Positions 1 to 64,000 of a stretch of DNA of 64,000 bases are shown one piece after another. Every line of letters starts with the position of its first letter. Positions within the stretch are counted from its first letter, which is position 1. The position numbers and the translations under genes are program-made. Under the pieces are notes generated by a model. It was given only the letters and a program-made list of their open reading frames with translations. It did no database searches and was not told where the DNA came from. This DNA is from Leptolyngbya sp. BL0902 (GTDB lineage: Bacteria > Cyanobacteriota > Cyanobacteriia > Phormidesmidales > Phormidesmidaceae), in assembly GCF_016403105.1 (NCBI RefSeq), contig NZ_CP046155.1, forward strand, positions 3,005,906 to 3,069,905, written 5' to 3'.

Positions 1-570
1 CAACTGGCGGCGGCGGGGGTTGACCGGGTGAACCACAACCTCAATACCTCCGAGGCCCACCACGGCGATATCTGCACCACCCACGGTTTCCAAGACCGCA
101 TGGAGACCCTGCGGGCGGTACAGTCGGCGGGCATCACCACCTGCTCTGGCGGCATCTTTGGCATGGGCGAAAGCCACGATGACATCATTGATATGGCCCT
201 TACCCTGCGCCAAATCAACGTCACCAGTGTGCCGCTGAATTTCCTCATCCCCATCCCTGGCACCCCCTTTGAGGGCCGTCAGGAGCTTACCCCGCGCCAG
301 TGCCTGCGGATTCTCAGCCTATTCCGCCTGCTGCTCCCCGCCCAGGAAATCCGCATTGCGGGGGGCCGCGAAGTGCAACTGCGCCAGCTTCAGCCCCTGG
401 GCCTCTATGCCGCCAACTCCATTTTCATCGGCGACTACCTCACCACCCCTGGTCAAGCCGCCCAGGCCGACTTCGAGATGATCCGCGACGCCGGATTTGT
501 GCTCGAAGGCCCCGACGGCGAAGCGCTGCCAGACACGGTCAATATCCCCGACGATATTCCAGCCGTCTAG
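1..570 (+). CDS. bioB: Biotin synthase, C-terminal part (cut by window edge)
   Basis: The reading frame is open from base 1, so the start and the radical-SAM CxxxCxxC cluster lie outside the window; 189 residues are visible. BioB inserts sulfur into dethiobiotin to make biotin, using SAM and Fe-S clusters in the cytoplasm. Family signatures seen are [14 protein letters not shown] at the left edge, [10 protein letters not shown] about residue 46 of the fragment, and [12 protein letters not shown] followed by the RIAGGRE segment that holds the conserved Arg near the [2Fe-2S] cluster. The C-terminus ends normally at 570. No other bio gene is visible, so the operon context is unknown. Confidence 0.95.
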
Positions 571-597
571 TTTCTGGGGCGGATGCGAGTACTAGGT

Positions 598-987
598 TTA
601 GTCCACCACAGGGCTGCCGTGGTGGTGGGTCATATACCAGCGTCCAGCCATGCGCTCAAAGCCGTTGGTGGCCATGGAGCGGGCCTGGAGCCGTCGGCCT
701 TGGCTGATTTGCAGCACGTTTTCTACCAGCACCACGTAGGCCAGATCGCCGCTCACTTCCACGGTCAGAATGTCGGTATCAATTTCGAGGTAGCTGGTGT
801 TGGCAAAAATCCTGGCCCAGGCGTCGCGGATGTCCACCCAGCCCTTGAGGGCGTCGCGGCCTGGGTGGATGCAAAGACAGCCGATTCCCTTTGACCACAC
901 GGCCTCCATTGCTTCTAGGTCTTTTTTCTCAAAGCAGCGGTAGAACGCCTGATTGGCAGCCAAAACCAGTTCCCGATCACCAGCCAT
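598..987 (-). CDS. SnoaL/NTF2-like fold protein
   Basis: About 129 residues from an internal Met (MAGDREL); an upstream Met at 1011 would add eight residues that look non-coding. The pattern is that of small alpha+beta barrel proteins of the SnoaL_3/DUF4440 group: an N-terminal helix (ANQAFYRCFEKKDLEAMEAVW), a GxxxIRDAW helix, then beta strands ending in YMTHHHGSPVV. Relatives include ketosteroid isomerase-like enzymes, but many have no known substrate and I cannot name one here. It is convergent with bioB, whose stop is 28 bases away. Likely cytoplasmic; there is no signal peptide. Confidence 0.8.
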   Translation of the reverse strand: MAGDRELVLAANQAFYRCFEKKDLEAMEAVWSKGIGCLCIHPGRDALKGWVDIRDAWARIFANTSYLEIDTDILTVEVSGDLAYVVLVENVLQISQGRRLQARSMATNGFERMAGRWYMTHHHGSPVVD

Positions 988-1125
988 AGGGGCCTCACTG
1001 ATAAGATACAAGGGTTTTCCTTGCTTCCCCCTTGAGCATAGCTAACGGCGCTGGGGTCTAGCCACCGCTGCGGCCCAGTTTTTCTGAGTCCATCCCAAAC
1101 CTGACTTCTACGACCGAACCTCCCC

Positions 1126-2049
1126 ATGCTGACGATTGAGCGTCTTTGTAAAGCCTACGGATCCAAACCCGTCCTGCAAAACCTGAGCTTGGCCCTAGAG
1201 CCGGGGGAAATCTACGGGCTGTTGGGGCCGAATGGGGCCGGAAAAACCACCACCATCAACATCATCTGCGGGCTGCTGAAGGCCGATGCTGGGGCGGTCT
1301 ACCTGGGCGGACAACCCGTTACCCCTCGCACCAAGCGCCAGATCGGCATTGTGCCCCAAAGCAACCTGCTTTATACCAGCCTCTCCTGTCGGGATAATTT
1401 GGCCTTTTTGGGGCGGCTCTATGGGCTGTCTCGGCAGGAATGCCAGCGGCGGATTGAGGTGTGCCTGGGGTCGGTGAACCTACTGGAGAAGCGCGATACC
1501 CCCGTGGAGCGGCTCAGTGGCGGGATGCAGCGCCGCCTCAGCCTTGCCGCCGCCATGCTCCACAAGCCCCAACTGGTGATTTTGGACGAACCCACCACGG
1601 GCCTAGACATTGAAGCCCGTCAGGATGTGTGGCAACTGATTCGCCAACTCAAGGACATGGGGGTGACGGTGCTGCTCACCAGCCACCTGTTCGACGAGGT
1701 GGAGCGTCTGTGTCAGCGGATTGGCATTCTTCGCCAGGGCAGCATTGTAGCCGAGGGTACGCTGGAAGCCCTGCGCCAGCAAATTCCCGCCCACGAAATT
1801 GTCACCCTAGACACGCCAGACCCCGAAAGCGCCATCCGCCGAGGCCAAGAACTGGGCTATGCCCACCGCTACTACGGCGGCGAACTGGCCTTTTGGGTGC
1901 CCGACCAACCCGATCTAAAGGAACTGATCGCCCGATTCGATGGCGTGCCCATGGATTCCATCGCCCGTCACCCCATCCGCCTAGAGCACGTTTACCTAGA
2001 GGTGACGCGGCCCACCGCCGACCTCCCCAGCGCCGCCCCGGTGAGTTAG
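1126..2049 (+). CDS. ABC transporter ATP-binding protein (CcmA/DrrA class), no adjacent permease
   Basis: A 307-residue nucleotide-binding subunit. Walker [10 protein letters not shown] is at 34-42, the signature LSGGMQRR at 130-137, Walker B VILDEP at 151-156 and the H-loop His at about 187. The C-terminal 90 residues are the extra domain usual for ABC-2 exporters of drugs, lipids or polysaccharides. No permease lies on either side: upstream is a SnoaL-like gene on the other strand and downstream is glutaminase. It may therefore pair with a permease elsewhere, possibly the one at 7273-8199, although that one has its own ATPase. The stop overlaps the convergent glutaminase stop by 4 bases. 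No clear Shine-Dalgarno precedes the ATG. Substrate unknown. Confidence 0.9.
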
Positions 2050-3011
2050 GCCAGGGCTTCACTGAAGCGGCAGCGACCGAGGGACAGATCAAACAGGTGA
2101 AAGCCATACTCTTGGGACAGCGCCTCAAACACCTTCAGCCCGCGCACGCTATTGCCGTGGCTATCCAAGGGGGGCGAAAAGACAGCAATGCCCGCCTGGT
2201 TGGGCACCACGGCGAGAATTCCGCCCGAAACGCCGCTTTTAGCCGGAATTCCCACCCGGAAGGCCCATTCTCCGGCAAAGTTGTACATGCCGCAGGTGTA
2301 CATCACGCTCAGGATGTCTCGCACCTGATCGGCACCCACCGCCCGTTCTCCGGTAACGGGATTGATCCCTTGGTTGGCGAGGGTGGCGGCCATTACCGCA
2401 AGGTCGTGGGTGTTGACCAGCACCGAGCACTGCTGAAAGTACAGATCCAGGGCATCCTCGAGAGGTTCGTCGATCATGCCAAAGTTGAGCATGAGGTGAG
2501 CCATGGCGCGGTTGCGGTGTCCGGTGGCCTTTTCTGACAGAAAGGTGGACATATCAATAAACACCTCATGGCCCACGTAGCCCTGAAACATAGCCAGCAG
2601 TCGATTCAAACGGTCGGCGGGATCTTGCCCGGTGATCAGGCTAGTGGTGGCGATGGCTCCGGCGTTAATCATGGGGTTGTCGGGGCGCTTCGAGTCTTCA
2701 TCCAGGCGAATGTGGGAGTTGAAGGGGTCGCCCGTGGGTTCTACACCTACCTTTTTCAGCAGCTTTTCGCGGCCATAGTCCTCTAGGGCCATGCCGTAGA
2801 CAAACACCTTGGAAATAGACTGAATGGTGAAGGTTTGTTGTACATCCCCCACATCAAAGCTGCGGCCATCCAGCGTAACAATGCTGATGCCGAACCAATC
2901 TGGACTGGCCTTGGCCAGTTCTGGGATATAGCAGGCTAGTTTTCCCTGGCGGAGGGGCTGAAGCTCAGCATGGAGGTCGTTGAGAAAGGCTTGAATATCG
3001 CGGGTTGTCAT
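2046..3011 (-). CDS. glsA: Glutaminase A
   Basis: Hydrolyses L-glutamine to glutamate and ammonia. The serine-dependent beta-lactamase-type fold is recognised from QSISKVF, where Ser65-x-x-Lys68 is the catalytic pair, then NPMINAGAI, the [20 protein letters not shown] segment, and [24 protein letters not shown] near the C-terminus. I start at MTTRDIQ (3011), giving 321 residues, near the usual 300-330. The frame stays open to 3101, but the extra 30 residues are Pro/Arg-rich and unlike the family. The gene is monocistronic and convergent with the ABC ATPase, with stops overlapping by 4 bases. Confidence 0.93.
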
Positions 3012-3245
3012 GGTGGTGAGGGTGGGGGAGAGGGAATTGGGGGCGATGGGGCGTGATCGCCGAGCCATCCTAGGGTTAGGATGACAGCGACCCCAGGGCA
3101 AAACAAGGGGGCAGGTTAGGCTAAATCGCCCCTGGGAAACCTAACCTCAAGCCCTAGCCATGGCTATCTCTCCAGCAAGATCCCAAACCATGGCCCAAGC
3201 GACTCCCTAACCATTCCCTCAGGCACCATTGAAGGCGAAATCACC

Positions 3246-4535
3246 ATGACCCAGTTTCCTAGCACCATCGTGGCGGAGATCCAGGCTTACCGCCAAGCCC
3301 TGGCCACCCTGCTGCTCTATGGTGACAGCTTGCAGGACGGTGTTGGCCAAGCCTTTACAGACTTACTCGATGCGGTGGCCAGCCAGTCTACGACCGATAG
3401 TCTGCGGGCCTATGGGCGATGGTTTCAGGCCCTCGCTACGGCCCAGGAAACCTGGTTGAGCTACCTCCAGCGGCGCATCCTCTATGCCGATAATCCCTTC
3501 ACCCAGCAGGTGCAGACCCAGGGACTAGGGGGTCTTCCCGCCGCCCTCGCCCTCGCCGCCCGCCACGATCTCGCCCTGCTGCAAACCCTGAGTGGTCTCT
3601 CTGGCCAGCAGGTAGCCGAGTGGATTCAGGTGATTGGCAATCTGGCCGAGCGGCCCGTGGTGTGGGATACCCAGCCTGCGCCTCTCCCCTTTGCCTTTGA
3701 CCCCGCTCAGCCCTGGCCCGATCAGGTAGAAGCCCTAGCCGCCCACTACCAACGCCATGGCGCGGGCGTTCTGGCCCAGTACCACGTGTTTACCTGGCAA
3801 GGTCAGGCGCTCCAGGGCGTAGCTCAACCCGACCCAGTGCGCCTAGAAACCCTCGCCGCCTACGACCATCCTCGCCAGCAGTTGCTGCACAACACCCTGG
3901 CCCTGCTGCGGGGCTATCCTGCCCTGAATGTACTGCTCTACGGCAGTCGCGGATCGGGCAAGTCTTCCCTGGTAAAAGCTCTGGTGAACGAGTATGGAGC
4001 CCAGGGGTTGCGGTTGGTGGAGGTGCCCAAGCCCGCCCTCCAGGCTTTGCCCCAGATTGTGGACAGGCTGCGATCCGCGCCGCAGAAGTTCATTATCTTT
4101 GTGGATGATTTGTCCTTCGAGGAGGACGATGACGCCTTCAAATCCCTGAAGGTGGTGCTGGAGGGTAGCGTCACGGCGCGGCCCCAGAACGTGGTGGTCT
4201 ACGCCACCTCCAACCGTCGCCACTTGGTGCGGGAGTATTTCAGCGACCGCCCCCGCCCCAGCGATCAAGATGAAATCCAGTCCTGGGATACCGTGCAGGA
4301 AAAGCTTTCCTTTAGTGACCGCTTTGGCCTCACCCTCACCTTCGAGCCCGCCGATCAGCCCACCTACCTGGCCATTGTGCAGCACCTCGCAAACCAGGCG
4401 CAGCTTACCATCAGCGATGAGGATCTCCGGGCCAGAGCCCTGCAATGGGCCACCCGCCACAATGGCCGATCTGGCCGCACCGCCCGCCAGTTCATAGACT
4501 GGTTAACGGCGGACTTAGCGGAAGGATCCCACTAG
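3246..4535 (+). CDS. DUF815-family AAA+ ATPase
   Basis: 429 residues. The N-terminal 200 residues are mostly helical. The P-loop domain follows, with Walker A GSRGSGKSS at 233-241, Walker B FIIFVDDLSF around 278-287, a sensor-1-like segment VVVYATSNRRHLVREYF, and a C-terminal lid (NGRSGRTARQFIDW). This order (Walker A, VDDLSFE, then SNRRHLVREYF) is the DUF815 signature. Members are widespread and uncharacterised; they are predicted single-domain AAA+ proteins. Flanking genes run in other directions or are separated by more than 200 bases, so it looks like its own unit. Function unknown. Confidence 0.9.
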   Translation: MTQFPSTIVAEIQAYRQALATLLLYGDSLQDGVGQAFTDLLDAVASQSTTDSLRAYGRWFQALATAQETWLSYLQRRILYADNPFTQQVQTQGLGGLPAALALAARHDLALLQTLSGLSGQQVAEWIQVIGNLAERPVVWDTQPAPLPFAFDPAQPWPDQVEALAAHYQRHGAGVLAQYHVFTWQGQALQGVAQPDPVRLETLAAYDHPRQQLLHNTLALLRGYPALNVLLYGSRGSGKSSLVKALVNEYGAQGLRLVEVPKPALQALPQIVDRLRSAPQKFIIFVDDLSFEEDDDAFKSLKVVLEGSVTARPQNVVVYATSNRRHLVREYFSDRPRPSDQDEIQSWDTVQEKLSFSDRFGLTLTFEPADQPTYLAIVQHLANQAQLTISDEDLRARALQWATRHNGRSGRTARQFIDWLTADLAEGSH

Positions 4536-4820
4536 CCAGGTGATCTTCGTCGCATCCCGCGAGATGAACGCGATTCCAGCCACGGCTTCGCGAAAGATCA
4601 CGAAATAGTGAAAGATTCTGAAAGTTGGAGTACACTTCAGCAGATTAAGGCCCCAGATTTGAGTCTGGCCAAAAGATTGAGCTTGATCAATCTGGCCCAT
4701 TCCCTCGGCTAGGCCGTTGGCCACTGCCATCCCCAATCCTTGCCCTGGCCGCTAAAATCCTATAAACGCTGCCAGCTTGGCCAACACTGTTGAATTGGGA
4801 TGCCATCCCCAGGACACACC

Positions 4821-5903
4821 ATGAGCCCAGATAATCCCCTCAATACCGCCACCCTACTCCCCGAAACGGCCACCCCCGACGAAGCCGTTGGGGATATCCT
4901 TGAAGTGGCAACAATGGATCCAGATCGGGTGGTCAGCACCTATGCCGACACGCTGATGGCAGGGCTGTTTGGCGACCTAGATCGGCTGTTGGATGGGGAT
5001 GAGGAGGCGCTCACGGCGGTGGAAGCAGAATTGAAAGCGCCTCCCAGCCCCAATGAGACTGCGATTGAGCCTTCTACCTCCCCAGACCTTGGCCCTGCGC
5101 TAGAGGGTGATCCCCCATCTCCCGCCGAGACCACCCTCGTTGCCCCGGCCACCGCACTAGCCCCCGTTACCGAGGTAATGGCCTCGGCGGCCCCGGCCAC
5201 CGCGCCAAAAACAGCCCTGGGCCGATGGTTTGATCGACTGCTGCTGGCTTGCACGGCCCTTTCGCTGACCGGGGTGGTGGTGCTGTTGTGGCAGGGGCAA
5301 CGCTCTGAACCCGCTAGCCCGTTGACTGAAGACAGCGCAGCAGCTCAGAGTGATGCCGAATTTTTGGCCTACCTCCAGCGCTCTTTGGATGTGATTGAAC
5401 AGCAGGTTGCTCAGCAGGCTCAGACCGATACGGCTCCGCCCCCGACGCCTTGGCCCAATGCGGCCCTGCTGCCCCCCGTGGGCTTTCCCTCCCAAGGGCT
5501 GGACGCCAACATTCCAGGCCGCATCAACGTCATTGAGCGGGTCTACATTCCTTACCAAATGACGCCTCCGGCCCTGCCCGCTGATCCCTCGGCGATTCCA
5601 CCTGCTTTGGGATCTCCCCCGACGGTGGGGGTTCAGCCTACTCCGCCTGTAGCCGCCCCCGCCCCTGGGGTGCCCATCCCGCCCCAGGCGGTTCTCCCCG
5701 GTGCTACCCATGTCCTCATCGGCGTGCTAGAACTGGGAGACCGATCCGCCGCGCTGTTTGATATCAACGGTGCATCCCAGCGGGTCTACATTGGTGAGCG
5801 CATTGGCAATGCGGGTTGGAGCTTGGTCTCTGTGTCGAACCAGGAAGCTGTGATTCGGCGCAATGGCGAGGTGCGGTCAATCTTTATCGGTCAGCAGTTC
5901 TAG
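4821..5903 (+). CDS. Single-pass membrane protein with Pro-rich linker and GspC/PilP-like C-terminal domain
   Basis: I start at MSPDNPLN (4821, 360 residues); the frame opens seven codons earlier. The first 130 residues are acidic and low-complexity (Ala/Pro/Glu-rich, probably cytoplasmic). A single transmembrane segment LLLACTALSLTGVVVLLWQG lies near residue 145. A Gln-rich stretch and a long Pro/Ala linker follow. The last 65 residues (HVLIGVLELGDRSAALFDING, then RVYIGERIG, then IRRNGEVRSIFIGQQF) form a compact beta domain. The strand pattern resembles the HR domain of GspC or the PilP beta domain, which couple inner-membrane machinery to a secretin. That resemblance is my inference; no other pilus or secretion gene is nearby. 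Probably monocistronic. Confidence 0.75.
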   Translation: MSPDNPLNTATLLPETATPDEAVGDILEVATMDPDRVVSTYADTLMAGLFGDLDRLLDGDEEALTAVEAELKAPPSPNETAIEPSTSPDLGPALEGDPPSPAETTLVAPATALAPVTEVMASAAPATAPKTALGRWFDRLLLACTALSLTGVVVLLWQGQRSEPASPLTEDSAAAQSDAEFLAYLQRSLDVIEQQVAQQAQTDTAPPPTPWPNAALLPPVGFPSQGLDANIPGRINVIERVYIPYQMTPPALPADPSAIPPALGSPPTVGVQPTPPVAAPAPGVPIPPQAVLPGATHVLIGVLELGDRSAALFDINGASQRVYIGERIGNAGWSLVSVSNQEAVIRRNGEVRSIFIGQQF

Positions 5904-5999
5904 GTCTGGTCTTCGGCTAACTCGGCATCCCAGCGCTGTTCCCCACGGATGCGGTCAGGGCAAGGTGTAAGATAACGAAGGCCATCGCTTCCCAGTTCT

Positions 6000-6647
6000 A
6001 TGCTCACTATTGCACTGCCCAAGGGATCGCTCCTGGGCGATAGTATTCAACTCCTTCAGCAGGTTGGTCTAGACTTCAGCCTGTTTCAAGATAAGGCCAA
6101 TCGCCAACTGCAAATTCTTGACCCCACCGGACGGGCCAGGGCGCTCTTGGTGCGGGCGCAGGATGTTCCAGTCTACGTGGAGTACGGTCAGGCCCATCTC
6201 GGCATAGTGGGCTACGATGTGCTGCGGGAAAAGCAACCCACCGTCGCCAACCTGGCGGATTTGGGATTCGGTGGCTGTCGGCTGTCTGTGGCTGTCAAGG
6301 CTGATAGTCCCTATCGATCCGCCTTAGATATTCCGGCCCACAGCCGCATTGCCTCCAAGTTTGTCCACAGTGCCCAAGACTATTTCCAAAGCATTGATCT
6401 GCCTGTGGATATTGTGCCCCTCTCCGGGTCGGTAGAGCTTGGCCCGATTACGGGCATGTCGGAGGCCATTGTGGATCTGGTTTCCACGGGCAAAACCCTG
6501 CGCGAAAACAACCTGGTGGAACTAGAGGTGCTCTACTACAGCACCGCCCGCCTGATTGCCCATCCCCTCAGCTATCGGGTTAACCCCTATGGCTTGGGAA
6601 CGTTGATTGCTCAAATTCGGGAACAGCTTCCCTCCCTCGTGCCCTAG
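6000..6647 (+). CDS. hisG: ATP phosphoribosyltransferase, short form
   Basis: First step of histidine synthesis: ATP plus PRPP to phosphoribosyl-ATP. 215 residues is the short HisG form, which lacks the C-terminal regulatory ACT-like domain and normally works with HisZ as a hetero-octamer. HisZ is not in this window. Signatures are the N-terminal [47 protein letters not shown] and the PRPP-binding stretch [30 protein letters not shown]. The gene starts 97 bases after the preceding membrane-protein gene and could share its transcript. No HisG-type leader or attenuator is visible upstream. Confidence 0.96.
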
Positions 6648-6772
6648 GCCAGCGACGCCCGTGGACGCCATCGGCCTAGGTAGATCAAGGATACAAAACG
6701 CCCCTGGGCCTAGAGGAGCCTAGTCTATCTCTAGCGGTGGCCGAGTTAGACAGGCAAGCTGTTCCTGAGGCC

Positions 6773-7153
6773 CTAGTTCATAATGTCGATGGCAGGATTA
6801 GCCTCCTGGTCGGTGGCCTCTAGCCCAGCCTGCTGACGCCGCAGGGCTTCTTGCTGGAGGGTACGGAAGTTGGCCGCTTCAGTGCTCATGCGGTTTTGAT
6901 GAATCCGGCTAAAGTCGGACAGGCTCATTTCATTCATCAAGACTGCGCGATGGATGAGATCGAAGGGCGAATTGGTATTGCCGCCAAAGGGATTGTCACT
7001 GCTTTCGTTGGTGCCAAAGCCTGCACCGGGATTGACCACTGGCGGGGCCGTGGGATCGCTGGTAGCGGTAGATTGGGCCAAAACAGTCGGCGCTGTTAGG
7101 CCCAAAACGGTTAACAGGCCCACGCCAGCGGCCAGGGAATGTTGAATAGCCAT
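6773..7153 (-). CDS. Small exported protein of unknown function
   Basis: 126 residues with a clear Sec signal peptide (hydrophobic core GVGLLTVLGLTAPTVLA, cleavage probably after AQ or VLAQ near residue 27). The mature part has a Pro/Asn/Gly-rich linker, then a helical segment (FDLIHRAVLMNEMSLSDFSRIHQNRM, then FRTLQQEALRRQQAGLEA). I do not recognise a domain, but proteins of this design are common in cyanobacteria. A purine-rich GGAGGC lies just upstream of the start on the minus strand. It would act in the periplasm or thylakoid lumen. It is convergent with hisG. Confidence 0.75.
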   Translation of the reverse strand: MAIQHSLAAGVGLLTVLGLTAPTVLAQSTATSDPTAPPVVNPGAGFGTNESSDNPFGGNTNSPFDLIHRAVLMNEMSLSDFSRIHQNRMSTEAANFRTLQQEALRRQQAGLEATDQEANPAIDIMN

Positions 7154-7272
7154 AAAAGCCTCCTTAACACCATGGGTGTATCTACAGGACGAACCCAGTC
7201 CTGTCTCTGTTCCAAACTATAACAAATCTCCCCTGGGGCGAATCAGACCCCTGACAGCGGCCCCTAGCCCAT

Positions 7273-8199
7273 CTAGGCCATGCGGCGGCGCAGGAGGGGT
7301 TGGATTAACCCTAGGGCCAATCCACAGAAAGCCACCAGCACCGCCAGGGCAATCCCCATCGAAACATCCCAAAAGGGCGTGTTCAGCACAGTGCTGCCCA
7401 GGCTCCAGTCAGGGTGGAGATAGATGTAGCGGATCGGCTCGATGGCGTAGGTCAACGGATTCAGGCTGGCGATCACCTGGAGCCAGGAGGGCATGAAATC
7501 TAGCGGTACCAGGGCGGTGCTGGAAAAGAGCAGGGGCAAATTGGTGACAAAAATCACCGCCAGCAGCTCAATATGACCTGGTAGGGCAAAGGTGAGACCC
7601 AGACTGAGGGCCGTGACGCCCAACACCAGGGTCATCACAATAAACAGCACCAGAACTAGGCCCAACCCTTGGGGCAATCCGGCTCCTAGGACAGCGCTGA
7701 GGGCCAAAATGGCAGCGGTTTGCACCAGGCTGAGAGCAGCAATGAAAATCGCCGAAGCCAGCACAATGGAGTAGCGGGAGGCCAAAGGAGCCACCAGGAA
7801 GCGGTTCAAAAAGCCAAATTCCCGGTCAAACATGACGGGCAATCCAGCATTGAGGGCACCGCCAAAGGCCGTAAAGACTAGGATGCCCGCCCCTAGGAAT
7901 TGGCCGTAGTTGCGGCTTTCCCCAAACAGGCCAGCGGGTACGTTCTGGAACAACGCCCCAAATAGCACTAGCCAAATCAAGGGTTGAATCACCCCCGCCA
8001 CCAGAGTCGAAGGCCGACGCTGAAGCTGGAGAAACAGGCGACGGGCCATGGCCAGGGTTTCCTGCACAAAGGCTCCAGAGAATAGGCCGGGATCGGCTTT
8101 GGCTTTGGCCTGACGGTCTTTCCAGGCTTGTAGATCATTGCTACCCAAGGGCTTGGAGCCATTGAGCGAGGGGGAACGGTTCGGTAAGGTGGTGCTCAT
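7273..8199 (-). CDS. ABC-2 type transporter permease
   Basis: 308 residues. A cytoplasmic N-terminal tail of about 45 residues is followed by six hydrophobic segments of the ABC-2 membrane type: LVAGVIQPLIWLVLFGALF, then GAGILVFTAFGGALNAG, VLASAIFIAALSLVQTAAIL, a pair around LVLVLFIVMTLVLGVTALSL, LLAVIFVTNLPLLFSSTALVPL, and the last near GIALAVLVAFCGLALGL. The conserved P-LDFMPSWLQVIASLNPLTYAIEPIR motif before the last segment is typical of DrrB-like daunorubicin-resistance permeases and O-antigen exporters. It starts 12 bases after the ATPase gene upstream on the minus strand, so the two form one operon and one exporter. Substrate unknown; cyanobacterial members are often annotated as drug or lipid exporters. 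Confidence 0.92.
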   Translation of the reverse strand: MSTTLPNRSPSLNGSKPLGSNDLQAWKDRQAKAKADPGLFSGAFVQETLAMARRLFLQLQRRPSTLVAGVIQPLIWLVLFGALFQNVPAGLFGESRNYGQFLGAGILVFTAFGGALNAGLPVMFDREFGFLNRFLVAPLASRYSIVLASAIFIAALSLVQTAAILALSAVLGAGLPQGLGLVLVLFIVMTLVLGVTALSLGLTFALPGHIELLAVIFVTNLPLLFSSTALVPLDFMPSWLQVIASLNPLTYAIEPIRYIYLHPDWSLGSTVLNTPFWDVSMGIALAVLVAFCGLALGLIQPLLRRRMA

Positions 8200-8211
8200 G
8201 GTGTTTGCCTC

Positions 8212-9237
8212 TTAGCTTCCCTTCATCGCCTGTTTTTTTTCTTTTTTCAAATCTCGCTGCCCCACGGCGGCCAGTTCAGCATCCATTAGGGTGCGGCCCG
8301 TGGCGGCCAGATACACATCATCTAAACTAGGCCGCGATTGGGAAATGCCAAAAATCGGCAGTCCCGCTTTTTCGATGGTGGTTTGGACGGCCATCAGTGC
8401 CCCTGGATCCCGTTCTACCACAAGGTTTAGGGAATTGCCCTGGGCAGCATTGAGGATCACCCCCTGCACAAAGGGTAGATCCAGCAGCAGCGCCTTCACC
8501 TTCTCGGCCTCGTCATCGGGGGTAAACTCCCGCACCCGCAGGGTAATGCGATCTCCGCCTAATTTGTCCTTCAAATCGCTGGGGGAACCCGCTGCAATGA
8601 CTTGGCCTTGGTCAATGATGGCCACCCGATCCGCCAGGGCGTCCACTTCTTCAAGGTAGTGGCTGGTGATTAACACCGTCGTCCCCGCCGCCCGGAGCTG
8701 GCGCAAAAAGTCCCACACGGCGGAACGGGTTTCGATGTCTAGGCCCACGGTGGGCTCGTCCAGCACCAGCACGTCAGGTTGATGCAAGAGCCCCAGGGCC
8801 AAATCCAACCGTTTCCGCAAACCGCCAGAATAGGTGCCCGTTTTGCGGTCGGCCCAGTCGCCGAGTTCCAGCAGGGCAATCATTTGGTCGATGCGCTGGC
8901 GGGCCACCCCCTTGGGCATGTGGTACAGGTCGGCTTGCAGTTGCAGCAGTTCGCGCCCGGTCAACACCTTATCGAGGGCGATTTCCTGGGCAATGTAGCC
9001 GAGTCGCTGGCGCACCCGGCGGGGCTGATCCACCACGGAAATGCCCATCACCTCCAGCCGTCCTTCGTCGGGGGTGGCCAGGGTGCAGAGGCAGCGAATG
9101 GTCGTGGTTTTTCCGGCCCCGTTCGGCCCCAGTAGGCCAAAAATTTCCCCCGGCTGAATGGATAGGGATACCCCTCGCACCGCCGGAACCGAGCCATAGG
9201 ACTTTTTCAGATTTTCGATGGTAACAGCGGCATCCAT
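8212..9237 (-). CDS. ABC transporter ATP-binding protein, DrrA family
   Basis: 341 residues from MDAAVTIENLKKSYG (9237); the frame opens 45 codons earlier without family similarity. Walker [11 protein letters not shown], the Q-loop region YIAQEIALDKVLTGRELL, signature YSGGLRKRLDLALGL, Walker B VLVLDEPTVGLDIETRS and the switch His in LITSHYLEEVDAL are all present, so it should be an active ATPase. The C-terminal about 100 residues carry the DrrA-type extension ending in SRPSLDDVYLAATGR, a motif seen in daunorubicin-resistance ATPases. It is the first gene of a two-gene operon with the permease 12 bases downstream. Confidence 0.93.
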   Translation of the reverse strand: MDAAVTIENLKKSYGSVPAVRGVSLSIQPGEIFGLLGPNGAGKTTTIRCLCTLATPDEGRLEVMGISVVDQPRRVRQRLGYIAQEIALDKVLTGRELLQLQADLYHMPKGVARQRIDQMIALLELGDWADRKTGTYSGGLRKRLDLALGLLHQPDVLVLDEPTVGLDIETRSAVWDFLRQLRAAGTTVLITSHYLEEVDALADRVAIIDQGQVIAAGSPSDLKDKLGGDRITLRVREFTPDDEAEKVKALLLDLPFVQGVILNAAQGNSLNLVVERDPGALMAVQTTIEKAGLPIFGISQSRPSLDDVYLAATGRTLMDAELAAVGQRDLKKEKKQAMKGS

Positions 9238-9437
9238 GTCGCCTATCTCGCCCCAGAAACATCCGTTGATCAAGCGCACTGGCCCTAGGCCGTTGGTCAT
9301 CGTCCGCGATTCGTCACAATCCCTTGAGACGCCCCAAGGTTTGTAACAATCTGTTGATAACCGTAAACCCATTGTACAGAACTCGCTGCTCCCAGGCAGA
9401 AATGCCCCTGCGGATCAGGTGTTATGGCTTTGGCCTA

Positions 9438-10733
9438 TCAACGATTATCCGGTGGCCATGCTGCGTCGATATCTGCTAGCACCCTGGTCAGGTCTTGGCC
9501 GTCCACATAGTCTACCATGCCCGACCAAAAGGCCCCTGTGCCCACCGCACCGGGCATGAGATCAGACCCATCGAAGCGCAGCACGTCGGCATTCCGCAGA
9601 ATCTCCGCCTGCTGACGGGTGAGGTCGTTGGGGTAGGCATCGAGGCTGACCTGGCGATGGGGGGAGAGGTAGCTGCCCAGTCCGGCCCAGATGGCGTGGG
9701 GTTCGGGGGTGGCGAGGTAGGCCATCAGGGCGCGGACGGCGGGGGTGTCATTAAATACGCCAAACAAAATACCGCCGATGATCACGGGTTGCCCTTGGGC
9801 CGGGTCGATGGGGGGCAGGGCAAAGACGCTGATGTCGCTATCAGGGTCTACCCGATCCGGCAGAAATTCCACAATAAAGCTGGCCTGACGGTGCAGATAG
9901 CAGCCCGGTGGGTTGTCAAACAACGGTCGGGGTGCTTCTCCAAAGGGCGTGCTGATGACCCCGGTGGTGCCGCCGAGGACGGCCTGAGGGTTGCGGGCAA
10001 TCGCGCCAAATTCCTCAAAAGCGGCCTGCACCTGCGGATCCGAAAAAGGTATCTCATGGCTCACCCATTGGTCATACACCGCTGGCCCCGCCTGCCGCAG
10101 CAGAATATCCTCCACCCAGTCTGTCCCCACCCAGCCCGTGGCCTGTCCACTTTCTATCCCCAGGCACCAGGGTGTTCCCCCATCGGCGATGATGCGGTCG
10201 CTGAGGGCGGTCATCTCTGCCCAGGTTTCGGGAACGGTGTAGCCCTTAGCCGCAAAGGCTGTGGGGCTGTACCATACCAGGCTTTTCACATCCGCCCGCA
10301 TCCATAGCCCATAAACGGCCTCATCCTGGCTGACCAAATTCAGCAAATACTCGTCGTAGGCGTCGGCCAAGGTGGCCCGGTCGATGAAATCCGTCAGCGG
10401 CACCATCTGCCCCGCTTCGGCAAAGTCCAGCATTAGTCCGGGCTGCGGGAACAGGGCAATATCCGGCGGGTTGCCCGAATCCACCCGCACCGGAACTAGG
10501 GTGGTAAAGGCGTCGGTGCCTTCGTAGATGACCTGCACCCCAGTGGCCTCAGTGAAGGGAGCCATGGCCTGCCGCAGTTTGTCTTCCCCCACCCCGGTGA
10601 GGGTGCCCAAAATGGTGATGGTGTCGCCCGGTTGCACCTCGGTACTCTGGGGCTGGCTCGGCGACGACTGACAGCCGAAGATCACCAAGCTCAGGGTCAA
10701 ACACAACCCAATTCGGTACAAACGCTTTGCCAT
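9438..10733 (-). CDS. ggtB: Alpha-glucoside-type solute-binding lipoprotein (GgtB/AglE-like)
   Basis: 431 residues. The lipoprotein signal MAKRLYRIGLCLTLSLVIFGC places the lipid-anchored Cys at residue 21. The rest is a family-1 extracellular binding protein. Motifs typical of AglE/GgtB proteins are TPWCLGIESGQATGWVGTDWVEDILLR, YLHRQASFIVEFLP and SDLMPGAVGTGAFWSGMVDYVDGQ. It should capture an alpha-glucoside (glucosylglycerol, sucrose or trehalose in cyanobacteria) for import or recapture after leakage. It is the last gene of a minus-strand run after two permeases and a MalK-type ATPase; 234 bases containing a double-hairpin repeat separate it from the ATPase gene, which may set a different transcript level. 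The symbol is given by similarity; the substrate is inferred. Confidence 0.85.
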   Translation of the reverse strand: MAKRLYRIGLCLTLSLVIFGCQSSPSQPQSTEVQPGDTITILGTLTGVGEDKLRQAMAPFTEATGVQVIYEGTDAFTTLVPVRVDSGNPPDIALFPQPGLMLDFAEAGQMVPLTDFIDRATLADAYDEYLLNLVSQDEAVYGLWMRADVKSLVWYSPTAFAAKGYTVPETWAEMTALSDRIIADGGTPWCLGIESGQATGWVGTDWVEDILLRQAGPAVYDQWVSHEIPFSDPQVQAAFEEFGAIARNPQAVLGGTTGVISTPFGEAPRPLFDNPPGCYLHRQASFIVEFLPDRVDPDSDISVFALPPIDPAQGQPVIIGGILFGVFNDTPAVRALMAYLATPEPHAIWAGLGSYLSPHRQVSLDAYPNDLTRQQAEILRNADVLRFDGSDLMPGAVGTGAFWSGMVDYVDGQDLTRVLADIDAAWPPDNR

Positions 10734-10839
10734 AGTCCCAGGGTGCTCACGAAATCACGGGGCTATGGTCAACTATCGCCCAATCTGGCCTAGATGGCTG
10801 CTTTTCAGTAAAAGCGTTACATCGTACAGCCTGAAGTTT

Positions 10840-10934
10840 CCCTCACCCCAAGCCCCTCTCCCGTGGGGAGAGGGGCTTTGAGTAGATCCGGCTCCCCTTC
10901 TCCCAAATTGGGAGAAGGGGCTGGGGGATGAGGG
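10840..10934. repeat. Double-hairpin dispersed repeat, copy 1
   Basis: An intergenic element bounded by CCCTCACCCC and GATGAGGG that contains two perfect or near-perfect hairpins: 10851-10877 (arm AGCCCCTCTCC) and 10894-10920 (arm CCCCTTCTCCC, loop AAATT). The same layout recurs at 14879-14973 and in shortened form at 56675-56743. Here it lies between the binding-protein and ATPase genes of the importer, where it could stabilise mRNA ends or act as a weak terminator. There is no poly-T tract on either strand next to the hairpins. Confidence 0.85.
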
Positions 10935-10967
10935 CCAACCTAGGCGTTTGACTCGCCAACCTCCCCC

Positions 10968-12071
10968 CTAAATTGCCTCCTCCGTTTGCGGATCAAACCA
11001 ATGCAAGGCGGCGGTATTGGCTAGCAGTTCCACCGTGTCGCCTAGGGCCATCTCAGATCGCCGATCCACGCGGGCCATCAGGGTTTGGCCGTCCGCGAGA
11101 GTGAGATACAGAATTACCTCGTTACCCAGGCTTTCTCGGTGGTGGATGGTGCCTCGGAGGGGGCTGGTGGGGATGTCGGCGGGGCAAAAGCGAGGATCGT
11201 GGAGGTCTTCGGGGCGCAGGCCACCGATCACCCGCTGGCCGAGATAGCGTTGATAGGGCGTTGGCGACTGGAGCGGCGGCAGGGGCAAGGTGAGGGCGCT
11301 GGATTGAAACCAGATCTGATCGTCCCGGTTGATGAGGACGCCTTCGGCAAAATTCATGGCCGGACTGCCCATAAATCCGGCCACAAACTTATTTTTGGGG
11401 GTGCTGTAGATGGCCTGGGGCGTATCCACCTGTTGCAAGACGCCCTGGTTCAACACGGCGATGCGGGTGCCCATGGTCATGGCTTCTACCTGGTCGTGGG
11501 TGACGTAGATGACGGTGGTTCCCAGGTCTCGGTGGAGTTGGCTGATTTCGGCGCGGGCCTGCCCTCGCAGTTGGGCATCTAGGTTGGAGAGGGGTTCATC
11601 CATCAAAAACACCGCCGGATTGCGGACAATCGCCCGACATACCGCCACCCGCTGCCGTTGCCCGCCCGATAGTTCCTTCGGTTTGCGCTGGAGCAAGGTT
11701 TCTAGGCCCATCTGCTGCGCCGCCCGCTGCACCCGCTGCTGAATTTCGCCCCGGCTCAGCCCCTGCAATTCCAGGCTAAAGGCCATATTTTCGGCCACCG
11801 TCATGTGGGGATAGAGCGCATAGGACTGAAACACCATGGCGATGTCCCGGTCTTTGGAGGGCAGGGTATCCACGCTGCGGTCGCCAATGTAGAGATGGCC
11901 GCTGGTCGCCGTTTCTAGCCCCGCCAACAGCCGCAGCGTCGTCGTTTTGCCGCAGCCGGAAGGGCCAACGAAGACAAGAAATTCGCCGTCGTTCACGGTC
12001 ATGTCCAACTCACGCAGGGCCACCCCATCGCCGTAGCGCTTGGTGACAGACTCAAACCTTACCGAGGCCAT
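10968..12071 (-). CDS. ggtA: MalK/UgpC-type ABC ATPase for sugar import (GgtA-like)
   Basis: 367 residues. Walker A GPSGCGKTTT is at about 37-46, the Q-loop MVFQSYALYPHMTV follows, then signature LSGGQRQR, Walker B VFLMDEPLSNLDAQLR and switch His in YVTHDQVEAMTMGTRIAVL. The C-terminal third is the MalK-type regulatory OB/TOBE domain, containing GLRPEDL. Residues after the signature read VAVCRAIVRNP where most relatives have MGRAIVR, a mild oddity. It powers the two permeases just upstream in the operon (34-base gap to the nearer). In some cyanobacteria this ATPase is encoded apart from the permeases and shared; here it is linked. Confidence 0.9.
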   Translation of the reverse strand: MASVRFESVTKRYGDGVALRELDMTVNDGEFLVFVGPSGCGKTTTLRLLAGLETATSGHLYIGDRSVDTLPSKDRDIAMVFQSYALYPHMTVAENMAFSLELQGLSRGEIQQRVQRAAQQMGLETLLQRKPKELSGGQRQRVAVCRAIVRNPAVFLMDEPLSNLDAQLRGQARAEISQLHRDLGTTVIYVTHDQVEAMTMGTRIAVLNQGVLQQVDTPQAIYSTPKNKFVAGFMGSPAMNFAEGVLINRDDQIWFQSSALTLPLPPLQSPTPYQRYLGQRVIGGLRPEDLHDPRFCPADIPTSPLRGTIHHRESLGNEVILYLTLADGQTLMARVDRRSEMALGDTVELLANTAALHWFDPQTEEAI

Positions 12072-12105
12072 ACGCTCAACCCTATCTCACGCAATCTGGG
12101 TGCCT

Positions 12106-12954
12106 TCATCCCTTTACCGAACCCGCCAGTAGCCCTCGCACAAAGTAGCGCTGGAGGGCAAAAAACACCAGCAGCGGCACGGTCATGGTAATAAAGGCTC
12201 CGGCGGTGAGCAGGTGCCAGTCTTGCCCCCGTGAGCCTACCAAATTCGTCAGGGCCAGGGTGAGCGGAGCCACGGTGGGGGTGCCGCCCAAAAACACCAG
12301 GGCCACCAGCAGATCATTCCACACCCAAAGGAACTGAAACACCGCAAAGGAGGCAATGGCAGGCATCGACAACGGCAGCACCACCCGCCGCAAAATCTGC
12401 CCGTGGGATGCGCCATCCACCGCCGCCGCTTCGATCAAATCCCTCGGCAAGGCCCGAATATAGTTGCACAGCAGGTAAATTCCCAGGGGCAAACTGTAGG
12501 CCGTATGGGCCAGCCAAATTCCGGCAAAGGTGCCCGTCAGGCCCAGGTCTCGGTAGGCCCGCAGCAGGGGGATGAAGGTCATCTGCAAGGGCACCACCAG
12601 CAGCGCCACAATCGCCAAAAAGAGCACCTGCCGACCGGGAAACTCCATCCAGGCCAGGGCATAGGCCGCCATGGTGGCCATGGCAATGGGAATCACCGTC
12701 GCCGGAATTGCTACCGTAAAACTGTTCAGCCACGCCTGCCCCATCCCCGCCGAAAATAGCACTGTGCGGTAGTTCTCCAGGCTGTATTGGGTGAACTCAA
12801 AGGGATGTTGCAACACCGTCCACCAGCCCGTAGAGAGCACATCATCGGGGGGGCGGATGGAGCTAATCAGCAATCCCAGGCTGGGCAGCGTCCATAGGAA
12901 AGCTAGGGTGAGGAGGGCAAGGTGGACGGGAGTGCGGGTGAGCCAGGAGGGCAT
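12106..12954 (-). CDS. ggtD: Sugar ABC transporter permease (GgtD/AglG-like)
   Basis: 282 residues with six membrane helices. The first is LALLTLAFLWTLPSLGLLISSI, and the cytoplasmic EAA loop is EAAAVDGASHGQILRRVVLPLSMP around residue 190, which docks on the ATPase. Family motifs are GMGQAWLNSFTVAIPATVIPI and the C-terminal QRYFVRGLLAGSVKG. It is the second inner-membrane subunit of the importer. Immediately upstream of the ATG on the minus strand is a C-rich tandem repeat instead of a Shine-Dalgarno sequence, so translation may start by another route or depend on an upstream signal. Confidence 0.9.
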   Translation of the reverse strand: MPSWLTRTPVHLALLTLAFLWTLPSLGLLISSIRPPDDVLSTGWWTVLQHPFEFTQYSLENYRTVLFSAGMGQAWLNSFTVAIPATVIPIAMATMAAYALAWMEFPGRQVLFLAIVALLVVPLQMTFIPLLRAYRDLGLTGTFAGIWLAHTAYSLPLGIYLLCNYIRALPRDLIEAAAVDGASHGQILRRVVLPLSMPAIASFAVFQFLWVWNDLLVALVFLGGTPTVAPLTLALTNLVGSRGQDWHLLTAGAFITMTVPLLVFFALQRYFVRGLLAGSVKG

Positions 12955-13009
12955 GGGGAGTGGGGAGTCAGGGGGCGGGAGTGGGGAGTGGGGAGTGGGG
13001 AGGGGGGGG
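12955..13009. repeat. Heptanucleotide tandem repeat (TGGGGAG)n
   Basis: Imperfect head-to-tail copies of TGGGGAG, clearest at 12981-13003, running into a G8 tract. It abuts the ggtD start codon. Short tandemly repeated repetitive (STRR) heptamers of this type are known from filamentous cyanobacteria. The G-rich strand has several runs of four G and could form a quadruplex; the transcribed strand is C-rich. Confidence 0.85.
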
Positions 13010-13082
13010 ATGCATTCGCGGACAACATTTCATCGGGGCATCGTCCAATCACGGTTATTTGCCGCAATGCACCATCCAGGAC

Positions 13083-14075
13083 TTAGCGAGGATTGGGTTG
13101 GCGAAATTCTCGAATGTTAGCGACCATCACTGGAATCACCGCCAGCAGCAGCAGCACGGCAATGGCGCTGCCTCGGCCATAGTGCCGGAAGCTGAACATT
13201 TCCTTGAACATCCGGCTAGCCAAGACTTCGGTGCCCTGGTTGCCCGCCGTCATCACGTAGACGATATCAAACACCTTCAGCACCAGCAAAATCGTCGTCG
13301 TCGCCACCACTAGAATCGTGGAGCGAATCATGGGTACGGTAATCCGCCAGAAAACTTGCAGCTCGCTGGCTCCGTCCATACGAGCTGCTTCCAGAATTTC
13401 GGACGGGATACCCTTTACCGCCGCCGACAGCAGCACCATACAAAAGCCCGTTTGCAGCCAAATCATAATTGCAATCAGGGCGAAGTTGTTGATGGATCGC
13501 TCCACCAGCCAGCCCACGGGTTCAAAGCCCAGCCACGTTACCACGCCGTTGAGCAAGCCAATCTGGGCGGATCCCGCTGGACGAAAGGCGTAGATGAATT
13601 TCCAAATCACGCTGGCCCCCACAAAGGAGATGGCCATGGGCAGAAAAATCAGCGTTTTGGGCACCACCTCGTAGCGCACTCGGTCGGCCAGCACCGCAAT
13701 CAGCAGCCCCAGCCCGACGCTCGTCCCCGTTACCCCCACCAGCCACAGCAGGTTATTCCGCAGGGCGATGCCCATGCTTCTATCGGTCAGCAGCGCCAGG
13801 TAGTTGGCGAGTCCTACAAACGTTTGGGAACGGGCATCCAGCAGGCTGAGGTACACCGTTACTAGGGTGGGAATCACCAAATAGGCCACCAACAACAGCA
13901 GCGCCGGAGCCAGGTAGACCCAGGGCAAAATCTGTTTTTTTCGCCGCCCAGGGGCCAGCCGTTCTACTAGTGCATTTGCCCCTACCAACAGAGCCACAAC
14001 GCCCCCGCAACCTAGGCCAATGGCCAGGATTGCCGTCAACAGCTTGGAGAGGAGAAGTTCCATGGCATTGTGCAT
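13083..14075 (-). CDS. ggtC: Sugar ABC transporter permease (GgtC/AglF-like)
   Basis: 330 residues, first gene of the importer run. An extra N-terminal membrane segment (LLTAILAIGLGCGGVVALLVGANAL) precedes the usual six helices, as in AglF-type permeases. The EAA loop is EAARMDGASELQVFWRITVPMIR near residue 235. Other family stretches are LPWVYLAPALLLLVAYLVIP, IFLPMAISFVGASVIWKFIYAF and KVFDIVYVMTAGNQGTEVLASRMF. It forms a heterodimeric channel with the permease 128 bases downstream. Two start codons four residues apart (14075 and 14063) are both possible. Confidence 0.9.
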   Translation of the reverse strand: MHNAMELLLSKLLTAILAIGLGCGGVVALLVGANALVERLAPGRRKKQILPWVYLAPALLLLVAYLVIPTLVTVYLSLLDARSQTFVGLANYLALLTDRSMGIALRNNLLWLVGVTGTSVGLGLLIAVLADRVRYEVVPKTLIFLPMAISFVGASVIWKFIYAFRPAGSAQIGLLNGVVTWLGFEPVGWLVERSINNFALIAIMIWLQTGFCMVLLSAAVKGIPSEILEAARMDGASELQVFWRITVPMIRSTILVVATTTILLVLKVFDIVYVMTAGNQGTEVLASRMFKEMFSFRHYGRGSAIAVLLLLAVIPVMVANIREFRQPNPR

Positions 14076-14281
14076 TGGGGCAGCGGCGAACTTGGGATAG
14101 GCAGTCCGCTGCTACCCATCCCAAAAGCCTTCTCTTCATTGTGCCCTGACCCTTTCACCAGTGGATGAACCCGATTTTGGGTTTAGGTATTGGGCACCGC
14201 CCACCGTGGTCAAACGTCCTGATGTTTGTGGGCATTTTGGTGGATGTTCCACAGGTGCCCTGTCCTCAACCTTGTACTGCC

Positions 14282-14842
14282 ATGTGGTCTCATCTTGCCG
14301 TCACGTTCAGTCTCTCGATGGTGTCCCTCGGATCTGGATGGCTGATGCCGGAGGTGCTTCCACAGCACATTGGCCTCGCTGCCACCACGCCCCAGACCAA
14401 TCTAGTCGCCAGTATCCAGGGAACGTCCAGCACTCCAAGGTTCACCGTCACCTATCCCGACCACTGGTTCGAGTATTCCAACAACCAGCGGGACTACGTA
14501 ATCATCTACAACCAACGAACTTCGGGTGCTTACCGTGAAACGGCCCCGCCCTACCTGATCAAGACCGACGCCTCGATCCAAAGTACCTCCCTCCGCGAGG
14601 CGCTTCAGGTTTACCGGGATCAGCCCGGTCGTGCCCGTCGCATCGAAGAAGTGGTGATCAACGGACGGCTGGCGGTGCGGGTGTGGGAAGACAGCGAGGG
14701 CTGGGCCTTTCCTAACGTCCTCATCACCTACATCCCCACGGGTGAAGCCGAAGTGTTTACCATCGCCAGCTACTACAGCCGCCAGAACCAGTACGCCGAA
14801 GCCGCCATCCTGCAAGTGCATGCCTCCGTTCAGTTGCGGTAG
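14282..14842 (+). CDS. Exported protein, possibly PsbP-like fold
   Basis: 186 residues starting at MWSHLAVTFSL (14282). The frame opens 39 codons earlier, but only the internal Met is followed at once by a signal peptide (hydrophobic AVTFSLSMVSLGSGWLM). The mature part reads FTVTYPDHWFEYSNNQRDYVIIYN, then RRIEEVVINGRLAVRVWED and TIASYYSRQNQYAEAAILQVHASV. An opening YP..W segment and a closing helix after an exported leader recall PsbP-like and LpqN/MOG1-fold proteins, but I cannot assign a function. It stands alone, divergent from the importer. Confidence 0.75.
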   Translation: MWSHLAVTFSLSMVSLGSGWLMPEVLPQHIGLAATTPQTNLVASIQGTSSTPRFTVTYPDHWFEYSNNQRDYVIIYNQRTSGAYRETAPPYLIKTDASIQSTSLREALQVYRDQPGRARRIEEVVINGRLAVRVWEDSEGWAFPNVLITYIPTGEAEVFTIASYYSRQNQYAEAAILQVHASVQLR

Positions 14843-14878
14843 TGGTAGTCGTCTCGGTAGATGGCAAAGCCCCCGACG

Positions 14879-14973
14879 CCCTCACCCTAAATCCCTCTCC
14901 CCTGGAGAGAGGGACTTTGAAAGCATCCTGTCTAACTCCCCTCTCCTCGCGGGAGAGGGGCTGGGGGTGAGGG
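14879..14973. repeat. Double-hairpin dispersed repeat, copy 2
   Basis: Same plan as the copy at 10840: CCCTCACCC boundary, hairpin 14892-14914 (arm TCCCTCTCC), spacer, hairpin 14938-14960 (arm CCCCTCTCC), and closing GGGGGTGAGGG. It lies between the convergent ends of the exported-protein gene and ctaB and may help end both transcripts, though no poly-T run follows. Confidence 0.85.
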
Positions 14974-15013
14974 CTGGATCGCGGCAAAAGAGCGCGTTTG
15001 TGAGGTACTAAAT

Positions 15014-16003
15014 CTACGGCAGCAGGCTGACCAATGGGGCCAGTTGTCCGGCCAGATGACCCGATAGCTGAGCCGTCCAGCTTTGGGTGATGGGCCAGCT
15101 ATCCACCACCATCCCCGCCGAGAGCAGCATCATGTAGAGGATGGAATATTTGAACAGCCCCTTGGCCAAGTCTCGGTCGCTGGGGGCTTTCAGTAAGGCC
15201 CAGGCTTTTTGGATAAACTTGATCCCTAATCCCAGGGCCACCATGGCATAGACGGCCCCCGTTGCGCCGAGGGGATAGCTCATCATCAGGGTGAGGGGCA
15301 CCAGAATTAGGGTGTAGTACCAAATCTGGCGAGCAGTGGCTTCGTCGCCGACGATCACAGGCATCATCGGCACGTTGACCTTAGCGTAGTCGTCTTGGAT
15401 CAGCATAGCCAATCCCCAAAAGTGGGGCGGCGTCCAGATAAACACAATGAAGAAGAACAACCAGGCCGCAAGGCTGAGTTCTCCAGTGACAGCGGCCCAA
15501 CCCACTAGGGGCGGAATTGCGCCAGCCGCGCCGCCAATCACAATGTTTTGGGGCGAAGACCGCTTCAGCCAGGTGGTGTAGACCCCTACATAAATCGCGA
15601 TCCCCACCATGGACAGGCCCGCGCTGAGCAAGTTAGCCACCCACGCCTGAAGCCCGAAGGACAACGCCGCCAGAATGCCCGCAAACACCAGCGCATCCCG
15701 CACCTGAATCCGCCCAGAGGGGATGGGCCGATGGCGGGTGCGCTCCATGTCAAAGTCGATGTCGCGGTCATAGATGCAGTTAATCGTCTGGGCCGAAGCC
15801 GCCGCCAGAGTACCGCTCAGCAGTGTGGTCAACACCAGCCAAACATTCACTTCGCCATGGCCTGCCACCCACATCGCCGCCGCCGTTTCAATCAGCAACA
15901 GGGGAATAATCCGGGGCTTGGTGAGCTGCACATAGCTGCGGATCACGGATCCGATGGAATCATGGTGCCGGGTGGCCTCGTTCCAAGTCGTGGTTTGAGT
16001 CAT
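15014..16003 (-). CDS. ctaB: Protoheme IX farnesyltransferase (heme O synthase)
   Basis: 329 residues, UbiA-family prenyltransferase with about nine membrane helices. It transfers a farnesyl group to heme b, giving heme O for cytochrome oxidase. The first Asp-rich site is NCIYDRDIDFDMERTRHRP around residues 86-104; the family's YTTWLKRSSPQNIVIGGAAGAIPP and FFIVFIWTPPHFWGLAM segments follow. It lies 57 bases downstream of ctaA on the same strand, so heme O and heme A synthesis are co-transcribed. The ctaC/D/E oxidase subunits that often adjoin this pair are not here. Confidence 0.96.
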   Translation of the reverse strand: MTQTTTWNEATRHHDSIGSVIRSYVQLTKPRIIPLLLIETAAAMWVAGHGEVNVWLVLTTLLSGTLAAASAQTINCIYDRDIDFDMERTRHRPIPSGRIQVRDALVFAGILAALSFGLQAWVANLLSAGLSMVGIAIYVGVYTTWLKRSSPQNIVIGGAAGAIPPLVGWAAVTGELSLAAWLFFFIVFIWTPPHFWGLAMLIQDDYAKVNVPMMPVIVGDEATARQIWYYTLILVPLTLMMSYPLGATGAVYAMVALGLGIKFIQKAWALLKAPSDRDLAKGLFKYSILYMMLLSAGMVVDSWPITQSWTAQLSGHLAGQLAPLVSLLP

Positions 16004-16060
16004 GCAGAGGAAATCCTTCCGAAGGAATGGAGCTAGTTGAAGATGAAGACAAGAATCGGT

Positions 16061-17038
16061 CTAGGGCTGAGGAATTGGGCCATCGGGAGTGATTGCGTTG
16101 GCTGCCCTCTGTTCCCGCAAAGCTAGGGTGGTAAAGCAAACCAGGGTGCCTACCAAGGCCGCGCCGAGGGTGTGGTGAATCACGGTCAACGGTTCCACCT
16201 GGAGGTGAAGGCGGAAGGTGGCAATGCCCATCACCAGTTGAAACGCCAGCAGCATACTGGCCAAATTGCCCAACTGCCGCAGGGGATAGCTGAGGGCCGG
16301 GGTGCGCCACACCGCCTGGGTGAGGGCCAACACCGATACCGTGGCCGGGAGAATACCGATCAGGTGGCTATTCATCACCTGGCAGAGTTCGCCCAGACCA
16401 AAGCACTGGTGTGCAGCCCAGCGAGACCCCACCAGTCCGCCCAGTAGGCACTGACCATAGACCAGCACCGTGGCCCCCAGGCCCAGCCAGGGCAATCGTC
16501 CTACCGTTCCCGTGGGGGTGCAGCGCAGCAGACAGGTGCCGATCACCAGCATGGTGCTGAAAAACAGCAGGGCCGTCCCCAGGTGAGCGGTGACAATATC
16601 AAACCGCAGGAGCTGGGTCACGGTGAGCCCCCCCAGCACCCCCTGAAAGCCAATCAACGCCAGCGCCCCCACCGAGGCCCAGGGCAACCACCCCGGCACC
16701 TGCCGCCGATACCAAACACTCAGGGCCACCAGCCACAGGGTGCTGAGGCCAATCAGGGCGGCATCCAGCCGATGGAACCACTCCAAAAACACCTGAAGAT
16801 TCATCTGACTCTGGGGCACCAGTTGGCCATAGCACAGGGGCCAATCAGGACAGGCTAACCCCGCATTCATCACCCGCGTGGCGCTGCCTACGGCCATTAG
16901 GGCCAGGGTGGCGAGGGCAAGTTTCCACACCAGCCGCCGAATACGGTCTGTGGGCTCTGCCGAGGTAGCCCGTTGCCAGCCAGGAAAGCGGCCATGCACC
17001 CCTGGGACGGAGGAAAGGGAAGAAAGGTTGGTTGCCAT
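16061..17038 (-). CDS. ctaA: Heme A synthase (COX15/CtaA family)
   Basis: 325 residues from MATNLSSLSS (17038); the frame runs 30 codons further without similarity. Eight membrane helices in two four-helix halves. Heme-ligand histidines are in EWFHRLDAALIGL, VTAHLGTALLFF, MNSHLIGIL and VIHHTLGAALVG. A Cys pair (QCFGLGELCQ) between helices 5 and 6 matches the CtaA-type extracytoplasmic disulfide. The signature ATRVMNAGLACPDWPLCYGQLVP follows helix 1. It oxidises the heme O methyl to formyl for the aa3-type oxidase. First gene of the ctaA-ctaB operon. Confidence 0.95.
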   Translation of the reverse strand: MATNLSSLSSVPGVHGRFPGWQRATSAEPTDRIRRLVWKLALATLALMAVGSATRVMNAGLACPDWPLCYGQLVPQSQMNLQVFLEWFHRLDAALIGLSTLWLVALSVWYRRQVPGWLPWASVGALALIGFQGVLGGLTVTQLLRFDIVTAHLGTALLFFSTMLVIGTCLLRCTPTGTVGRLPWLGLGATVLVYGQCLLGGLVGSRWAAHQCFGLGELCQVMNSHLIGILPATVSVLALTQAVWRTPALSYPLRQLGNLASMLLAFQLVMGIATFRLHLQVEPLTVIHHTLGAALVGTLVCFTTLALREQRAANAITPDGPIPQP

Positions 17039-17525
17039 GGCGTTTGTTGCTATTGATCTAAACAAAAGTGTCTTAAATGGGGAAATTAGCTTGAAAATCA
17101 ACTTCAGAAACCCATGGTGAGGCATCAAAATTGCGGTCTTAAGCTTTGCTTCATAAACCTGAGAGTAATGGCATCAGTTGTTAGGGTTTTCCCTCCTAGG
17201 GTCTTCGATCATTGGCTTCACCACCTTATCCATGCCCAGCCAACGCACTGCGTTGATTGCCTATCACTGTAGAGAGGACAACCCAAAAATCAACCCAGCT
17301 TTAGGAATTTCTTCGGAATTCGAGACACTTCCCCCCTGTCGCCGAGGCTTTTTTCCTCTCCCGGCTTAATAGTCCGTTACCTTTCGAGACATTCCGTATC
17401 CAGAGATACCAGACCTCCTTGCGCTGCTGGTTTCTCGCCTATCTAGGCGCATCTCAGCCCGCCCAGATTGCCGCAGATGCCAGGGAAGATGCCAGAATGA
17501 CAGCGTTCCTTCCCCAACCTTGCCC
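17039..17525. other. Intergenic region between ctaA and a conserved gene
   Basis: No convincing ORF. It must hold the ctaA promoter on the minus strand; the first 80 bases upstream of ctaA are AT-rich compared with the surroundings. A small perfect hairpin CGCCTA-TC-TAGGCG is at 17436-17449, and GAATT-TCTTCGG-AATTC pairs near 17307-17323. Neither has a T-run. Function not determined. Confidence 0.6.
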
Positions 17526-17867
17526 ATGTCCCAGACCATCACCCTCAACCTTGCTGATGGATCCATCCAGTTCAGCTTTTCCGCCGCCGCCGCCCAAGCC
17601 CTCAAGACCGATCTGGATAGTCTGATCACACAAATGAAAGCCGCCACCGCCGCCGGAACGCCCCGCCGTGCCCCCCTACCCTCCACAGAACACCGCCACA
17701 GCGGCGACGTGTTCCTAGAAGTCTTTTGTAACCCCAACCTTTGGCCCAGCCCCTTCGCCGCCAGGGTTCTCCTCACCCTGCGCGACGACCGCATCCGCCT
17801 CACCACCGAAACCGGGCTCTCCCAATTCTACGACGACCTCACCACCTACCTCGACCAAGTCACCTAA
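17526..17867 (+). CDS. Conserved hypothetical protein (cyanobacterial type)
   Basis: 113 residues from the ATG at 17526; a TTG two codons earlier is in frame. The sequence opens MSQTITLNLADGSIQFSFS, has a helical stretch (AAAQALKTDLDSLITQMKAA), a Pro/Arg linker, then a strand-rich C-terminus (DVFLEVFCNPNLW, then ARVLLTLRDDRIRLTTETGLSQFYDDLTTYL). No signal peptide or membrane segment. I do not recognise a domain. A 146-residue ORF on the opposite strand is Arg/Ser-rich and looks like a shadow. Function unknown. Confidence 0.7.
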   Translation: MSQTITLNLADGSIQFSFSAAAAQALKTDLDSLITQMKAATAAGTPRRAPLPSTEHRHSGDVFLEVFCNPNLWPSPFAARVLLTLRDDRIRLTTETGLSQFYDDLTTYLDQVT

Positions 17868-18059
17868 TCGCCACCGGGGTCGCCTTCCTATCAATCGCCA
17901 CTGGTCAAGCTAGAATCAGGGCATTTCCTGGGCTAGGCGTTCACCGAGAACGCTCCCAGATGCTCTAGATCTGTTATCTTTTGGCCATCCTCCGTGCCCA
18001 TCCTCTGGATCTGATTTCTTCCTTCCATACCAATCAAGCTCCATAGCGAGGACAACATC

Positions 18060-18440
18060 ATGACTCCCGACCCTGTGACCACCACGATTCAAAAGGGCTT
18101 CCGCGTCACCCTGGGCGCAACAGCCACCCTGCTGGAGGTTATCCAAGATCCCCAGTCCTCTAGTGAGCGCTTTTCAGCCCTGGGCAGCGATGTAAGCCGT
18201 CTAGCCGAAACCCTAGAGACCAAGGGCGAAGTCACCGAGCGAGAGGCCCGACAGTTTGTAGATGGGCTTCTCAGCCAACTGCCTACCCCCTTCTCGAATA
18301 CACCGGGTACCCCGTCCACCGTTGATGCCGTGGCCACCCCCGTGGCTGACCCCGCCGTGCAAGATGACCTAGCGACCCTCACCCAAGAGCTGGCTGACCT
18401 GCGCCAAGCCATCGAGACTCTCAAAGCAGAAAACGCCTAG
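18060..18440 (+). CDS. Small coiled-coil protein, conserved hypothetical
   Basis: 126 residues. The N-terminal half (IQKGFRVTLGATATLLEVIQDP) is followed by an amphipathic helix (FSALGSDVSRLAETLETKGEVTEREARQFVDGLLSQL), a Pro/Thr/Ala linker and a C-terminal coiled coil (VQDDLATLTQELADLRQAIETLKAENA). The layout resembles phasin-like or PHA-granule-associated small proteins of bacteria, but I cannot confirm that. A good GCGAGGACA stretch lies upstream of the ATG. Probably cytoplasmic and oligomeric. Confidence 0.72.
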   Translation: MTPDPVTTTIQKGFRVTLGATATLLEVIQDPQSSSERFSALGSDVSRLAETLETKGEVTEREARQFVDGLLSQLPTPFSNTPGTPSTVDAVATPVADPAVQDDLATLTQELADLRQAIETLKAENA

Positions 18441-18573
18441 TCAGCTCGCTGGATCCATAGGATCCTAATCATCACGGCCTTGAAGCTGAATCTTGAGACG
18501 GATATCTTGCCGTCGATAGAAGCGTAAAACCCAGTGGTTCTGAGGATCTACTTTGCACTAAGGCTAGTCACAG

Positions 18574-18594
18574 TAGACCACCATGGTCTATAAT
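18574..18594 (+). promoter_or_regulatory. rplS promoter -10 box with overlapping palindrome
   Basis: A perfect TATAAT is at 18589-18594. A perfect inverted repeat TAGACCA-CCA-TGGTCTA occupies 18574-18590, overlapping the -10 box and filling the spacer where RNA polymerase would bind. No good -35 lies 16-18 bases upstream (the best TTGCAC is 30 bases away). The predicted transcript start near 18601 excludes the in-frame ATG at 18583 as the rplS start. Confidence 0.6.
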
Positions 18595-18621
18595 CGTAGA
18601 CTGTGCACATTTGCAGGCCCT

Positions 18622-18987
18622 ATGAACGCAGAGGAAATCATCCGCTCAATTGAAGCGGAGCAGCTAAAGTCAGACCTGCCTGAGATTTACGTCGGCGACA
18701 CCGTGCGCGTCGGCGTCCGTATCCAGGAGGGTGGAAAAGAGCGGATCCAGCCCTACGAAGGCACTATCATTGCCATGCGCAATGGTGGCATCAACCGTTC
18801 TATCACGGTTCGTAAAGTTTTCCAGGGCGTTGGTGTCGAGCGGGTTTTCTTGCTCCATGCCCCCAAACTGGCGGACATTAAAGTTTTGCGCCGAGGTAAG
18901 GCTCGCCGTGCTAAACTTTATTACCTGCGGGATCGAGTGGGTAAAGCCACCCGACTCAAGCAGCGATTTGACCGTCCAATCAAGTAA
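18622..18987 (+). CDS. rplS: 50S ribosomal protein L19
   Basis: 121 residues from [14 protein letters not shown]; this start matches the family, and the frame's earlier ATG (18583) overlaps the promoter. L19 sits at the 30S-50S interface. Signatures seen are [89 protein letters not shown]. tRNA-Trp follows 51 bases later on the same strand and may be on the same primary transcript. No strong Shine-Dalgarno. Confidence 0.97.
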
Positions 18988-19038
18988 GCTGGATATAGAC
19001 CTGCCATCCAGCCCTAGGTCACTGATTGGCGGCCCCAT

Positions 19039-19111
19039 GCGTCCTTAGTTCAGTTGGTAGAACGCGGGTCTCCAAAACCCGATGTCGGGGGTTCGAGTCC
19101 TCCAGGGCGCG
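19039..19111 (+). tRNA. trnW: tRNA-Trp (CCA anticodon)
   Basis: 73 bases fold into a standard cloverleaf. The acceptor stem GCGTCCT pairs with AGGGCGC (one G-T pair). The D arm is GTTCAGTTGGTAGAAC, the anticodon stem CGGGT/ACCCG, the loop CTCCAAA with anticodon CCA, and the T arm GGGGG-TTCGAGT-CCTCC. The discriminator base is G at 19111. The 3' CCA is not encoded. Its position just before secE-nusG is a common bacterial arrangement. Confidence 0.97.
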
Positions 19112-19129
19112 CTGAGTAACCCAAGTGGC

Positions 19130-19184
19130 AAGTGCCCAACGATCTGAATTTCAGACCTGTCTGAAACCTGATCTGCGGGCACTT
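19130..19184 (+). promoter_or_regulatory. Structured RNA element between trnW and secE
   Basis: An outer stem AAGTGCCC (19130-19137) with GGGCACTT (19177-19184) encloses a perfect hairpin TTTCAG-ACCTGT-CTGAAA (19149-19166). There is no T-run after it, so it is not a standard terminator. It could be a processing site that separates tRNA from mRNA, or a leader element of the secE operon. Confidence 0.55.
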
Positions 19185-19232
19185 CTACTGAGACCACTCT
19201 ATGCCGTTAATCACGTTGGCTGACTGCTTCGG

Positions 19233-19523
19233 ATGGCATTCCAGATCTGGCTAAACGTCCAGCAGGAGCTAGCACCAGTGGTAAAGAAAGACGCGGCAGT
19301 CGAAGCGAAGCGGAAGGGAACTCCGGCTATCGAAGCGGAAGGAACCTTCAGTGTCGGTAATTTTTTCAAGGGTACCAAGGAAGAGTTGAGCAAGGTTGTG
19401 TGGCCCAGTCGCCAACAACTGATCAGCGAATCGGCGGCGGTCATTCTGATGGTCAGTCTGTCCGCTACTCTGATTTACTTGGTTGATCGACTCTTTAGAT
19501 GGGTTTCACAGCAGGTGTTTTAA
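19233..19523 (+). CDS. secE: Preprotein translocase subunit SecE
   Basis: 96 residues. A variable charged N-terminus is followed by the conserved amphipathic helix and single membrane segment: FFKGTKEELSKVVWPSRQQLISESAAVILMVSLSATLIYLVDRLFRW. The KVVWPSRQQ motif identifies SecE, which clamps SecY in plasma and thylakoid membranes. It is the first protein gene of the secE-nusG-rplKAJL run. Its TAA stop shares one base with the nusG ATG (TAATG), so the two are translationally coupled. Confidence 0.95.
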   Translation: MAFQIWLNVQQELAPVVKKDAAVEAKRKGTPAIEAEGTFSVGNFFKGTKEELSKVVWPSRQQLISESAAVILMVSLSATLIYLVDRLFRWVSQQVF

Positions 19524-20233
19524 TGGCGTTGACCTCAAACGACTTTAACGACGATGCGTCCTCCTTCGATAATGATGGAGACGTTATTCGTGATGCAGAT
19601 TCGGAGGGCGTAGGTGAGGCTGCGGGTCAGTCTCGAAATCGGGCCCGATGGTATGCCGTTCAGGTCGCTTCCGGTTGCGAAAAAAAGGTCAAAGCTAACC
19701 TAGAGCAGCGCCGCCAAACCCTGGAGGGAGCTGATCACATTCTCAAGATTGAGATCCCCCAAACGCCCATTCGCAAGCTGAAAAAAGATGGTAGTCATCA
19801 AGCCCTAGAGGAGAAAGTCTTTCCGGGCTATGTGCTTCTGCAAATTCGGCAAAAGTGGGATGATCTCATCAAGGAATGGAAAGTGCCGGAGGATGCTTGG
19901 CTGGTGGTCAAAAACACCCCCCACGTCATTAACTTCGTGGGTGCTGAGCAGCGACGGGCCTATGGCCGAGGCCGAGGCCACGTTAAGCCCATGCCCTTGA
20001 GTGAAGGCGAAGTCAAGCGGATCTTCAAACGCACCGAGGAGCAGAAGCCCGTCATCAAAATTGACATGGCTCCTGGCGATAAGATCACCGTCCTTTCTGG
20101 CCCCTTCAAGGACTTTGAGGGTGAGGTGGTGGAAGTTAGCCCTGAACGGAGCAAGCTGAAAGCCTTGCTGTCTATTTTTGGGCGCGATACTCCGGTGGAA
20201 CTGGAGTTTAATCAAGTGGAAAAAGAGAGTTAA
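19523..20233 (+). CDS. nusG: Transcription termination/antitermination factor NusG
   Basis: 236 residues from the ATG that overlaps the secE stop. An acidic N-terminal extension of about 40 residues (Asp/Ser-rich) precedes the NGN domain (RWYAVQVASGCEKKVKANLEQR, then EKVFPGYVLLQIR and WLVVKNTPHVINFVGAEQRRAYGRGRG). The C-terminal KOW domain has FKRTEEQKPVIKIDMAPGDKITVLSGPFKDFEGEVVEV. NusG binds RNA polymerase beta-prime and affects pausing and termination. The rplK gene starts three bases after its stop. Confidence 0.97.
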   Translation: MALTSNDFNDDASSFDNDGDVIRDADSEGVGEAAGQSRNRARWYAVQVASGCEKKVKANLEQRRQTLEGADHILKIEIPQTPIRKLKKDGSHQALEEKVFPGYVLLQIRQKWDDLIKEWKVPEDAWLVVKNTPHVINFVGAEQRRAYGRGRGHVKPMPLSEGEVKRIFKRTEEQKPVIKIDMAPGDKITVLSGPFKDFEGEVVEVSPERSKLKALLSIFGRDTPVELEFNQVEKES

Positions 20234-20236
20234 TCG

Positions 20237-20662
20237 ATGGCTAAAAAAGTTGTTGCGTTGATTAAGCTAGCCATCCCGGCTGGCAAAGCTAACCCTGCTC
20301 CCCCGATTGGCCCCGCCCTGGGTCAGCACGGGGTCAACATCATGGCGTTCTGTAAAGAATACAACGCCAGAACCCAGGACAAAGTGGGTCTTGTGGTGCC
20401 TGTTGAAATTTCGGTCTTTGAAGATCGGAGTTTTACGTTCATCCTCAAAACCCCCCCCGCTTCGGTGTTGATCAAGAAAGCAGCTGGAATTGAGCGGGGT
20501 TCTGGCGAGCCTCGTACCAAGAAAGTGGGCTCCATCAGCCGTGCTCAACTGCGGGAAATTGCTGAAACCAAACTGCCTGACCTCAACGCCAACGACGTTG
20601 AAGCGGCGATGAGAATTGTGGAAGGCACCGCCCGGAACATGGGCGTTACCGTAGCCGACTAA
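20237..20662 (+). CDS. rplK: 50S ribosomal protein L11
   Basis: 141 residues, full family length. N-terminal [42 protein letters not shown] contains the Pro-rich hinge that binds thiopeptides; the C-terminal domain [42 protein letters not shown] binds 23S rRNA. L11 forms the GTPase-associated centre of the 50S subunit. Tightly packed behind nusG; a structured 124-base gap separates it from rplA. Confidence 0.98.
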
Positions 20663-20676
20663 GGATCTGACTCAAG

Positions 20677-20717
20677 CGATAGACCCCGATGGATATCATC
20701 GAGTTTGAGGGCTATCG
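20677..20717 (+). promoter_or_regulatory. Bipartite hairpin before rplA, candidate L1-binding site
   Basis: Outer stem CGATAG (20677-20682) pairs with CTATCG (20712-20717), extended by CCC/GGG. An inner hairpin CGATG-GATAT-CATCG lies at 20687-20701. The two stems are joined by an asymmetric internal loop (AGTTTGA on the 3' side). Ribosomal protein L1 represses its own operon by binding an mRNA helix-loop-helix that mimics its 23S rRNA site, so this is a plausible autoregulatory site, here placed directly before rplA. Confidence 0.5.
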
Positions 20718-20786
20718 ACCGTTCCAATTTTTGTCATTTATTACGGGGGAGAAGGTCGTCTTCGCCAGCACCCCAAGGAGTAAACC

Positions 20787-21500
20787 ATGTCTAAAGTGTC
20801 TAAGCGTCTCCGAGACGCCCGCGCCAAAGTTGAAGATCGACTGTACGATCCCCTTGAGGCCCTAGAACTGCTGAAGGAAACGGCCACGGCTAAGTTTACG
20901 GAGTCTGTGGAAGCTCATATCCGTCTGGGGATTGATCCGAAGTACACCGACCAACAACTGCGAACCACGGTGATTCTGCCCAAGGGCACCGGGCAAACCA
21001 TTCGGGTTGCGGTCATTGCTAAGGGCGAAAAAGTAGCCGAAGCAACCGCTGCCGGGGCCGATATCGTCGGTTCTGAGGATCTGATTGAAGACATCCAAAA
21101 GGGCATGATGGACTTTGATGTCCTGATTGCGACCCCCGACGTGATGCCCCAAGTAGCCAAACTAGGTCGGCAACTCGGCCCCCGTGGCCTGATGCCCTCT
21201 CCTAAGGGCGGTACTGTCACCTTTGACCTACCCCAGGCCATCACCGAATTTAAAGCCGGGAAACTAGAATTCCGGGCTGACAAAACGGGCATCGTCCATG
21301 TTATGTTTGGAAAGGCCGATTTCAGCGCTGAGGATCTGATGGTCAATCTCAAGGCACTTCAGGAGTGCATTGACCGCAACCGTCCCTCCGGTGCTAAGGG
21401 TCGCTACTGGCGCACGGTCGCTATCGCCTCCACCATGGGTCCGTCCATTCGGTTGGATGTTAGCGCTCTGCGAGACTATAAGCTACCTGAAGCCGCTTAG
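20787..21500 (+). CDS. rplA: 50S ribosomal protein L1
   Basis: 237 residues. Family motifs are [78 protein letters not shown], then the C-terminal [63 protein letters not shown]1 forms the mobile L1 stalk at the tRNA exit site and also acts as a translational repressor. An AAGGAG Shine-Dalgarno stands 6 bases before the ATG. The protein is followed by the 291-base rplJ leader. Confidence 0.98.
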
Positions 21501-21791
21501 TCTCTGCCAGCGTCGAAGTTTCAAATTTTCACGAAGGAGCCGCAATTGCCCTAACTCCCACAACTGCATAGACGACCGTAGACAGCAGGTGCATCCTTCC
21601 TGCATAAATCCTGCCGAGGTTGACGTTGCGATAGAGGTTTCCAGGCCAAAACTGGAAACGGCTAATCGTGAGTCTGCCCCGGCAAACTGGTCGGGGCTTT
21701 GTTTTGGGAAAAATCGGGACATCAACAACAACGGCCATCTGCCCGTGAGCACTCAGTTTTCTATCCCCGATGTAAAGGAGGTGAGATTGAT
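21501..21791 (+). promoter_or_regulatory. rplJL leader region (L10-leader type)
   Basis: 291 bases between rplA and rplJ without a gene. It contains an inverted pair around GTTTCCAGGCCAAAACTGGAAAC (21638-21660) and then a GCCCCG-loop-CGGGGC hairpin followed by TTTGTTTT (21676-21704). In many bacteria the L10-L7/L12 complex binds a leader like this and lowers rplJL expression. The position and structures fit, but I have not matched the Rfam L10_leader consensus base by base. Confidence 0.65.
21676..21704 (+). terminator. Attenuator-like hairpin in the rplJ leader
   Basis: GCCCCG (21676-21681) and CGGGGC (21692-21697) form a six-base-pair GC-rich stem with a ten-base loop, followed by TTTGTTTT. 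This is the form of an intrinsic terminator placed 88 bases before the rplJ ATG, so partial termination could separate rplKA from rplJL expression. Confidence 0.6.
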
Positions 21792-22358
21792 ATGGGGAGA
21801 ACCCTAGCAAACAAAAAAGAGATTGTGGGCGAAATTCAGGACTTACTGAAGGAAGCTCAACTCGCCTTTGTAATTGACTACAAGGGTCTGACCGTTGCTG
21901 AAATTACAAACCTGCGGAACCGCTTGCGGCCCAAGGGTGCGGTGTGCAAAGTCACCAAAAATACCCTGATGCGGATTGCCGTGGAGGGAGACAGCAACTG
22001 GGAAGCCATGACTGAATTCCTCAGTGATTCGTCAGCCTTTGTGCTGGTGAAGGAGGATCTCAGCGGCGCAATCAAGGAATACCAAGCCTTCCAGAAGGAA
22101 TCCAAGAAAACCACCCTGCGCGGTGGGGTCATGGAGGGTCAGGCGCTGACCGAAGATCAGGTAAAAGCGATCACGGAACTGCCGACCAAGGAGCAACTGA
22201 TGGCCCGATTGGCTGGAGCCATCAATGCCATGCCGACCCGTCTGGCGGTGGGTGTCAAGGCGGTACCGACCAAACTGGCGGTGGGTATCAACGAAGTTCC
22301 GGCTTCGCTATCCCGTGCCATCAAGGCGGTCTCCGAACAGGGCCAAGACGCGGCCTAA
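21792..22358 (+). CDS. rplJ: 50S ribosomal protein L10
   Basis: 188 residues from MGRTLANKKEIVGEIQDLLKEAQLAFVIDYKGLTVAEITNLRNRL; a very strong AAAGGAGGTGA stands upstream and fixes this start (the frame is open 31 codons further). L10 is the base of the stalk that carries L7/L12. The C-terminal helical part holds near-repeats TRLAVGVKAVPTKLAVGINEVPASLSRAIKAV, the site for L7/L12 dimers, and is slightly longer than in E. coli. Confidence 0.98.
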   Translation: MGRTLANKKEIVGEIQDLLKEAQLAFVIDYKGLTVAEITNLRNRLRPKGAVCKVTKNTLMRIAVEGDSNWEAMTEFLSDSSAFVLVKEDLSGAIKEYQAFQKESKKTTLRGGVMEGQALTEDQVKAITELPTKEQLMARLAGAINAMPTRLAVGVKAVPTKLAVGINEVPASLSRAIKAVSEQGQDAA

Positions 22359-22377
22359 ATTCCCTAGTTTGCTTCAG

Positions 22378-22429
22378 TTTGGTCGAACGTCTGACAACCC
22401 AATGTCTTACGACCAAACGTCTGACAACC
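22378..22429 (+). repeat. Inverted plus direct repeat between rplJ and rplL
   Basis: A 13-base direct repeat ACGTCTGACAACC occurs at 22387-22399 and 22417-22429 (period 30). TTTGGTCG at 22378-22385 and CGACCAAA at 22410-22417 form an inverted pair, so the first repeat copy lies in the loop. It sits 38 bases before the rplL ATG and may control L7/L12 abundance through RNA processing or stability. Confidence 0.7.
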
Positions 22430-22466
22430 AAGTTTGTTTTTTGTACACAGGAGTTAAGTTTTAACG

Positions 22467-22877
22467 ATGTCTGCCAAAACCGATGAAATTCTCGAACAGC
22501 TAAAATCTCTGTCTCTGCTGGAAGCTTCTGAACTGGTCAAGCAAATTGAAGAAGCCTTCGGTGTGGATGCCTCTGCTTCCGCTGGCGGCGGCATGATGAT
22601 GATGGCCCCCGGCATGATGGGCGGCGGTGCTGGTGCCGCTGCGGCTGAGCCCGAAGAAGAGAAGACCGAATTCGACGTGATTCTCGAAGACGTGCCCGCT
22701 GACAAGAAGATCGCCATCCTGAAAGTGGTGCGCGGCCTAACCGGGCTGGGCCTGAAAGAAGCCAAGGAGATGGTGGAAGCCGCTCCCAAGGCTGTTAAGG
22801 AAGGCGTGACCAAGGATGATGCCGAAGCCGCCAAGAAAGAACTTGAGGAAGCTGGCGCTAAAGTTACCGTTAAGTAA
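22467..22877 (+). CDS. rplL: 50S ribosomal protein L7/L12
   Basis: 136 residues. The N-terminal dimer domain ([28 protein letters not shown]) is followed by a flexible Ala/Gly/Met-rich hinge and the C-terminal domain [72 protein letters not shown]. This stalk protein recruits translation GTPases. The hinge contains two MMM/GMM clusters, a feature I note in this copy. It ends the ribosomal run and is followed by an intrinsic terminator. Confidence 0.98.
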
Positions 22878-22911
22878 GTTTAGCCCCGTGCTAGCCCCTT
22901 GAGGGTTGAAG

Positions 22912-22940
22912 AGCCTCCTATCGCGGTGGGGGGCTTTTTT
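22912..22940 (+). terminator. Intrinsic terminator after rplL
   Basis: AGCCTCC (22912-22918) pairs with GGGGGCT (22929-22935), one G-T pair, followed by TTTTTT. It lies 35 bases after the rplL stop and closes the secE-rplL operon. Confidence 0.85.
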
Positions 22941-23141
22941 GTGGGCTATGGAGGGCTTTTGTCTGATCCCACCTTGACGATCTGGGGCTAGGCCCGCTAG
23001 CGTGAAGGTGAATTCCATAGGTCAAGAGCGTACTGTTGGCGCTAGGAATCTGCTATCTGGAGCATTTAGCCTCGAAGCCCTAGCGCTAGATGCCCTATGG
23101 GTATGCCAAAACCCTCGACGTATTCCTTCAAGGAGGCCGTG

Positions 23142-23332
23142 ATGGCACAACACCTAAAGCGCTGGGAGTCTGTCGGCCTGGGCGCAATGACAAAGGGCGG
23201 GGCGGCTCGGCTCGGCAGCGGCAGATCCGCAAACGTAGCCAAGGGCTGCGACACCGACTTCGCGCTGGGGGCTCATCCCAGCCCAACTCCAATCACCACC
23301 ACGCAGGGGAGGGCCAAGGCTCTCCCCTTTTT
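23142..23332 (+). ncRNA. Candidate small RNA or small ORF with its own terminator
   Basis: An AAGGAGG Shine-Dalgarno lies five bases before ATG 23142, which opens a Gly/Ala/Arg-rich frame (MAQHLKRWESVGLGAMTKGG). That frame has no stop before the T-run of a good terminator at 23305-23332; it runs on to 23369. A terminated transcript would therefore lack an in-frame stop, which argues for a non-coding RNA or a chance ORF. A hairpin GCTGGG..CCCAGC lies at about 23264-23283. I recognise no known RNA family. Confidence 0.35.
23305..23332 (+). terminator. Intrinsic terminator in the rplL-distal intergenic region
   Basis: AGGGGAG (23305-23311) and CTCCCCT (23322-23328) form a seven-base-pair stem with a ten-base loop, ending in TTTTT. 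No confident gene precedes it on the plus strand after the rplL terminator, so it implies an unannotated transcript. Confidence 0.75.
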
Positions 23333-23711
23333 AATGCGTCGGGTATCCCCACCTTTGGGGATGGGCTAGGGGATGGGGGCGGGGTTGATGCCTAGCCCTA
23401 GCCTTAGGGGGGTGTATGGCTGAGCAAATGCATCCTATGCCCTAAACTTACGGCACGACTAGACTGCGATTTTAGTGGCTCTGGGCCGTTGTTTAACAGG
23501 GCAATACCGCTCTGGTTTGTTCGGTTCGCGCCATGACGAAATGGAACTCGGTTGCTACCATAGGCGTCAACGGACGCTGGATCAGATGTTGATCAACCCT
23601 TGGCCGAAATCCGTATCGCTGCCTGGGAGGGCCTAGACCGGGTGAGGGGTTGGCCACCGTCACCAAGGCTCCTTGCCCGTCCCGTCGTTCCGCTACCTCA
23701 GAAATCGTCCT

Positions 23712-24197
23712 ATGGTGAATCCATCTGCCCTTGGTGTTGCGTTTTTGGTGTTGCTGGCCACCACCACCATGGTGGGATCCTCATCACCCAGTCGCCAAAG
23801 TTTTCAAGTGGCCCATCCTTCCCTGGGCACTCTTCCCCTAGAGGAATCGGTGGAAGCTATGCTCGGCGCGTACCAATCTCAAACCAACACCATCAGCCTC
23901 GACCAAGACGGTTTAGACCGAGCCCAGCGGCTGACGGTGCAGGTGCCACGGGGTGTTACCTTTCAAGGCCGATTGCTCATTAACGGCGAAGTAAGCCAGT
24001 CCTTACAGGGGGATGGCATCACCCTCGACCTGCGCGATTTTCTCTCCCTGGGGCTAACAGAAATCACGCTGGAGGGCACCTACACCCCCCCAGACAGCGC
24101 AATTATGATTGCCTTTGAAAACCCAGAGACCACCGTGCGGCAGCAGGTAGGACAGCAGGGCCTTGTGCGCTACCACATTCAGTTTCGGGTCGATTAG
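23712..24197 (+). CDS. Small exported protein of unknown function
   Basis: 161 residues from MVNPSALGVAFLVLLATTTMVG (23712); the frame opens 13 codons earlier. The start gives a clean signal peptide. The mature part is a beta-rich domain: QRLTVQVPRGVTFQGRLLINGEVSQSLQGDGITLDLRDFLSLGLTEITLEGTYTPPD and a closing VRQQVGQQGLVRYHIQFRVD, suggesting a small Ig-like or jelly-roll sandwich. No known family recognised. Predicted periplasmic or secreted. Confidence 0.72.
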   Translation: MVNPSALGVAFLVLLATTTMVGSSSPSRQSFQVAHPSLGTLPLEESVEAMLGAYQSQTNTISLDQDGLDRAQRLTVQVPRGVTFQGRLLINGEVSQSLQGDGITLDLRDFLSLGLTEITLEGTYTPPDSAIMIAFENPETTVRQQVGQQGLVRYHIQFRVD

Positions 24198-24274
24198 AGT
24201 TAACCCCTCAGTCTCCGTCCTTCGTCGAGCGGCTAGGACGGGGTAGGGTAAGCCTCCTGCCTGCCACAAAGACC

Positions 24275-24290
24275 ACCCCGCTAGCGGGGT
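24275..24290. repeat. 16-base perfect palindrome upstream of pdxJ
   Basis: ACCCCGCTAGCGGGGT is a perfect palindrome between the exported-protein gene and pdxJ. As RNA it can make only a tight hairpin; as DNA it could be a dimeric-protein site. No T-run follows, so it is a poor terminator. Confidence 0.6.
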
Positions 24291-24398
24291 TACGTCGGGC
24301 TGGCTATCTGCCGATAGTTCTGTGCTAGAGCCATTTGTGGCAGGGTCATTTGCGCTAGGATCGAAATCACACTGTCCTTAAAGAGGAGAAGAACAAGC

Positions 24399-25130
24399 TT
24401 GCCTACCCTAGGAGTCAATATTGATCATGTGGCCACAGTTCGCCAAGCCCGACGCACCGTAGAACCCGACCCAGTGGCGGCGGCGGTGCTGGCGGAACTG
24501 GCGGGAGCTGACGGTATTACCGTCCACCTGCGGGAGGATCGCCGCCATATGCAGGATCGGGATGTGCGACTGCTGCGCCAGACGGTGCGCACCCACCTGA
24601 ACCTAGAAATGGCCGCCACCGATGAGATGGTCGCCATTGCGCTGGATATCAAACCTGACTACGTCACCCTGGTTCCGGAACGGCGGGAGGAAGTAACCAC
24701 GGAGGGTGGCTTGGATGTCGCGGGGCAGGTAGACCGCATGGCTCAGGTTGTAGACGCCCTGCAAGCGGCCAATATTCCCGTGAGCCTGTTCATTGATGCC
24801 GATGCTTCCCAGATCCAGGCTTCGGCCCAAGTGAAGGCTAAGTTTATTGAACTCCATACAGGCCCCTATGCCGAAGCCCACGGAGAAGCCGAGGTAGCCG
24901 AGCAATTAGCCATCCTTCAGCGCGGGACAGCCCAGGCGATAGATTTGGGGCTGCGGGTCAATGCGGGCCATGGTCTGACCTACTGGAACACCTACGCCGT
25001 AGCCTGTATCCCTGGCATGGAAGAACTCAACATCGGCCACAGCATCATCAGTCGGGCGGTGCTGGTGGGCCTAGAGCGAGCAGTGCGAGAGATGAAGCAA
25101 GTCATTTACGGCGTTCCCCTCAGCCTCTAA
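24399..25130 (+). CDS. pdxJ: Pyridoxine 5'-phosphate synthase
   Basis: 243 residues. Condenses 1-deoxyxylulose 5-phosphate with 3-amino-2-oxopropyl phosphate, the ring-closing step of DXP-dependent vitamin B6 synthesis. The TIM-barrel family signatures are [17 protein letters not shown] at the N-terminus, [37 protein letters not shown] and [13 protein letters not shown]. The start is [13 protein letters not shown] begins at 24399, preceded by AAAGAGGAGAAG, and no ATG fits the family N-terminus. The partner PdxA is not in the window. Confidence 0.96.
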
Positions 25131-25392
25131 AGGCCCAGTTCCCGCGTGGGTGATGCGGTGGCCATGGTTTTTCGCCTGTCTGGGGCTGGGCTAAGGCTAA
25201 AATGTGATGGGGCTGGGGGACGCTTTCCCCTGGGCAAACCACGGTGCCCGCCAATCTTTAGGATGGATTGGATGGCTTGATGGTGTCCGATGCCGCCGTG
25301 CTCAATGCCGCCGTGCTCGATGCAGCGTCAATGCTATTCCTCTTAATTCCTGCTACGAAAGACTCACTGCTAGAGAACTTTAGGAGAACCCG

Positions 25393-25725
25393 ATGACAAC
25401 CTACTACTACGCCGTCGCCAGCGAAAAATTTTTGCTAGAGGAAGAACCCTTTGAAGAGGTGCTGAAGGAGCGTCGCCGCTATTATCAAGAACAGGAGCAA
25501 GACCTGGATTTTTGGCTGGTCAAGGCTCCGGCCTTTTTGGATGCGCCCGAACTGGCTTCGGTAAAGGCGAGCTGTCCTCAGCCTGCTGTGGCGGTGGTGT
25601 CTACGAACAAAACCTTCATTACCTGGCTCAAGCTGCGCCTAGAATACATCGCCACGGGCGACTTTGAAGCGCCCTCGGCAACGATTCCCGATCCTCTGGC
25701 TTCGGCCACGGCAATCTCGGCCTAG
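25393..25725 (+). CDS. ycf54: Ycf54, Mg-protoporphyrin IX monomethyl ester cyclase subunit
   Basis: 110 residues matching the DUF2488/Ycf54 family almost end to end: MTTYYYAVASEKFLLEEEPFEEVLKERRRYY, DFWLVKAPAFLDAPELASVKA, VAVVSTNKTFITWLKLRLEYIATGDFEAP and a C-terminal IPDPLAS. Ycf54 is needed for activity or stability of the oxidative (AcsF/CycI) cyclase that makes the chlorophyll E ring. The C-terminal tail is a few residues longer than in Synechocystis. Monocistronic; a GGAGAA stands before the ATG. Strong marker of an oxygenic phototroph. Confidence 0.95.
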   Translation: MTTYYYAVASEKFLLEEEPFEEVLKERRRYYQEQEQDLDFWLVKAPAFLDAPELASVKASCPQPAVAVVSTNKTFITWLKLRLEYIATGDFEAPSATIPDPLASATAISA

Positions 25726-26004
25726 AACGCCTGTGGGGCTAAGGTTGCTATCCCGGCCTTGGCCCCTGGTTCACCCTCCGCTGTCGATGCATCGCCCCAC
25801 CAATCCATGGTTCAGTCGATTGGCGACCTCCTTGGTCTAGCCAAGGAATCGGTGCCCTGGCGATCAACAACGTTACGACCTCTCTCATCTGCGGTCGAAA
25901 GGAACGGGATTGGGCTAGAATCGCTGGCAGGTTGCGGCCCTCTGTGGGCGCACCTCTCCCAGCACACTTTGAATAACGCTTTGAATAAGGCAAATGCAAC
26001 GGCC

Positions 26005-26838
26005 ATGAGTAACGGGTTTGGGCTATCCATCACAACGGCGCTTCGTCTTCCCCTGCGGGTTGTTCAGGGTAGATTGGGGACTATTACCCTCGGTATGTTG
26101 ATGGTGGTAGGTGGGGGCGAAGTAGCCCAGGCCCAGGTGGCGTTTCCAGTCTGTCCGCCGCCACAAACCAACGAATATCTGCTGTTGGTGCGCGGCAATA
26201 CCGAGGCCGAGCGTAACCGGGTTCAAGACTTGCTGCCCTCCAGCAGCACGGTGATGGTCTGCAACTACCTGAGTGATACGGTGGTGCGGGCCGGAGGGTT
26301 CACCAGCCTGGAAAATGCCAACGCCTGGGCACAGTACATGACCGAGGTGGAAGGGCTCCAAGCCTTTGTTGCTCGCCCTGCTACGGCTACCACCCCACCG
26401 CCTACGACCACTACCCCACCGCCTACAGCCACTACGCCACCGCCGCCCACGGCCACTACCCCACCGCCTACAACCACTGCGCCCCCCTCTACCCCAGAGA
26501 ATCCGACGATTCCTGATCCGACGCCGACGGTCGCGCCCCCGCCCGCAGGCCCCGTCACTCCCATTGCCTATGCTCCCCAGCCGCTCAATGCTGGATTTGC
26601 GGTGTTGGTAGACTACCAGTATCAGCCGGAGACAGCCCGATCCATCCAGCGCCAAGTGGGCCAAGCGGTGGGGCTAGCGGTCTATCGCCAGCGTCCCTAC
26701 CTGCTGATTGCCTACAGCCCTAACCTAGAGGGAGCCGCCACCACCCTACAAGTCTTGGGTGGCTACGGCATTTCGGGCTTCATTGTCGATAGCCAGGAAG
26801 TGGTTATGCTGACCCCGGCTATTGCCCTGGTAGATTAG
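26005..26838 (+). CDS. Exported protein with PT-rich linker and two SPOR-like domains
   Basis: 277 residues from MSNGFGLSITT (26005); an 82-codon N-terminal extension of the frame is not protein-like. A long signal peptide (core LGTITLGMLMVVGGGEVAQAQ) is followed by a beta-alpha-beta unit (NEYLLLVRGNTEAERNRVQDLLPSSSTVMVCNYLSDTVVRAGGF). A linker of about 65 residues is built from TTPPPT repeats. A second similar unit follows (NAGFAVLVDYQYQPETARSIQRQVGQAVGLAVYRQRPYLLIAYSPNLEGAATTLQVLGGYGISGFIVD). The unit pattern recalls SPOR-type peptidoglycan-binding domains; this is inference. Probably periplasmic. Confidence 0.75.
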   Translation: MSNGFGLSITTALRLPLRVVQGRLGTITLGMLMVVGGGEVAQAQVAFPVCPPPQTNEYLLLVRGNTEAERNRVQDLLPSSSTVMVCNYLSDTVVRAGGFTSLENANAWAQYMTEVEGLQAFVARPATATTPPPTTTTPPPTATTPPPPTATTPPPTTTAPPSTPENPTIPDPTPTVAPPPAGPVTPIAYAPQPLNAGFAVLVDYQYQPETARSIQRQVGQAVGLAVYRQRPYLLIAYSPNLEGAATTLQVLGGYGISGFIVDSQEVVMLTPAIALVD

Positions 26839-26867
26839 GTGCCCTGGTGGATTAGGTCTTCTGGGGG

Positions 26868-27338
26868 CTAAAACCCATAGGCCGGAGCCGCTAGCCAAGA
26901 AATGACGACGCCCAGCATCGATCCAGCGATGACCTGGAATGGGGTATGGCCAAGGAGTTCCTTCAGACGGTCTTCGTTGAATTCAGGCTTTTCCTGAAAG
27001 AGCTCATCAATGATTTGGTTGAGGACGCGGGCTTGTTTCCCGGCGGCTTGGCGAACCCCGGCGGCATCGTACATGACAATAATGGCGAAGACGCAGGTGG
27101 CAGCAAAGAAAGGACTAGCCCAGCCAACGGTTTGCCCCACACCGCAGGCCAGGGCGGTGACGAGAGCGGAGTGGGCACTGGGCATTCCCCCAGTTTCGAC
27201 CATCACCTTGAGGTTGAGCTTGCGGTGGCGCACCAGTTCAATGATGGCCTTGAGAATTTGGGCCGCGATGCAGGCCACTAAAGCCACCAGCAGCACGTAG
27301 TTATTGAGAATGTCGCTAAAGTTTTCCATCGTCGGCAT
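26868..27338 (-). CDS. DUF212 / divergent PAP2-family membrane protein
   Basis: 156 residues. The family signature is ETGGMPSAHSALVTALACGVGQ in the first third, with hydrophobic segments LVALVACIAAQILKAIIELV, PFFAATCVFAIIVMYDAAGVRQAAG and a final VIAGSMLGVVISWLAAP. Relatives are annotated as acid phosphatase or haloperoxidase-related; the PSAHS motif is like the PAP2 phosphatase motif, although substrates are unknown. Four residues earlier a second Met exists; either could start. It begins nine bases after the crtE stop and follows folD-crtE, a linkage I recall from other cyanobacteria, so prenyl-phosphate dephosphorylation is a reasonable guess. Confidence 0.9.
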   Translation of the reverse strand: MPTMENFSDILNNYVLLVALVACIAAQILKAIIELVRHRKLNLKVMVETGGMPSAHSALVTALACGVGQTVGWASPFFAATCVFAIIVMYDAAGVRQAAGKQARVLNQIIDELFQEKPEFNEDRLKELLGHTPFQVIAGSMLGVVISWLAAPAYGF

Positions 27339-27347
27339 GGTGAATCC

Positions 27348-28268
27348 CTAGTAGGTGCGGGCAACAATGTAGTCGGCGATTGCGCGGAGGGGTTGGTTGG
27401 CAGGCCCAAAGCCTTCGAGGGCAGCTTTGGCTTCGTCAATCAGTTTATCCGCCTGCCGTCGCGATTCCTCTAGGCCCCACAGGCTGGGATAGGTGGCTTT
27501 TTGGGCCGCCACATCTTTGCCGATGGATTTACCCAGGGTTTCGGCGGTGGAGGTGATGTCAAGGATGTCGTCCACAATTTGGAAGGCGAGGCCGATGCGC
27601 TGGGCATAGCCCCGCAGGTTTTGAACTTGCTCCTCGGTGGCTCCAGCGAGGATGGCCCCGGAGGTAACGGAAATTTCGAGCAGGGCGGCGGTTTTATGGT
27701 TGTGGATGTAGTTGAGGGTTTCGAGGGTCGTGTCGGGGTTGCCTTCGCTGGCTAGGTCAACGATCTGGCCGCCCACCAGCCCTTCGCCGCCGACGGCCTT
27801 GCCCAGTCCGGCAATGACCCGCAGTACCCGGTCTGCCGGAACCCCCTGGGTAGCGGTAGCCACGTGCTCAAAGGCGTAGGTGAGGAGGGCATCTCCGGCC
27901 AAAATGGCGACATCATCGCCGTAGACCTTGTGGTTCGTCAGCCGTCCGCGCCGATAGTCGTCGTTGTCCATCGATGGCAGATCGTCGTGGATTAGCGACA
28001 TGGTGTGAATCATTTCTAGGGCGCAGGCCGTGGGCATGGCCACCGCTGGATCGCCCCCGACAAGTTCGCAAGCCGCCAAACAGAGGATAGGCCGCAGCCG
28101 CTTGCCCCCCGCCAGCAGCGAATAGCGCATGGATTCGTAGAGGGTTTCGGGGTACTGCATCGGTACGGCAGCATCGAGGGCGGCTTCCACCTGGGGCCGA
28201 CGCTCCTCTAGGTAGGCGGAGAGGTCAAAGTTCGTCAGGTTGGCTTCGAGGGAGTTTGCGGACACCAT
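27348..28268 (-). CDS. crtE: Geranylgeranyl diphosphate synthase
   Basis: 306 residues. Condenses isopentenyl diphosphate stepwise to GGPP, the precursor of carotenoids, phytol chains and plastoquinone. The first Asp-rich motif DDLPSMDND with following RRGRLTNHK is around residue 90-110; the second, [10 protein letters not shown], is around 232-241, followed by the GKSIGKD segment. The [13 protein letters not shown] motif near residue 48 binds IPP. Upstream is folD and downstream DUF212 on the same strand; spacing suggests crtE-DUF212 are co-transcribed. Confidence 0.95.
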
Positions 28269-28403
28269 GGCGGCTCAGAACAGCACTACACAAAAGAAGG
28301 ACAGGGGAGGAAGGCAAAAACGGTCAGAGCGGGGGCGTGAACTCTAGGCAAGCTAGCGCGACTCAGGCTGTTTGGAAAGTCGCCCGGGGAGCACGCCACA
28401 ACC

Positions 28404-29270
28404 TCAGAGTTGCAGGCGCTGGCGGTAGCTTGTCACCGTATTTTCTAGCAGCATGGCGACGGTCATCGGGCCGATGCCGCCAGGGACGGGAGTGATAGCA
28501 CTGGCGATGGGGGCTACGGCGTCATAGTCCACGTCTCCCACCAGGCGGGCTTTGCCGTCGGGGCTTTCCACCCGGTTAATGCCCACGTCAATCACCACGG
28601 CACCGGGTTTTACCCAGTCAACCCCGATCATGTTGGGCCGACCCACCGCCGCCACCAGGATATCCGCCTGACGGGTGAGGGCGGGTAAGTCTACGGTGCG
28701 GGCATGGGCCACGGTAACGGTGGCGTTGGCCTCTAGCAGCATCATGGCCATGGGTTTGCCCACCAAAATGCTGCGCCCGATCACCACCGCATTCAGGCCC
28801 GTTAGGTCAATCTGGTGAGCCGCCAGCAGCCGCATTACTCCGTAGGGTGTGCAACTTCTCAGTCCCCACTCCCCTCGCAGCAGACGGCCAAGGTTGATGG
28901 GATGCAGTCCATCCACGTCTTTATCGGGGTCAATGGCGTTCAGCAGGGCCACGGCATCCAGGCCATCAGGCAAGGGCAACTGCACCAGGATGCCATCCAC
29001 ATTGGCATCGTGATTGAGGTGCTGAATCAGGGCCATCACCTCGCTTTGGGGCGTTCCGGTGGGCAGGTGATGCACCTGGGAGGCAATCCCCACCCTGCCG
29101 GAGGCCCGTTCCTTATTGCGAACGTAGGCGGCGCTAGCGGGGTTGTCGCCTACCATAATCACCGCCAGACCGGGGGGGCGGTGGCCTTGGGTCGTGAGGG
29201 CTTGCACCTGTTGGGCCAGTTCGTCCTGCACCTGGGCTGCGAGGGCTTTACCGTCGAGGAGTTGAGTCAT
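28404..29270 (-). CDS. folD: Bifunctional methylene-THF dehydrogenase / methenyl-THF cyclohydrolase
   Basis: 288 residues from [15 protein letters not shown] (29270); a 35-codon extension of the frame has no similarity. FolD interconverts methylene-, methenyl- and formyl-tetrahydrofolate with NADP, in the cytoplasm. Signatures are [30 protein letters not shown] (catalytic Tyr and Lys), [53 protein letters not shown] and [18 protein letters not shown]. crtE follows on the same strand after 135 bases. Confidence 0.96.
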
Positions 29271-29524
29271 GGCACGGACAATCGTTAAACACAGGGAAAA
29301 GAAGGCAACGTCGGAAGCTACCAGCCCGGAGCAACTTAGGTGAGCACCCCAGCGTGATTCCGGGCCATGTCCCAAGGCTAGGCTTCAAGGCTAGGATAGA
29401 TCAGGCTGGCCTAGAACCTTTCCCAGTGTCTCAGATTTTGCCCGTTTCGCGGCAGGGAAGCCCTAGGTCAGGGCGTGTTTTCAGCCTAGGTTTTTCGTTC
29501 ACCTCTCTAATCCCGGTTCTGGCT

Positions 29525-29938
29525 ATGTTCAAACGGTTTGCCTATTCCGGCATCACTGGCCTCGTGATCCTCTCCATCGCCCTAGGTGGCGCTAGGGCGA
29601 ATGCTGGCTTGGGATTGAGTCTACGAAAACAGTTGGGCAGTTTACCCGGTCTGGGCTGGCTCAGCCCCGCCACCCCCATCGCCAGCCTGGGGCAGCACCG
29701 AGGCGGTACGGCCTCCTTTGAAGGCCAGGTCACTCGGCATTTGCCCCTGCTAGAGCGCACCCTATACCAAGTCACCGATGCCTCCGGAGCAATTTGGGTT
29801 AAAACCGATGCACCCCCGCCTGACTTGGGCCAGCAAGTGGCGCTGCAAGCCACTATCCGCTACGAACTGATTTTGATGCAGGGGCAAGATATTGGCGAAT
29901 TCTACGCCGAAGAGCTAGGACGGGTGGTTCGGGATTGA
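29525..29938 (+). CDS. Exported small protein, OB-fold-like
   Basis: 137 residues from MFKRFAYSGITGLVILSIALGGARANA (29525), a good signal peptide; the open frame begins 57 codons earlier without coding character. The mature part runs SLGQHRGGTASFEGQVTRHLPLLERTLYQVTDASGAIWVKTDAPPPDLGQQVALQATIRYELI, a strand order (FEGxVxxxxPLLxxxxYxVxDxxGxIWV) that resembles bacterial OB-fold (BOF/YgiW-type) domains. Function unknown; likely periplasmic. Confidence 0.75.
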   Translation: MFKRFAYSGITGLVILSIALGGARANAGLGLSLRKQLGSLPGLGWLSPATPIASLGQHRGGTASFEGQVTRHLPLLERTLYQVTDASGAIWVKTDAPPPDLGQQVALQATIRYELILMQGQDIGEFYAEELGRVVRD

Positions 29939-30071
29939 TGCGGGATGAATTTGGAATAGATTCGGGGATAAGTCCGGTCGAAATTAGGGCGATCTCTCAA
30001 GGGCGATGGAAAATGGTAGGCTCTTAGAAACGCTGTGTAGTTCTTAATTTTGTAGGAGAGGAAAAGGGGAT

Positions 30072-30491
30072 ATGAAACGACTGGTTGGCCTGCTCATTGC
30101 CATTGGAGTGCTAGTTGGTTGGTTTGGTGGGTTTGGGTTGGCCCAGCCTGCGCTAGCCGCTGGAGGCTCTAGCGCCTTTGCCCTGCTGGCCGAGCGCCCC
30201 CTCGTAAACGCCGTCGATGCAAAATTGGGCACCGAGTACGGGGCTAAGATCGACCTTAACAACACCAATGTTCAAAGCTTCCGCAAGTATCCTGGTCTCT
30301 ATCCCACCCTGGCGGGCAAAATTCTGCAAAATGCTCCCTTTGACACCGTGGAAGCCGTGCTGGAGATGCCCGGTCTGACCGAGCAGCAGATCGAAATCCT
30401 GCGAGCTAACTTGGACAACTTTACCGTCAGCCAGCCTGATCCGGCTCTGGTGGAAGGAGCTGACCGCTTTAACAATGGGGTTTACAAGTAA
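30072..30491 (+). CDS. psbU: Photosystem II extrinsic protein PsbU (12 kDa)
   Basis: 139 residues. A signal peptide ([23 protein letters not shown]) leads to the thylakoid lumen. The mature part has the double helix-hairpin-helix PsbU fold: [74 protein letters not shown]. PsbU binds near CP43 and stabilises the Mn cluster and PsbV. Upstream lies a purine-rich AGGAGAGGAAAAGGGG, a strong ribosome site. This gene is a clear cyanobacterial marker. Confidence 0.97.
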
Positions 30492-30600
30492 ATCGCCTGA
30501 ATCGTCCTAATTGATTCAACGTACTAAGCCCTTGTCAGGGGCCGCTCTGGGGCTAGAGTGGTCATCGACAGGGGCTTTCTCGCACCCAGAGGAGTCTGCT

Positions 30601-32310
30601 TTGGCCCAGTGTATTCCGTCTCCGGCAGGGGTGAACCCGCCCTGGGATTTCGATGTTTTGGTGGTGGGCGGCGGGGCAGCGGGGCTTTACTCAGCCCTCG
30701 CCATTCCGCCCCAGTGGCGAGTGGGGCTGATTACAAAGGACAATCTAACCCTCTCCGCCAGCGATTGGGCACAGGGAGGCATTGCCGCCGCCCTAGGGCC
30801 AGATGACTCAGCCCACCTCCATGTGGCCGACACCCTGCGGGCCGGGGCAGGTCTGTGTGAGCGAGAGGCGGTGGAACATCTCGTCACCCATGCGGCCACC
30901 TGCATCCATCGCCTAGTGGATTTAGGCGTCGCCTTTGACCGCAGCGGTGCTGATTTGGCCATGACCCTAGAGGCAGCTCACTCCCGGAAGCGCGTTCTCC
31001 ACGCCGCCGACACCACCGGACGGGCAATTGTCTCCATTTTGGCGGAGGCGGTGCTGCAACGACCCAACATTACAGTGTATGAGTCGGCCTTTGCGCTGGA
31101 TCTCTGGCTGCAAGAGGGGCAATGTCGGGGCATTGCGCTGGTGCAGGGCCATCGGCTGCGGTGGATCTCGGCTCAGGCGACGGTGCTGGCCACGGGGGGC
31201 GGCGGCCAAGTCTATGCCCAAACCACCAACCCGACGGCCAGCACCGGGGATGGCGTGGCGATGGTATGGCGAGCGGGGGGCCAACTGCGTGATTTAGAGT
31301 TCTTCCAGTTTCACCCCACCTCCCTGTCCTTGCCCGGAGCCCCGCCGTTTTTAATTAGCGAAGCCGTGCGCGGCGAAGGGGCACACCTGGTGGATAAATC
31401 GGGCCGACGGTTTGCCTACGACTATCACCCCGACGGCGAGCTGGCCCCCCGCGATGTGGTGAGTCGAGCCATTTTCCACCATTTACAAAAAACGGGGGAT
31501 CGGCAGGTGTGGCTCGATATGCGCCCCATCCCCGCCGACCGATTGAACTATCGCTTCCCCAACATCATCCGGGTTTGCCGCACCTGGGGCTGCGACCCGT
31601 TGACTGAACCCGTCTCCGTGGCCCCCGCCGCCCACTACTGGATGGGGGGCATCCCCACCGATCTGCACAGCCAGACCCAAATTCCCGGCCTCTATGCCGT
31701 AGGAGAAAACGCCAGTACCGGGGTGCATGGGGCCAACCGTTTGGCCAGCAATTCTCTGCTGGAATGCCTGGTCTATGGGGCAGAGTTAGCGCACCTTCCC
31801 CTCCAGGCGGGCTTAGTGAAGCCGGAGGTTCCCACCCCGTTGCCGCCTCAGCCACCACCATCGGACACCGGAGAGGATGATCGACTGGCGGAACTCAACC
31901 AAAAACGGCAGCAGCTCACCCAACTGATGTGGGACTATGCCGCCATCAGCCGCAACCAAGCGGGGCTAGACACTGCCATTACCACCCTAGACGCCTGGCG
32001 GCAAGACGCGGAGCAAGACGACTTGTCTCAGGCTTTGCAGGCCCTTCCCCCGGATTTGCACCAGGAGCTACCCGCCGACCTAACCCTGCCACGGCTGCGG
32101 GCCTGGGGCGAACTGCGGAACCTGTCTGATGTGGGCTGGTTGGTGCTAAATAGCGCCCGCTTCCGCACCGAAAGCCGGGGTGGCCATTACCGTAGCGATC
32201 ACCCCAAGACTGACCCCGCGTGGCAGGCCCATACCCTGGTACAGGGCCATCAGTGGCAGCGGTCGGCCTCGTTGTCCGGTCAGCTTTCCTCCGAGGACAG
32301 CCCAACCTAG
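30601..32310 (+). CDS. nadB: L-aspartate oxidase
   Basis: 569 residues if started at TTG 30601, which has AGAGGAG six bases upstream; the frame is open back to TTG 30511, which has no ribosome site, and no ATG suits. NadB oxidises L-aspartate to iminoaspartate with FAD for NAD synthesis. Motifs are FDVLVVGGGAAGLYSAL, SASDWAQGGIAAAL, AAHSRKRVLHAADTTGRAI, LEFFQFHPTSL, EAVRGEGAHLVD, HYWMGGIPTDLHSQTQIPGLYAVGENASTGVHGANRLASNSLLECLVYG. It begins 110 bases after psbU. Confidence 0.94.
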   Translation: MAQCIPSPAGVNPPWDFDVLVVGGGAAGLYSALAIPPQWRVGLITKDNLTLSASDWAQGGIAAALGPDDSAHLHVADTLRAGAGLCEREAVEHLVTHAATCIHRLVDLGVAFDRSGADLAMTLEAAHSRKRVLHAADTTGRAIVSILAEAVLQRPNITVYESAFALDLWLQEGQCRGIALVQGHRLRWISAQATVLATGGGGQVYAQTTNPTASTGDGVAMVWRAGGQLRDLEFFQFHPTSLSLPGAPPFLISEAVRGEGAHLVDKSGRRFAYDYHPDGELAPRDVVSRAIFHHLQKTGDRQVWLDMRPIPADRLNYRFPNIIRVCRTWGCDPLTEPVSVAPAAHYWMGGIPTDLHSQTQIPGLYAVGENASTGVHGANRLASNSLLECLVYGAELAHLPLQAGLVKPEVPTPLPPQPPPSDTGEDDRLAELNQKRQQLTQLMWDYAAISRNQAGLDTAITTLDAWRQDAEQDDLSQALQALPPDLHQELPADLTLPRLRAWGELRNLSDVGWLVLNSARFRTESRGGHYRSDHPKTDPAWQAHTLVQGHQWQRSASLSGQLSSEDSPT

Positions 32311-32378
32311 CCATCCAGTCCTGGGCTTGCTAGGCTAAACGGAGCTTCGTTTCCTGTCCCAATCCCCGTCCCTGGCCC

Positions 32379-33275
32379 ATGGCTACCTCCTCCAAACCGC
32401 TGTTTGATCAGTTCCTCCTGCCTATTTTTGAGCGCCTGATTGACCGTGAGGCTATCCTCCGGCTGCGTCAGCGCATTGATTGGGATCAAGAACTGCCGCG
32501 CCTGACCAATCCCCAGGTGGCCTACCCCGACTACTACACCCACCACAATTTCCATGGCGTCCAAGGCGGCTACCTCAACATTGATGCCGCCATCACCTAC
32601 GACCCCATTACCCAGTACGTGCTGCCGCCAGGAGAAACCTGGGTGCGAGAAAGCCTGGTCAACGCCATTCAGGGCCAGCCGCGCCGCATTCTAGACCTGG
32701 GCTGTGGCACGGGCAGTACCACTTTGATGCTCAAGCGCCGCTTTCCCCAGGCGGAGGTGATCGGCCTAGACCTGTCTCCCCAAATGCTGGTGATGGCCGC
32801 CGACAAAGCCAAATCCGCCCCCCTCGACATCACCTTCTGCCACGGCAACGCCGCCGAGACCGGATTGCCAGAGGCATCCTTTAATGTGGTGTGTATGACG
32901 CTGCTGTTCCACGAAACGCCGCCCACCGTGGCCAAAACCATCTTGCAGGAGAGCTTTCGGCTGTTGGTTCCCGGTGGACAGGTGCTAATTTTGGACGGCA
33001 ACCAGCGCACCCTGCGGGCCACCGACTGGCTCAACCACATTTTTGAAGAGCCCTTTATCCGCGACTATGCCCAGGGGAACGTGGATGCGTGGCTGGGCTG
33101 GGCCGGGTTTGAGGCCGTCCGCTCTGAGGAGGTGTTTTGGCTGAACCAGTTGAACTATGGCCGCAAACCTCTGCCCGTCCATGAACGCAACGCTCACCCC
33201 GCCGACCCAGGCGCATCCCGGTCGGAAGGGTTGGGTGATGAAGCGAGCGGCGGGTGGCAACATCAGCCAGCCTAG
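32379..33275 (+). CDS. Class I SAM-dependent methyltransferase
   Basis: 298 residues. Motif I is ILDLGCGTGSTTLMLKRRFPQAEVIGLDLSPQML around residues 102-135, followed by FCHGNAAETGLPEASFNVVCMTLLFHETP (motif II/III) and LLVPGGQVLILDGNQRTLRATDWL. An N-terminal domain of about 90 residues (FDQFLLPIFERLIDREAILRLRQRIDWDQELP) precedes it and is shared by cyanobacterial homologues annotated only as methyltransferase. The last 30 residues are low-complexity. Substrate unknown. Confidence 0.88.
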   Translation: MATSSKPLFDQFLLPIFERLIDREAILRLRQRIDWDQELPRLTNPQVAYPDYYTHHNFHGVQGGYLNIDAAITYDPITQYVLPPGETWVRESLVNAIQGQPRRILDLGCGTGSTTLMLKRRFPQAEVIGLDLSPQMLVMAADKAKSAPLDITFCHGNAAETGLPEASFNVVCMTLLFHETPPTVAKTILQESFRLLVPGGQVLILDGNQRTLRATDWLNHIFEEPFIRDYAQGNVDAWLGWAGFEAVRSEEVFWLNQLNYGRKPLPVHERNAHPADPGASRSEGLGDEASGGWQHQPA

Positions 33276-33541
33276 CCCAACGTCCAGAACACCAGTGATA
33301 CAGCCCCCGGTGGCCCAGATCTACCGTCAACAATCGGGTTGGGGATAGGAGATATCCTGGATAGTCCTAGACATCCTACACCCAGACGTTATGCTCAATC
33401 CTACTTGGCAACCCCTGATTCTCCTGGGGTGCAGGGTGACGAACCCAAGCGACTAGGGTGATCCCAAGTAGGGTGATTGCCGCGAATACACCCTACAGTC
33501 GCACCCTTGGAAAATCAGGGCTCTGGTCTTCGGATTGGGTA

Positions 33542-34069
33542 TTAGGCATGGCTGGCGGCAGCGGCAACCGGAGATTCGGATCCGGCATCATGGCCGCTGT
33601 GTACCACCATCACTGAGCAGGCTGCATGGTGCATGACATGGTTGCTGACACTGCCCAAGAGCAGTTCACCTAAACCTCGACGGCGATGGCTTCCTACCAC
33701 AATCAAATCGGCTTCCCAGGATTTAGCTACGGCGCAAATCGTGGTGGCTGGATCGCCCGCCGCTTGGGAAAACTCTGCCTCAACCCCAGTGGTCTTAGCC
33801 AGGTCGGCCTCCCGTTCCAGCATCGCCATCCGATTGGATTCAAAGGTTTCCCAGCGTTTTTGATAGTCCTTCCACACGGCGTCATCCAGCACCGGGTAAT
33901 AGGCTTGGTAGGAACGAATGGGGATGCCGGGGCTGCCTTCTTCATAGGCAGACAGCACATGGAGCAGCATCAACTTAGCTCCGGTAGCCTGGGCTAAATC
34001 CAGGGCTTGGTCAAACACCGTTTGCCGTAGGGACGAACTATCTAGGGCCACAAGAATGCGCTTAAACAT
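33542..34069 (-). CDS. Universal stress protein (UspA family)
   Basis: 175 residues. Alpha/beta UspA fold: N-terminal MFKRILVALDSSSLRQTVFDQALDLAQATGAKLMLLHVLS and C-terminal DLIVVGSHRRRGLGELLLGSVSNHVMHHAACSVMVVHS. The G-2x-G-9x-G(S) ATP-binding signature is present in slightly altered form (GSHRRRGLGELLLGSVS), so it is probably of the nucleotide-binding kind. It is monocistronic with 560 bases of upstream intergenic sequence. Confidence 0.95.
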   Translation of the reverse strand: MFKRILVALDSSSLRQTVFDQALDLAQATGAKLMLLHVLSAYEEGSPGIPIRSYQAYYPVLDDAVWKDYQKRWETFESNRMAMLEREADLAKTTGVEAEFSQAAGDPATTICAVAKSWEADLIVVGSHRRRGLGELLLGSVSNHVMHHAACSVMVVHSGHDAGSESPVAAAASHA

Positions 34070-34631
34070 GGTGAGTCTCCTCTGCTTCTTGCTGTGATAC
34101 TAAATCCCGGTTGTTTACCCCCGATTTAACCATCGTTCTCGCTCAGGTTGAGCTTGTCGTTGGCGTAGCCTCCTCAATGGGGAAAGCCTCAATTTATCCA
34201 GGGGTTTTCTATTCGGATTTAGCATGAGCCCGCTTTTCTAGTTGCTCTGAGTGGAAGCGATGCAACCAAGGAGAAGCCAGCGGTAAATCACTGGTGATAG
34301 AGCGTGAGCGCTAAGAGAACCAGAGCCAGGGGCCGTAGGCTATGCCTTCATTATAAAAAAAGCTCCCAGGGTATTTCCCAGGGCTTAACAATGCCGCAAC
34401 AAAGCTTGGGCTCGTTAACCGTAACCTGCCAGATTTCTGGAAGGTGTGGCGCGGGTGCAACCTAGAGGTGCCCCTGACCAGGAGCCTAAGCCCCTGGTGC
34501 CCAGGGTTTGGGTGTGGTGTTGGTGTATTTACCAAAGAATCGCGACAGTCCAAAAAAGATGCCGCAAAAGGTGCAGCTACGCTACACCCTTGCCCCTACG
34601 GGATTTTTGGGAAACCGTTGCCTACTGAACC
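34070..34631. other. Intergenic region between usp and ssb-like gene
   Basis: 562 bases; the usp promoter must lie at its low-coordinate end. Short ORFs here are Pro/Arg-rich and look non-coding. A minus-strand terminator is at 34355-34386, about 245 bases beyond the ssb-like stop, so the ssb transcript may have a long 3' tail or a separate minus-strand RNA may lie at 34390-34630. Confidence 0.55.
34355..34386 (-). terminator. Intrinsic terminator on the minus strand
   Basis: Read on the minus strand, AGCCCTGGG and CCCTGGGAGCT pair through nine positions (two G-T pairs and one bulged A), loop AAATAC, and are followed by TTTTTT. It is the nearest terminator behind the ssb-like gene. Confidence 0.6.
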
Positions 34632-35036
34632 CTAGAAGCTTTGACCCGCAGTAGCGAGTTCCGCAGAGGAATCGGCGGCGGGATCAGCGGTTTTAGGGCT
34701 GGAATCTAAAAAGATGTCGGTCGCTTTTAACCGCAATCCTGCCCGGGGTTGGGCATCCATTTTGCTGAGGTAGGGATCGGCATCAATGGCTCCACTGGCA
34801 ATAATTAATGACCCCTTGCGAATATAGGATAGCTTGCGCCATGCAGCGGAGCCTTCCCACACGCTGATTTCAACGGTAAAGCTATCATCTTCTTTGCGAC
34901 TAGGAATGCGATCAACATAAATGGTTATTTTAGCGACCTGAACTTCGCCCCCAGCTTTTCGTTCAACATTCCGAATTTCTGGGTCAGCGGCCACATTACC
35001 CGACAAAGTACACACATTTAAACCACGGCTTGACAT
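34632..35036 (-). CDS. SSB-like single-stranded DNA-binding protein
   Basis: 134 residues with a single OB fold: LNVCTLSGNVAADPEIRNVERKAGGEVQVAKITIYVDR, then DSFTVEISVWEGSAAWRKLSYIRKGSLIIASGAIDADPYLSKMDAQPRAGLRLKATDIFL. This is the SSB family pattern. The C-terminal tail is short (about 20 residues) and ends AGQSF, so the acidic DDDIPF-type tip that recruits SSB partners is missing. It may be a secondary SSB or a PriB-like protein. An AGGAGTT lies 10 bases upstream. Confidence 0.85.
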   Translation of the reverse strand: MSSRGLNVCTLSGNVAADPEIRNVERKAGGEVQVAKITIYVDRIPSRKEDDSFTVEISVWEGSAAWRKLSYIRKGSLIIASGAIDADPYLSKMDAQPRAGLRLKATDIFLDSSPKTADPAADSSAELATAGQSF

Positions 35037-35476
35037 GGAAAGTAACTCCTAGGGATTACATTAGAATGGCCACGATGAGTTGGCCATCCCACTGACTATG
35101 TTGTGACATCACCAGCCCAGCCCGCCGTGATGGGTTAGAGGATAGGGATAGTGTGTCAATCAAGCGGATTAACACACCAGAAGATGCGCCCTAGTCTCAG
35201 CTTCGTTGTGAGCGAAGCAAGGTCATGATCAGCGGGTGAAGGCTGGTAGGTTTACTATGCACAACCCCAGGGTAAAAGTGGCTACGCACAATCGCTGAAC
35301 TTGCCTAATGCGTTGGGCAATGGGTGTGAAAAACAGGCTGAAAACCCTTTTCCTGCATCGCTTTTGGCCTTTGATATTGCTAGAGCAGGGTGGGGCCAAG
35401 TTCAGCCAATTGACGGAGGGGCAGCGGATAGCTTACGCAGATGATCTACAAAACGTATGCGAAGCTTTGGGGCCTA
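35037..35476. other. Intergenic region between ssb-like and GDPD genes
   Basis: 440 bases. It holds the ssb-like promoter on the minus strand; I see no clear gene. A hairpin GCTTCG-TTGTGAG-CGAAGC is at 35200-35218 without a T-run. Short frames here have no recognisable domain. Confidence 0.55.
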
Positions 35477-36190
35477 TCAAAAGGGATCAAAAATGTAGTT
35501 GTCGGCACAGGATTGGGCCTTGGCTTGGTCGGAGGGACTGCGAACAGTCCAGGTGATGAGCGGAATGTGAAAGGCACATTTGGCCACCGTGGTCGAGAGT
35601 TTGGGCAAAGAGCGCAGGTCGTAGGCGATGAAGTGGGGCTGGCTAGCCCAGTTGAACAGCAGGTTGCTATGGGCGAGGGCCAAGTGGCGGGGGGCGGGTT
35701 CCCAGCCGATGGCGCTGGACAGTTGGCCGCGTTGAATGTGGGGTGCGTGGTGTTTAAACCACTGCAAAGATAAGGGATTGAACGACTGGACGGCAAACTC
35801 ACCCTGGTAGTGGGTGAGCGTCTTGAGCAGAGCGCGTTCGAGGGCTCCAACCCGACCTTCGTTTTTGATTTCAATCAGTGCCGGAACCCGCCCGTCAATC
35901 ACATCTAACGCCTCCGCTAACGACGGGATCCTTTCGTCGGTGTCGTAGAGGCGATAGTGTTTCAGGCTGGCAAGGGTTTGGTGGTGAATGATCCCCGGTT
36001 GCCCGGTGAGGCGGTCGAGGGTTTTATCGTGGAAGACGGCTAACTCACCATCGGCTAGGAGCTGGATATCCATCTCAATGGGGAAGCCTTGGGCGATGGC
36101 CGCGTCAAAGGCCAGGAGAGAGTTTTCCGGCACCGTCTTGCCCTGGTGCAGGCCGCGATGGGCGATAGGTCGAGCGGTAATCCAGTCCAT
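35477..36190 (-). CDS. Glycerophosphodiester phosphodiesterase
   Basis: 237 residues from MDWITARPIAHRG (36190), three codons inside the longest frame. GDPD TIM-barrel hallmarks are PIAHRGLHQGKTVPENSLLAFDAAIAQGFPIEMDIQLLADGELAVFHDKTLDRLTGQPG (catalytic HRG, EMD and HD residues) and LIEIKNEGR, then VQSFNPLSLQWFK. It hydrolyses glycerophosphodiesters to an alcohol and glycerol 3-phosphate. No signal peptide, so cytoplasmic, probably phospholipid turnover or phosphate scavenging. Confidence 0.94.
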   Translation of the reverse strand: MDWITARPIAHRGLHQGKTVPENSLLAFDAAIAQGFPIEMDIQLLADGELAVFHDKTLDRLTGQPGIIHHQTLASLKHYRLYDTDERIPSLAEALDVIDGRVPALIEIKNEGRVGALERALLKTLTHYQGEFAVQSFNPLSLQWFKHHAPHIQRGQLSSAIGWEPAPRHLALAHSNLLFNWASQPHFIAYDLRSLPKLSTTVAKCAFHIPLITWTVRSPSDQAKAQSCADNYIFDPF

Positions 36191-36291
36191 GGCAGGCATT
36201 CTAGACCAGACTGCTCCCCGCTTGGGTTAAGGGAATTTCTAGATTCTGCCTAGGATCTTAACCTAGGCTTGAGGCCGTTGGTGGCGATGCC

Positions 36292-37785
36292 CTAGCCCTC
36301 CAGCAGGGGCTTTAGATCGAGATGTTGGCCAATTTCTTCGGTTAGGGCCGTGAGGACAGCTTCACGATGTTCGCGGTAGTTGGGGATGCCCGTGGGCAGT
36401 GAGCCTAGCCCCCGCTGCTGGCGGAGACGATTGAGCCACGCCCGTCGCCAGGGGCCGTTGTCAAAAATACCGTGGAGGTAGGTGCCCCAGAGGGATTGGC
36501 TGCGGTCTACTACGCCGAGGCTGCGATCTTCAAACAAAAACTCGAATTCGTAGCCCGTTTGTTCCTTGGCTTCGGAGAGGCTGAGCTGGGTGCGGCCCTG
36601 GTGCAGTTCGTAGCCGGAGACAGGCAGACCATCCTGGGGAAATCGGGAGGTAACGGTGCGCTGGCGGGCGACTTTTTGCTGGGTGATCACCGTCCGCATG
36701 GGCACCAAATCGAGGCCGGGGAAGCGTCCTTCGTGGCCCTCAATGCCTTCGGGATCGGCCATGAACTGCCCCATCATTTGAAAGCCGCCGCAGATGCCCA
36801 TCACGGTTCCTCCCGCTGCCACATAGTCGCGGATGGCATCTGCCATACCCGTGCGCTGGAGGGTGAGCAGGTCGGCGATGGTGGTTTTGGTGCCGGGGAT
36901 GATCACCGCATCGGGGTAGCCCAGGTCATCCTTGGGGCTGAGGTAGGTGACGCGCACCGAGGGCTCTGATTCGAGCGGGTCGAAATCGGTGAAGTTGGCA
37001 ATGCGGGGTAGACGCACCACGGCAATCGTTAAGTCGGCCTGCTTTTTGCGGTTGGGCAGGCGATCTAGCAGACTGAGGGAATCCTCGGCGGGCAAGGTTT
37101 GATCCATCCAGGGCACAACTCCCAGTACCGGAATCCCGGTGCGCTCGGTGAGCCAAGCTAGGCCCGGTTCTAGGATGCTCCGCTGGCCTCGAAATTTATT
37201 AATGACAATGCCCTTCACCAAGGCCCGTTCATCGGGATCCATAAGTTCTAGGGTGCCAACAATGTGGGCAAACACGCCACCCCGGTCGATATCTGCCACC
37301 AGCACCGTGGGGGCATTCAGGTGTTTGGCAATCCGCATATTGGTGAGATCGCGGTGTTTGAGGTTCACCTCCACCGGGCTACCTGCCCCTTCGCACACCA
37401 AAAAATCGTAGTCCTGACTGAGCACAATCAGCGATTCTTGAATCGCCTGCCAGCCTTTGTCAAAAAAATCTTCGTAGTAGCGCTGGGCGGTAGTGGTGCC
37501 AACAGCTTTGCCCTTAAAAATCACCTGGGAGGTCATATCTCCCTGGGGTTTCAGCAAAATTGGGTTCATCTCCACCTGGGGAGATACTCCCGCTGCCCAA
37601 GCCTGCACCGCCTGGGCATAGCCCATCTCGCCCCCGGTGGCCGTCACGTAGGCATTGAGGGCCATGTTCTGCCCCTTGAAGGGAGCTACCCGCCACCCCT
37701 GACGGTTCAACAAACGACAAATGGCCGTCGTAATCAGCGATTTGCCGACGTGGGAGGCCGTTCCCACTACCATAATTGCCCGCAT
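36292..37785 (-). CDS. cobQ: Cobyric acid synthase
   Basis: 497 residues. ATP-dependent amidation of the corrin ring of adenosyl-cobyrinate side chains with glutamine. N-terminal P-loop MVVGTASHVGKSLITTAICR, then GYAQAVQAWAAGVSPQVEMNPILLKPQGD and VCEGAGSPVEVNLKHRDLTNMRIA. The C-terminal class I glutamine amidotransferase has catalytic Cys in GICGGFQMMGQ and the His of GTYLHGIFDN. No B12 riboswitch pattern is obvious upstream. A second corrin gene, cbiT, is 1.6 kb away on the same strand. Confidence 0.96.
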   Translation of the reverse strand: MRAIMVVGTASHVGKSLITTAICRLLNRQGWRVAPFKGQNMALNAYVTATGGEMGYAQAVQAWAAGVSPQVEMNPILLKPQGDMTSQVIFKGKAVGTTTAQRYYEDFFDKGWQAIQESLIVLSQDYDFLVCEGAGSPVEVNLKHRDLTNMRIAKHLNAPTVLVADIDRGGVFAHIVGTLELMDPDERALVKGIVINKFRGQRSILEPGLAWLTERTGIPVLGVVPWMDQTLPAEDSLSLLDRLPNRKKQADLTIAVVRLPRIANFTDFDPLESEPSVRVTYLSPKDDLGYPDAVIIPGTKTTIADLLTLQRTGMADAIRDYVAAGGTVMGICGGFQMMGQFMADPEGIEGHEGRFPGLDLVPMRTVITQQKVARQRTVTSRFPQDGLPVSGYELHQGRTQLSLSEAKEQTGYEFEFLFEDRSLGVVDRSQSLWGTYLHGIFDNGPWRRAWLNRLRQQRGLGSLPTGIPNYREHREAVLTALTEEIGQHLDLKPLLEG

Positions 37786-37876
37786 GGCGCTTCTCCCAAA
37801 ATCTAAAACGGATGGGGGTGGCCCACCTCTAACTCTTCTCCCCGTGAATGAGGAGAGCCGGAAATCTTGTCAACCC

Positions 37877-38299
37877 CTAGCCCTGCCACCAACTGGGCAG
37901 GCGCAGCCAGCGATGCCAGGTGTTGTGAAGATGATCGCCCCAGGTGGGCCGCAGTTGGCTAGTGCTGAGTTGTTCTAGATGATGGCACAGGTGATGCCCC
38001 AGGGGCGTGAGCCGAAAGCTATCGGTCAGCCCTTGGCCATCCACTTCGCGCCGCAGCAGCCCCACGGCAATCAGCCACATCAGTTCGTTGTCCGCTTGCA
38101 GTTCCGACAGGGAGCGACGGGTATAGCCCTGTGTCACCCCCTGGGGATGACACACCTGACGCACCGAAACACTTTGGTGGCGGAGGGTAATCAGCAGGTC
38201 TAGGCGAAAGGGGGAGCACTTGAAGGCGCGTTCGGCCCGCCTCCAGGAGGACTGGGGATAGCGCTGGATTAAACTGGGGTCTGAATTTACAAGGGCCAT
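37877..38299 (-). CDS. Npun_F0494-like conserved cyanobacterial protein
   Basis: 140 residues: RYPQSSWRRAERAFKCSPFRLDLLITLRHQSVSV, QGVTQGYTRRSLSELQADNELMWLIAVGLLRREVDGQGLTDSFRLTPLGHHL. I recall this pattern as the Npun_F0494 family, found almost only in cyanobacteria. The C-terminal part resembles a winged-helix end (LIAVGLLRREVDGQG..DSFRLTPLG), so DNA binding is possible. Function unknown; cobQ begins 91 bases downstream on the same strand. Confidence 0.75.
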   Translation of the reverse strand: MALVNSDPSLIQRYPQSSWRRAERAFKCSPFRLDLLITLRHQSVSVRQVCHPQGVTQGYTRRSLSELQADNELMWLIAVGLLRREVDGQGLTDSFRLTPLGHHLCHHLEQLSTSQLRPTWGDHLHNTWHRWLRLPSWWQG

Positions 38300-38424
38300 A
38301 GGTTCTCAGTCAGGGCGGTTGGGGAGAGGGTGATACCTAGCCCCATTGTATAGGCGGTGTAGGGGTAATCCCAGATTGCGGGACAATGCTGGGGTCGGTA
38401 TCAAAACATTCGGCGGAGAAATCT

Positions 38425-39309
38425 ATGCGCGGTGAGCTGTCGGCCCTAGCAACGGCCTGTTTGTGGGCGGTGGCGACCATGTTATTTGGCCAACTGGGCA
38501 AGCAACTGCCGCCCTCGGTGATGAACTTGGCAAAGGGCGTCATCGCCCTCACCCTGGTCGTGATCACGCTGCTGGTGCTGCAACGGGCACCCGTAGGGTT
38601 AGATCCTCGATCCTGGGGGCTGCTGTTGGCCAGTGGTGGCCTGGGCATCGGCATCGGCGATACCCTGTACTTCACTTCCATCAATCGGATTGGCCCTCGG
38701 CGGGCGCTGCTGCTAGAAACCCTATCACCGCCCCTAGGGGCTTTGCTGGCGCTGTTGTTTCTGGGCGAAGTGCTGTCCCTGCGGGCCTGGGCAGGAATTG
38801 GCCTCACGGCTCTGGGGGTAGTATGGGTGGTGTCTGAGCGGGTGCCCACCGGAGCAACCTCAATGCGGCCAAGGTGGCAAGATACGACCTTTGGGGTGCT
38901 GGCCGCCCTCACTTCAGCGGTGGCAGCGGTGCTATCGCGGGCCGCCCTAGCCGACACCGTGATTGACCCGCTGTGGGGAACGCTGGCCCGATTGGGGGGC
39001 GGCCTAGCAATCCTGCTGATTATCCTTCGTCGCCAAGGCCCGTTGCCCACCCCTCGGCAAATTGCGCCCAATCGCCGGGTGCTGGGCGGGCTATTCCTGG
39101 CCACCTTCTTAGGCACCTACCTGGGCATCTACCTGCAACAAACCGCCTTCAAATTTGCCCCCACGGGCATCGCCCAATCCCTGCTGGCTACCAGCCCCCT
39201 GTTCATCCTGCCCCTGGCGGCGGCGATGGGAGAAAGGGTCAGCGGTCGGGCCGTGGGGGGAGCGCTGTTGGCCTTGGCGGGGGTGGTGCTGTTGGTAATG
39301 GGGCGATAA
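38425..39309 (+). CDS. DMT-superfamily (EamA) transporter
   Basis: 294 residues from MRGELSALATACLWAVATMLFGQL; an upstream in-frame ATG at 38386 would add 13 residues. Ten predicted membrane helices in two EamA repeats of five; the repeat hinge region is ETLSPPLGALLALLFLGEVLSLRAWAGIGLTALGVVWV, and the second repeat ends ATSPLFILPLAAAMGERVSGRAVGGALLALAGVVLLV. Such proteins export or import small metabolites; no substrate can be inferred. Divergent from the Npun_F0494-like gene with a 125-base gap that must hold both promoters. Confidence 0.92.
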   Translation: MRGELSALATACLWAVATMLFGQLGKQLPPSVMNLAKGVIALTLVVITLLVLQRAPVGLDPRSWGLLLASGGLGIGIGDTLYFTSINRIGPRRALLLETLSPPLGALLALLFLGEVLSLRAWAGIGLTALGVVWVVSERVPTGATSMRPRWQDTTFGVLAALTSAVAAVLSRAALADTVIDPLWGTLARLGGGLAILLIILRRQGPLPTPRQIAPNRRVLGGLFLATFLGTYLGIYLQQTAFKFAPTGIAQSLLATSPLFILPLAAAMGERVSGRAVGGALLALAGVVLLVMGR

Positions 39310-39341
39310 GGGAGTCGGGATGCGGGAGGGGGAAGTCGGGG

Positions 39342-39938
39342 CTAAACCTTTTCGCCGCTGAGGATGAAGATCGGGTCTACGGCGGTAAAGACTTGGTGGT
39401 TGCCCTTCACCTCTAGGCGGTTGACGGCGGGTTGGGCCGCTTCGATATTGCGGACTTGAAGCTGAGCAAAGGTTTCAGAAACGCTGTAGAGCCCTTCTAA
39501 ATTGCCCACCGTGACCACCAAGCGTCCACCGGGGGGCAGGTAGTTCCAGGCGGCTTGCAGAATAGTTTTCAGAGATCGCCCTCCCTCCACAAAGATGCAG
39601 TTAGGATCGGGGGATAGATGGTCTAAAACCTCTGGGGCGCTGCCCTGCACTACGGTCAAATTAGATAGCTCAAACCGCTGGCAATTGCGACGAATTAAGT
39701 CCGCCACGTCTTCATCGCGCTCCACCGCCACCACTTGGCCCTGCCTGCACATCAGCGCAGCCTCAATGGCCAGGGTGCCTGTGCCTGCGCCAATATCCCA
39801 TAGCACATCCGTGGGCCGCAGCCGCAGATACCCCAGCAGCAATAGCCGCACCTCCCGACTGCTGAGGGGAATACCGGGCAACTGCTCAAAGAGGGCATCA
39901 GGAATGCCGGGGGTGGCATAGGGCCAAAGGGTAGACAT
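39342..39938 (-). CDS. cbiT: Precorrin-6B C15-methyltransferase (decarboxylating) subunit CbiT
   Basis: 198 residues from MSTLWPYATPGIPDALF. SAM-binding motif LWDIGAGTGTLAIEAALMCRQGQVVAVERDEDVADLIRRNC; then FVEGGRSLKTILQAAWNYLPPGGRLVVTVGNLEGLYSVSE, and a C-terminal KGNHQVFTAVDPIFILSGEK typical of cyanobacterial CbiT. It methylates C15 and removes the C12 acetate of precorrin. The N-terminal PGIPDALFEQLPGIPLSSREVR is the family signature. Confidence 0.93.
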   Translation of the reverse strand: MSTLWPYATPGIPDALFEQLPGIPLSSREVRLLLLGYLRLRPTDVLWDIGAGTGTLAIEAALMCRQGQVVAVERDEDVADLIRRNCQRFELSNLTVVQGSAPEVLDHLSPDPNCIFVEGGRSLKTILQAAWNYLPPGGRLVVTVGNLEGLYSVSETFAQLQVRNIEAAQPAVNRLEVKGNHQVFTAVDPIFILSGEKV

Positions 39939-40074
39939 AGACCACGCTGTCGGGGGGCGCTTCCATTGTGCCATTGTCGCTAAATCCGGCCAAATCTTCA
40001 GGGAGTCGGCGGTGAGGTGGGACGTTGCAGTCGGCTAGACCTACGTCCAATGACCCCAGAGATGTAAAGACGCC

Positions 40075-40749
40075 TTACTCCGGGTGAGGAGCCTCCACCA
40101 AGCGGAGAGAAAATACCTCGCTGAACGACTGCTTCACCAGGGGCACCACCTCCGCTACGGTGATGCCGGGGCAAAATTGCGCCACGCTGCCCACGGCTTT
40201 ATCGGCAATGCCACAGGGAATAATCGCTTCAAAGCCCGCCAAGTCGGGACACACATTAAGGGCAAAGCCGTGCATCGTAATCCAGCGGCTGACCTTGATG
40301 CCGATGGCGGCTAGCTTGGTATCACCGACCCATACCCCGGTGAGTCCGGGCTGGCGCGTTGCGTGGATACCCAGGGTCGCCAAGGTCTGGATCACCACTT
40401 CCTCTAACTGCCGCAGATACCAGTGCAAATCCGTCTGGTGGCGCTTGAGATCGAGGATGGGATAGCCCACCAGTTGGCCGGGGCAATGGTGAGTCACTTC
40501 GCCGCCACGCTCGATGCGAAACAGGGGATGGGGAGGGTTACTCTCCAGAAATTTAAGATTTTCAGTGGTGGATCCCTGGCCCAGGGTGTAGACCGGAGGG
40601 TGCTCCACCAGCAGCAGACGGTCGGGCTGGGGAGATTGACGGTGGCGCGAAACCCAGCTTTTTTGCAGGTTCCAGGCATCTGCATAGGGCACCAACCCCA
40701 GGGTATAGACCTCGCAGAAAGGCTGATCAGCCTGCTGATCGCGTCCCAT
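40075..40749 (-). CDS. lipB: Octanoyl-[ACP]:protein octanoyltransferase
   Basis: 224 residues from [12 protein letters not shown]; the frame is open 28 codons further with two more Met, so the exact start is uncertain. LipB transfers octanoyl from ACP to lipoyl domains. Signatures are [66 protein letters not shown] and FEAIIPCGI (catalytic Lys in IGIKVS and Cys in PCGI). Divergent from hpf/lrtA. Confidence 0.93.
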
Positions 40750-40916
40750 CTTGTCAACCGTATAAGAACTGGAAAATGTCATGAACTGTGGAAAAACGAG
40801 GATGGGGGAATCAAGATTTATCAACCCATGCAAAGGATTCTAACGGACGGTGTTGTGCAGAATACAAGGTGCTAGGGTGAAGTCATAAGCCGACGTTTCA
40901 AGGAGTCCGCTTTACT

Positions 40917-41546
40917 ATGAAACTGGTTATCCATGGCAGAAATATCGAGATTACCGATGCAATTCGTGACTATGTGGAGCAGAAGATCCTCAAGGCGGTC
41001 AGCCACTTCAATCACCTGACCAACGAGGTGGACGTTCACCTATCGGTGGCGCGGAACCCTCGGATTAGCTCCAAACAGTCGGCAGAGGTAACGCTCTATG
41101 TCGATGGGGCCATTGTGCGGGCTGAGGAAAGCAGCGAAAACCTGTACGCCAGTATCGATCTAGTTGCCGATAAAATTAGCCGCCAACTCCGCAAGTTCAA
41201 AGAAAAGCGCAACGACCGCAGGCATGGCAACCTGGGCAAAACTACGGAAGCCTACCTCAACGAAGCGCCTGTTACTAACGTCACGGAGGTGCTAACCAAC
41301 GCTGAACCTCAACTACCCGAAGAGGTGATCCGGGCCAAATACTTCGCGATGCCGCCGATGACGGTAGCCGAAGCCCTGGAGCAACTAACGCTGATCGACC
41401 ACGATTTCTATATGTTCCTCAATGCAGAAACCAACGAAATCAACGTGGTCTACGAACGCAACCACGGTGGCTATGGCCTTATCCAACCCCGTCAGCCTAA
41501 CGGCAACGAAGTGGTAGCGAAAGAGCTTTCTGCCACGGCCTCCTAG
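40917..41546 (+). CDS. hpf: Long-form ribosome hibernation promoting factor (LrtA)
   Basis: 209 residues. The N-terminal RNA-binding domain ([47 protein letters not shown], then [44 protein letters not shown]) occupies about 1-100. A linker is followed by the dimerisation domain [56 protein letters not shown]. The long form makes 100S ribosome dimers. Cyanobacterial lrtA is known as a light-repressed transcript. An AAGGAGT lies before the ATG; a strong terminator follows the gene. Confidence 0.96.
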
Positions 41547-41617
41547 GCTCTCTTCGGCCAGCGTGGGGTAGCCCTTCAGATCTCATCTCCAAAGTAGGGT
41601 AGCCCCCTAGACACCAT

Positions 41618-41678
41618 CCCGGAGCTTTCGGTATTTCCCAGTAAGACACTGGGGACTCTCCCAAAGGCTCCGGGTTTT
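41618..41678 (+). terminator. Branched intrinsic terminator after hpf
   Basis: Outer stem CCCGGAGC (41618-41625) with GCTCCGGG (41667-41674) encloses a second perfect hairpin CCCAGT-AAGAC-ACTGGG (41637-41653) and is followed by TTTTG. It is 72 bases after the hpf stop. The convergent secA ends at 41752. Confidence 0.8.
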
Positions 41679-41751
41679 GTATGATGGCATCGCAGACTTG
41701 CCCTGTGTGCCCTAGAGGCATGGGCGATAGTCTGCCGATGCGATGGAGAGG

Positions 41752-44667
41752 CTAAGCTTGGGGCACCTGGGCGGCTACCTGGGGCTGGGGCTGGGGCTGG
41801 AACTGGAACAGGGTGTAGACGACATTCCGGCGGATGCCCGTCATCATGTCGAGGAAGAGTTCGTAGCCTTCGCTCTTGTACTCGATTAGGGGATCCTTTT
41901 GGCCGTAGCCACGCAGACCCACGGTTTCCCTCAGGGCGTCCATCTGTTGTAGGTGGTCGCGCCAGAGGCTATCGATCTGCTGGAGGATGAAGAACCGCTC
42001 GGCTTCGCGCATCAGACCGGGTTTGACCTGATCGACCTGGGCTTCTTTGATGTCGTAGGCGATGCGGGCCTGCTCGTGGAGGAAGGTGCGGATTTCGCCC
42101 ACGGAGAGGTTTTCCAGTTGTTCGGGGGTCAAATCCGCCAGCAGGTAGACAAACTCTTTGACCTTATCGACCATTTCCGGCAGTTTCCACTCTTCCGGCG
42201 GCAGTTCGGGGTTGATGTAGGCTTGCACGATATCGTCCATGGTTTGTTCGGCGTAGCCAATCACCATGTCCTTCAGTTGGTCGCCCTCCAGCACCCGCCG
42301 CCGTTCGGCATAGATGGCGCGGCGCTGGTTGTTCATCACCTCGTCGTACTCGAATACCTGCTTACGGATGTCGTAGTAGTAGGTTTCCACCTTCTTCTGC
42401 GCCCCTTCCAGAGAACGGGTCAGCATCCCCGATTCGATGGGCATATCTTCTTCGACGCGGAAGGCGTTCATCAGTCCCGCCACGCGATCCCCGCCGAAGA
42501 TTCGCAGCAGGTTGTCTTGCAGACTGAGGAAGAACTTGGTGGAACCGGGGTCGCCCTGGCGTCCGGCCCGCCCTCGGAGCTGGTTGTCGATGCGGCGGGA
42601 TTCGTGGCGTTCGGTGCCGATTACGTGCAGACCACCCCGCTGGATTACGGTTTGGTGTTCTGTGCTGGTGAAGGTTTCGTACTCGCGGCGGATTTGGTTG
42701 TAGGCGTCGCGAATCGCCTGGATCACCGGATCATCGGTGGGAGCCTTTTCGGCGGCGACGGCGAGTTTGTCTTCGGCCTGAAGTTCTGGCAGGCTGCGTT
42801 CACCATAGGTTTTTACCGCCAAATCCACAGCGGCCTTGAGGTTGGCGACGGCTTCGTTAGACAGTTCGATGGGGAAAATGTCCGCCGAAGCTTTCCAGTT
42901 TTTGGCGGGCTTGCCCGACCCAAAGCCCTGAGCCTTGTTGCGGCTCTGGGCACCGGGGACAGCGGTGACGGAAAATTCGTCCTCGTCTTCGGGCTTCACG
43001 ATGCGGGGCATCAGGTATTCCCGCACCTTCAGACGCGCCATGTAATCGGCGTTACCGCCCAGGATGATGTCGGTGCCCCGTCCGGCCATGTTGGTGGCGA
43101 TGGTGACGGCTCCGCTGCGTCCGGCCTGGGCCACGATTTCCGATTCCCGCTCCACATTCTCTGGCTTGGCGTTGAGCAGGTTGTGGGGCACGCCCCGTTC
43201 GCTCAGCAGGGCCGAGAGCACCTCGGATTTTTCCACGCTGGTGGTGCCGACCAGGACGGGCCGACCCGCTTCATGCATTTCGGCACATTCAGCGGCGACC
43301 GCGTTCCACTTCGCCTCTTCGCTTTTGTAGACTACATCGGACATATCCTTCCGGGCGGGTACCCGGTTGGTGGGCACGATGGTCACTTCTAGCTTGTAGA
43401 TGCGCTCAAATTCCGCCTCTTCGGTTTTGGCGGTGCCCGTCATGCCGGAGAGCTTGGGGTAGAGCAGGAAGAAGTTTTGGTAGGTGATGCTGGCTAGGGT
43501 TTGGGTTTCTGGCTGGATTTCCACATGCTCCTTGGCTTCGATGGCCTGGTGCAGACCGTCACTCCAGCGGCGACCGGGCATCACCCGTCCGGTAAATTCG
43601 TCCACAATCACAATTTCGCCGTTGCGGACGATGTAGTTCACGTCCTTGGTGAACAGTTCCTCGGCCTTGATGGCGTTGAAAATGTAGTGCGCCCAGGGAT
43701 CCTTGGGGTCGAACAGATCGGTGACGCCCAGCATTTCCTCGGCCTTGATGAAGCCCTCGTCGGTCAGCAGCACGTTACGGGCCTTCTCGTCAGCCTCGTA
43801 GTAGTACTCCATGCGGGCCTGGGCCACCTCGGCTTCAATAAACAGTTCCCGTGCCTCGGCTTTGTGCCCTTCCCGCTCTAGTTCTTCAGCCCTGGCTTGC
43901 TTGGCGTCGTATTCCTTCTTGGCCACCTGCTTTTCGCGCCAGAAGAAATCCGCCACCACGGCGGCTTGGGTGTATTTCTCGCTGGGGCGCTCCACCTGGC
44001 CAGAGATGATCAGGGGCGTGCGGGCCTCGTCGATCAGAATCGAGTCTACTTCGTCAATGACGCAGAAGTTGAAGGGGCGCTGCACCACGTCGGCCATGGC
44101 GGTGGCCATGTTGTCGCGCAGGTAGTCGAAGCCAAATTCGCTGTTGGTGCCGTAGGTGATGTCGCAGCCGTAGTTAATTTTGCGCTCCGCTGGGGACATG
44201 CCCTGCTGAATCAGCCCCACGCTGAGGCCCAAAAAGCGGTGTACCTGCCCCATCCATTCAGCGTCGCGGCGGGCCAGGTAGTCGTTCACGGTGACGACGT
44301 GGGCACCTTTCCCGGAAAGCGCATTCAGATACGAAGGCAGTGTGGCCACCAGGGTTTTCCCTTCCCCGGTTTTCATTTCGGCAATTTGGCCATCGTGGAG
44401 CACCATGCCGCCGATCAACTGCACGTCAAAGTGGCGCATCCCCAGCACCCGCTTGGAGGCTTCCCGCACTACCGCAAAGGCTTCCGGCAGAAGGTCATCC
44501 AGGGTTTCGCCCTTCTCTAGGCGCTGCTTAAATTCCGCCGTTTTCCCGGTCAGTGCCTCGTCCGACAGCTTTTGGATTTCCTCCTCCAGCAGGTTGATTT
44601 CCACGACATCGGGACGATACCGCTTGAGTTTACGGGCGTTGGGATCACCAAGCAGGTTCTTCAGCAT
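41752..44667 (-). CDS. secA: Preprotein translocase ATPase SecA
   Basis: 971 residues from [21 protein letters not shown] (44667); the frame opens 28 codons earlier. Walker [10 protein letters not shown] is at 99-107, Walker B is [21 protein letters not shown], a preprotein cross-linking domain follows, then [21 protein letters not shown], helicase motifs [14 protein letters not shown] and [17 protein letters not shown], and [23 protein letters not shown]. The C-terminus ends in a Gln/Pro-rich tail without the zinc-binding SEC-C motif, usual for cyanobacteria. It drives SecYEG export into thylakoid and plasma membranes. Confidence 0.97.
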
Positions 44668-44887
44668 GAATACAGCAGCCGGATAGGGTAGGAAATATCG
44701 TTTCTTAGTAAATCGTAGGACAAACCGCCCAACAAGGGGCAATGTCCGCACTCACCCCTGGCCAGCAACAGCCAAAAGTGCTTTTTTATCCTAGCACCTG
44801 GGCCATGGGCACCCGAAGCACCCTGCCGCCAACCTTGGGGGTGATTGACCGAGCGCCGGGGTCGCCAAACAGCGTCCCTGACCACGC

Positions 44888-45262
44888 CTAGGCGACGTGA
44901 CATTCGGGGACGAGGGCAGCGAGGGTCATATCCCAAACCTCAACATGGGTGGTGCCTTCGGTCTCTAGGGCAAGGGTAATGAGGTCATCGAGGGTGGTGC
45001 GATGCTCTACCTGGCCTCCCAAAAGGATGACGCCCCCCCGCTGCTTCACCGTCACCTTGGCGGCATCCACTCGGCCCAGGCGATCTTTGAAGCGAGCCTG
45101 AATGCGCTTGGCCAGCCCGTAGTGATCATACTTTCCGTCTAGGCCCACCCGCTCTGGAGGGATAGCGGAGAGGCAAAGGTTTCCCTGACCATGGCTGCTA
45201 GCGTAGCAAACCCCACGAACACAGTGCCCCGCAATAACTAACGATTTCCAACCCTGAGCCAT
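44888..45262 (-). CDS. BON-domain-like small protein
   Basis: 124 residues. The C-terminal half reads YGLAKRIQARFKDRLGRVDAAKVTVKQRGGVILLGGQVEHRTTLDDLITLALETEGTTHVEVWDM, which matches the BON pattern (amphipathic helix, V.V...GGVI.L.G.V, helix, V..V). BON domains bind lipid or membrane surfaces. The N-terminal 45 residues contain three Cys and no clear signal peptide. The start is uncertain. It stands alone upstream of secA, with a set of 11-base repeats 128-171 bases above its start. Confidence 0.7.
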   Translation of the reverse strand: MAQGWKSLVIAGHCVRGVCYASSHGQGNLCLSAIPPERVGLDGKYDHYGLAKRIQARFKDRLGRVDAAKVTVKQRGGVILLGGQVEHRTTLDDLITLALETEGTTHVEVWDMTLAALVPECHVA

Positions 45263-45389
45263 GACTCGCCTTCCTGTAGATGCTGAAACCTAGGTCGAGC
45301 ACAGCGGTATCCACAGAGCACCGAAGCCCCTAGGATGATAGCCGCACTGACAACGGTGTAACCACTGAAGCTGTAGTCGTTTCGTGGTA

Positions 45390-45433
45390 AAGATTATAAA
45401 CTTATTGTGAGCTTATTATGAAGTTTTTTAGAA
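45390..45433. promoter_or_regulatory. Four 11-bp phased direct repeats (candidate response-regulator site)
   Basis: AAGATTATAAA, CTTATTGTGAG, CTTATTATGAA and GTTTTTTAGAA follow each other at exactly 11-base spacing. The middle two match at 9 of 11 positions; the outer two match the third at 7 of 11. Tandem sites one helical turn apart are typical of OmpR/PhoB-family regulators, and the cyanobacterial Pho box is a set of such repeats of CTTAACCT type. It lies upstream of the BON-domain gene. Confidence 0.5.
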
Positions 45434-45704
45434 GAAGCGCCGTATCTCAAGACACGATGTAGCCCCAGTACGCAGTTCGACGGATAAAATCCGGCATTAG
45501 TTTCCATCTGGGGCCAGATTGGTGCAAATCTTCAACGACGCTCCGCCCAAAGGCAGGAATCCAGGGTGAGGGCTCCCAGGGATTTTGCGGTTGACTAAAG
45601 CCCTGGTTGGCACCACGGATGGAAAATGCTCTGACTCCCCTAGGCCCAGACCTTGGCTACTTTGTGAGGCTTTTCCCTTACAAAGCTCACCTTAATCAAG
45701 AAAA

Positions 45705-45710
45705 TATAAT
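45705..45710 (+). promoter_or_regulatory. -10 box for the diguanylate cyclase gene
   Basis: A perfect TATAAT preceded by AAAA, 171 bases before the start codon at 45882. I see no good -35 at 17 bases, so an activator may be needed. Confidence 0.4.
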
Positions 45711-45881
45711 GGAGGGGGATGATCGTTGCCATGGACAAGAGGCAGGGCCAGCCTAGCTGAAGGCAGGGGCTGAGATGACGAAGAATTGAAAAGATGCTGG
45801 CGACCTGGCACGTTCGGTAAACTTAGCCTATACCTTGAAGGAATATCGACAAAATCGTCCCCTTTGTGACTGTCAACACCT

Positions 45882-48800
45882 ATGTCGGGCTCTGCCATTC
45901 CCCATGGGGCGACCCAGCCTAGCCAATCTGTCTGTACGTTCCCCTTTGCCGCTGCGTCGGATTCCTCTGTGGATTTACGGACGGCCCTAATTCGCGATCC
46001 CCTAGTGGTGTCTCCTGGCAGCACGGTGCTGGCGGCGGTGGTGCAGATGGGCCAGGTGGGGCGCTGCTGTGATTTAGCTGAACAAGGGCAAGGGCTCTCT
46101 GGTTTGCCGCAGCTAACCCCCTCAAGCTGCGTGGTGGTGGATGGAGATCGGCGCGTGGTGGGCATCATCACCGAGCGAGACGTGGTGAAACTGGGGGCAC
46201 AACAGCAGCCGCTAGAGACCCTATTGGTGGAACAGGTGATGACGAAGCCTGTCATCACCATGGGGCAGTCGGAACTGACGGATCTCTTTTCGGTGGTGGG
46301 TCTGTTGCAGCAACATCACATCCGCCATTTGCCCATTGTGGATGAACACAATCGCCTCGTTGGGTTGTTGACCCACGACAGCCTGCGTCAGGTCACGCGC
46401 CCCATTGACCTGCTGCGGTTGCGGTCGGTTTCGGAGGTGATGAGTCGCGATGTTGTTTGTGCTGCCCCAGACGACACGCTCCTGCAGGTGGCGCAAACCA
46501 TGGCCCACAACCGGGTGAGTTCGGTGGTGATCACGCTGCCCCAAAATGTAGGGTTAACGGTGCAACCCGTGGGCATTGTAACCGAGCGAGATATGGTGCA
46601 GTTCCAGGCTCTTGGGCTTGATTTAGCGGCCCATCGGGCGAAGGACATGATGAGCACCCCGGTGTTTACCGTGGGGCTGGAGGAATCCCTCTGGGCGGTG
46701 CAGCAAATCATGGGCCAGCACTGGATTCGGCGGGTGGCTGTGGTGGGGGATCGAGGGGAACTTTTGGGCATTGTGACCCAAAGCAGTTTACTCCAGGCTC
46801 TCAACCCCCTAGAGCTTTACAACCTAGCCGCTGTGCTCGAAGACAAGATGGCTCAGCTTGAGATGGAGCGGAATCAGCTCGCGGCCATCATTGGCTTTTC
46901 CCAGGATGCGATTATTAGCTTGGATTTAACTGGCACCATCACCAGTTGGAACCCCGCCGCCACCCAGGTCTACGGCTATGCCGCCGAGGCGATGTTGGGG
47001 AAATCGGTGATGCGTTTGATCCCACCCGATTTGCGGGCCGAGGCAGATCAGATCCTGCAACGCCTACAGGCGGGAGAAACCATTCCTCCCTACGAAACCC
47101 AGCGCCTGCACCAAGATGGCCACCGGATTGAGGTGGCCCTCACCCTGTCGCCTCTGTACAACCGAGACGGCCTTTTGGTAGGGGCTTCCAAAATTGTGCG
47201 GGACATCAGCGCCCGCAAGCGTCACGAGGCCGAACATCAACAGGCCAAGCAGGCGCTAAAAGCCAAAACCGAGGAGATAGATACCTTCTTTTCTGTGGCC
47301 CTCGACCTGCTCTGCATTGCCGATACCCAGGGCTACTTCCGGCGACTAAATCAGGGATGGACGAAGACACTGGGCTATGCCATCACGGAGTTGGAGGGGA
47401 CGCGCTTCTTAGACTATATTCACCCCGAAGACCGGGCCGACACTGAGGCCCAAGTCGTCCGTCTGAGTAACCAGGAGGTGGTGACTGGCTTTATTAACCG
47501 AATGCGCTGCGTCGATGGCACCTATCGCTGGGTTGAGTGGCAGTCTGTTCCCGTCGGCAATTTAATCTACGCCGCCGCCCGCGATATTACCGACCGTCGA
47601 TCCGCTGAAATGCGCCTTCGAGCCAGTGAGGCCCGCTATCGCAACGTGATTGAGACCACCCTGGAGGGGGTGTGGATCTTGGATGGCCAGGGCAAAACCA
47701 CCTTTGTCAACCAACGCATGGCGGATATGCTGGGCTATGCCCCCGCCGAAATGGAAGGTCAAGCGTTTACAGATTTTATGGCAGCGGTCGATCAGGCCCA
47801 GGCCCAGGCCTACCTAGCCCAACGGCAGCAGGGCATTGCTGATCAGCATCCCTTCAAATTCAAATGCCGCGATGGTCGTCCCCTATGGGCGATTGTGTCG
47901 GCTACGGTGATGAAGGATGAGGGGGGACAGTTTATAGGCTGCGTCGGCCTGTTAACCGACATTACCCAACTGGTGCAAACCCAGGAGGCCCTACGCGCCT
48001 CAGAACTGCGCCTCAGCAGCGTGTTAGACAGTTCCCTCGATGGCATCATGGCCTTTCGCGCCGTGCGGGATGACCAGGGGCAGATCGTGGATTTTGAGTA
48101 TACGATCAGCAATCCGGTGGCCTGCCAGGTGATGGGACGCTCCCAGACGGATCTCATCGGCCAGCGGATGTTGGAAATCATGCCAGGGCATCGCGATGAG
48201 GGCTTGTTTGACAGCTATGTGCAGGTGGTGGAAACGGGCCAGCCCAGCCACCGCGAGTTTTACTACAACCACGACGGCCTAGAATCTTGGTTCGAGCATG
48301 TGGCGGTGAAGCTGGAGGATGGCTTTGCCGTCACCTTCCGCGACATCACCAACCTCAAGCGCTCGGAACAAGCCCTACAACAGGCCAACCAAGAACTAGA
48401 GGCCCGCATCGCCGACCTCAACCAGCGCCACGCCGAGCAAGTTCTGCTCAGCGACCTGAGCGAATTTTTGCAGGTCTGCCTCACCGTGGAGGAAGCCTGT
48501 GCCGCCCTTGGGGGGTTAGTTGCGCCGCTGTTTCCCCACTGTTCCGGGGGGCTTTTCCTCAACCAAGACCACCAAGAGACCATGCACTGCGTCGCGCAAT
48601 GGGGAGACCATGAATTTTCCCTAGAGCAATTTCCCGCCCGATCCTGCTGGGCCTTGCGCTGGGGCCATGCCCACCTCTGGAGCCCCGCCCAGCCCGGTCT
48701 GATCTGTGCCCATGTACGTCAAGCCCACGCTCCAGAGGACTCACCACATCTGCCCGTTGTCCACATCCCCAACCAAGGGCTGTGCGTTCCCCTCATCGCC

Positions 48801-49442
48801 CAGGGCGAAACCCTTGGGATTCTCAGCCTCGCCACCGATGCGGATAGCACCCTACTGGAGGCCAAGCAGCACCTCGCCCGCACCGTGGCCGAACAAATTG
48901 CCCTTGCCCTCGCCAACCTCAACCTACGGGCCACCCTGCACCTGCAAAGCATTCGTGATTCCCTCACAGGTCTGTTCAACCGCCGCTATTTAGAAGAATC
49001 CCTAGCCCAGGAAATGGCTCGCGCCCTTCGCCACCATCGCCCCCTCAGCGTCATCATGCTGGATATTGACCATTTCAAGCGCTTCAACGATACCTACGGC
49101 CACGAAGCCGGAGACTATGTGCTCAAAACCGTCAGCGAGACCCTGCAAAGTAGCGTGCGCAGCTCCGATGTTGTCTGTCGCTACGGCGGCGAAGAACTCA
49201 CCATTCTGCTGCCCGACCTGGCGCTCACCCTCGCCAAGGCAAAGGCCGAACGGCTGCGATCTAGCATCGAAAACCTGTGTCTGGTATTCAAGGGAAAAGG
49301 GCTCGGCCCCATTACCGCATCCCTAGGCGTGGCCAGCTTTCCAGAGCACGGCACCGACGGCACTACCCTTGTACAAACCGCCGATGCCGCCCTCTACCAA
49401 GCCAAGGCAGCGGGACGGAATCGGGTGATTGTGGCCTCCTAG
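45882..49442 (+). CDS. CBS(4)-PAS(4)-GAF-GGDEF diguanylate cyclase
   Basis: 1186 residues, a multi-sensor cyclic-di-GMP synthase. Four CBS motifs occupy about 37-310 (two Bateman pairs; each with VVGIITERD, LVGLLTHDS, PVGIVTERD, LLGIVTQSS). Four PAS domains lie at about 335-450, 462-575, 583-695 and 705-820, three with the closing DIT/DIS motif. A coiled coil leads to a GAF domain (about 850-1005). The GGDEF domain has LTGLFNRRYLEESL, DIDHFKRFNDTYGHEAGD and the active-site loop GGEEL, with an RSSD I-site five residues before it. No membrane segment, no EAL domain. CBS domains bind adenosyl nucleotides, so activity may be tied to energy state. Confidence 0.95.
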   Translation: MSGSAIPHGATQPSQSVCTFPFAAASDSSVDLRTALIRDPLVVSPGSTVLAAVVQMGQVGRCCDLAEQGQGLSGLPQLTPSSCVVVDGDRRVVGIITERDVVKLGAQQQPLETLLVEQVMTKPVITMGQSELTDLFSVVGLLQQHHIRHLPIVDEHNRLVGLLTHDSLRQVTRPIDLLRLRSVSEVMSRDVVCAAPDDTLLQVAQTMAHNRVSSVVITLPQNVGLTVQPVGIVTERDMVQFQALGLDLAAHRAKDMMSTPVFTVGLEESLWAVQQIMGQHWIRRVAVVGDRGELLGIVTQSSLLQALNPLELYNLAAVLEDKMAQLEMERNQLAAIIGFSQDAIISLDLTGTITSWNPAATQVYGYAAEAMLGKSVMRLIPPDLRAEADQILQRLQAGETIPPYETQRLHQDGHRIEVALTLSPLYNRDGLLVGASKIVRDISARKRHEAEHQQAKQALKAKTEEIDTFFSVALDLLCIADTQGYFRRLNQGWTKTLGYAITELEGTRFLDYIHPEDRADTEAQVVRLSNQEVVTGFINRMRCVDGTYRWVEWQSVPVGNLIYAAARDITDRRSAEMRLRASEARYRNVIETTLEGVWILDGQGKTTFVNQRMADMLGYAPAEMEGQAFTDFMAAVDQAQAQAYLAQRQQGIADQHPFKFKCRDGRPLWAIVSATVMKDEGGQFIGCVGLLTDITQLVQTQEALRASELRLSSVLDSSLDGIMAFRAVRDDQGQIVDFEYTISNPVACQVMGRSQTDLIGQRMLEIMPGHRDEGLFDSYVQVVETGQPSHREFYYNHDGLESWFEHVAVKLEDGFAVTFRDITNLKRSEQALQQANQELEARIADLNQRHAEQVLLSDLSEFLQVCLTVEEACAALGGLVAPLFPHCSGGLFLNQDHQETMHCVAQWGDHEFSLEQFPARSCWALRWGHAHLWSPAQPGLICAHVRQAHAPEDSPHLPVVHIPNQGLCVPLIAQGETLGILSLATDADSTLLEAKQHLARTVAEQIALALANLNLRATLHLQSIRDSLTGLFNRRYLEESLAQEMARALRHHRPLSVIMLDIDHFKRFNDTYGHEAGDYVLKTVSETLQSSVRSSDVVCRYGGEELTILLPDLALTLAKAKAERLRSSIENLCLVFKGKGLGPITASLGVASFPEHGTDGTTLVQTADAALYQAKAAGRNRVIVAS

Positions 49443-49529
49443 GGTGGGCCGGAATCGAGATTAACCAAGGGCTTCAAGCGGTAAAAGTATCTTCCGGCTG
49501 GGACTCTAGCCGACCGCTACAGGAATCGG

Positions 49530-49958
49530 TTAGCCACGCTTTTCCAGGACATCCGCCAGTCGGGCTAGGGTTTCGTTGAGCTTTTCTTCGGTGGTCGGTT
49601 CGGCGTTGGCGGCGGCCTCCACCTCTTCCTTGCGCTTCATCTTCTCAAAGGCCCGCACAACCAGGAATAGAACGAGGGCAATGATGACAAAGTCGATCAC
49701 CGTTCCCAAAAAACTGCCCAACCGAATGCCGGGGCCAACCACCGCCTCCCGCCAGTCTGTACCCGCCTGGGCCAGCAGCGGATTGAGCACGGCAGGCATG
49801 ATGACATCCTCCACAAAGGAGCTAATAATGGATCCAAAAGCGCCGCCGATAATCACCGCCACCGCCAGATCCACCACATTGCCCTTGAGCGCAAAGGCCC
49901 GGAAGTCGCTCCAGAAGCTACGAGCCCTGGCCTGGGCGCGTTGAGTGCTGTTTGCCAT
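49530..49958 (-). CDS. mscL: Large-conductance mechanosensitive channel MscL
   Basis: 142 residues from MANSTQRAQARARSFWSDF (49958); nine more codons are open upstream. TM1 is FRAFALKGNVVDLAVAVIIGGAFGSIISSFVEDVIMP with the conserved KGNVVDLAVAVIIGGAFG, and TM2 is LGTVIDFVIIALVLFLVVRAFEKM. The C-terminal amphipathic helix is EEKLNETLARLADVL. Opens on hypo-osmotic stress. Convergent with the diguanylate cyclase gene. The N-terminus is about ten residues longer than in E. coli. Confidence 0.96.
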   Translation of the reverse strand: MANSTQRAQARARSFWSDFRAFALKGNVVDLAVAVIIGGAFGSIISSFVEDVIMPAVLNPLLAQAGTDWREAVVGPGIRLGSFLGTVIDFVIIALVLFLVVRAFEKMKRKEEVEAAANAEPTTEEKLNETLARLADVLEKRG

Positions 49959-50095
49959 GACGATTCTGTCTTTTACTACGAACAATACGATAAAGCACTT
50001 TTTTCAGCCGGGAGAACCCAATTCCAAACTCCATACCGGGGCATACCCCAAGCACCGTCTGTCATACTAGATAGGCAAATTTCCACCCCGGCTCC

Positions 50096-53000
50096 ATGAC
50101 CAACTTTCTCGCCCCCCTCAACCCCGCCCAACGCCAAGCCGTCGAGCACTTCTGCGGCCCGCTGCTGGTGGTGGCCGGAGCCGGATCGGGCAAAACCCGC
50201 GCCCTCACCTACCGCATCGCTAACCTGGTGCTCACCCACCGCATCGATCCCGAAAATATCTTGGCCGTCACCTTCACCAACAAAGCCGCCAAGGAAATGA
50301 AGGAGCGCATCGAGATTTTGTTTGCCGAACAGGATGCCCAGGCCAAGCACGGCAAATCCCTATCGGCCCTGTCGGATTATGAACAAACCAAGCTCAAATC
50401 CCAGGTCTATAAAAATATCACCAAGCATCTGTGGATTGGTACTTTCCACGCTCTTTGTGCCCGAATTTTGCGGTTTGACATTGAAAAATACCAACATCCC
50501 GCAGGCTATCGTTGGACAAAGAGCTTTTCGATTTTTGACGAATCCGACGCTCAAAGCCTGGTGAAAACCATCGTCACCCAAACCCTCAATTTGGACGACA
50601 AAAAGTTTAACCCTCGCTCCGTGCGTTTCGCCATCAGCAACGCCAAAAACCAAAAACTCTCCCCCGATGAACTAGAGCAAGAACAGCCCAACTATCGCGG
50701 ACGGGTGATTGCGGATGTCTATCGCCACTACCAAAAAGCCCTCGCTGAAAATAATGCCTTAGATTTCGACGATCTCATTTTGATGCCCGTTTACCTGTTT
50801 CAACAAAATGAACAGGTACTCGCCTACTGGCACAAACGTTTTCGCCACGTCCTAGTGGATGAATACCAAGATACTAACCGCACCCAGTACGAACTCATTC
50901 GACTTTTGGCAACTAATGGCGAAGAAATTTCTGAATATGAAAACTGGGATTATCGGTCGGTTTTTGTGGTCGGAGATGCCGATCAGTGCCTCCCTCCCGA
51001 AACAGAGATTCTGACTCCCAAGGGGCTAGTACCCATCCAAAATCTCAAAGTGGGTAGCACCGTTCTATCGACTAGGGGGCAAAATCAGTTATTGCCTGCT
51101 ACCGTCACCCAGATTAACAAAGGAAATTTCCAGGGAAAAATTTGGTGCATTCGGGTCGGGGATCGGGTACTGAAGGGAACTCCCCATCACATCCTCATGG
51201 CTCGTATGGTGCCCTTGCTAGATCGCTACTATGTTTACCTCATGTTCCGCGAAGATCGAGGCTATCGAGTCGGCATCACGACCGGGCAGCAATCCAATGA
51301 CTATGGACGCAAGGAAATTGGGTTTAAGGTTAGAGTGGCCCAAGAAAATGCGGATAAACTCTGGGTCTTAAAAGCAGTTGATACCTACGAAGAAGCCGCT
51401 TATTATGAAGCTTATTTTGCCGCCACCTATGGATTGCCCACGATGGTCTTCCATGGTAAAGGTCGGAAGTTGAGCATTTCAGATGAAACTATCTTTAAAC
51501 TTTTCTCTGAAATCGACACCTTCACACGGGCCGAATCGCTCATGCGAGATCTGTGGCTACATCCTGAATTCCCTCACTATCGTCCCCAAAATGGCCTGCG
51601 TCGCCAGACCATCAACTTCACGATGTTTGGAAACGTTAGGAAAGAAAGTGGTCGTTCCAGTCATCGTATTCAGTGGTCATCTAATCGAGCCGACATTGCA
51701 GAGAAATTGTCCCAAGCCGGATACCCAATTCGTCCCGGCAAGTTACCAGGAACCTATCGCTTTGAAACCGCCCGAAATTCCTATTCAGAAGGGTTGGCTA
51801 TTGTTAAGGATGCCGCAGAAGCAGGACATCTAGAAATCAAGCGTCGCGCCTTGATTAATAGTGAGATTTATAATTTCCTGCCACTTTCTCACCTGCATTC
51901 TGGCATGAGGGTTTTGGTTGATGTTAATGGCCAGCTAGAAGAACAAGACATTACAGAAGTTTGGCAGGAAGACTACGATGGCCCAGTTTATGATTTAGAA
52001 GTAGAGCATAGCCATAGCTACCTAGCTGATGGTGTGCTAGTTCATAACTCAATTTATTCCTTTAGGGCGGCAGATTTCACCATTCTGATGAACTTTCAGG
52101 ATGATTTTGGCGATGGCTTGCCCGATGATGATACCCGCACGATGGTCAAGCTGGAGGAGAACTATCGTTCCACGTCCAATATTCTAGAAGTCGCCAATTA
52201 CCTGATTGACAACAACACCGAACGCATTGATAAAGTGCTGCGTCCCACCCGTGGCGAGGGCGAAAGCATTTTTATCTACCACGCCGACGATGAAATTGCC
52301 GAAGCGAATTTTGTGATTAGCCAAATTCGCCACCTAGAAACCCAGCATCCAGAATTGAACTGGGGGGATTTTGCTATTCTCTACCGCACCAATGCCCAGT
52401 CCCGTGCCTTTGAGGAAATGCTGACCCGCTACGGTATTCCCTATCAGGTGGTGGGTGGAATGCGGTTCTATGATCGCCGTGAAATTAAAGACGTTCTGGC
52501 CTACCTGCGGTTGATTAATAATCCCTCAGATACGGTGAGCCTAAAGCGAGTGATCAACGTGCCGAAACGAGGAGTCGGCAAGGGTACTTTGGATAAATTG
52601 GAACAAGCAGCCCAAACCCTAGGAGTGCCCCTGTGGGAAATTTTGTCTGACGAAACCTCAGTCAAGACCTTGGCCGGACGGTCGGCTAGGGGCGTGTTGG
52701 AATTTGCATCATTGGTCAAAAATTATCAGGAAGACATTGCGAATCAAAAGGCATCTACGATTATTCAGGGTGTGCTAGATGACAGCGGATACCTAGCCGC
52801 TCTCAAAGCCGAAGGTACCGACGAAGCCGAAGATCGCTTTGGCAACGTGCAGGAACTTTACAACGCCGTGCTGCAATTTGAGGAAGAAAACGTTGATGAT
52901 CCGTCCCTAGAAGCCTTCTTAGCCAATGCGTCTTTAGCCTCGGATTTAGACGATACCAAAGACGGCAAAAATGCGGTTTCGTTGATGACCCTCCACTCTT

Positions 53001-53536
53001 CTAAGGGGCTAGAATTTCCGGTGGTGTTTTTGGTGGGGTTAGAGGAAGGGTTATTCCCCAACTATCGCTCTATGGAAGACCCCGCCGCCCTAGAAGAAGA
53101 ACGTCGTCTTTGCTACGTGGGCATTACCCGTGCCCAGGAGCGGCTCTTCATTTCCCACGCTAGGGAACGCCGCCTCTATGGTCAGCGAGAAATGGCTAGT
53201 CCATCACTTTTTCTATCTGAATTACCCGCCGATTTGGTCAGTGGCAACACTCCTCATCGCCGCCCTGGCAAAGCTAAGCCAGGGCATACGATGACTAGGA
53301 CAAGTACCCCCATGCGCGAGGCCCAAAAAGAGCGGGAATCTGCCGCAAGGCCAGGTAGCGGTGCCCACGAACGCGACTGGAAAGTGGGGGATGTGGTGGT
53401 TCACAAATCCTACGGGGCAGGGCAAGTCACTCACATTTTTGGAGCTGGAAATAAGATCTGCCTTGCTATTCAATTTCAGAGCCAAGGACGTAAAATTATT
53501 GATCCTAAACTCTCTCCTTTGCAGCGGGCAGAGTAG
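50096..53536 (+). CDS. pcrA: UvrD/PcrA-family DNA helicase interrupted by an intein
   Basis: 1146 codons in one frame: helicase 1-297, intein 298-651, helicase 652-1146. After splicing the protein would be 792 residues, normal for PcrA. N-terminal NPAQRQAVEHFCGPLLVVAGAGSGKTRALTYRI holds the Q motif and Walker A; motif Ia is VTFTNKAAKEM; motif II is VLVDEYQDTNRTQY; motif III is VGDADQ|SIYSFRAADF, split exactly between Gln and Ser by the intein. Downstream are KLEENYRST, GDFAILYRTNAQSRAFEE, MTLHSSKGLEFPVVFLVGLEEG and YVGITRAQERLF. The C-terminal Tudor-like RNA-polymerase-binding end has WKVGDVVVHKSYGAGQVTHIFG. Single-strand DNA translocase for repair and conflict resolution. Confidence 0.97.
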   Translation: MTNFLAPLNPAQRQAVEHFCGPLLVVAGAGSGKTRALTYRIANLVLTHRIDPENILAVTFTNKAAKEMKERIEILFAEQDAQAKHGKSLSALSDYEQTKLKSQVYKNITKHLWIGTFHALCARILRFDIEKYQHPAGYRWTKSFSIFDESDAQSLVKTIVTQTLNLDDKKFNPRSVRFAISNAKNQKLSPDELEQEQPNYRGRVIADVYRHYQKALAENNALDFDDLILMPVYLFQQNEQVLAYWHKRFRHVLVDEYQDTNRTQYELIRLLATNGEEISEYENWDYRSVFVVGDADQCLPPETEILTPKGLVPIQNLKVGSTVLSTRGQNQLLPATVTQINKGNFQGKIWCIRVGDRVLKGTPHHILMARMVPLLDRYYVYLMFREDRGYRVGITTGQQSNDYGRKEIGFKVRVAQENADKLWVLKAVDTYEEAAYYEAYFAATYGLPTMVFHGKGRKLSISDETIFKLFSEIDTFTRAESLMRDLWLHPEFPHYRPQNGLRRQTINFTMFGNVRKESGRSSHRIQWSSNRADIAEKLSQAGYPIRPGKLPGTYRFETARNSYSEGLAIVKDAAEAGHLEIKRRALINSEIYNFLPLSHLHSGMRVLVDVNGQLEEQDITEVWQEDYDGPVYDLEVEHSHSYLADGVLVHNSIYSFRAADFTILMNFQDDFGDGLPDDDTRTMVKLEENYRSTSNILEVANYLIDNNTERIDKVLRPTRGEGESIFIYHADDEIAEANFVISQIRHLETQHPELNWGDFAILYRTNAQSRAFEEMLTRYGIPYQVVGGMRFYDRREIKDVLAYLRLINNPSDTVSLKRVINVPKRGVGKGTLDKLEQAAQTLGVPLWEILSDETSVKTLAGRSARGVLEFASLVKNYQEDIANQKASTIIQGVLDDSGYLAALKAEGTDEAEDRFGNVQELYNAVLQFEEENVDDPSLEAFLANASLASDLDDTKDGKNAVSLMTLHSSKGLEFPVVFLVGLEEGLFPNYRSMEDPAALEEERRLCYVGITRAQERLFISHARERRLYGQREMASPSLFLSELPADLVSGNTPHRRPGKAKPGHTMTRTSTPMREAQKERESAARPGSGAHERDWKVGDVVVHKSYGAGQVTHIFGAGNKICLAIQFQSQGRKIIDPKLSPLQRAE
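50987..52048 (+). other. Intein in PcrA motif III with a GIY-YIG-like insert
   Basis: 354 residues beginning CLPPETEILTPKGLVPIQNL and ending YLADGVLVHN, with Ser as the first downstream residue. All splice residues are present: Cys1, block B TPHH (Thr and His at about 65-68), penultimate His353, Asn354, and +1 Ser. No LAGLIDADG motif is visible. Instead residues 81-97 read YYVYLMFREDRGYRVGI, then ITTG, and Glu141 lies in YEEAAYYEAYFAATYG, an arrangement like the GIY-YIG nuclease core. A segment HRIQWSSNRADIAEKLSQAG at about 226-245 may contact DNA. From memory, similar inserts occur in UvrD-type inteins of other bacteria. Confidence 0.9.
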
Positions 53537-53731
53537 CCGATGATGCTTTGGCATAACAATCCTATTCCTTGCCCAAAATATGGCCCTCCTATTAGGGCAG
53601 CGGATGAGAAACCGATGTTTGGACTCAAACTATAGTGACTCTCGATAGTCTGCTATGTACCCACGATCTAGACCGTCGAGGTTTGGGGTTAAGATGGCTA
53701 ACGTTGCTCCACCAATGTCCCCTGTGTTGCT

Positions 53732-55246
53732 ATGGGTTTTACTGAGGATCTAGGGCTGCTGCTGCGTGCCCGCTACCCGATTATCTACGTGGCCACCGCC
53801 GAAGAAGAACGGGCCGAAGCAGAGATTACCGCCAGCGCCAAGGCCCAAGGAGATCGGGCGGTGTATCTGTGGGACTTTGTGGATGGCTACCAGGGCAACC
53901 TGAATGATGCGGGCTTTGGGCGGCGCAATCCGTTGCAGGCGTTGGAATTGGTGGAAAAGCTGCCCACCTCGGCCCCAGCAGTGTTTATTTTGCGGGACTT
54001 TCAGCGATTTTTAGACGATATCGCCATTTCCCGCAAGCTACGGAACCTGGCACGATTGCTGAAGTCGCAGCCCAAAAATATTGTCATCCTGTCGCCCCAG
54101 TTGGCCATCCCAGAGGAACTGGGGGAAATTGTGACGGTGCTGGAGTTCACCCTGCCCTCGGCGGCGGCGATTCGGCAAGAGGTGCAGCAACTGCTGGGGG
54201 CCACGGGCACGAATCTGTCCTCCACCATGCTGGATGAGGTAGTGCGTTCCTGCCAGGGGCTTTCCCTAGAGCGGATTCGGCGGGTGTTGGGCCGTGCCAT
54301 CGCCAGCCACGGAGCCTTTGACGACCGGGATCTGGATTTGATTCTAGAGGAAAAGCGGCAGACCATTCGCCAAACCCAAATTTTGGATTACTACCCCGCC
54401 ACCGAGCAAATTTCCGACATCGGTGGTCTAGACAACCTCAAGGATTGGCTGCTAAAACGGGGCACGGCCTTTTCGGAAAAGGCCCGTCAGTACGGTCTGC
54501 CCTACCCCCGTGGGCTGCTGCTGATTGGCATCCAGGGCACCGGAAAATCCCTCACCGCCAAGGCCATTGCCCACCACTGGCACCTGCCCCTGCTGCGGCT
54601 GGATGTGGGGCGGCTGTTTGGCGGATTGGTGGGGGAATCAGAGTCTCGCACCCGGCAGATGATTCAACTGGCGGAAGCCCTGGCCCCCTGTGTGCTGTGG
54701 ATTGACGAAATTGACAAAGCCTTTGCCGGGGTGGAAGGCCGCAGCGACGGCGGCACCACCAGCCGCGTGTTTGGCACCTTCATCACCTGGATGGCGGAAA
54801 AACGCTCCCCGGTGTTTGTGGTGGCCACAGCCAACAACATTCAAGCCCTGCCGCCGGAAATGCTGCGCCGAGGCCGATTCGACGAAATTTTCTTTGTGGG
54901 CTTGCCCAGCCAACCCGAACGGCAGGCTATCTTTGAGGTGCATCTTTCCCGTCTGCGGCCCCACAGCTTGGCGAATTACGACCTGCCCCGCCTCGCCGAA
55001 GAAACCCCCGATTTTTCTGGGGCCGAAATTGAGCAGATGATCGTGGAAGCCATGCACCTCGGCTTTAGCCAAAACCGCGACTTCACCACCAACGACATCC
55101 TGGAAGCCGCCAGCCAGATCGTGCCCCTGGCCCGCACCGCCCAAGAGCAAATCGAGGCGCTGCAAGCCTGGGCGTACTCTGGCAAAGCCCGTCTCGCTTC
55201 TCGCAATGACCTCAGCCAACGCCTCAGCCGCTCGGACAATCGTTAA
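53732..55246 (+). CDS. ycf46: Ycf46-type AAA ATPase
   Basis: 504 residues. The N-terminal half ([23 protein letters not shown], then [12 protein letters not shown]) is specific to Ycf46. The AAA domain has Walker [18 protein letters not shown], Walker [12 protein letters not shown], sensor 1 VVATANN and the second-region [14 protein letters not shown] with the Arg finger. The C-terminus has [19 protein letters not shown]. Ycf46 is conserved in cyanobacteria and some plastids; a link to CO2 uptake and photosynthesis regulation has been reported. Monocistronic, 195 bases after pcrA. Confidence 0.95.
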
Positions 55247-55275
55247 GCGCTCTGGGGAAGCGGCTGGGTTGCTCT

Positions 55276-55316
55276 CAGCCTCAAAAAGCGAGAGGGGCGA
55301 GAATTTCCCGCCCCTC
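55276..55316 (-). terminator. Terminator of trpB (bidirectional stem)
   Basis: GAGGGGCG (55292-55299) pairs with CGCCCCTC (55309-55316). On the minus strand the stem is followed by TCTCGCTTTTT, making an intrinsic terminator for trpB. The same stem may also slow the convergent ycf46 transcript. Confidence 0.8.
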
Positions 55317-55341
55317 AGATGGCTGGATTGCCTGGATTGCC

Positions 55342-56595
55342 CTATCCGAGGTCGCCCAGGGCTTTAGCTACGGTGTTTACGTCCTTGTCGCCCCGGCCAG
55401 AGGAGTTGATCACAATGCGGGGGTTGCCCGATAGCTGGGGACAAAGGGTTTCGAGGTAGGCAAAGGCGTGGGCGGTTTCTAGGGCGGGGATAATCCCCTC
55501 TAGGCGAGACACCCGCTGGAAGGCATCGAGGGCTTCCTGGTCGGTGACGCTGTAGTATTCGGCCCGTCCGGCATCCTTGAGGAAGCTGTGTTCGGGGCCA
55601 ACACCGGGGTAGTCTAGGCCCGCGCTGATGGAGTGGGCTTCAATCACCTGGCCATCGGTGTCTTGCAGCAGATAGCTCATGGCTCCGTGGAGCACGCCGA
55701 CCCGTCCGGCGGTGAGGGTAGCCGCGTGTTTGCCGCTGTTGACACCGCTGCCCGCCGCTTCGATGCCGATCATCCGCACGCTGGTATCGGGGATGAACTC
55801 ATTGAACAGGCCCATGGCATTGGAGCCGCCGCCCACGCAGGCGATCAGGATATCCGGCAGGCCGCCCCATTTTTCCTGACACTGGACGCGGGTTTCTTCG
55901 CCGATGATGGCATGGAAATCGCGCACCATCATGGGGTAGGGGTGGGGGCCAGCCACGGATCCGAGGATGTAGTGGGTGGTTTCCACGTTCGTCACCCAGT
56001 CGCGGATGGCTTCAGACGTCGCGTCCTTGAGGGTGCCTGTGCCAGCGGCCACGCCCCGCACCTCAGCCCCCATCAGCCGCATCCGAAACACGTTCAACGC
56101 CTGCCGCTCCATGTCGTGGACGCCCATGTAGATGACGCACTGGAGGCCAAAGCGGGCGCACACCGTAGCGGTGGCAACCCCGTGCTGTCCGGCCCCGGTT
56201 TCGGCAATGATGCGCTGTTTGCCCATGCGCTTGGCCAGCAACACCTGGGCCAGGGCGTTGTTAATCTTGTGAGCCCCAGTATGGTTCAGGTCTTCCCGCT
56301 TCAGGTAAATGTCGGGGCCTTGGCCATCGGGGCGGCGATAGTGGGCGGTGAGGCGTTCCGCAAAATACAGCGGGCTGGGACGCCCTACATAGTCGGCCAG
56401 CAGCCCATCGAGTTCCGCTTTGAACCCAGCCTCATCCTTGTAGCGATAGAAGGCTTCCTCCAGTTCGCTGAGGGCGGGCATCAGGGTTTCGGGCACATAC
56501 TTGCCGCCAAACTGGCCAAAACGGCCCAGGGCATCGGGGCGGGGCGCATCAATGGAAGCGGCGGACGGACGGGGGGAGAGCGGCGTTTGGGTCAC
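55342..56595 (-). CDS. trpB: Tryptophan synthase beta chain
   Basis: 417 residues. Joins indole and L-serine with PLP. PLP-binding Lys lies in [41 protein letters not shown]; the phosphate loop is [13 protein letters not shown]; the C-terminal [14 protein letters not shown] completes the site. The N-terminal 25 residues are a non-conserved extension ([21 protein letters not shown]). trpA is not adjacent, common in cyanobacteria where trp genes are scattered. Followed by an intrinsic terminator. Confidence 0.97.
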
Positions 56596-56674
56596 AGGAC
56601 ATGGGGGGTGAACGGAATAGCCCCCATTATAGGGAATCCCCTTCCCCTGAGGCTAGGCCAGGGCTTTTCTAGCC

Positions 56675-56743
56675 CCCCGCTCCCCGTGGGAGCGGGGCAG
56701 GGGGTGAGGGCTGACCCGTGGGAGCGGGGCAGGGGGTGAGGGC
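56675..56743. repeat. Dispersed repeat copy 3 with internal 28-base duplication
   Basis: A hairpin CCCCGCTCCC-CGT-GGGAGCGGGG (56675-56697) is followed by CAGGGGGTGAGGGC. The 28-base block at 56684-56711 is repeated exactly at 56716-56743 (period 32), so the element has one complete and one half hairpin. Its GGGGGTGAGGG edge matches the elements at 10840 and 14879. It lies between trpB and the GMC oxidoreductase gene on the same strand. Confidence 0.85.
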
Positions 56744-56746
56744 CAC

Positions 56747-58258
56747 CTACCGCAATCGTTCTAGCAGATGATCCCCCACCCGCAGGGCGTTGGCAATCAC
56801 CGTCAGGCATGGCCCCACGCTGGGGATGGAGGGGAAAAAGCTGCTATCGACCACGTAGAGATTGTCGAGGTCGTGGGTGCGGCAATTCAGATCCAGCACC
56901 GAGGTGGCGGGGTCAGTGCCCATTTTGCAGGTGCCGCACTGGTTGGCCATCACGGGCAGGGGCACTTCCCCACGGGGGTGCATTCCGGCGCGGGAGAACA
57001 GGTGGCTGTCTTTTTCCACGGATTTCAGCACATCCAGCCAGCGGTAGACCAGGCGATCATGGGCCTCGGCGTTGTTGGGGTTAAAGGTGATGTGGAGCTT
57101 GCCCTTTTTCACCTCCACCCGATTTTTGGGGTCGGGCAGTACCTCCGTCATCACCCACCAGGCGATGGATCGGTTGGCCAGTTGCTTGAGGCCAAAGTTG
57201 GGCATCAGCTTGGTAATCAGAGACAGCACCGGGGGCGATTCGGCAAAGATGGCGTCTTGCAGCACGCCGCCCATGTTCTGAATATGGCCCATGGGGTAGT
57301 GGAATTGGTTGTCGCCCCAGTAGTAATCGTTGATGCCGACGGAGCGAGGGAACTTGCCATCGTGGCCATGGGCGGTGATTTCCACGATGGAACTCATCCG
57401 CATTTTCATCAGGTTGCGGCCCACCTGGTCGGAGCCGTTGGCCAACCCCTGGGGGTGCTGGTCGTTGGCGGATTGCAGCAGAATCGCCGCCGAGTTCACC
57501 GCCCCGCAGGCCAGCACCACAATATCGGCAAAAAACAGGTAGGGCTGACCCGCAACTTCAGCCTGCACCGCTTTCACCGCCGTTCCGGCTGGGTTGGTGT
57601 GCAGCCCCGTCACCTTGGCCTCGGTTTTCAGGGCAACATTGCCAAAATCCAGGGCTGGCACCACCCCAAACACCTCCGCATCCCCGGTGGGGTCGTCCTC
57701 CCGCAGGGAGAGGGACATGGGCAGCGGGTAGGGGCGGCAACCATGCTTGGCGATTTCCTCCACCACGGGCTGCATGGTGGCGTTGTGGGGCACCGCCGCA
57801 AAGGGAAAGTCGCCGCTGCGGCTGGGTTCGGTGGGGTCGGCCCCGGCTTGGCCATGGACTTGGTACAGGGCCTCGGCCTCGGTGTAGTAGGGTTCAAAGT
57901 CGCGGTAGCTCAGCCCCCATTCCGGCGAAATCCCGTCTTGGTGGGCCACGGTTTCAAAGTCCTTCTCCCGCATCCGTTGCAGAGCCGCCCCATAGATTTT
58001 GGTGTTGCCGCCAATGGCGTACTTCATTTGGGGGGTGAAGGGTTCGCCCATGTCGTCGTACCACTGTTCGGGGGCGTGGTAGCGCTGCTTTTGGAAAATG
58101 TCCACATCGCTAATGTTCTGTTCCGCCAGGGGCATCGCACCGCCCCGCTCCAGCAGCAAAATTCGCTTCCCCGACGGTGCCAACTTGCGGGCCAAGGTGC
58201 CCCCTCCGGCCCCGGTGCCAATGATGATGACATCGTAGTGCTGGTCGTCAATAATCAT
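56747..58258 (-). CDS. GMC-family FAD oxidoreductase
   Basis: 503 residues from MIIDDQHYDVIIIGTGAGGGTLARKL (58258). The N-terminal GxGxxG binds FAD, followed by LLLERGG. Later motifs are YAIGGNTKIYGAALQRMREKDFE, VVLACGAVNSAAILLQS, the C-terminal His region GMHPRGEVPLPVMANQCGTCKMGTDPATSVLDLNCRTHDLDNLYVVDSSFFPSIPSVGPCLTVIANALR. This matches the glucose-methanol-choline group that oxidises alcohols; substrate not determined. A CGTCKMG segment holds two Cys before the Asp-rich end. No signal peptide. The frame's upstream eight residues are probably not used. Confidence 0.93.
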   Translation of the reverse strand: MIIDDQHYDVIIIGTGAGGGTLARKLAPSGKRILLLERGGAMPLAEQNISDVDIFQKQRYHAPEQWYDDMGEPFTPQMKYAIGGNTKIYGAALQRMREKDFETVAHQDGISPEWGLSYRDFEPYYTEAEALYQVHGQAGADPTEPSRSGDFPFAAVPHNATMQPVVEEIAKHGCRPYPLPMSLSLREDDPTGDAEVFGVVPALDFGNVALKTEAKVTGLHTNPAGTAVKAVQAEVAGQPYLFFADIVVLACGAVNSAAILLQSANDQHPQGLANGSDQVGRNLMKMRMSSIVEITAHGHDGKFPRSVGINDYYWGDNQFHYPMGHIQNMGGVLQDAIFAESPPVLSLITKLMPNFGLKQLANRSIAWWVMTEVLPDPKNRVEVKKGKLHITFNPNNAEAHDRLVYRWLDVLKSVEKDSHLFSRAGMHPRGEVPLPVMANQCGTCKMGTDPATSVLDLNCRTHDLDNLYVVDSSFFPSIPSVGPCLTVIANALRVGDHLLERLR

Positions 58259-58559
58259 GGGGAAGTCCTCACGGCGGATCACGGGGCATATCGCTAGAAC
58301 GATAGACAGGGGCGTTCTATCGACGAGCTAGCGCCATTGACAGGCTAACGTTAACCAATCTACTGAAAATCCTCCGTCGAGGCTGTCTTTTTCCTTTCAA
58401 TTACAGATTTCCCCCCGCCCGTGTCGCTGCCTCAACCTGAATGGAGCCAAGCTGGTCGGGCACTTGGATCGGGGTGGATGGGCCGAACCTCTGCCGAAAC
58501 CCCAAAAACCTTATAGATTAGGTAATTAGGGAACACTAGAGAAAAACGAGGACACCCAC

Positions 58560-59741
58560 ATGCGGGTATTGTTGATGACGGGTAAAGGCGGCGTGGGCAA
58601 AACCTCTGTGGCGGCGGCTACGGGCCTTCGCTGCGCCGAGCTGGGCTACAAAACCCTGGTGCTGAGTACCGACCCAGCCCACTCCTTGGCCGATAGCTTT
58701 GACATGGAACTGGGCCACGATCCGCGCCTGGTGCAGCCCAACCTGTGGGGGGCCGAACTGGATGCCCTAATGGAACTGGAGGGCAACTGGGGAGCGGTGA
58801 AGCGCTACATCACCGACGTACTGCAAGCCCGTGGCCTAGAGGGCATCGAGGCCGAAGAATTGGCCATCCTCCCCGGCATGGACGAAATTTTTAGCCTGGT
58901 GCGGATGAAGCGCCACCACGACGAAGGCGAATTTGACGTGCTGATCATCGACTCGGCCCCCACCGGAACCGCCCTGCGCCTGCTGAGTTTGCCGGAGGTG
59001 GCGGGCTGGTACATGCGGAAACTCTACAAGCCCTTCCAGGCCGTTTCGGAGGTATTGCGTCCCCTGGTGCAACCGCTATTTCGCCCTGTGGCCGGGTTCA
59101 ACCTGCCCACCAAGGAGGTCATGGACGCCCCCTACGAGTTCTACGAGCAGTTGGTGGAGCTAGAAAAAGTTCTCACCGATGCCGCCACCACTTCGGTGCG
59201 TCTGGTCACGAACCCGGAAAAAATGGTGCTGAAGGAATCCCTCCGCGCCCACGCCTACCTGAGTTTGTACAACGTGGGGACAGATTTGGTGATTGCCAAC
59301 CGCATCATCCCCGAAGAGGTGCAGGATCCCTTCTTCCAGCGGATGAAGGAAAAGCAGCAGGTATACAAACAGGAAATCCACGACGATTTTCGGCCCCTGC
59401 CTGTTAAAGAAGTACCCCTGTTTGCTGAAGAAATGTGTGGCATCGAAGCCCTCCATCGCCTCAAGGACACCCTTTATAAGGACGAAGATCCGGCCCAGGT
59501 TTACTACAAAGAAACCACCCTGCGCGTGGTGCAAGAGGCCAGCAGCTACAGCCTAGAACTGTACCTGCCCGGCATCCCCAAGGACAAAATTGAGCTGAGC
59601 AAATCCGCCGACGAACTCAACATTCGCATCGGCAACCACCGCCGCAACCTGGTGCTGCCCCAAGCCCTCGCGGCCCTGCAACCCTCCGGGGCCAAAATGG
59701 AGGATGACTACCTCAAAATTCGCTTTAGCTCAGCGGCCTAG
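58560..59741 (+). CDS. ArsA/Get3-family ATPase with C-terminal HSP20-like domain
   Basis: 393 residues. N-terminal deviant P-loop [43 protein letters not shown], switch I and II segments ([35 protein letters not shown]), and the [24 protein letters not shown] segment typical of the GET3/ArsA fold. The CxxC that tethers Get3 dimers is not visible. Residues about 315-393 ([48 protein letters not shown]) form an alpha-crystallin/HSP20-like domain (ArsA_HSP20 type). Such proteins occur in plastid lineages and cyanobacteria; a role in tail-anchored or membrane-protein handling is inferred. No arsenic genes nearby. Confidence 0.93.
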
Positions 59742-59751
59742 GCTCAGTTTG

Positions 59752-61416
59752 TCATTCAATGGCGGCTTCTAGTTGTTTGGAGGTTTTGGGGAGCCAAAAG
59801 GACAGCGCCAAGCAAATCAGACACAGCCCAAAGGCCAGCAGCAGGGTGTACTGCATGGCCGATAGGGCGGCGGTTTTGAGGATGCTGGGCAAGGCAGGCT
59901 GGATGGCATCGGGCAGAGCGGCAAAGATGCCTTGGCGGTCGCTGGGGCGCAGGGTTTGGATGGCAGTTTGGAGGGAGCGAATGGCCTGACGGCGCACCGC
60001 CGGGTCGAGGGTTTGGCCCAGTTCTGCCAAAATGCCATCCACAATCTGAATGGAGGCAATGCCGACGAGAATCGTCCCCAAGACACCTCGCCCCAGGGAT
60101 GCCCCCAGATTTTGGAAGGGACGGTAGACCCCTCTAGCCTCGGCTTTTTCCTCCTCCTGGGTATCTGTGAAGGTGAGAGAGGTGATGTAGGTCGAAAAGA
60201 TGCCTGTCCCCAGGCCAAAGACCACCAGAGGAGGCATGAGGCGAAGTAGGGTGAGGTTTGGCCCCATGGCCCACCACAGCAGGAGAATACCCAGAGCCTT
60301 GATGCCCAACCCCCACTGAAGCAGCCACCGATGGGGTTGTCTGGGACGCCGTTTGGCCAGGGTCAACAACACCCCCAACTGAGCAATGGTGACGGGGGCC
60401 ACAGCGATGGCCGTTTGAAAGGGATTGAGCCCCATCACCGCCGGGATGAACTGAAACAGGTTGAACTGCACCCCCACATGGAGCAGGGTATGGAGGGTGC
60501 CAATGGTAAGACCGAGGGCGTAGATGCGGCGGTTAAACACGCCCATCCGCAGCAGCGATTCTTCTCCCCGGCGAATGCGCTGACGTTCCCAAAAGGCCAG
60601 CAGCCCCAGGCAAATCATCCCCGCCGCCAGCAGCACAGGCACCACGGAGATGCCTAGAGGAGCCAGCCAAAAGCCTCGCTGATCTGGAATCCCTTTGGGC
60701 ACCCACCAGCCCAAGTCGGCGGCAAGGCTGAGCCCCACCAGGGTGCAGCCAAACCCCGCCACCGAGAGCAGCCCACCCACCCAGTCCACCGCCATGGATC
60801 GGGTGGGCTGGTAGCGCAGCAGCGGCCATACCAGCCTCGCGATGATGGGAATCAGCAGGAGGGCAATGCCAAAGGGCCAGCGCCAGTTCAGTTGATAGGC
60901 CATGATCCCGCCCAAAATAGACCCGGTCAAAGCTCCAGAAATTCCGGCCACCGTGAGGGCCAGTAGGGCATATTTTTTGGCGACGGTATCGGGGTAGCAC
61001 CGATCCATCAGCGCCACGGGTGTGCTTACCAGCACCGAGGCCGCTAGTCCGGTGCCGCCCGCTAGGCCCAGGGTAAACAGCCCCATATTTTGGCTAATCA
61101 TCACCAGGCCCAGGCCCAGGGCAAACAGGGCCAAGGCTCCATTGAAGACCCACTTGCGGCCTAGGCGGCGGCTGAGGTTTTCGGCAGTGGGGGTAAAGGA
61201 AGCCGTCAGCAGCGACATCATCACCAGGGCCGATTGGATATAGCCCACCGTAGACTGAAACTCCTGCACCAGCGAGGGCATGATCGGCTGCACTACCCCC
61301 ACGGTATAGGAGAGCATAAAAAACGTCAGCCCCAGGCCAATGGGGCCACCCCACCGCTCGAATCGGGTGGAGGCTAGATCGGTGGAGGTTGGCGGCTGGG
61401 CTGGGTTGTTTTCCAT
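59752..61416 (-). CDS. MFS transporter, DHA2-like
   Basis: 554 residues from MENNPAQPPTSTDLAS (61416). About 14 membrane helices. Typical motifs are LGLTFFMLSYTVGVVQPIMPSLVQEFQSTVGYIQ (TM1), the loop-2/3 LSRRLGRKWVFNGALALFALGLGLVMI (motif A-like) and ISGALTGSILGGIMAYQLNWRWPFGIALLLIP (motif C-like). A 60-residue extracytoplasmic loop (LGQTLDPAVRRQAIRSLQTAIQTLRPSDRQGIFAALPDAIQPALP) precedes the last helix, as in DHA2 drug pumps. Convergent with the ArsA-like gene with only ten bases between the stops. Substrate unknown. Confidence 0.92.
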   Translation of the reverse strand: MENNPAQPPTSTDLASTRFERWGGPIGLGLTFFMLSYTVGVVQPIMPSLVQEFQSTVGYIQSALVMMSLLTASFTPTAENLSRRLGRKWVFNGALALFALGLGLVMISQNMGLFTLGLAGGTGLAASVLVSTPVALMDRCYPDTVAKKYALLALTVAGISGALTGSILGGIMAYQLNWRWPFGIALLLIPIIARLVWPLLRYQPTRSMAVDWVGGLLSVAGFGCTLVGLSLAADLGWWVPKGIPDQRGFWLAPLGISVVPVLLAAGMICLGLLAFWERQRIRRGEESLLRMGVFNRRIYALGLTIGTLHTLLHVGVQFNLFQFIPAVMGLNPFQTAIAVAPVTIAQLGVLLTLAKRRPRQPHRWLLQWGLGIKALGILLLWWAMGPNLTLLRLMPPLVVFGLGTGIFSTYITSLTFTDTQEEEKAEARGVYRPFQNLGASLGRGVLGTILVGIASIQIVDGILAELGQTLDPAVRRQAIRSLQTAIQTLRPSDRQGIFAALPDAIQPALPSILKTAALSAMQYTLLLAFGLCLICLALSFWLPKTSKQLEAAIE

Positions 61417-61723
61417 CGCGGTTGGTCTTCTGCGTCCTCTGGCCCTCAATCATAGGGGAGAGGTTGAGGGGAAGGCTAGGCAGTGGCCTAGGTCTGTGGC
61501 CATAGGCCTGCGGTTGACCGCCAGCGTTGGCCCCTAGCCCCACGGACGAAGAACTGCCACAGGAATCTGCGCCCCCCAGGGAAAAGCTAGGTATACTTTG
61601 ACTTTCAGAGGGGTCTAGGGTGGAGACAGGCCCAAGCAGAGATGCCGCCACCCAAGAGCACCCACCGGACGCCACACACCGTCTTGGGGGAGCAGCCCTA
61701 GCCAGCATGGAGAGGAAACGAAC

Positions 61724-62734
61724 GTGTTAAGTCTATTGCTGTCGTTGTCTTGGCTAGGAGGCCCTGCCCTAGGGGTAGCTCAGCCTCCAGCGTTGGTGGA
61801 ACCCGTGGCTCCGTCCCAGCCCCAACTCATTGCCCAAACGGCCCCTAGCCCCTACCGGGTGCCTGCGCTTCAGGCCGATGCCACTGGGCGACTGTGGGTG
61901 GGGTCGTGGAATGGGTTGATTCGCATTCACCCCGAAACCGGAGCCATTGAGCGGCGCGTGGCTATTCCTGGTCGCACCCTAGAATCCCTGGCCATGGATC
62001 GGGTTGGGCGAATTTGGGTCGGCAGTGCCCTGGGTTTGGTACGGGTGGATCCACGCACCAACGAGATAACCGCCCAAAACTTTACGCTGCCCTCCAACCG
62101 AGTGCTAGCCCTGCAACTCGATCACCGAGGCTTTTTGTGGGCGGGCACCGACCGGGGCCTTGCCATGATCAGCCCCGACCAGGGCCTGCTGATGACCACC
62201 CTGCAAGACCTCCAGGGCGTTAGCGCCAATGCCCTCAGCCTAGATGGCAACAACCATCTATGGGTGGGCACCCTAGATGGCCTAGTGCAAATTAACACAG
62301 CCAATGCCTTTCCTATCGGTCGGGTAGGCAACCTGCCGGGGGGAGCCGTTCAAGCCCTGGCACTGGGGCCTAGGGGGAACCTCTGGGTTGGTACTCCATC
62401 AGGGGTGTTTGTGGTGGATCCAGTGCGGGCGGAACTGGTGCGTTCTGTGTCGGCTATGCGCGATAGAAACGTTCGCACCATTGGCTTTGACGCCAACCGC
62501 AATGTTTGGGTCGGCACCAGCGAAGGGCTGTTTCACCTCAAGGCCGACAGCGGCGAACTGCTGGGTCGGGTGCCGCTGCTGCCCTCGGGCCAGATTCTCT
62601 CCGTTGCTCCGGGCGTTGGCAACAAAGTTTGGGTTGGCACTAGCGAGGGCCTCGGCTGGGTTAGCCAGATGACGGGGCAGGGCAACCCCCATCGCGGCCT
62701 GGTCAACCCTCAACTGTTGGAGGCCCAGCGTTAG
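61724..62734 (+). CDS. Exported beta-propeller (two-component-regulator-propeller repeats)
   Basis: 336 residues, GTG start with GAGAGGAAACG upstream. The signal peptide MLSLLLSLSWLGGPALGVAQ directs export. Then about six to seven repeats of the form W-V-G-(S/T)-x-x-G-L-x-x-(I/V): WVGSWNGLIRI, WVGSALGLVRV, WAGTDRGLAMI, WVGTLDGLVQI, WVGTPSGVFVV, WVGTSEGLFHL, WVGTSEGLGWV. This is the regulator-propeller or Vgb-lyase-type blade repeat, normally joined to sensor kinases; here the propeller stands alone. Function unknown; may bind polysaccharide or protein in the periplasm. The pRiA4b-type gene begins five bases after its stop. Confidence 0.88.
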   Translation: MLSLLLSLSWLGGPALGVAQPPALVEPVAPSQPQLIAQTAPSPYRVPALQADATGRLWVGSWNGLIRIHPETGAIERRVAIPGRTLESLAMDRVGRIWVGSALGLVRVDPRTNEITAQNFTLPSNRVLALQLDHRGFLWAGTDRGLAMISPDQGLLMTTLQDLQGVSANALSLDGNNHLWVGTLDGLVQINTANAFPIGRVGNLPGGAVQALALGPRGNLWVGTPSGVFVVDPVRAELVRSVSAMRDRNVRTIGFDANRNVWVGTSEGLFHLKADSGELLGRVPLLPSGQILSVAPGVGNKVWVGTSEGLGWVSQMTGQGNPHRGLVNPQLLEAQR

Positions 62735-62738
62735 CACC

Positions 62739-63332
62739 ATGGCCCGTGACCTCCCAACTTCGATGCCGTCTCAGCGCTATCAACTTCGCATTGATCTTCT
62801 AGATAGCGATCCGCCCATCTGGCGCAGTCTATGGGTGAGGGCCAACACGCCCCTAGCCGATCTTCCCGCTCTGTTGGCAGCGGCGATGGGGTGGTCGGGG
62901 CGGGCTGAAACCCAACTCAAGGCTCCACCCACCCTAGATAACCCCACGATGGCCGAGGAGAATGGCGACCTATCCACCGACCTATCCACCATGCTGCGCC
63001 AGCCAGGAGATAGCCTGCGCTACCTCTATGCACCCACCCTGGGTTGGCTGCACCGAGTCACCCTGGAAGCGGTGGCTCCGGTGGACAATGCCCAGCCTTT
63101 GCCCTGTTGCATTGCCGGAGAGCGTCACTGTCCGCCAGAGTTTTGTGCGGGAGTCTGGGGTTATGAAGACCTTCTAGATCGCCTAAACGATCCAGAAGAT
63201 CCTGACTATGCCGATCTATGGGAACAGACTGGCTACGACTTCGACCCTGAGAAATTTGATCTTGTCGCGGCTAACCAGCGGCTCCAAGTCCTCTTTCTCC
63301 CAAGCCCGCCACCCCCTGAAGGCGATGAATAA
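62739..63332 (+). CDS. Plasmid pRiA4b ORF-3-like protein
   Basis: 197 residues. N-terminal QRYQLRIDLLDSDPPIWRSLWVRANTPLADLPALLAAAMGWSG resembles the family opening, but the HLHxF segment after GW is missing. The C-terminal half LRYLYAPTLGWLHRVTLEAVAPVDNAQPLPCCIAGERHCPPEFCAGVWGYEDLLDRLNDPEDPDYADLWEQ fits better: the CPPExCxGVWGYEDLL motif is diagnostic. Function unknown; the family is often listed as IS1096 passenger-like, but no transposase is present. It starts five bases after the propeller gene, so the two are probably co-transcribed. Confidence 0.87.
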   Translation: MARDLPTSMPSQRYQLRIDLLDSDPPIWRSLWVRANTPLADLPALLAAAMGWSGRAETQLKAPPTLDNPTMAEENGDLSTDLSTMLRQPGDSLRYLYAPTLGWLHRVTLEAVAPVDNAQPLPCCIAGERHCPPEFCAGVWGYEDLLDRLNDPEDPDYADLWEQTGYDFDPEKFDLVAANQRLQVLFLPSPPPPEGDE

Positions 63333-63385
63333 CCTTCCGCTATCCCATCGGCCCATGTAGGGGGTAAACGGCGAATCTGCACCTG

Positions 63386-64000
63386 CTAACCGTCGGTTGT
63401 GATGCGGCTAATCAGTTGCTGGAGAACAGGATCAGCTTGATCATTGGCAACTTGACAGGTGCCCGCATTGACATGACCACCGCCGCCATACTCCAGCATC
63501 AGCTCGCCAATGTTTGTTTGAGAAGTCCGATTAAAGATGGATTTTCCCGTCGCAAAAACCGTATTTTGCTGCTTTAGCCCCCACATGACATGGATGGAAA
63601 TGTTGCAGTCGGGAAAAATGGCGTAGATCATAAATCGATTACCCGCATGAATCACCGCTTCCTGCCGCAGATCGAGCACGACTAGATTGTTGTAAACAGT
63701 GGCGCAGCGCTGAATCTGCTGCTTAAATTTAGGCTCCTGCTCAAAGTATAAATCTACTCGTTCCTTGACATCGGGCAGAGCCAAAATGTCATCAATTGTG
63801 TGGGCTTTACAGTAATCAATTAGCTCCATCATCAGGGTGTAGTTTGAGACCCGAAACTCCCGAAATCGCCCTAACCCTGTGCGGGCATCCATCAAAAAGT
63901 TCAGCAGCGTCCAACCCTGGGGATTGAGCACATCCGCCAGGTCAAACTGGGCAGAATCAGCCTTGTCCACCGCCTCCATCATGGCCTGGGAAATGGCGGG
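63386..64000 (-). CDS. DHH/DHHA1-family phosphoesterase, C-terminal part (cut by window edge)
   Basis: 204 residues visible, in frame to the last base, so the DHH-motif N-terminal half is outside the window. The visible part holds the hinge (GLGRFREFRVSNYTLMMELIDYCKAHTIDDILALPDVKERV) and the DHHA1 substrate domain ending YGGGGHVNAGTCQVANDQADPVLQQLISRI. The GGGGHxxAG motif is the hallmark of DHHA1, which binds oligonucleotide or polyphosphate substrates (RecJ, NrnA, exopolyphosphatase). It might be a cyanobacterial exopolyphosphatase-like protein; this is inference. Convergent with the pRiA4b-like gene. Confidence 0.85.
   Translation of the reverse strand, partial: PAISQAMMEAVDKADSAQFDLADVLNPQGWTLLNFLMDARTGLGRFREFRVSNYTLMMELIDYCKAHTIDDILALPDVKERVDLYFEQEPKFKQQIQRCATVYNNLVVLDLRQEAVIHAGNRFMIYAIFPDCNISIHVMWGLKQQNTVFATGKSIFNRTSQTNIGELMLEYGGGGHVNAGTCQVANDQADPVLQQLISRITTDG

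Follow-up and report, generated by a model that had tools for sequence, protein, structure and literature searches.

The pcrA gene of Leptolyngbya sp. BL0902, in the 64,000-nucleotide stretch of DNA analysed here (the window), contains an insertion that is very probably a mobile class 1 intein, seated in motif III of this SF1 helicase and carrying a GIY-YIG homing nuclease; its splicing, DNA cutting and homing are predicted functions. Inteins carry mainly LAGLIDADG nucleases, and some carry HNH nucleases. An in-frame GIY-YIG intein, if that is what this is, would mean that the same splicing domain has taken up yet another nuclease fold, a third one unrelated to the other two. The features discussed below are collected in Table 1.

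Table 1. Features of the intein-bearing pcrA gene, in window coordinates. Residue numbers are those of the intein.
Feature	Position	Strand	Basis
pcrA including the intein	50096..53536	+	1146 codons plus stop; TIGR01073 match
N-extein of PcrA, 297 residues, through VGDADQ of motif III	50096..50986	+	sequence and empty homologues
Intein, 354 residues	50987..52048	+	translation, intein profiles, empty sites in relatives
Cys1, N-terminal splicing nucleophile	50987..50989	+	sequence; Cys in 40/40 relatives
Hint splicing domain, N-terminal half, residues 1-75 (end approximate)	50987..51211	+	Hint_2 match to residues 1-70; structure model 1
Block B, T65-P-H-H68	51179..51190	+	sequence; H68 in 40/40 relatives
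GIY-YIG-like nuclease domain, residues 79-158	51221..51460	+	conservation, model, profile comparison
Candidate active-site codon Y84	51236..51238	+	
Candidate active-site codon R94	51266..51268	+	
Candidate active-site codon R116	51332..51334	+	
Candidate active-site codon E141	51407..51409	+	
Second module, residues 159-290, absent from short forms	51461..51856	+	model; weak LAGLIDADG-like fold matches, unsupported by profile
Hint domain, C-terminal half, residues 291-354, with terminal H353-N354	51857..52048	+	TIGR01443, 31.7 bits
Ser+1, first residue of the C-extein	52049..52051	+	sequence
C-extein of PcrA, 495 residues	52049..53533	+	sequence and empty homologues

The exteins, i.e., the host sequence on both sides of the insertion, score 942.3 bits against the PcrA model TIGR01073 (cut-off 911.2), so the host passes as PcrA. 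A first-pass annotation of this DNA had described a 354-residue in-frame insertion exactly between the Gln and the Ser of VGDADQ/SIYSF, with Cys1, TPHH, HN and the +1 Ser intact, and a 792-residue PcrA once it is removed. All of this holds, with coordinates that are correct to the single nucleotide: the insertion (PcrA residues 298-651) translates without a stop, and the four splicing elements can be read directly, from the opening CLPPETEILTP through TPHH at residues 65-68 to the closing GVLVHN, which is followed by SIYSF. The class 1 motif set is thus complete (C1, T65-H68, H353-N354, S+1). The reverse strand of the intein contains many stops. Subtracting 354 from 1146 gives the 792 residues of the helicase, and the lengths of the open frames agree, as the pcrA frame measures 1153 codons from stop to stop and the 799 that remain without the intein are exactly the open frame of an uninterrupted gene in a related genome (G257). 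From the position of the insertion it follows that splicing would be needed for a working helicase.

Intein and Hint profiles, which the first-pass annotation had proposed as a check, also recognise the insertion. It passes TIGR01443 for the C-terminal region (31.7 bits, cut-off 15.6) and gives matches below the cut-offs to TIGR01445 for the N-terminal region (20.6 bits, cut-off 24.5), to Pfam Intein_splicing (PF14890; E 6.5e-7, 29.7 bits, cut-off 35.8) and to Hint_2 (PF13403; E 2.9e-4). One relative (L072) exceeds the cut-off of Intein_splicing with 53.3 bits. Sequence searches of solved structures returned weak matches to inteins only (best E 0.0028). A first structure model, built from a six-row alignment, was poor in its centre (mean pLDDT 63.1), and a fold search with it returned inteins and Hint domains only. 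Neither the intein nor its centre matched a named family in PHROGs.

Many close relatives have an empty site. We joined the two flanks into a 121-residue probe and ran it against 63 genomes of the family, of which 45 are empty (the probe matches in one piece), eight are filled (it matches in two pieces or by half) and ten have no match; the 26 genomes of the genus itself divide into 19, six and one. The uninterrupted VGDADQSIYSF is present in all 30 of the empty loci that were fetched, and we looked for relatives in which the inserted residues form part of a normal helicase and found empty sites instead. The closest exteins found belong to G257 (96.2% protein identity, 88.4% DNA identity), where the site is empty; it is empty as well in G377, whose exteins are 94.7% identical. 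The frame is uninterrupted in five of the eight filled genes; two others (G317 and G390) have broken frames on contigs of approximately 2.5x coverage, and in the last (G359) the contig ends within the gene.

The intein is therefore patchily distributed among near relatives and, as described below, recurs at the same point in a member of the Acidimicrobiaceae, both of which are traits of a homing element. In an extein tree of 37 genes (30 of the 45 empty and seven filled, complete loci only), the filled state requires seven changes for its seven occurrences, compared with a mean of 6.6 for shuffled labels, and the well-supported branches alone demand at least four. The intein tree, with seven rows, is without resolution. 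As far as the insertion point itself, the flanks resemble the empty sister most closely, so no footprint of co-conversion from any of the filled genes sampled was seen.

For the middle of the intein, a GIY-YIG nuclease is the most likely identity, not a LAGLIDADG one; this is a prediction from sequence and models, for which we regard the case as strong but not final. Residues 79-158 follow the pattern VYLM...YRVG...R116...LWVL...E141...YGLPT, and V83, Y84, L85, M86, R94, G96, R116, E120, W126, E141 and F155 are invariant in 27 inteins that are 25-77% identical to the one in the window. Because the search patterns contained VYLM and YG[LI]PT, the conservation of these two is partly built in by selection; R116 and E141 were absent from every pattern used. 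Of 40 relatives, 39 have R116 and 38 have E141, residues that correspond to the central Arg and the C-terminal Glu of GIY-YIG nucleases. The counterparts of the GIY and YIG motifs would be V-Y-L-M (partly selected by the patterns) and R-V-G, in which the first Tyr and the Gly are kept and the Tyr of YIG is replaced by Arg in 40 of 40. Some active GIY-YIG enzymes have Lys at this position.

Profile comparison points in the same direction. With hhalign, the domain profile aligned to 18 true members of Pfam GIY-YIG, taken from bacteria of the same class, over 62 columns, with a score of 29.89 and a probability of 76.7, which is below the level usually trusted on its own. In this alignment VYLM falls on the GIY strand, RVG pairs with YIG and the two Glu residues coincide, and the controls reached at most 15.71 (100 column shuffles) and 17.99 (38 helicase windows). 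The UvrC-type members alone gave a score of 21.77 (probability 19.0) and the small free-standing members alone 19.17 (probability 8.2). The T5orf172 branch, tried as the nearest relative on account of its KIG motif, was not supported: its score of 17.66 (probability 4.2) was no better than the controls. Three of the 27 members match Pfam GIY-YIG directly, with E 0.025 at best; no other family matches more than one member, and the intein of the window itself has no Pfam GIY-YIG match.

A second structure model, restricted to the centre (residues 76-294), is of better quality (pLDDT 88.1, pTM 0.75). In the numbering of that model, it begins with strands at 6-13 and 17-24, a helix at 37-44, a strand at 49-56 and a helix at 59-73, and this beta-beta-alpha-beta-alpha arrangement places Y84 on strand 1, G96 on strand 2, R116 on helix 1 and E141 on helix 2. 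According to the accessible text of PMC1564403, the GIY-YIG superfamily has the same order of elements and residues. Profile searches of solved structures returned no GIY-YIG entry, either for the centre profile (one chance match, to a SUMO protein, E 0.92) or for the nuclease-only profile (nothing). Among the fold matches listed by Foldseek and VIA, which were taken up by the second module, there is likewise no GIY-YIG structure, with residues outside 132-210 of the centre model barely tested by VIA. A viral fold library gave three matches below 0.001, to proteins (one of them nameless) whose description or length fits phage helicases or a methyltransferase bearing an intein, so they provide no independent identification of the domain.

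Beyond the nuclease, the centre model contains a further alpha/beta module, most of which is missing from short relatives of 263-296 residues. Its position suggests that this second module is probably the DNA-recognition part. It is also the source of a competing account, in which the centre derives from a LAGLIDADG endonuclease that has decayed, LAGLIDADG being the type found in most known inteins, and its likeness to GIY-YIG is convergent. LAGLIDADG endonucleases are the nearest solved structures to the centre in Foldseek (the first nine matches, E 0.026-0.062), and VIA-align places PI-PfuI (Z 4.0) and I-DmoI (Z 3.6) on the second module. We nevertheless think this account very unlikely: no Foldseek match to a solved structure reaches E 0.001, so those similarities are not significant, and the matched part lies outside residues 79-158 and is the module that short relatives lack. 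Considered as one half of a LAGLIDADG enzyme, the second module fails, as its profile scores 14.2 against LAGLIDADG endonucleases and shuffled controls score up to 23.3; nor does the intein of the window have any LAGLIDADG Pfam match at E up to 1. Less probable still, to the point that we give it almost no weight, is that the whole insert stays in PcrA permanently, as an ordinary domain specific to the lineage. An open frame throughout speaks for this reading, but the insert matches intein profiles, has complete splicing motifs, interrupts a motif of six residues that the helicase cannot do without and is absent from 45 relatives.

A more serious alternative is that the intein splices but its middle no longer cuts DNA, having been retained because the Hint fold or the regulation of PcrA depends on it. 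The Arg that replaces the YIG Tyr in all relatives and the lack of a co-conversion footprint are consistent with this, as are the short PcrA inteins of two other cyanobacterial genomes (L167 in G615 and L169 in G500), in which the candidate Glu E141 has become Val; in L169, R116 has also become Leu. Decay therefore does occur in the intein family. In the window, however, R116 and E141 are both intact, phage relatives retain the same residues, and presence and absence vary between near relatives. The nuclease domain is also the best-conserved part of the intein: compared with four cyanobacterial PcrA inteins, identity is 65% for Hint-N, 86% for the nuclease, 76% for the second module and 73% for Hint-C. 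Uncorrected pN/pS over ten pairs is 0.269 for Hint-N, 0.095 for the nuclease, 0.150 for the second module, 0.178 for Hint-C and 0.158 for the exteins, with pS of 0.71-0.79, i.e., near saturation, so these ratios are rough and their order carries more weight than their values. In the single closest pair (G303-G312), pN is lower in the second module (0.02) than in the nuclease (0.04). Constraint that is strictest in the nuclease runs contrary to decay, for which the opposite would be expected, and we therefore regard a purely structural middle as unlikely.

Outside the cyanobacteria, the genome scan found one match, in PcrA of an Acidimicrobiaceae metagenome-assembled genome, at the same point (VGDVDQ/SIYSF). 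Its intein is 50% identical to that of the window and its exteins 45%. With a G+C content of 69%, this intein resembles its own contig (71%) rather than the intein of the window (47%), so the transfer was not recent. The Leptolyngbya genome itself holds a second intein (L002:1261-2136, reverse strand), 30% identical and with a similar centre, in another UvrD-like SF1 helicase. It occupies the equivalent motif III point (VGDKRQ/C...CN/SIYGF) and has Cys rather than His as its penultimate residue. G377 has this second intein too.

Relatives are numerous in phages. Among 50,697 phage records, 53 match the intein of the window and 65 match a short form, and the records annotated with an intein include SPO1 gp34.33, CampHawk, PaulScherrer and JohannJBalmer. 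A scan of viral contigs gave 25 loci, several of them on contigs of 300-450 kb; a search of viral contigs with a single Nostoc plasmid intein protein found nothing. In 37 inteins whose ends could be delimited, the insertion point is directly after the motif III Gln in 29 and two residues earlier (VGDP/C) in one; two more are further downstream, three precede the S[AT]KG.EW motif and two are in DNA methylases. Adding SPO1 and two short PcrA inteins brings the count at the motif III point to 32 of 40. The queries consisted of intein sequence only, so this common site is not built in. The 37 exclude one L094 intein (no recognisable end), L101 (no initial Cys) and L102, as well as repeats and near-repeats (L072-L076, L090, L092 and L096).

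Some of these loci have peculiarities of their own. L167 and L169 place a short, SPO1-like intein at the same PcrA point, so one site hosts two intein subfamilies. The phage helicases of L080, L100 and L105 each combine a GIY-YIG-like intein in motif III with a different intein in the ATP-binding loop, in which LAGLIDADG-like motifs can be seen by eye; those of L083, L086 and L099 have two GIY-YIG-like inteins per protein, at two conserved motifs. In a Streptococcus suis phage (L103:2001-2855) and a Providencia plasmid (L104:2501-3358), GIY-YIG-like inteins interrupt ParB/N6-N4 methylase proteins at QHEP/C...HN/CL[FY]GW. A phage genome of 485 kb (L102) has a helicase intein just past motif II (DEAQDLNK/C...HN/C). 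In L101, the relative in AGDDDQ/AGVLGT begins with Ala rather than Cys and is possibly a class 3 or non-canonical intein.

Parts of this picture are already known, namely that UvrD/Rep/PcrA helicases carry inteins (PMC5874633) and that some phage relatives are annotated as inteins. The nearest described cases include the 275-residue intein annotated in the UvrD-type helicase gp34.33 of Bacillus phage SPO1, which has the same insertion point (VGDDDQ/C...HN/SMYSF) and the same centre (VYLM...FRVG...R...E). It differs in being from a phage and in being a short form without the second module, approximately 29% identical to another short form (L099). The CampHawk intein, also from a phage, stands beside that of SPO1 among these nearest cases (PMC3868849). 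Neither the SPO1 annotation nor the accessible text of that paper for CampHawk names a nuclease type. The UvrD/Rep helicase intein of Escherichia phage PaulScherrer (bas60_0082) is full-length (346 residues, 28% identical) and alike in its motif III point, centre and second module; it differs in its phage host protein and its +1 residue, which is Cys. In the accessible text of PMC5874633, UvrD/Rep/PcrA inteins have SF1 hosts too, but helicase inteins are placed at the P-loop, whereas the intein of the window is in motif III.

Other systems share one half of the design. PI-SceI and other LAGLIDADG inteins also consist of a splicing domain with an inserted homing nuclease, and the Hint part of the first model matches them, but their nuclease type is unrelated. 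The AceL NrdHF split intein is, in the accessible text of PMC7891396, tied to a GIY-YIG nuclease as here; it belongs to class 3, however, and its nuclease is a separate ORF between the two split-intein genes, whereas the domain in the window is in frame within an unsplit class 1 intein. Known GIY-YIG homing nucleases, as presented in the accessible parts of PMC1564403 and PMC3943268, have the same type of catalytic domain but are intron-borne or encoded by free-standing genes, and the 2006 survey of the superfamily states that GIY-YIG had not been found in inteins (PMC1564403). We found no description of a GIY-YIG domain within an intein in the accessible open-literature text of PMC7765530, PMC1564403, PMC7891396, PMC8772380, PMC5871332, PMC3853055, PMC11037411 and PMC3943268; the comparison also took in the accessible text of PMC6390638, PMC7824862 and PMC7344957.

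We propose that the precursor would be translated straight through, intein included, and that the Hint domain (residues ~1-75 and 291-354) would excise the insert by means of Cys1, the TPHH block, His353-Asn354 and Ser+1, class 1 splicing yielding an intact helicase of 792 residues. The GIY-YIG-type nuclease (residues ~79-158) would cut uninterrupted pcrA where it encodes the GD..Q/SIY.F motif, which hardly varies, and homology-directed repair from the filled allele would copy the intein in. Phages sharing the helicase motif are a plausible vehicle. As a target, motif III has two advantages: all SF1 helicases of this type constrain its codons, and imprecise loss of the intein would destroy the helicase.

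More broadly, the evidence tilts us, if modestly, towards a large unnamed lineage of bifunctional inteins with in-frame GIY-YIG (rather than LAGLIDADG or HNH) nucleases. Such a lineage would be specialised on the DNA of SF1 motif III and would pass among bacterial phyla and several phage families, with offshoots in DNA methylases and at other motifs of helicases; here, its nuclease would be selected more strictly than the helicase, and homing would be current. One coding motif reused across bacterial and phage helicases would offer a testable case of a selfish element that crosses hosts by way of an active site conserved at the level of codons. The homing cycle could be tested on a natural set of sister species with and without the intein, of long and of short forms, and of nucleases that are intact or lack the Glu; the laboratory phages SPO1 and PaulScherrer carry relatives.

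The same genome has another intein outside the window, in dnaX (L004:277-1566). It is 430 residues long and open in the dnaX frame, and within it a different frame (492-1499) encodes a 335-codon LAGLIDADG endonuclease (LAGLIDADG_2, E 1.2e-16). This DnaX case may already have been described by Gorbalenya in 1998. The dnaX frame is free of stops through the intein in all 19 related loci, and 18 of the 19 have 241 or more consecutive codons open in the same alternative frame, with a stop inside the match in at least three. An out-of-frame endonuclease without intein domains has been published, according to the accessible text of PMC11855218, which cites Gorbalenya 1998. Among the DnaX loci, identity is 50-70% for the endonuclease and 27-46% for the overprinted middle of the dnaX frame.
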